This document shows, in pieces, positions 1 through 14,760 of a DNA stretch of 14,760 nt (position 1 is the stretch's first letter; each line of letters opens with the position of its first letter). A model generated the notes under the pieces. The model was not told the DNA's origin. It saw nothing but the letters and a program-made list of their open reading frames with translations, and made no database searches. The stretch spans positions 1 to 14,760 of the forward strand of contig JAFGCA010000119.1 of the NCBI GenBank assembly GCA_016932895.1, written 5' to 3'. The translations under genes and the position numbers were made by a program. The stretch comes from Sedimentisphaerales bacterium (GTDB taxonomy: Bacteria > Planctomycetota > Phycisphaerae > Sedimentisphaerales > SG8-4).

Positions 1-13
1 GTTCCCGGCCCAG

Positions 14-36
14 ATCCTTCGCCTGCGGCTCAGGAT
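14..36. repeat. Imperfect palindrome resembling a dispersed intergenic repeat
   Basis: The symmetric structure is ATCCT-tc-GCC-tgc-GGC-tc-AGGAT, followed by GACA. The sequence CTTCGCCTGCGGCTCAGGAT looks like the CTTCGC...GCTCAGGATGACA type of intergenic element that I recall being scattered through many bacterial genomes and metagenome assemblies. That resemblance is from memory and was not checked. Only one copy is visible in this window. It lies about 180 bases upstream of the TPR gene and has no obvious promoter or terminator role. Confidence 0.4.
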
Positions 37-87
37 GACAAACGCCCAAGGAGTCTTCCGAGTCTGTATGAGACATTCCGTGCGGTT

Positions 88-115
88 TTGATGTTCTTTC
101 GGCGTTCTGTATGCT
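88..115 (+). promoter_or_regulatory. Candidate sigma70-like promoter of the TPR gene
   Basis: TTGATG (88-93), a 16-base spacer and TATGCT (110-115). Each hexamer matches the consensus at four of six positions. It would give a leader of roughly 95 bases before the ATG at 218. This is a weak call based on hexamers alone. Confidence 0.25.
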
Positions 116-217
116 TTTCATAGACGAGGGTTGTGTATTCATCGTAGGGCACACGGCCGCAGGAGGCGGTACGGCTTCGTCCGGTGTACATGTCTCTGCA
201 ATTGAGGTAAACGCAGT

Positions 218-1195
218 ATGGCACAAAAAAGATCGGGCAGACGCAGCCCTTTACAGTATGACGGTGACGATCATTTCGCCGGCGCATTCGCGAGACGACA
301 CGAAGACTCTGCTCCGCCGGCCGCGCCGCCCGGGCGTCCGGCAAGAGTCTCCCGGCCCGCGCCGCCTCGGCGTCCGGAAAGTGTCTCGCGACCGGTGCGT
401 CCCGCACGGCGCCACACCGTTCGCTGGACCCTTGTCGGCATTGCAGTGATACTGGCGGCGTTTTACGGATCCGTCAGAGCAGGGGTAATCAGCTTGGACG
501 GTGTCAGAGTGGCGGTGCTCAGTCGTGTTGCGGGGGTTTGTCCGGACCGTGCCGGCGCCTACACGTTCCTGGGCAAGCATTACAACGCCTCCGGTCACAC
601 CAAGAAGGCTGTTGACGCCTGCGAGCGACTGGTCAAAGTCCAGCCCGATGATCCGGAGGCCCACATTCTCCTGGGCGATGCCTACACCGACGAGAGCCGC
701 CCGGAAGAGGCGATCGCGTGCTACCAGGCGGCGCTGAAACTGGACCCGAACTGCTTCAATGCCCACTGCGGGCTCGGCAAAGCGTATTCGGATTTGGGGC
801 GCTATGGCAAGGCGATTGAGTCATACGAGCGGGCGGCGACAATCAAGCCGGATTCGGCTGCCGTGCACGTCTCTCTGGGGCTGGCGTTTTCCAACTCCGG
901 TCGCTACGAAGAAGCAATGCAGGCGTTCAAGCATGCCAAAGACCTCGATCCGGAGATCAACGAGGTCCAGGTGATCTCGGGCAGGGCCTATATGGAGGCC
1001 GGGCTGTACGATCAAGCCATCGAATGCTTCAGGGGGGCCGTCCTCACCGACCAGACCCACGCTCGGGCGTACTACAATCTGGGCAAGGCCTATCTCGTCG
1101 TTGGCGACCGCGATTTGGCGCTCCAGCAACAGCGTATTCTCGAGACGCTGGATTCCAAGCTGGCCGGCCAACTCCTCAATCTGATCAACCGGTAA
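218..1195 (+). CDS. Membrane-anchored TPR-repeat protein
   Basis: This 325-residue protein has a Pro/Arg-rich N-terminal tail (about 1-70), one hydrophobic segment (about 70-93, containing LVGIAVILAAFYG), and about six consecutive 34-residue tetratricopeptide repeats from residue 110 to the C-terminus. The TPR signature is clear: AHILLGDAY, AIACYQAALKLDP, AHCGLGKAYSDLGRY, YYNLGKAY. TPR solenoids mediate protein-protein contacts. The basic tail before the membrane segment predicts the tail in the cytoplasm and the TPR domain outside it (inference). The tail contains a 12-residue tandem duplication. The start is supported by GAGGT at 204-208, nine bases before the ATG. No catalytic domain is visible, so the partner and process are unknown. 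A six-base stem (GGAACG/CGTTCC, 1206-1222) lies just after the stop. The TPR call is secure; the role is open. Confidence 0.9.
   Translation: MAQKRSGRRSPLQYDGDDHFAGAFARRHEDSAPPAAPPGRPARVSRPAPPRRPESVSRPVRPARRHTVRWTLVGIAVILAAFYGSVRAGVISLDGVRVAVLSRVAGVCPDRAGAYTFLGKHYNASGHTKKAVDACERLVKVQPDDPEAHILLGDAYTDESRPEEAIACYQAALKLDPNCFNAHCGLGKAYSDLGRYGKAIESYERAATIKPDSAAVHVSLGLAFSNSGRYEEAMQAFKHAKDLDPEINEVQVISGRAYMEAGLYDQAIECFRGAVLTDQTHARAYYNLGKAYLVVGDRDLALQQQRILETLDSKLAGQLLNLINR
333..390 (+). repeat. 36-base tandem duplication within the TPR gene
   Basis: GGCGTCCGGCAAGAGTCTC (from 333) recurs as GGCGTCCGGAAAGTGTCTC (from 369), a period of 36 bases. At protein level two diverged 12-residue units share a VSRP core (RPARVSRPAPP, then RPESVSRPVRP) in the Pro/Arg-rich N-terminal tail. 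The in-frame copy with few mismatches suggests a fairly recent duplication in a disordered segment. Confidence 0.6.
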
Positions 1196-1303
1196 TCAAC
1201 CGGGAGGAACGTCAGGCGTTCCCGCGCGCCCCTGCGCCGAGGTCGCGGTCGGTAAATCGACCGATAAATCGTATGCTGCCGCAGCAAAAACCGCAGATTT
1301 CGC

Positions 1304-1332
1304 TTGACAATTCCGGGCCGGCGCGATAGGAA
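1304..1332 (+). promoter_or_regulatory. Sigma70-like promoter of the small secreted protein
   Basis: A perfect TTGACA (1304-1309), a 17-base spacer and TAGGAA (1327-1332). The -35 matches six of six positions and the -10 three of six. Transcription would start near 1339 and give a leader of about 190 bases before the ATG at 1530. Confidence 0.5.
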
Positions 1333-1337
1333 AAACG

Positions 1338-1360
1338 GTGGTTAGTTGGAGTCTAACCGT
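1338..1360 (+). promoter_or_regulatory. Hairpin at the 5' end of the leader
   Basis: GGTTAG (1340-1345) pairs with CTAACC (1353-1358) across a seven-base loop, and two G-U pairs extend the stem outward. It lies right at the predicted transcript start, so it could be a 5' stability hairpin or part of a structured leader. There is no T-tract, so it is not a terminator. Confidence 0.35.
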
Positions 1361-1529
1361 CGGTGCGGGGGGAGCCACAGGATTCGTGAGCATTTCTTGG
1401 ATGCATTCCCGTGACTCTTGTTGGGTTGTGGCGATTTTGATCGTCGGTGTACGTACGCACGGATGAGTCGGCCCTACGGATGGGGCGCGACGTGATAGGG
1501 AAGGGCATCAAGTTACAGGGAGGTAAGGT

Positions 1530-2000
1530 ATGAAGAAGTACGCGTTAATGCTGCTGGTGGTGTTGGCATTTCACACGGTCGGCTGGGGTTCTGTGGTCGG
1601 GTTGGTCAGCCCCGGGGCGAATCTCATTCCGAATTCAAGCCTGCGTGTTCGTCCCTCGATGCACATGTCTTCGAGTCTGCCTTCGTCAGTGCGGCTGAAT
1701 CTGCACGGGGGCCTGAATTCATGTACCACCGTGGGACTGAACCGGATGCTGACCTCGTGTTCAACGCCGATCCGATCCGCCGCTTTGTGTCGGACCCCCA
1801 ACTTGCGTCTGGGTGTGCATTCGATCCCAAACCTTACGCCGAATTTGTACCCGGCTGTCTTTTCGGGACTGGGCGGTAACGTGAACGTGGACGTTTCCCA
1901 GATCAGCCACATCAATACGCCTTCGAATGGCGGGACCTCGGGTGGCACGGTCGTGTGGGGTACGTCGAACTCGTCGAGCAGCAGTTCACAATCACCCTAA
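1530..2000 (+). CDS. Small secreted protein of unknown function
   Basis: This 156-residue protein starts with a typical Sec signal peptide: MKKYA, a hydrophobic LMLLVVLAF stretch, and likely cleavage near residue 20 (GWGS). The mature part is rich in Ser, Asn, Leu, Pro and Gly. It contains repeated PNL triplets (TPNL, IPNL, TPNL around residues 90-110), three Cys residues in the middle, a Gly/Val/Asn stretch (GLGGNVNVDV) and a low-complexity Ser/Gln tail ending SSSSSSQSP. I recognise no domain or family. The GGGAGGT ribosome binding site five bases before the ATG, a promoter upstream and a signal peptide together argue for a real gene. It could be a cell-surface or envelope protein. An overlapping reverse-strand frame lacks such signals. 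Confidence 0.7.
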   Translation: MKKYALMLLVVLAFHTVGWGSVVGLVSPGANLIPNSSLRVRPSMHMSSSLPSSVRLNLHGGLNSCTTVGLNRMLTSCSTPIRSAALCRTPNLRLGVHSIPNLTPNLYPAVFSGLGGNVNVDVSQISHINTPSNGGTSGGTVVWGTSNSSSSSSQSP

Positions 2001-2176
2001 CGGATGGCGCCGCAGCGGGAACCGGCCGTGGCGGTCGTACCCGCCTGGATGTATCTGGGTCCGCCGCAGGGCAAGGCCGGCCGTGAGCCGTGCCGACCGC
2101 GCTCGCTCCCGGCACAGTGACAGCCGGCATCGAAATCTCTTACGAAACGCGATCGTTCGTTGTTTGAGACGAAACA

Positions 2177-2216
2177 GCATATGACCCGTGCGCCGTCGAG
2201 GCGCCGGGTCGTATGC
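2177..2216. terminator. Strong hairpin between convergent genes
   Basis: The outer arms GCATATGACCCG (2177-2188) and CGGGTCGTATGC (2205-2216) pair over 12 positions with one T-G pair. After a single bulged T, GCGCC (2190-2194) pairs with GGCGC (2200-2204) around a GTCGA loop. It lies 36 bases past the stop of the reverse-strand flavoprotein gene, where the continuing transcript reads TGTTTCGTC, a poor T-tract. It probably serves as a terminator or 3'-end stabiliser for that gene and perhaps also for the forward gene ending at 2000. Confidence 0.55.
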
Positions 2217-2251
2217 GCGGCAGACGCGGAGAATCGTGGACCTCAAAGGGG

Positions 2252-2812
2252 TTAGCTGTCCGCTGGAAGCTGCATCCCCAGTTGGTAGGCGTCTTCGAGC
2301 CGCTTGGGTTTGTCGCGGATTGCGCCGCGGGGTCCGACGCCCGGGACAACGATCGTCGATGCCAACTCCATTTCGAGATACGCGAGGCTGTTCTCGAAGA
2401 ATTCGATGATGGGTCTCCAGGTCCTCTCGCTTTCCTCCTCGAGGACCACGGCGACGAGGGCGCGTTTGCCGCGTATCTGCGGGCGGTTGCTTTCGCAATT
2501 GAAGTACACGAAGCGGTCGATGAAGGCTTTCATCAGCGCCGTCGGCCCGTACCAATAGACCGGTGTGCCGAACACGAGGACGTCGCTGGCGGCGATTTTA
2601 GGATAGATGAGGCGCATGTCGTCATCCTTGCTGCACGGCCTGCCGTGCCAGCAGGCGTGACAGCCGTCGCATTCGCGCACGGCCAGATCCCCCAGACGCA
2701 GGACCTCTGCTTCGGCACCTGCGTCGCGTGCGCCGGCGACAATGGCGGAGACGAGAATATCCGTGTTCCCTGCTTTGCGAGGGCTTCCCACGACGGCCAG
2801 GACCTTTGTCAT
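2252..2812 (-). CDS. Flavodoxin-fold oxidoreductase, iron-sulfur flavoprotein type
   Basis: This 186-residue protein belongs to the NADPH-dependent FMN reductase/flavodoxin-like superfamily. The N-terminal beta strand and phosphate loop read VLAVVGSPRKAGNT (residues 4-17), which binds the FMN phosphate in this family. The FGTPVYWYGPTALMKAFIDR segment (about 80-100) is the usual flavin-contacting loop. Cys48, Cys51, Cys54 and Cys60 form CxxCxxC-x5-C, the compact spacing known for the [4Fe-4S] cluster of iron-sulfur flavoproteins (Isf), so it probably passes electrons between a cluster and FMN (inference). A GTG at 2824 is also in frame, but the ATG at 2812 has GGTGA eight bases upstream and puts the first strand at the usual place. 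It has its own promoter and is separated from the upstream LamG gene by a terminator. Substrate and partner are unknown. Confidence 0.88.
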   Translation of the reverse strand: MTKVLAVVGSPRKAGNTDILVSAIVAGARDAGAEAEVLRLGDLAVRECDGCHACWHGRPCSKDDDMRLIYPKIAASDVLVFGTPVYWYGPTALMKAFIDRFVYFNCESNRPQIRGKRALVAVVLEEESERTWRPIIEFFENSLAYLEMELASTIVVPGVGPRGAIRDKPKRLEDAYQLGMQLPADS

Positions 2813-2867
2813 TTTCGATCTCACCCAACGATTCTTACCTGCGGTGGCTTCTTGGTTGTGCAGGGGG

Positions 2868-2895
2868 ATTGTACCGGCGGATCGCCGGTCTGCAA
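2868..2895 (-). promoter_or_regulatory. Promoter of the flavoprotein gene with an inverted repeat in the spacer
   Basis: On the reverse strand, TTGCAG (2890-2895), a 16-base spacer and TACAAT (2868-2873). The -10 matches five of six positions. The perfect inverted repeat ACCGGCG-gat-CGCCGGT (2873-2889) fills the spacer, the position of a repressor or MerR-like operator. Transcription would start near 2861, about 50 bases before the ATG. Confidence 0.45.
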
Positions 2896-2932
2896 CGATC
2901 TTGTCAAGATGCCCCCTGGCGGCGGCAGCGGC

Positions 2933-2982
2933 ACGCGAAAACAGAAAGGCCCATGTGTGGCCGGGGAGCCACGCATGGGCCT
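2933..2982 (-). terminator. Terminator of the LamG/dockerin gene
   Basis: Arms 2947-2961 and 2968-2982 pair over 15 positions (AGGCCCATG...CATGGGCCT at the outside) with a single A-C mismatch in the reverse-strand RNA and a six-base loop. The reverse transcript then reads TTCTGTTTTC. It lies 38 bases after the stop at 3020 and separates this gene from the flavoprotein gene. Confidence 0.75.
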
Positions 2983-3019
2983 CATTGACGAAGGAGCCAT
3001 CAACCGGTTTTCCTGGCGA

Positions 3020-6000
3020 CTATGGCCAGAGCCGCTCTTCGAGCCACTGGCCGGCCAGGATGGCATAGTCGTTGAAGTTGACCTTTCTGGAATTGATCTG
3101 CTCGGCGTCCCACAATTCGGCCGGGGAGCCGACGGGAGTGTAGATCTCGGGCGGCATTACGGTTCCGCCGTTCTCTACCGTGGCGATTTCCTCGGCGCTC
3201 AGAGCCCAATCGTAGATACGCACGTCATCGACGCGGCCGTCCCAGGCGCCGTCGGCGTCCTTTCCGCCCCGGCCGACCAGGACCTTCGTATAGCCCGTCG
3301 TCGTGCCGACCGCCGGCTCGGCTTCGAAACCGGGGATATTGAGGGCCCCGTTGATGTAGAGGCGGACCACCTCGCCGCTCTTCCAGGTAACGGCCACGTG
3401 TTGCCATTCGGTGGTCTGCACGCCACTGGAACTCTCGTTTTCCTGATTACCTCCCGTCGAGGTTACACCGTACTTGATGACGTTCGTGCCGCCGCTGCTG
3501 CCGCCGGCAACGTCGTACCGTATGTCCCTCTGGTCGGTACCGTCCGGATCGGTGAAGATAATGAAGCCCTTGTCGGTGTCGATCACGTTGGACTTGACCC
3601 ACACCGCGACGGTCAAGGCGTCCAGGCCGTTCATGTACGCGGCGGCGCCCGGTTCGTTGACCTCGCCGGCGGCGCCGTCGAAGAGCAGGCAGGCGCCCGT
3701 GCCGTCGAAACCGGGTGTGCCCCAGGTAGCGCCGGTAATGGCGCCGTCTTGGCCGTTCCCGCTGCTGTCGCCGGCGACGGTGCCGGATCCTTCGTTCAGG
3801 TCGTATCGGAGCAGGAGTCGGCCGGTCCGGGTGGAATCTCCCATGAACCAGTCGTTGACCATGATCACCAGGTCGAGATAGTCCACGCGGCAATCCTTGT
3901 TGAGATCGGCCTCCAGCGCGGTGATCTTGTCCAGCACGCAGCGCGGCTGGTAGAGGCGGATGTCGTCGAAATAGGCGACACCGTCGCCTCCGGGCTGCGG
4001 GTTGTCCGGGTCCCCGACGCCCAGAGCGATCTCCGCGACGCTCGCGAGATTGACGCCCTGGTCGGCAAAGTCCTGCAGTGCCACGCTCCACTCGGTCCAC
4101 TGGATCGTCGTCGTGGCGTTCGGGTCCTCGTTGAAGAGGATGCCCCTGTTGCCGACACTGTCGGTCAGCGCTACGTACATGGGTTCGACCGGGTTGCTGG
4201 AGATTCCGACGTCGTTATTCGTCCACGCTGCGGCAGCGTTGGAGAAACTGACGTCGGTGAACGTGGCGGTGGCGGCCTCCGCCTGATTGCTGCTCGTGAC
4301 CGCCAGTCCGGCCTGTCGGGTCCCGATGAGCCCCACGACCTGCGAGCCGCCAATCGGAATCCACTTACTGCCGTTGGACGAGTAATTCGCGCGGACCAAG
4401 CCGCCGCTGGTGATTTCCAGACGCAGCCAGATCGGCGCCGCCAGGCTGGCTTGCTGCTGCGCGACCGTGGTGTTCTGGCCGTCGCTGGCACGAAGCTGGA
4501 GGATCAGGCCGCCGCCCGGACTGACCAGCAGGGCCGCGTTGACGGCGGAGGCGGCGCCGCCGGTGTCGTCCGTGCCCGGGCCGCGAATCATGACGCCTGC
4601 TTTGGCGGAGGGGGCCGTGGCGTCAAACTCGGTGATTCGCGCCGTGACGGTTGTGCCTCCGGAGGCTTCCTTGTACGCGAAGTGGAATTCATCGGCTGTG
4701 CCGGCCATGTCGGCCCCGGCGCCGGTCACGGTGAACGTCCCGACGGGCGCTTCGACGAAACTGCCGAGACTCGGCGGGTTGCCGCGATACCACAACGAAA
4801 GGGCCTTCACTCCTTTGCGCGTCCAGTCCCGGCCGCACGGAAGATCAGCCGTGTCGGCCTGCGCTTCGGAGTAATTGGGCGCTGCGGAATTCGTGAAGAA
4901 GAAGGGCAGGGCCTGTTGGCCGCCGCGGACGATCTGCGTCTCCGCCACGGGCGGGGGCCAGTTCCCCACGGCCGCTCCCGTCCCGTTGCCGGCCGAGCCC
5001 GGCGCGGGCTCGGACCAGCCGAGGCCGTCCTTCCAGACGTACCAGATACGCCCGCCCGGCTCGCCCGGTGTGATCTCGTCCCCGTACGATTCCATATCGT
5101 CCACGAGGATGAAGTCGGCCACGGTGAACACCCAGACCGCCCCTCTGCTGACGGTGCCGTCGTTGTTCTGCTCGTCGATTCGCCAGTAGTAGGTGGCGCC
5201 GAAGTCCAGGGCCGCCGGCGGGGTGTAGACAGTCGCCGCCTGGTTGCCCACGAAGGCTGTGCCGTCGTTGACGTCGGCGAAGGTCTCACCGAAATAGACA
5301 TCGTGCGTGACGGCGTTATCCCCGGCCACCCAGCTCAGGCTCGTCGTGTCGATCACGTCGGTCGCGCCGTTGGCGGGGTCGGGGGCGTGGGCGTTCTCCA
5401 GAGCGCCCGGGGGCAGAACGATCCCTTCCTTGTACGCCATGAAGTCGATGTCGATCGCGCCGCTCTGAGGCGTTGCGCCCACCTCCATGGCGATATAGGC
5501 ATCGTCGTAGTCGTTGCCCGTGCCGGCCGTGACGATGAATTCGTGCGGTGTCAGGTCGCCGTCCATGTAGATGGTCACCGCGTGGGTCCCCGTCTCGCTG
5601 GTATCGGCCTGGATAACGATCCAGAATTCGTGCCAGGCCGTGGGATCCGCGATCTCGAGGATGTTGATCTCTCCGTCGTCGTCGTCTTGCAGGTCGACGT
5701 CGTCGGTGGGATCGGCGCCGTTGAGCTTGGGCATGACCAGGCCGCCGGTTTGCAGTTCGTCGTCGTCCGAGGCCAGCGCCAGAGCGAACGAGATCAGCTT
5801 GTCGTCGTCGGGCTGGCGGACGCCGAAGTTGCCCTTGCCGCCGTCATGGGTCAGGTATCCGTCCCCTTCGGCCGGGTAGGCGCTGGTCGAGCCGCCCCCG
5901 TCGGGGTGCAGGTCGTCCAGCGGCGGCGTCGTGGCCACACGGGCCCGAAACGAGATCGTGACGCCGGTGTCGAGCCATGCGGCGGCGGCATCTGCGATGT

Positions 6001-6358
6001 CGTTAGTGGCGCTGTGCCCGAAGAAGATCTTGCGATTGCTCCCCGGGTCGTCCAGGTCGAAGTCCCGCGGGTCTCCCGTGTCCTGGAGCCGCAGGAAGGC
6101 GACGTCCCCTTCGGTCAGGGCGCTGGCGCCGCCCGGGCGGCCCTCGCCGATGACCGAGCCGTCCCATTCGTCCGAGCCGTTGTCATGGTCCCAGGTGCCG
6201 TCGAGCGACTCGAAGGGGCCTCCGGCCGTGGCGTCGTCACCGGTGTAGACGTACGTCCAGCCGCCGGTCGGATCGGGGAAGTCCACGCCGCCGTAGGCCG
6301 AGGCGACGATTCCCGAAAGGATGAGAAGAAAAGCTGCCTGAATACATGTTCGAACCAT
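3020..6358 (-). CDS. Secreted multidomain LamG / dockerin-like protein
   Basis: This 1112-residue exported protein has a Sec signal peptide (1-23, ending ASAYGG). An Asp-rich concanavalin-like region follows (about 25-315; YMDGDLTPHEF). A Fn3-like module (about 320-415) carries SWVAGDNAVTHDVYFGE and TYYWRIDE. After a VDDMESYGDE linker comes a region with a DUF1349-like beta sandwich (about 538-708; AGVMIRG, LRLEITSGG). A strand-rich segment ends FDDIRLY, and a dockerin-like EF motif (about 813-839) reads DLNKDCRVDYLDLVIMVNDW. A LamG/concanavalin domain (about 843-1063) contains LLRYDLNEGSG, LTVAVWVKS, WQHVAVTW and VDDVRIYDWALS. The C-terminus, FNDYAILAGQWLEERLWP, looks like half of a second dockerin repeat. 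It probably binds polysaccharide or other surface ligands; no catalytic domain is recognisable. AGGAGG at 6367-6372 sets the start. The opposite strand has a 4.3-kb stop-free frame, judged to be a shadow. Confidence 0.9.
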   Translation of the reverse strand: MVRTCIQAAFLLILSGIVASAYGGVDFPDPTGGWTYVYTGDDATAGGPFESLDGTWDHDNGSDEWDGSVIGEGRPGGASALTEGDVAFLRLQDTGDPRDFDLDDPGSNRKIFFGHSATNDIADAAAAWLDTGVTISFRARVATTPPLDDLHPDGGGSTSAYPAEGDGYLTHDGGKGNFGVRQPDDDKLISFALALASDDDELQTGGLVMPKLNGADPTDDVDLQDDDDGEINILEIADPTAWHEFWIVIQADTSETGTHAVTIYMDGDLTPHEFIVTAGTGNDYDDAYIAMEVGATPQSGAIDIDFMAYKEGIVLPPGALENAHAPDPANGATDVIDTTSLSWVAGDNAVTHDVYFGETFADVNDGTAFVGNQAATVYTPPAALDFGATYYWRIDEQNNDGTVSRGAVWVFTVADFILVDDMESYGDEITPGEPGGRIWYVWKDGLGWSEPAPGSAGNGTGAAVGNWPPPVAETQIVRGGQQALPFFFTNSAAPNYSEAQADTADLPCGRDWTRKGVKALSLWYRGNPPSLGSFVEAPVGTFTVTGAGADMAGTADEFHFAYKEASGGTTVTARITEFDATAPSAKAGVMIRGPGTDDTGGAASAVNAALLVSPGGGLILQLRASDGQNTTVAQQQASLAAPIWLRLEITSGGLVRANYSSNGSKWIPIGGSQVVGLIGTRQAGLAVTSSNQAEAATATFTDVSFSNAAAAWTNNDVGISSNPVEPMYVALTDSVGNRGILFNEDPNATTTIQWTEWSVALQDFADQGVNLASVAEIALGVGDPDNPQPGGDGVAYFDDIRLYQPRCVLDKITALEADLNKDCRVDYLDLVIMVNDWFMGDSTRTGRLLLRYDLNEGSGTVAGDSSGNGQDGAITGATWGTPGFDGTGACLLFDGAAGEVNEPGAAAYMNGLDALTVAVWVKSNVIDTDKGFIIFTDPDGTDQRDIRYDVAGGSSGGTNVIKYGVTSTGGNQENESSSGVQTTEWQHVAVTWKSGEVVRLYINGALNIPGFEAEPAVGTTTGYTKVLVGRGGKDADGAWDGRVDDVRIYDWALSAEEIATVENGGTVMPPEIYTPVGSPAELWDAEQINSRKVNFNDYAILAGQWLEERLWP

Positions 6359-6562
6359 GATGTGACCCTCCTAACGTATAGAGAACAATCCGTGGTTGAA
6401 CGTGATGCACGCGGAGAATCCGCTTATCGAGGCAAATCCTCCGAAAACAGCATTTCATGCTCCAAGCGCATAGACAGCCGCTCGTATACAAATTTGCCTT
6501 TTGGCCGATGATGACCTCAGACCACACCATCTGTATTTATAGCAGATCGGCCGGCTTCATTC

Positions 6563-6594
6563 AAAGAAAAAAGCAGCGGCTCGGGGTCCCGCTG
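6563..6594 (-). terminator. Intrinsic terminator after the MBL gene
   Basis: On the reverse strand, CAGCGG pairs with CCGCTG across a nine-base loop (arms 6589-6594 and 6574-6579), followed by C and TTTTTTCTTTG. This is the best classical rho-independent terminator in the window. It lies 63 bases past the MBL stop and upstream of the LamG gene, so the two same-strand genes are probably not one operon. Confidence 0.7.
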
Positions 6595-6629
6595 TCGGTG
6601 CAGCATCCGGGACTTCGGCACGGGAGACG

Positions 6630-6652
6630 AAAACCGTGATTCTTCACGGTTT
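6630..6652 (-). terminator. Hairpin directly after the MBL stop codon
   Basis: AAACCGTGA (6631-6639) and TCACGGTTT (6644-6652) form a perfect nine-base stem with a four-base loop, starting four bases past the stop of the MBL gene. The reverse transcript continues with only one further T. It may act with the stronger terminator at 6563-6594 as a tandem, or protect the 3' end. Confidence 0.5.
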
Positions 6653-6656
6653 CCTC

Positions 6657-8570
6657 TCAGGGCGCGACTTTCAGGAGCGCCTCGGACCACCGGTGCAGTT
6701 GCCACGGGCCGAATTCGACGTCGGCGGTGACGACGTGGACGCCGTCGGAGGCGCGGGCGGGGACTGTTACCCGAAAGCGAAGCTCTGCTTCTTTCCCGGC
6801 CGCGGCGGTCGTGGAGACTTCGGCGGGGCGCGTCTCGAAGCCGGGCGGGGCGTTCAAAGTCACCTTGAATGTCTGTGATCTGTGAGAGTGGTTGAGTATC
6901 CTGACCGCCACGTCGGTCTCCTGGCCGGCTCGTACCTCCTGTCCATACGGATGAATCCGGGCCCAACGCTCGTCGATGCCGAAGTTCGGTTCGTCCCAGG
7001 GAAACAGGTCGCTCAGGATGTCCTTGCGCCGGCGAAGCGTTTCGGTCATGTGTTCGATCTGGGCCTCGTCGAAGCGGAAGGGCTCCAGGACGTGCTCGTT
7101 GATCAGCAGGGCCTGCGCCGGGATGGCGCTGCGGAGGAGATCGAGGCAGTAGAAGTAGCCCTGGCCTTCGCCCAGCAGATTGCGGTTTTGCAGGCAATAG
7201 TCATCGAGGCCCGAGGGGGTGAAGGAATCGCCGACGAAGAAGATCTTCTCGCCGTCGTCCTTTTCCACGAGCAACGCATCATGGTAGATGGTCTGGCCGG
7301 GGAAATCGTAGAACGTCAGCGTAAATTCCTTCCAGCGCCGCCTGTGCCGGTCGGGCACGATGGTGAGCCGTTCGATGGCATTGGCGGTCACACACGGCAA
7401 ACGATAGGCTCCGGGCCGGCGCAGGATGTCCTCCAGGATCGGCGTGGCGTAGACCGGGCAGTCGTATTCCTGGAGAAACTCGTTGACCCTGTCCGTGTGG
7501 TCGTCGTGATAGTGCGTGATGAAGAGGCCGGCCACGCGGTCCAGCTTGCCTTGCTCGCGCAGCTTGCGGATTTCGGCGATGATGGCCCCAGAGCCGCAGT
7601 CGATCAGCAGGCCCGTCCGGTCCTGCGCGATCACGAGCCGGCTGTTGTGGATGGGCACGATCCAGTCGGGAGGCGTTTTCTCGATCGTCTTGGCGTAGGG
7701 CATCCACGGCACGTTTGGGGTCTTGCCCAACGCGCGCTCGGCGAGGGTGTCGTAGTGTTCCTTGAAATACCAGTGCCCGGCGTTGATGGACAGGTAGTTC
7801 TCGTAGGCCGCTTGGAGTCTTTCGATAAGCTTGCCGATGGCCCGTGCCGGCTGTTCGATCACCGGTCCGCGCGCCGGCACGAGCACGTCGGGTTTGCGGG
7901 CGGCGATCTTTCGCAGGCTGGCGATCAACTCGCCGATCCGGCCGGCGTAGCCATGATATCCCCCGATCCGGGCCTCGGACACGGCGTCCTGCAGGCTGTA
8001 GAGATCGAGCAGATGTCCGTCGCCGTAGATGACGTCTCCAACGAAGCCGTATCGGCAGCCGTCCATCTCCACGAAATACGACACTGCCTTTCTCGTATAT
8101 CCCGGCGTATCGAGAACGTCGATCGTGACATCGCGCCATTGCAGGCGGTCGCCTTCCCCCACCGTCCGGCCCACTTTCAGGGCGGCGGTCGGGATCTTCG
8201 TGCTTTGCTGGGCGTAGTCGTGGAACCGCTTGTCCCAGAAGCCGGCCCAGAACGCACCGGTCTCGGTGAGCGGCTTCGCCGCGCCGGCCGGAACGACGGA
8301 TTCGGCGCCGTTGTCGACCAGCGCCCGGGCGGCCCAGACGACGTCGCGCCGCCCGTGCGTCAAGAGCACCATATCGGCCGAGCCCCAGTGCCGCTTTGGA
8401 TCGCCATAGACGACGAGCCTGTGGCCGCCTTTTTCGATACAGACGCCGTTCACGGCCCCGTGAGTAACGGTGACAGATGAACTCAGAACGTCCTGGCCGG
8501 CAGCGATACACAGACTTGGCAGAACGATAGCTGCAACGTGTATCAACGGATACCAATGCGATCTTCTCAC
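6657..8570 (-). CDS. Exported protein with two metallo-beta-lactamase domains
   Basis: This 637-residue protein contains an N-terminal hydrophobic signal (about 8-24, IHVAAIVLPSLCIAAG) and a first MBL domain (about 30-270). The second MBL domain (about 290-535) has an intact THYHDDHTD motif (His353, His355, Asp357, His358), a PGQTIYHD loop, GDS and a C-terminal NEH. The last 100 residues look like an Ig-like NEW3 domain. In the first domain HxHxDH has become HGRRDV (His72 kept), the TPGHT-like site reads TPGYT and the last His position reads PARG, so that domain is probably structural. The second domain should be a two-metal hydrolase of unknown substrate. The GTG at 8570 is preferred: AGGGA lies six bases upstream and the signal peptide starts there. 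Upstream in-frame codons to 8747 give an implausible Arg-rich extension. Confidence 0.87.
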   Translation of the reverse strand: MRRSHWYPLIHVAAIVLPSLCIAAGQDVLSSSVTVTHGAVNGVCIEKGGHRLVVYGDPKRHWGSADMVLLTHGRRDVVWAARALVDNGAESVVPAGAAKPLTETGAFWAGFWDKRFHDYAQQSTKIPTAALKVGRTVGEGDRLQWRDVTIDVLDTPGYTRKAVSYFVEMDGCRYGFVGDVIYGDGHLLDLYSLQDAVSEARIGGYHGYAGRIGELIASLRKIAARKPDVLVPARGPVIEQPARAIGKLIERLQAAYENYLSINAGHWYFKEHYDTLAERALGKTPNVPWMPYAKTIEKTPPDWIVPIHNSRLVIAQDRTGLLIDCGSGAIIAEIRKLREQGKLDRVAGLFITHYHDDHTDRVNEFLQEYDCPVYATPILEDILRRPGAYRLPCVTANAIERLTIVPDRHRRRWKEFTLTFYDFPGQTIYHDALLVEKDDGEKIFFVGDSFTPSGLDDYCLQNRNLLGEGQGYFYCLDLLRSAIPAQALLINEHVLEPFRFDEAQIEHMTETLRRRKDILSDLFPWDEPNFGIDERWARIHPYGQEVRAGQETDVAVRILNHSHRSQTFKVTLNAPPGFETRPAEVSTTAAAGKEAELRFRVTVPARASDGVHVVTADVEFGPWQLHRWSEALLKVAP

Positions 8571-8620
8571 GCCACGTCCCTTTCGATCGAACAGCGCCAC
8601 ACGAACCCGAAAAGCTCCAT

Positions 8621-8648
8621 GGTACAATCGGCTGTCCCGGCCGGTCAA
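8621..8648 (-). promoter_or_regulatory. Weak candidate promoter of the MBL gene
   Basis: On the reverse strand, TTGACC (8643-8648), a 16-base spacer and TGTACC (8621-8626). The -35 is good and the -10 is poor. It would give a short leader of about 45 bases to the GTG at 8570. An alternative lies in the AT island: TTGTCA (8854-8859) with TATAAA 18 bases on, giving a leader of about 260 bases. Confidence 0.25.
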
Positions 8649-8809
8649 CACCATCGTAACAGAGGGTTCTCGGTGCCGAACGAGCCTGTCCATGGGCGCG
8701 GTTGTCGGTCGTAACATGGGAGGCTGCCACGGCTCTTTCGCGGGCATGCATCCCGCTGCGACGCCTTCGGCGGCGCGAATCTCCCGCGCTTCAGGGCTGC
8801 GATCTGTCC

Positions 8810-8837
8810 TTGTTGCCCCAGTTGCCTATTTTATAAT
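8810..8837 (+). promoter_or_regulatory. Candidate promoter of the caspase-like gene
   Basis: TTGTTG (8810-8815), a 16-base spacer and a perfect TATAAT (8832-8837), in the only AT-rich island of this intergenic region. Transcription would start near 8844 and give a leader of about 255 bases. The -35 matches only the TTG half. Confidence 0.4.
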
Positions 8838-9100
8838 ACGTAGTTTTCCCTATTGACAACACAGCAACAGAGGCGCATTTGGTGGCGCGCTACAGGGGAG
8901 CACGCTACAGAGCCGACACCGCTTGACGAGACCACCATGTGCCCCGCACGGTTTCCCGGTATCGCAAACGGATGGGAATATGGCAATGGGTGCGAGAGCT
9001 CCTCCAGATTGCTTCATCTTCCTCGGTCAACCGCAGTCCGTGTTCCAACCCGCCTTCACTACCGCTGGTTTCGTCTCGACAACATACAAAGGAGAGACAC

Positions 9101-10231
9101 ATGAAAATCGGAAAGCTAAACTTCAAACCGTACGCGGCGAAGAAGCCTCTGGGCCTCACCATGGGGAAATTCCTCTCCGCCCAGGACGTTGCGAAGCAGC
9201 CGCCGGCGAGACTTGGCTCGCTCCTGGCCCTGTCGGCCAGTGACAAGCTGAGACTCACTCTCGAGCGGTATCGCCTCGAACCTGACTTCAAGCTGGGAAT
9301 CATCGGTGTCGGTATTCTCACGAAGAAGGAGGTCATCGAGCACATCAAGAAACGGACGGATTTCGGGAGGGTGGCTCTCAATGCCGAGATAGGTTACTGC
9401 AACGAGCTCATTTCCACTCTCACGACCCGGCGACCGGTGCCCTGGCCCAAGGTTGATTCCAAGGCCTCGGCGTCCCAGATCCCGGAGCACAAATGGGTCA
9501 AGAAGTGCATCTGGCTCAGACTTCGTACCCGCGCTCTGTTCTGCGAGAACACGACCGATGGTGTGACCACGCCATTCGCCGACTACCGGACGAAGAACGT
9601 GCATCCGGTGTTCGCCAAGAGAGGATTCGCGGTGATGGCCCTGACCGGCACGGAGAACGAGAGAGTCAGTTTTGTGCCGAGAGCGAAAGGTAGACTGACG
9701 GTCTATATCGGCGGTGTAGGGCACGGCAGCTACACGGTCTATACCGGCCACTGGGGTGACCACATTCTTGAGGTCGGCCAGTACGATCCCGCCGAGGTCG
9801 CGAGCAAGTCGATCCATTTCCTCAGTTGCCAGACGGGCAGGACGCTGGGGCCCGATACAGTTGCCAATGGCGCCCACGCGTATGCCGGCTACAACGAGAA
9901 CTTCGTTCTTCAGTGGGACGACGGGAGCACGCCGCAGGTCAATGAGTTCCGCCTGTTTGCGCGCAGTGACAGCACCTTCGACATCGCCATGGCCTGCGGC
10001 GCGACGGCGCAGAAGGCGTATGACGCGACGATTCAGGCGTTCAATGCGGCCATCAGTCAGGTGCCCAACACCATCGCGGCAACGTACCTGACGTGGGACC
10101 GGGACCACCTCAGGCTTTCCGGGAATCCCGCCGCGGTCATTCGACCCTATCGTTACGTGAAGATCTGCTTCCCAATACGCGCCCTGGAGCAGGAGGACAT
10201 GCTGGTTGAGGCCGGTGCGTTAGCCGACTGA
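9101..10231 (+). CDS. Putative caspase-fold (clan CD) peptidase-like protein
   Basis: This 376-residue protein has no signal peptide and no membrane segment, so it is probably cytoplasmic. Residues 22-107 form a domain that reappears in the small protein encoded at 10444-10776: GKFLSAQD, ERYRLEPDF, LTKKEVIEHI, DFGRVAL. Residues about 195-300 look like a caspase/gingipain-type core. A beta strand leads to GGVGHGSY with His208, and the next strand IHFLSCQTGRTLGPD carries Cys243, followed by GAHAYAGYNENF. The order and spacing fit the His-Cys dyad of clan CD cysteine peptidases, such as the C14 and C25 families. Activity is inferred, and a CHAT-like or inactive relative is possible. AGGAG at 9090-9094 supports this ATG; a longer in-frame start at 8939 lacks a ribosome binding site. 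A strong hairpin follows at 10272-10301. Confidence 0.75.
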   Translation: MKIGKLNFKPYAAKKPLGLTMGKFLSAQDVAKQPPARLGSLLALSASDKLRLTLERYRLEPDFKLGIIGVGILTKKEVIEHIKKRTDFGRVALNAEIGYCNELISTLTTRRPVPWPKVDSKASASQIPEHKWVKKCIWLRLRTRALFCENTTDGVTTPFADYRTKNVHPVFAKRGFAVMALTGTENERVSFVPRAKGRLTVYIGGVGHGSYTVYTGHWGDHILEVGQYDPAEVASKSIHFLSCQTGRTLGPDTVANGAHAYAGYNENFVLQWDDGSTPQVNEFRLFARSDSTFDIAMACGATAQKAYDATIQAFNAAISQVPNTIAATYLTWDRDHLRLSGNPAAVIRPYRYVKICFPIRALEQEDMLVEAGALAD

Positions 10232-10271
10232 TCCGGCGCACGATCGCGAAACGGCAGCATGATGCAGAACC

Positions 10272-10301
10272 CGAGGCCGCGTGCCCCGGCACGCGGCCTC
10301 G
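10272..10301 (+). terminator. Perfect 13-bp hairpin after the caspase-like gene
   Basis: CGAGGCCGCGTGC (10272-10284) pairs perfectly with GCACGCGGCCTCG (10289-10301) around a four-base loop. It lies 41 bases after the stop. No T-tract follows, so termination may be of the U-less kind or the hairpin may protect the 3' end. It should limit read-through into the downstream small gene. Confidence 0.55.
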
Positions 10302-10376
10302 CCGACTCAAGCCGGGCCCGCCTTCGTGCCGTGCGACAACGCGACCGACCGACGACGTGCCCCGTACGATGGAAAC

Positions 10377-10404
10377 TGGACATCGCCCGGATTTCTGTTA
10401 CCAT
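10377..10404 (+). promoter_or_regulatory. Promoter of the small adaptor-like gene
   Basis: TGGACA (10377-10382, five of six), a 16-base spacer and TACCAT (10399-10404, four of six). Transcription would begin near 10411, leaving about 30 bases before the ATG at 10444. With the hairpin upstream, this suggests the small gene is transcribed on its own. Confidence 0.42.
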
Positions 10405-10443
10405 GGCAGGGATGGCTGTTAGAGGAAAACAGGGGGAATGATT

Positions 10444-10776
10444 ATGACGATGCCGGAGATTGACAAGGCGAATCGGAAAAAGCCCCTATGTTACGACCCT
10501 GCCCGTGGGAAGTTCATCCTCTATGACGAGATCATTTCGCGGCAGGAGAAAATCGTTCCCATCGACACGCTGTCCGATGACGACATGAAGAAACTCGTTA
10601 TCGAGCGGTTGCGCGTGGGGCCCGATTTCACGGCTCGGGACTTGAACGGCCGACGTCTTTCGCGCGACGAGGTGATTCGTGCGGTCGAGCGCGATGAGCC
10701 TTTTGGGCAAATCACCTTGGGCGGCGACAAGTCCTCTCTTCGGGATTTGCTGGGGAAGGTCGAGCGGAACCTGTAG
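10444..10776 (+). CDS. Small protein sharing the N-terminal domain of the caspase-like protein
   Basis: This 110-residue charged, soluble protein has no signal peptide or membrane segment. From residue 22 onward it aligns with residues 22-107 of the caspase-like protein just upstream: GKF at 22-24 in both, ERLRVGPDF against ERYRLEPDF, LSRDEVI against LTKKEVI, PFGQITL against DFGRVAL, and a Leu-rich C-terminal helix. It is therefore a free-standing copy of that domain with nothing attached. I do not recognise the family. It could be an adaptor, a decoy/inhibitor or a regulator of the caspase-like protein (inference). Three in-frame ATGs lie at 10438, 10444 and 10450. The GGGGG at 10432-10436 is correctly spaced for 10444, and that start also puts GKF at the same residue number as in the larger protein. 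Confidence 0.75.
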   Translation: MTMPEIDKANRKKPLCYDPARGKFILYDEIISRQEKIVPIDTLSDDDMKKLVIERLRVGPDFTARDLNGRRLSRDEVIRAVERDEPFGQITLGGDKSSLRDLLGKVERNL

Positions 10777-10800
10777 AGGCGGCATGTGCCGGGCGGACCA

Positions 10801-10824
10801 GGCGTCACGAGGACGCGTGACGCC
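10801..10824. terminator. Hairpin between convergent genes
   Basis: GGCGTCACG (10801-10809) pairs perfectly with CGTGACGCC (10816-10824) around a six-base loop, in the 84-base gap between the small gene (stop at 10776) and the reverse-strand lamin-tail gene (stop at 10861). No T-tract follows on either strand. It is probably a bidirectional 3'-end hairpin. Confidence 0.5.
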
Positions 10825-10860
10825 GCAGGGGGAGTCTTGCGTCGGACGGCCTCTGGCGTT

Positions 10861-12093
10861 TCAGTCGTTCGTCGATCCCGGGGTGGGAATCGTGGCGTGC
10901 CAGTTGTTCGGGTCGTCGCCGTAGCGGGACGGGAAGATGCGGTTCAGAGAGGGCCCCAACCCGTCTGCTTCCACCGGCCACGGATCGATGTGGTGGGAGA
11001 AATCATCGCCGCGCGACCCGTCGCTGTATTCCACGCGGTCCACTTCAATCCAGTAGCGCGTGCCCGCGTCGTCGACGTCCCCGGGCTTGAGGAGCCGAAT
11101 TTGTTCGCCCTGGTTGGCGAGCTTGCCCGAACCCCATTCGAACACTTGCGCGGTTGCGGGGACGCCGCCTCGACGAACCGCATCGGCGTCTCTGGCCAGC
11201 AGAATATGTTCGAACGGCTGCAGCGTCACCGGCACGTCCGAGGCGAACCAGAAGTCGATTCCGGACTCATCCACGAATCGCCAGGGCTCCATCGCGACAA
11301 AGTCGAACAGGGTAACGAGCCCGGCGCTGATATTCAGCAGCTCGACGTATTCGGCGTCGCCGTCGATTGCGGGGTGGTACATGATTTCGTTGATGACGAC
11401 CGGCCCGACGAGGGGACCGGCGTTGGCCAGGCCGGGGGTGGGCCAGCTCAGGGTGACGAAGGCGGGCGTTCGGTCGCTCTTGATGTACCGACCGAAAGAG
11501 TTGCCCGTTTCCGAGGCTCCGAATGTCTGGGCCCTCTGACAGGTGCCGAAGAGGGAATCGGCCGGGGCCGTGAGGTAAAGGGTCTCGCCGTTTTCGCTCA
11601 AGGCAAACGGCGTCCGCGTGCCGGCATTGAACGGATTGCCGAAATGCGTGTGCTCGTAGAACACGATGTACCCGAAAGGCCCCACGGTCGTTCCATCGGC
11701 GATGACGTGCCGGTCGAGTTCGTTCCTGTCGTCGCTGAGCGACCACCCGCTGATATCCACGGGAAGGCTGCTGAGGTTATGAAGCTCGATCCAGTCGGGG
11801 GCCACGTCGTGCGAATGCGCCAGGACCTCGTTGATGACAATCGGACAGCCCGTCCGGCGCCAGTGGGCCGCCAGCAGGGCCAGATCGATCCCGTTGGTTT
11901 GCTGGTCGGCGTTAAAGTCGCCGGTTTCATTCGGATCGGCCAGCCACAATCGGGCAAAGAGCTGCAGATCGGCGAGGTCGACCGTGCAGTCCTGGTTGAG
12001 ATCGCCGGTGGGGCACTGCGCGCAGGCGGCGCCGGCCCAGAACAAGCCCCCGATGACGGAGGCAATCACTACCCTCTTCGCTGCGTTCACCAT
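10861..12093 (-). CDS. Secreted dockerin plus lamin-tail-domain protein
   Basis: This 410-residue protein has a Sec signal peptide (1-25, cleavage likely after ACA). A dockerin type I-like pair of calcium loops comes next: GDLNQDCTVDLADL (30-43) and GDFNADQQTNGIDLALL (about 57-73). Two lamin-tail (LTD) beta sandwiches follow. The first (about 83-205) opens IVINEVLAHSHDVAPDWIEL and contains GWSLSDD. The second (about 212-340) opens VVINEIMYHPAIDGDAEYVE. In bacteria LTDs are found in exported proteins, often beside nucleases or CotH domains; neither is present here, so this looks like a binding or structural surface protein. The ATG at 12093 places the signal peptide at the N-terminus and fits the predicted transcription start near 12189. 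The ribosome binding site is weak (GAGAG). No catalytic motif is visible. Confidence 0.88.
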   Translation of the reverse strand: MVNAAKRVVIASVIGGLFWAGAACAQCPTGDLNQDCTVDLADLQLFARLWLADPNETGDFNADQQTNGIDLALLAAHWRRTGCPIVINEVLAHSHDVAPDWIELHNLSSLPVDISGWSLSDDRNELDRHVIADGTTVGPFGYIVFYEHTHFGNPFNAGTRTPFALSENGETLYLTAPADSLFGTCQRAQTFGASETGNSFGRYIKSDRTPAFVTLSWPTPGLANAGPLVGPVVINEIMYHPAIDGDAEYVELLNISAGLVTLFDFVAMEPWRFVDESGIDFWFASDVPVTLQPFEHILLARDADAVRRGGVPATAQVFEWGSGKLANQGEQIRLLKPGDVDDAGTRYWIEVDRVEYSDGSRGDDFSHHIDPWPVEADGLGPSLNRIFPSRYGDDPNNWHATIPTPGSTND

Positions 12094-12187
12094 TGCTTCT
12101 CTCGTTCTCTTTTCAATAAGGCGACGTCGGAAGCCCTTGTGACTGGCCTGATTATCGGTCCGAAGAGCGCCCGACGACCCCATAGCA

Positions 12188-12217
12188 GACGCCCTATTTT
12201 ACCATGAATAGGGCGTC
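12188..12217. promoter_or_regulatory. 11-bp perfect inverted repeat, candidate operator
   Basis: GACGCCCTATT (12188-12198) and AATAGGGCGTC (12207-12217) are perfect reverse complements separated by eight bases. The element covers the -10 and most of the spacer of the reverse promoter. Most of it lies upstream of the expected start site, so it should act as DNA, as a repressor or activator site, rather than as an RNA hairpin. Confidence 0.55.
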
Positions 12218-12225
12218 ATAGTCAA
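12196..12225 (-). promoter_or_regulatory. Promoter of the lamin-tail gene
   Basis: On the reverse strand, TTGACT (12220-12225, five of six), an 18-base spacer and TAAAAT (12196-12201, five of six). Transcription would start near 12189, about 95 bases before the ATG at 12093. Confidence 0.6.
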
Positions 12226-12274
12226 TATGCGTCCGCCAACGGCTACACCACGCACGGAACGGTCGTTTCGGCGG

Positions 12275-12304
12275 TTGACAACGACGTTACAGCAGTCGTA
12301 TCCT
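12275..12304 (+). promoter_or_regulatory. Promoter of the Tat-exported isomerase-like gene
   Basis: A perfect TTGACA (12275-12280), an 18-base spacer and TATCCT (12299-12304, four of six). The start site near 12311 leaves a leader of about 137 bases. Confidence 0.55.
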
Positions 12305-12311
12305 ACCGGTT

Positions 12312-12392
12312 GGCCACAGGGGCTGCATACTGCCGGCATGGGGCAAACGTGAGCCCCGCTGGGATCTTTACGTGTGGGAGGCCGTTTTTTTT
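12312..12392 (+). promoter_or_regulatory. Candidate structured leader ending in T8
   Basis: Just after the predicted start, CCACA (12314-12318) can pair with TGTGG (12373-12377), enclosing a hairpin GGGGC/GCCCC (12340-12344 and 12353-12357) with an AAACGTGA loop. GGAGGCCG and eight T residues (12385-12392) follow. A structured region that ends in a T-run ahead of the ribosome binding site is the layout of a transcription attenuator or riboswitch. I do not recognise a known class, and the helices are short, so this is tentative. Confidence 0.3.
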
Positions 12393-12447
12393 CCGGGCTT
12401 TCAGCCACAATGATATCGCCGCGAGTTTTTTTCTGGAGGTTTCAACC

Positions 12448-13887
12448 ATGACCGAGGGACTGAATCGCCGTGAATTTCTCGGTGCCGGAGCCACCGGTGC
12501 CGGTGCCGTGGTTTTTGGCACGATGCTGAACAACTCGACCGTGCTGGCGGGGCCCTCTGGCGACTGGCCGCCGCCGATGGACCCGGTGAAGATCTACAAG
12601 GTCTACGTCGGGCGTACCGGCGGGATCTATCTCTCCAGGCCCACCGCCGAGATTGAGAAGTTCGAGAAGTACCTTTCCGGCATTGAGACCCGGCTCGGTG
12701 ACGTCAAGTTCATCGGAGGTGATTTGATTCCGCCGACCCAGACCGAAGCGGTGGTCGCCAAGTTGAAAGACGCTGGCGCCGACGCTGTGATGCTGTTCCA
12801 TCTGTCGGGCCACGGCGGGGGCGCGCCGGAGATGCAGAAGATCATCGACGCGGACCTGCCCACGGCGGTCTTTTCGCAGCCGTTCAGCGGGCACGGATGG
12901 ATGTATTTTCCCCGCTGGCAGAAGGAGGGCAAGAAGGTCGTCCTGCTGCCGACGAGCGACTGGAGCGAGCTGGATCGGGTGGCGGGCGTGATGCGGGTCG
13001 CGCCGCACCTGCGTCGGACGCGCATTCTGGTCGTGCGGGGCCCGCTGGGCACCACCGAGGCCTGCTCGGCCCAACAGGTCAAAGAAAAGCTGGGCGTCGA
13101 AGTGATTCCGATCAGCGTCGAGGAGACGGTCAAGGCCCATGAGGCGGTGGATATCAAGGAAGCGGAGGCCGAAGCCGAGCGGCACTGGATCGGCCCGGCC
13201 AAGAAGATCGTCGAGCCGACCCGGGCCGAGATCATCAATTCCGCCCGCTTCTACCTGGCCACGAAGAATCTCATGAAGCGCTATGGGGCCCGGGCCGTGA
13301 CCAGCTCCAATTGCATGGGCGGGCCGGCCAAGGGATGTCTGACCTACAGCAAGCTCAATGACCTGGGGCTCGTCGGCGCCTGCGAAGGCGACATGGATTC
13401 CACTTTGACCATGCTCATCTTTCAGTACGCCTACGGGATTCCCGGTTTCATTACGGACCCGGTCTTCGACACGTCCAAGAACGCGTTGATCCATTTCCAC
13501 TGCACGTCGGCGACGAGGATGGACGGGCCTGATGGCGCGCGGCTGCCTTTCTCTATTCGAACGCAGAGTGACAGCGAAAGAGGCGTCTCGTTGGATGTGG
13601 AGAATCGCATCGGACAGGACGTTACCTGCGCCAAATTCATCAACCTGGACAAAATGCTCATTTCCACCGGAACCATCATCGATGTCACGCACGATGAGCT
13701 GGGTTGCCGCACGCAGTTCTGGACAAAGGTGAAGAACGCCAACTCCATGTTCCATAACTGGGGTGGCGGCGTTCTCGAAGGCGGGGTCATGACGCTGCTG
13801 CACCGCGTCGTTTTCTACGGCGACCATGTGGAGAGCATGCGGAACCTCGGCCACCTGATGGGATTCAAAGTCGTGGAAGAGGCGTGA
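12448..13887 (+). CDS. Tat-signal protein with L-fucose isomerase-like fold
   Basis: This 479-residue protein begins with a twin-arginine signal: NRREFLGAG at residues 6-14, a Gly/Ala-rich hydrophobic stretch, and likely cleavage near residue 34 (VLAG). The mature part resembles the L-fucose/L-arabinose isomerase fold family: an N-terminal Rossmann-like region (ADAVMLFHLSGHGGG, KKVVLLPTSDW), then GACEGDMDSTLTMLI (Glu313), ITDPVFDTSKNALIHFHC (Asp337, His349, His351) and a C-terminal Gly-rich segment. In characterised family members a Glu, an Asp and a His bind Mn2+, and these residues are candidates for that site. Exporting such an enzyme in a folded, cofactor-loaded state is the normal reason for Tat use. 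Substrate is unknown, and true isomerase activity is not proven. GGAGGT at 12435-12440 sets the start. The next gene follows after about 106 bases on the same strand. Confidence 0.82.
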   Translation: MTEGLNRREFLGAGATGAGAVVFGTMLNNSTVLAGPSGDWPPPMDPVKIYKVYVGRTGGIYLSRPTAEIEKFEKYLSGIETRLGDVKFIGGDLIPPTQTEAVVAKLKDAGADAVMLFHLSGHGGGAPEMQKIIDADLPTAVFSQPFSGHGWMYFPRWQKEGKKVVLLPTSDWSELDRVAGVMRVAPHLRRTRILVVRGPLGTTEACSAQQVKEKLGVEVIPISVEETVKAHEAVDIKEAEAEAERHWIGPAKKIVEPTRAEIINSARFYLATKNLMKRYGARAVTSSNCMGGPAKGCLTYSKLNDLGLVGACEGDMDSTLTMLIFQYAYGIPGFITDPVFDTSKNALIHFHCTSATRMDGPDGARLPFSIRTQSDSERGVSLDVENRIGQDVTCAKFINLDKMLISTGTIIDVTHDELGCRTQFWTKVKNANSMFHNWGGGVLEGGVMTLLHRVVFYGDHVESMRNLGHLMGFKVVEEA

Positions 13888-13970
13888 CATTCGGTTGCGT
13901 TGGCCCGGCGCTCGTACCGCGCGGCCCCGGAAGCGCCGGTGGCTGCGTGCCTGACGATAGGTTTGCCCTG

Positions 13971-13985
13971 CCCGTCGCCGACGGG
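13971..13985 (+). promoter_or_regulatory. Short hairpin at the radical SAM ribosome binding site
   Basis: CCCGTC (13971-13976) pairs with GACGGG (13980-13985) around a three-base loop. The 3' arm overlaps the G-run (13983-13987) that is the only ribosome-binding-like sequence before the start at 13994, so it could lower translation or couple it to the upstream gene. Confidence 0.3.
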
Positions 13986-13993
13986 GGCGATGG

Positions 13994-14760
13994 ATGTACG
14001 CACAAATGACGATACCGAGAATTCTGCTGGTCAATCCCCCGATCCACGATTTCGCCGCGTACGATTTCTGGCTCAAGCCCTACGGGCTTCTCAGCGTCGC
14101 CGGATACTTGCGGGGCCGGGCGGATTTCTTCCTGTTCGATACCCTGGACCGGCTCCATCCGGCCGTAGCCAAGAGGCGGGAATTACAGTCGGATGCCTGG
14201 GGCCGGGGGCGGTTCCGCCGCGAGCGCATCGCCAAACCGGAGCCGCTGAAAGAGATTCCGCGGTATTTCAGGCGGTTCGGCCTGCCCCGCGAGCTCTTTC
14301 GGGAGTTCCTTGGGCAGGGACCGTTCGACTATGTCTTCATTCAAACCGTGATGACGTACTGGTACCCGGGTGTGGCGGAGGTTGTTGGCGACGTTCGGGA
14401 CGCCTGGCCCGAAGCCCGGATCGTGCTGGGCGGCAACTACGCCACGCTGTGCCGCGATCATGCCCGCACGCTCGGGGTCGATCTGATCGTCAGCGGAACC
14501 GATCTGCAGCCACTCTGGCAGCTACTGGGAATCGCGCCCGATTGCGAGCAACCGGCCTTGTGGGAGCTCTATGAGAGGCTCGACGTGGGAACGCTCAAGC
14601 TCTCCGAGGGCTGTCCATTTCAGTGCAGCTATTGCTCCGTGCCGCAGGTGTACGGCGCCTTCAGGCCGCGTTCGCTGGAACGTTCGCTGGCAGAGCTGGA
14701 ACTGCTGATTGAGTGCGGAGCGAAGAACGTCGCCTTCTACGACGACGCGTTGCTGTTCGA
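13994..14760 (+). CDS. B12-binding-domain radical SAM protein (5' part, runs off the window)
   Basis: The reading frame is open to the last base, giving about 255 residues with no stop. The N-terminus, IPRILLVNPPIHDF and YGLLSVAGYL, is the typical opening of cobalamin-binding-domain radical SAM proteins. VRDAWPEARIVLGGNYAT and DLIVSGT continue the Rossmann-like B12 domain. The iron-sulfur motif EGCPFQCSYCSVPQVYG provides CxxxCxxC, which ligates the [4Fe-4S] cluster that cleaves S-adenosylmethionine. NVAFYDDALLF at the end matches the next strand of the barrel. Members methylate or rearrange unactivated substrates; the one here cannot be named. The start is 13994 or 14006 (four residues apart); the G-run at 13983-13987 favours 13994. 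It follows the Tat isomerase-like gene closely and may be cotranscribed. Confidence 0.88.
   Translation, partial: MYAQMTIPRILLVNPPIHDFAAYDFWLKPYGLLSVAGYLRGRADFFLFDTLDRLHPAVAKRRELQSDAWGRGRFRRERIAKPEPLKEIPRYFRRFGLPRELFREFLGQGPFDYVFIQTVMTYWYPGVAEVVGDVRDAWPEARIVLGGNYATLCRDHARTLGVDLIVSGTDLQPLWQLLGIAPDCEQPALWELYERLDVGTLKLSEGCPFQCSYCSVPQVYGAFRPRSLERSLAELELLIECGAKNVAFYDDALLF

Follow-up and report, generated by a model that had tools for sequence, protein, structure and literature searches.

A predicted caspase-like protease encoded beside a free-standing homolog of its N-terminal domain: a candidate two-gene module of bacteria and phages

Why would a bacterium encode a caspase-like protein and, next to it, a small protein that resembles only the N-terminal part of its neighbor? 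The question was raised by an earlier note on a 14,760-nucleotide stretch of DNA from a Sedimentisphaerales bacterium (hereafter, the window), which suggested that the shared part, here called X, is a death-like domain joining an effector to an adaptor or inhibitor. We analyzed the two proteins, their relatives and the loci that encode them.

Two genes with a common domain

Both open reading frames that the earlier note had described are present on the plus strand (Table 1). For the small protein, ATG 10444 appears more likely than ATG 10438 as the start because GGGGGA is spaced 6 nt from it; P0001, a 94% identical relative, is likewise 110 aa long. With this start, the shared motifs fall at the residues originally given: GKF at 22 in both proteins, PDF at 61 and 60, EVI at 77 and 76 and FG at 88 and 87 (large and small protein, respectively). 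The linker region of the large-protein model has a pLDDT of about 65–76, and positions 131, 134 and 135, between linker and catalytic domain, are mostly basic (121 rows).

Table 1. Features of the two genes and of the gap between them
Feature	Position	Strand	Description
AGGAG	9090-9094	+	Upstream of large-gene ATG 9101
Large protein	9101..10231	+	376 aa; X domain, proline-rich linker, predicted caspase-like (clan CD) catalytic domain
X domain of large protein	9101..9424	+	Residues 1-108; BLASTP and profile-profile likeness to small protein
Proline-rich linker of large protein	9425..9490	+	Residues 109-130; from column counts, 121 rows
Predicted caspase-like catalytic domain	9509..10150	+	Residues 137-350 of large protein
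Predicted catalytic His208 codon	9722..9724	+	Motif GHG; H in 121/121 rows
Predicted catalytic Cys243 codon	9827..9829	+	Motif LSCQT; C in 121/121 rows
Intergenic hairpin	10272-10301	+	13-bp stem, 4-nt loop, no U-tract behind
Sigma-70-like promoter match, weak	10377..10404	+	9/12; upstream of small gene
GGGGGA	10432-10437	+	Suits start at ATG 10444
Small protein (free-standing X domain)	10444..10776	+	110 aa; 112 aa with ATG 10438

BLASTP aligns the two window proteins over 93 columns with 27% identity (37 bits, E 3e-8). When the small protein was shuffled 3000 times, none of the 2984 shuffles that were scored reached the real score (37.7 versus a best of 26.6). A profile–profile comparison of the small and large families gives an E of 2.6e-12 over 108 columns, or 2.8e-14 with the N-terminal part alone. 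Full-length large proteins are encoded in four DNA loci—the window, a Sumerlaeota MAG (L001), a Bacteroidales MAG (L002) and a viral contig (L007)—and in all four the small-family HMM matches the large-protein N-terminus (E 5e-13 to 6e-8), while the large-family HMM matches each of the small proteins. BLASTP, shuffles and profiles agree on the collinear common domain that had been proposed, and the X domains of the two proteins are homologous. Although they are just 21–27% identical in the comparisons made, a chance resemblance or an unrelated structural module has next to no probability as the source of a likeness that is collinear, significant at every level tested and accompanied by the same order of secondary-structure elements; the profile and shuffle tests rule out the chance reading.

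The structure predictions that the earlier note had called for give the same order of elements in the large and small X models: hairpin, short helix, long helix, hairpin, helix and long helix. The small-protein model (mean pLDDT 93.6) is alpha+beta, and its two hairpins are built from strands 18–20, 25–27, 65–67 and 73–75. Since the death-fold superfamily is a six-helix all-alpha bundle, the model does not support the idea of a death-like domain. Nor does Pfam, which assigned no death or effector-associated domain (EAD) family to any of 30 large and 51 small proteins scanned, with a copy of the database that may lack EAD models.

The X model gave no convincing match in comparisons with solved structures. 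The small-family profile aligns in one stretch (profile positions 18–85) with residues 224–293 of a formate dehydrogenase, 6ttb_A (E 0.0024), in what we take to be a Rossmann-type domain; formate dehydrogenase is absent among the structural matches shown for X. The alignment is probably due to chance, and a remote link of X to this part of 6ttb_A is a marginal, less likely reading. A weak likeness to the N-terminal domain of PhaR (PF07879) is limited to residues 18–32 of the small family and was detected in 2 of 51 members (best E 0.013); genomes G001 and G002, 40 Sumerlaeota and three plasmids gave no match to PF07879. When the small family was compared with seven PhaR segments by hhalign, the hairpin motif alone was aligned (P 0.007, probability 5.6%), and we treat a PhaR-like DNA-binding domain as a weak lead on which no reading of X is built here.

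The catalytic domain of the large protein

The predicted fold of the large protein is caspase-like and carries an intact His–Cys dyad, in keeping with the clan CD assignment made earlier. The dyad residues and two acidic residues, Glu149 and Asp153, are each present in all 121 rows (the window protein and 120 listed relatives), and the His-Gly…Cys order of clan CD (His208-Gly209, then Cys243) is found in every row. The residue preceding Cys243 is Ser rather than Ala.

At the level of sequence families, the Peptidase_C14 and C25 models of Pfam have no match in 30 large members at E 0.1, and a PDB sequence comparison of the large protein found no peptidase. The five Pfam families that matched large members are all unrelated (best Glyco_hydro_67C, E 0.0005; LemA, E 0.0008). 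No signal peptide was seen in the large protein, and no 19-residue hydropathy window exceeds 1.6 in either window protein or in any of the 120 listed large relatives (highest 1.60). From the model, we predict that the large protein is a soluble, apparently intact clan CD cysteine endopeptidase. Together with its relatives it would make up a conserved protease family that has no name yet; scans with Pfam, NCBIfam and PADLOC gave no convincing model for it. The invariant Asp153 is situated just ahead of the catalytic domain's first helix, which resembles the placement of Asp163 in gingipain R (RgpB), as judged by position rather than residue-level superposition; this position suggests a preference for Arg or Lys at P1.

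Recurrence, setting and history of the pair

Searches for relatives returned 61 small proteins, 241 large proteins (120 of them listed) and 89 proteins matched by a combined X profile. Their source names include Chloroflexi, Planctomycetota, Phycisphaerae, Methylomirabilis and Acidobacteria, and a GTDB scan added the Sumerlaeota and Bacteroidales MAGs. In all four DNA loci the large gene precedes the small gene on the same strand, with stop-to-start distances of 206, 182, 92 and 82 nt (with start 10438 in the window and ATG 1952 in L007), and the second copy is bare, X without an effector domain, as had been noted for the window. Four source-named pairs have consecutive locus tags (FJ004_06315/06320, ACYS32_11535/11540, F9K13_02635/02640 and ABFS86_07645/07650). 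Furthermore, 27 of 101 small relatives are found on a contig equal in size to that of a listed large relative, whereas ten shifted controls gave 0.9 on average. On contigs of at least 2.5 kb, at least 22 of the 41 small relatives and 22 of the 86 large ones have a partner of equal contig size; for contigs of at least 10 kb, the numbers are at least 8 of 14 and 8 of 22. These counts are lower bounds because 120 of the 241 large matches were listed and each cluster is represented by one length. Solitary copies of either gene are possible. The recurrent pairing, without which the earlier note would have given up its proposal, is thus found across phyla.

Genome searches recovered the pair in 1 of 40 Sumerlaeota, 1 of 395 Bacteroidota and 1 of 393 genomes of the order, the positive genome being already known each time; these rates are rough, since limited candidates were scored, in some genomes, and the Bacteroidota search missed the known large X copy of G002. 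The module looks rare and patchy. In two draft host genomes, combined searches that were non-exhaustive (one of them missed the large X copy of G001) detected X twice in each, in the pair and nowhere else.

Flanking genes differ between the loci, and no shared neighbors were recognized by eye. The pair is flanked by a metallo-beta-lactamase-fold protein and an LTD/dockerin protein in the window, by mraZ- and rsmH-like genes (by eye) in L001 and by different ones again in L002. In L007, an IMG/VR contig, it is followed by an HNH endonuclease, a small terminase and a large terminase (L007:745-5569; PHROGs E 6e-15, 3e-17 and 1e-164), which places it between the first 744 bases of the contig and a phage packaging module. 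This position is compatible with phage accessory cargo; alternatively, the pair is a host gene at the edge of a prophage. That the pair is patchily distributed, lacks recognized shared neighbors and occurs once next to packaging genes of a phage favors a mobile accessory module. Plasmids gave no match to the large protein or to P0182. The phage search gave vir519 for the large protein and the L007 copy, P0182 matched only itself, and the small protein had no match. In scans of viral contigs, single-protein and P0182 queries returned nothing and profile queries returned L007 only.

Several other features of these loci were recorded in passing. The minus strand of the window encodes, at 6657-8747, a 696-aa protein with two metallo-beta-lactamase-family stretches and a C-terminal NPCBM-associated (NEW3) domain. 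The protein encoded at 12310-13887 (525 aa) weakly matches a Tat-like signal at residues 49–72, and no Pfam family was assigned to its main body. Strong hairpins are located at 2947-2982 (15-bp stem) and 12188-12217 (12-bp stem). In L001, about 1.2 kb downstream of the pair, a gene at 10876-13017 on the minus strand encodes a protein that, by eye, resembles a gingipain-type (C25) peptidase.

None of the 89 profile matches (71–255 aa; the search covered proteins of up to about 306 aa) joins X to a TIR, CHAT, nuclease or kinase effector, and no fusion of X to an EAD core component (VMAP, iSTAND, Ubl or GAP1) was found in 111 X-bearing proteins or the two draft genomes. We inspected all 18 of the 111 proteins that fall outside 100–120 aa. 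P0223-P0229, P0231 and P0232, and also P0230 (104 aa), appear to be fragments of the large protein; P0011, P0018, P0030, P0050, P0057, P0059, P0183 and P0215 are extended small proteins. P0060, encoded on a single 768-bp contig, has a signal-like N-terminus and another segment ahead of X; it may be either a genuine fusion or the product of a chimeric assembly.

In a quick tree, 22 small and 22 large X domains resolve into two separate clades (SH-aLRT 100). Because small and large X fall on opposite sides of this supported branch, the tree indicates that their split is old and predates the divergence of the sampled copies; it gives no sign of a recent duplication. The description of the small protein as a copy of the large protein's "own N-terminal domain" is therefore right as to homology and loose in its wording, as the two versions separate completely. 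Distance matrices of small and large proteins correlate over 30 pairs (26 from equal-sized contigs and four from the DNA loci; P0048/P0086, on 1233 bp, was dropped as too short for both genes) with r 0.69, a value reached in none of 5000 permutations (Mantel test), and because of this correlation we conclude that the two genes are inherited together. When the large protein is divided, the correlation with the small protein is no higher for the large X domain (r 0.63) than for the catalytic part (r 0.66). X–X co-evolution thus leaves no specific trace, and the correlations are uninformative on contacts. Mean pairwise distances run from 0.351 (catalytic domain) through 0.415 (small protein) to 0.463 (large X domain).

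The hairpin that had been pointed out between the genes is real: a perfect stem as long as its 13 bp occurs in none of 1000 shuffles. The other three gaps hold hairpins with a 12-bp stem and a 4-nt loop (L001 9156-9183, L002 9158-9185, L007 1902-1929). The four are nearly identical in geometry and unrelated in sequence, and they lie 27–40 nt past the large-gene stop with no clear U-tracts. Perfect stems as good as those of L002 and L007 were found in 1 and 0 of 1000 shuffles, respectively; in L001 the longest perfect stem is 5 bp (matched by 882 of 1000 shuffles), and its 12-bp stem requires G-U pairs. When G-U pairs and one mismatch are allowed, 6 (window), 1 (L001), 1 (L002) and 21 (L007) of 300 shuffles are as good. 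The local gap hairpins have z-scores of −4.3 to −6.1, the RNA fold of the whole gap is unremarkable (z −1.13) and an Rfam scan of the gap returned 0 families. Each of the four loci also has other stems of at least 11 bp, several of them longer than the gap hairpin. A generic 3′-end or terminator role is likely; we propose a 3′-end, processing or attenuating element, which would allow different amounts of the two proteins. The claim that each gene has its own promoter is weakly supported: one weak 9/12 site precedes the small gene and none was listed before the large gene, with 2 sigma-70-like sites in the region versus 0.7 expected in shuffles.

Possible roles of the free-standing domain and known systems

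In our view, the pair is best explained as a protease module of two genes that has spread horizontally. Its small protein would control the enzyme in trans, most likely by inhibiting it in the manner of SpeB–Spi. We put this reading, which is drawn by analogy, at slightly below even odds (about 0.48). An enzyme with a trans-acting regulator is favored because the protease looks intact, a separate X copy is present in four loci and no further X partner was found. The first gene would yield a soluble clan CD cysteine endopeptidase with X as its N-terminal control domain, and the second X alone. Free X would bind the large protein, either taking the place of the resident X domain or docking against that domain or the catalytic face, and thereby keep the protease in check. 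Once the balance is lost, for example when a phage enters, when host shut-off sets in or when the small protein disappears, the released protease would cut cellular or viral proteins. Control could consist of inhibition or of activation by the small protein, and we prefer inhibition. Conserved Arg76 of the small protein (numbered from ATG 10438) and Lys75 of the large protein, with which the penultimate helix of X begins, are speculative candidates for a substrate-mimicking residue comparable to the Arg in the inhibitory loop of the RgpB prodomain.

Adaptors bring initiator caspases together and thereby activate them. A comparable role for X, which we consider unlikely, would rest on mutual binding of X domains, with the small protein nucleating or bridging oligomers of the large protein so that the caspase domains meet and become active. 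In the available excerpts of PMC7159879 and PMC8195603, EAD systems show the same pattern, a small non-enzymatic domain N-terminal to a caspase-like effector with a second copy encoded next door, and the long C-terminal helices of both X models are consistent with such contacts. However, one EAD copy is described there as always fused to a core component, with the second in the adjacent gene, and adjacent copies as most alike (PMC7159879, in part), whereas here no core component was found, the second copy is bare, the two copies form separate clades and X is limited to the pair in the two draft host genomes. The X model is also not an all-helical bundle, though EAD4, 5 and 10 are likewise described as alpha+beta in the parts available. 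Because the EAD copy fused to a core component was not found, we prefer inhibition to assembly of the EAD kind.

Still less probable is an obligate heteromeric enzyme for housekeeping or processing, in which the small protein would be a structural or substrate-recruiting subunit, with no switch and no conflict role. Both proteins are highly conserved and co-inherited, and the good conservation of the small family is as compatible with an obligate subunit as with an inhibitor. Scans of window proteins (eight with Pfam, three with PADLOC) gave no clear defense gene, PADLOC returning only weak matches of the metallo-beta-lactamase-fold protein (E 0.0027 and 0.01). The patchy presence, the differing neighbors and the location beside phage packaging genes argue against such an enzyme. 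It is very improbable that the small protein is a substrate, recruited through X and cleaved to an active fragment or signal: its conserved basic residues (Arg23 95%, Lys25 90%, Arg57 99%, Arg76 95%; up to 102 rows) would suit the possible Arg/Lys preference of the protease, but its confident model is one well-ordered domain that lacks a disordered cleavage tail.

If the preferred reading of an inhibited protease is true, the pair would be a caspase-like switch reduced to two proteins, in which neither a sensor NTPase nor a CRISPR part was recognized and which could readily be rebuilt in a laboratory strain. The silencing of a bacterial caspase-like protease would become directly testable, and the pair would show whether a control domain split from its enzyme acts as an inhibitor or as an assembler. 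It also adds X, a domain whose fold has no clear match in solved structures. A wider claim, which we regard as doubtful, is that the pair represents a new class of cytosolic protease switch, a caspase-like executioner with a free control domain, serving several phyla and phages as a mobile immunity, abortive-infection or superinfection-exclusion module whose fixed hairpin sets the enzyme-to-regulator ratio.

SpeB, the enzyme of the closest functional analogy, is a papain-like, secreted protease. Its gene adjoins that of a propeptide analogue, and staphopain–staphostatin and Bacteroides C10 pairs likewise have a protease gene directly next to a small gene, with some Bacteroides C10 protease genes riding on mobile elements (PMC2873492, in the parts available). 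As in SpeB–Spi, the small gene described here adjoins the protease gene and is homologous to the protease N-terminal domain. In contrast, our pair has a clan CD fold, an unrelated alpha+beta domain and no visible signal peptide; it would be intracellular, and its inhibition is proposed by analogy. The prodomain of RgpB (MEROPS C25) inhibits via an Arg held in the S1 pocket and has 229 residues (PMC4357240, in part), compared with about 108 for X. Unlike RgpB, the large protein shows no secretion signal and no Pfam or PDB sequence match to peptidases. With respect to the CHAT-family CRISPR proteases (SAVED-CHAT and Csx29/Craspase), Pfam detects no SAVED or CRISPR protein among eight window proteins, and the TPR protein of the window (218-1195) is about 8 kb from the pair.

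A further viral relative is the hypothetical protein vir519_00054 (DBA34719.1; L006:5905-6651) of a Methanofastidiosa virus, whose caspase-like domain is homologous to that of the large protein (hhalign E 1e-13, 28% identity, 172 columns) and has the GHG and SC motifs. Unlike the large protein, it lacks X, which is also absent from the 10.4 kb around it, and it has a hydrophobic C-terminal segment that is probably a membrane helix. The pair is not described in the literature searched, a scope with most subscription papers and all preprints outside it, nor in the available portions of PMC7159879, PMC8195603, PMC2873492, PMC3501461, PMC4357240 and PMC12445089. Within that scope the pair appears new in itself, while SpeB–Spi and the EAD systems come close to it in logic and the clan CD proteases in fold.
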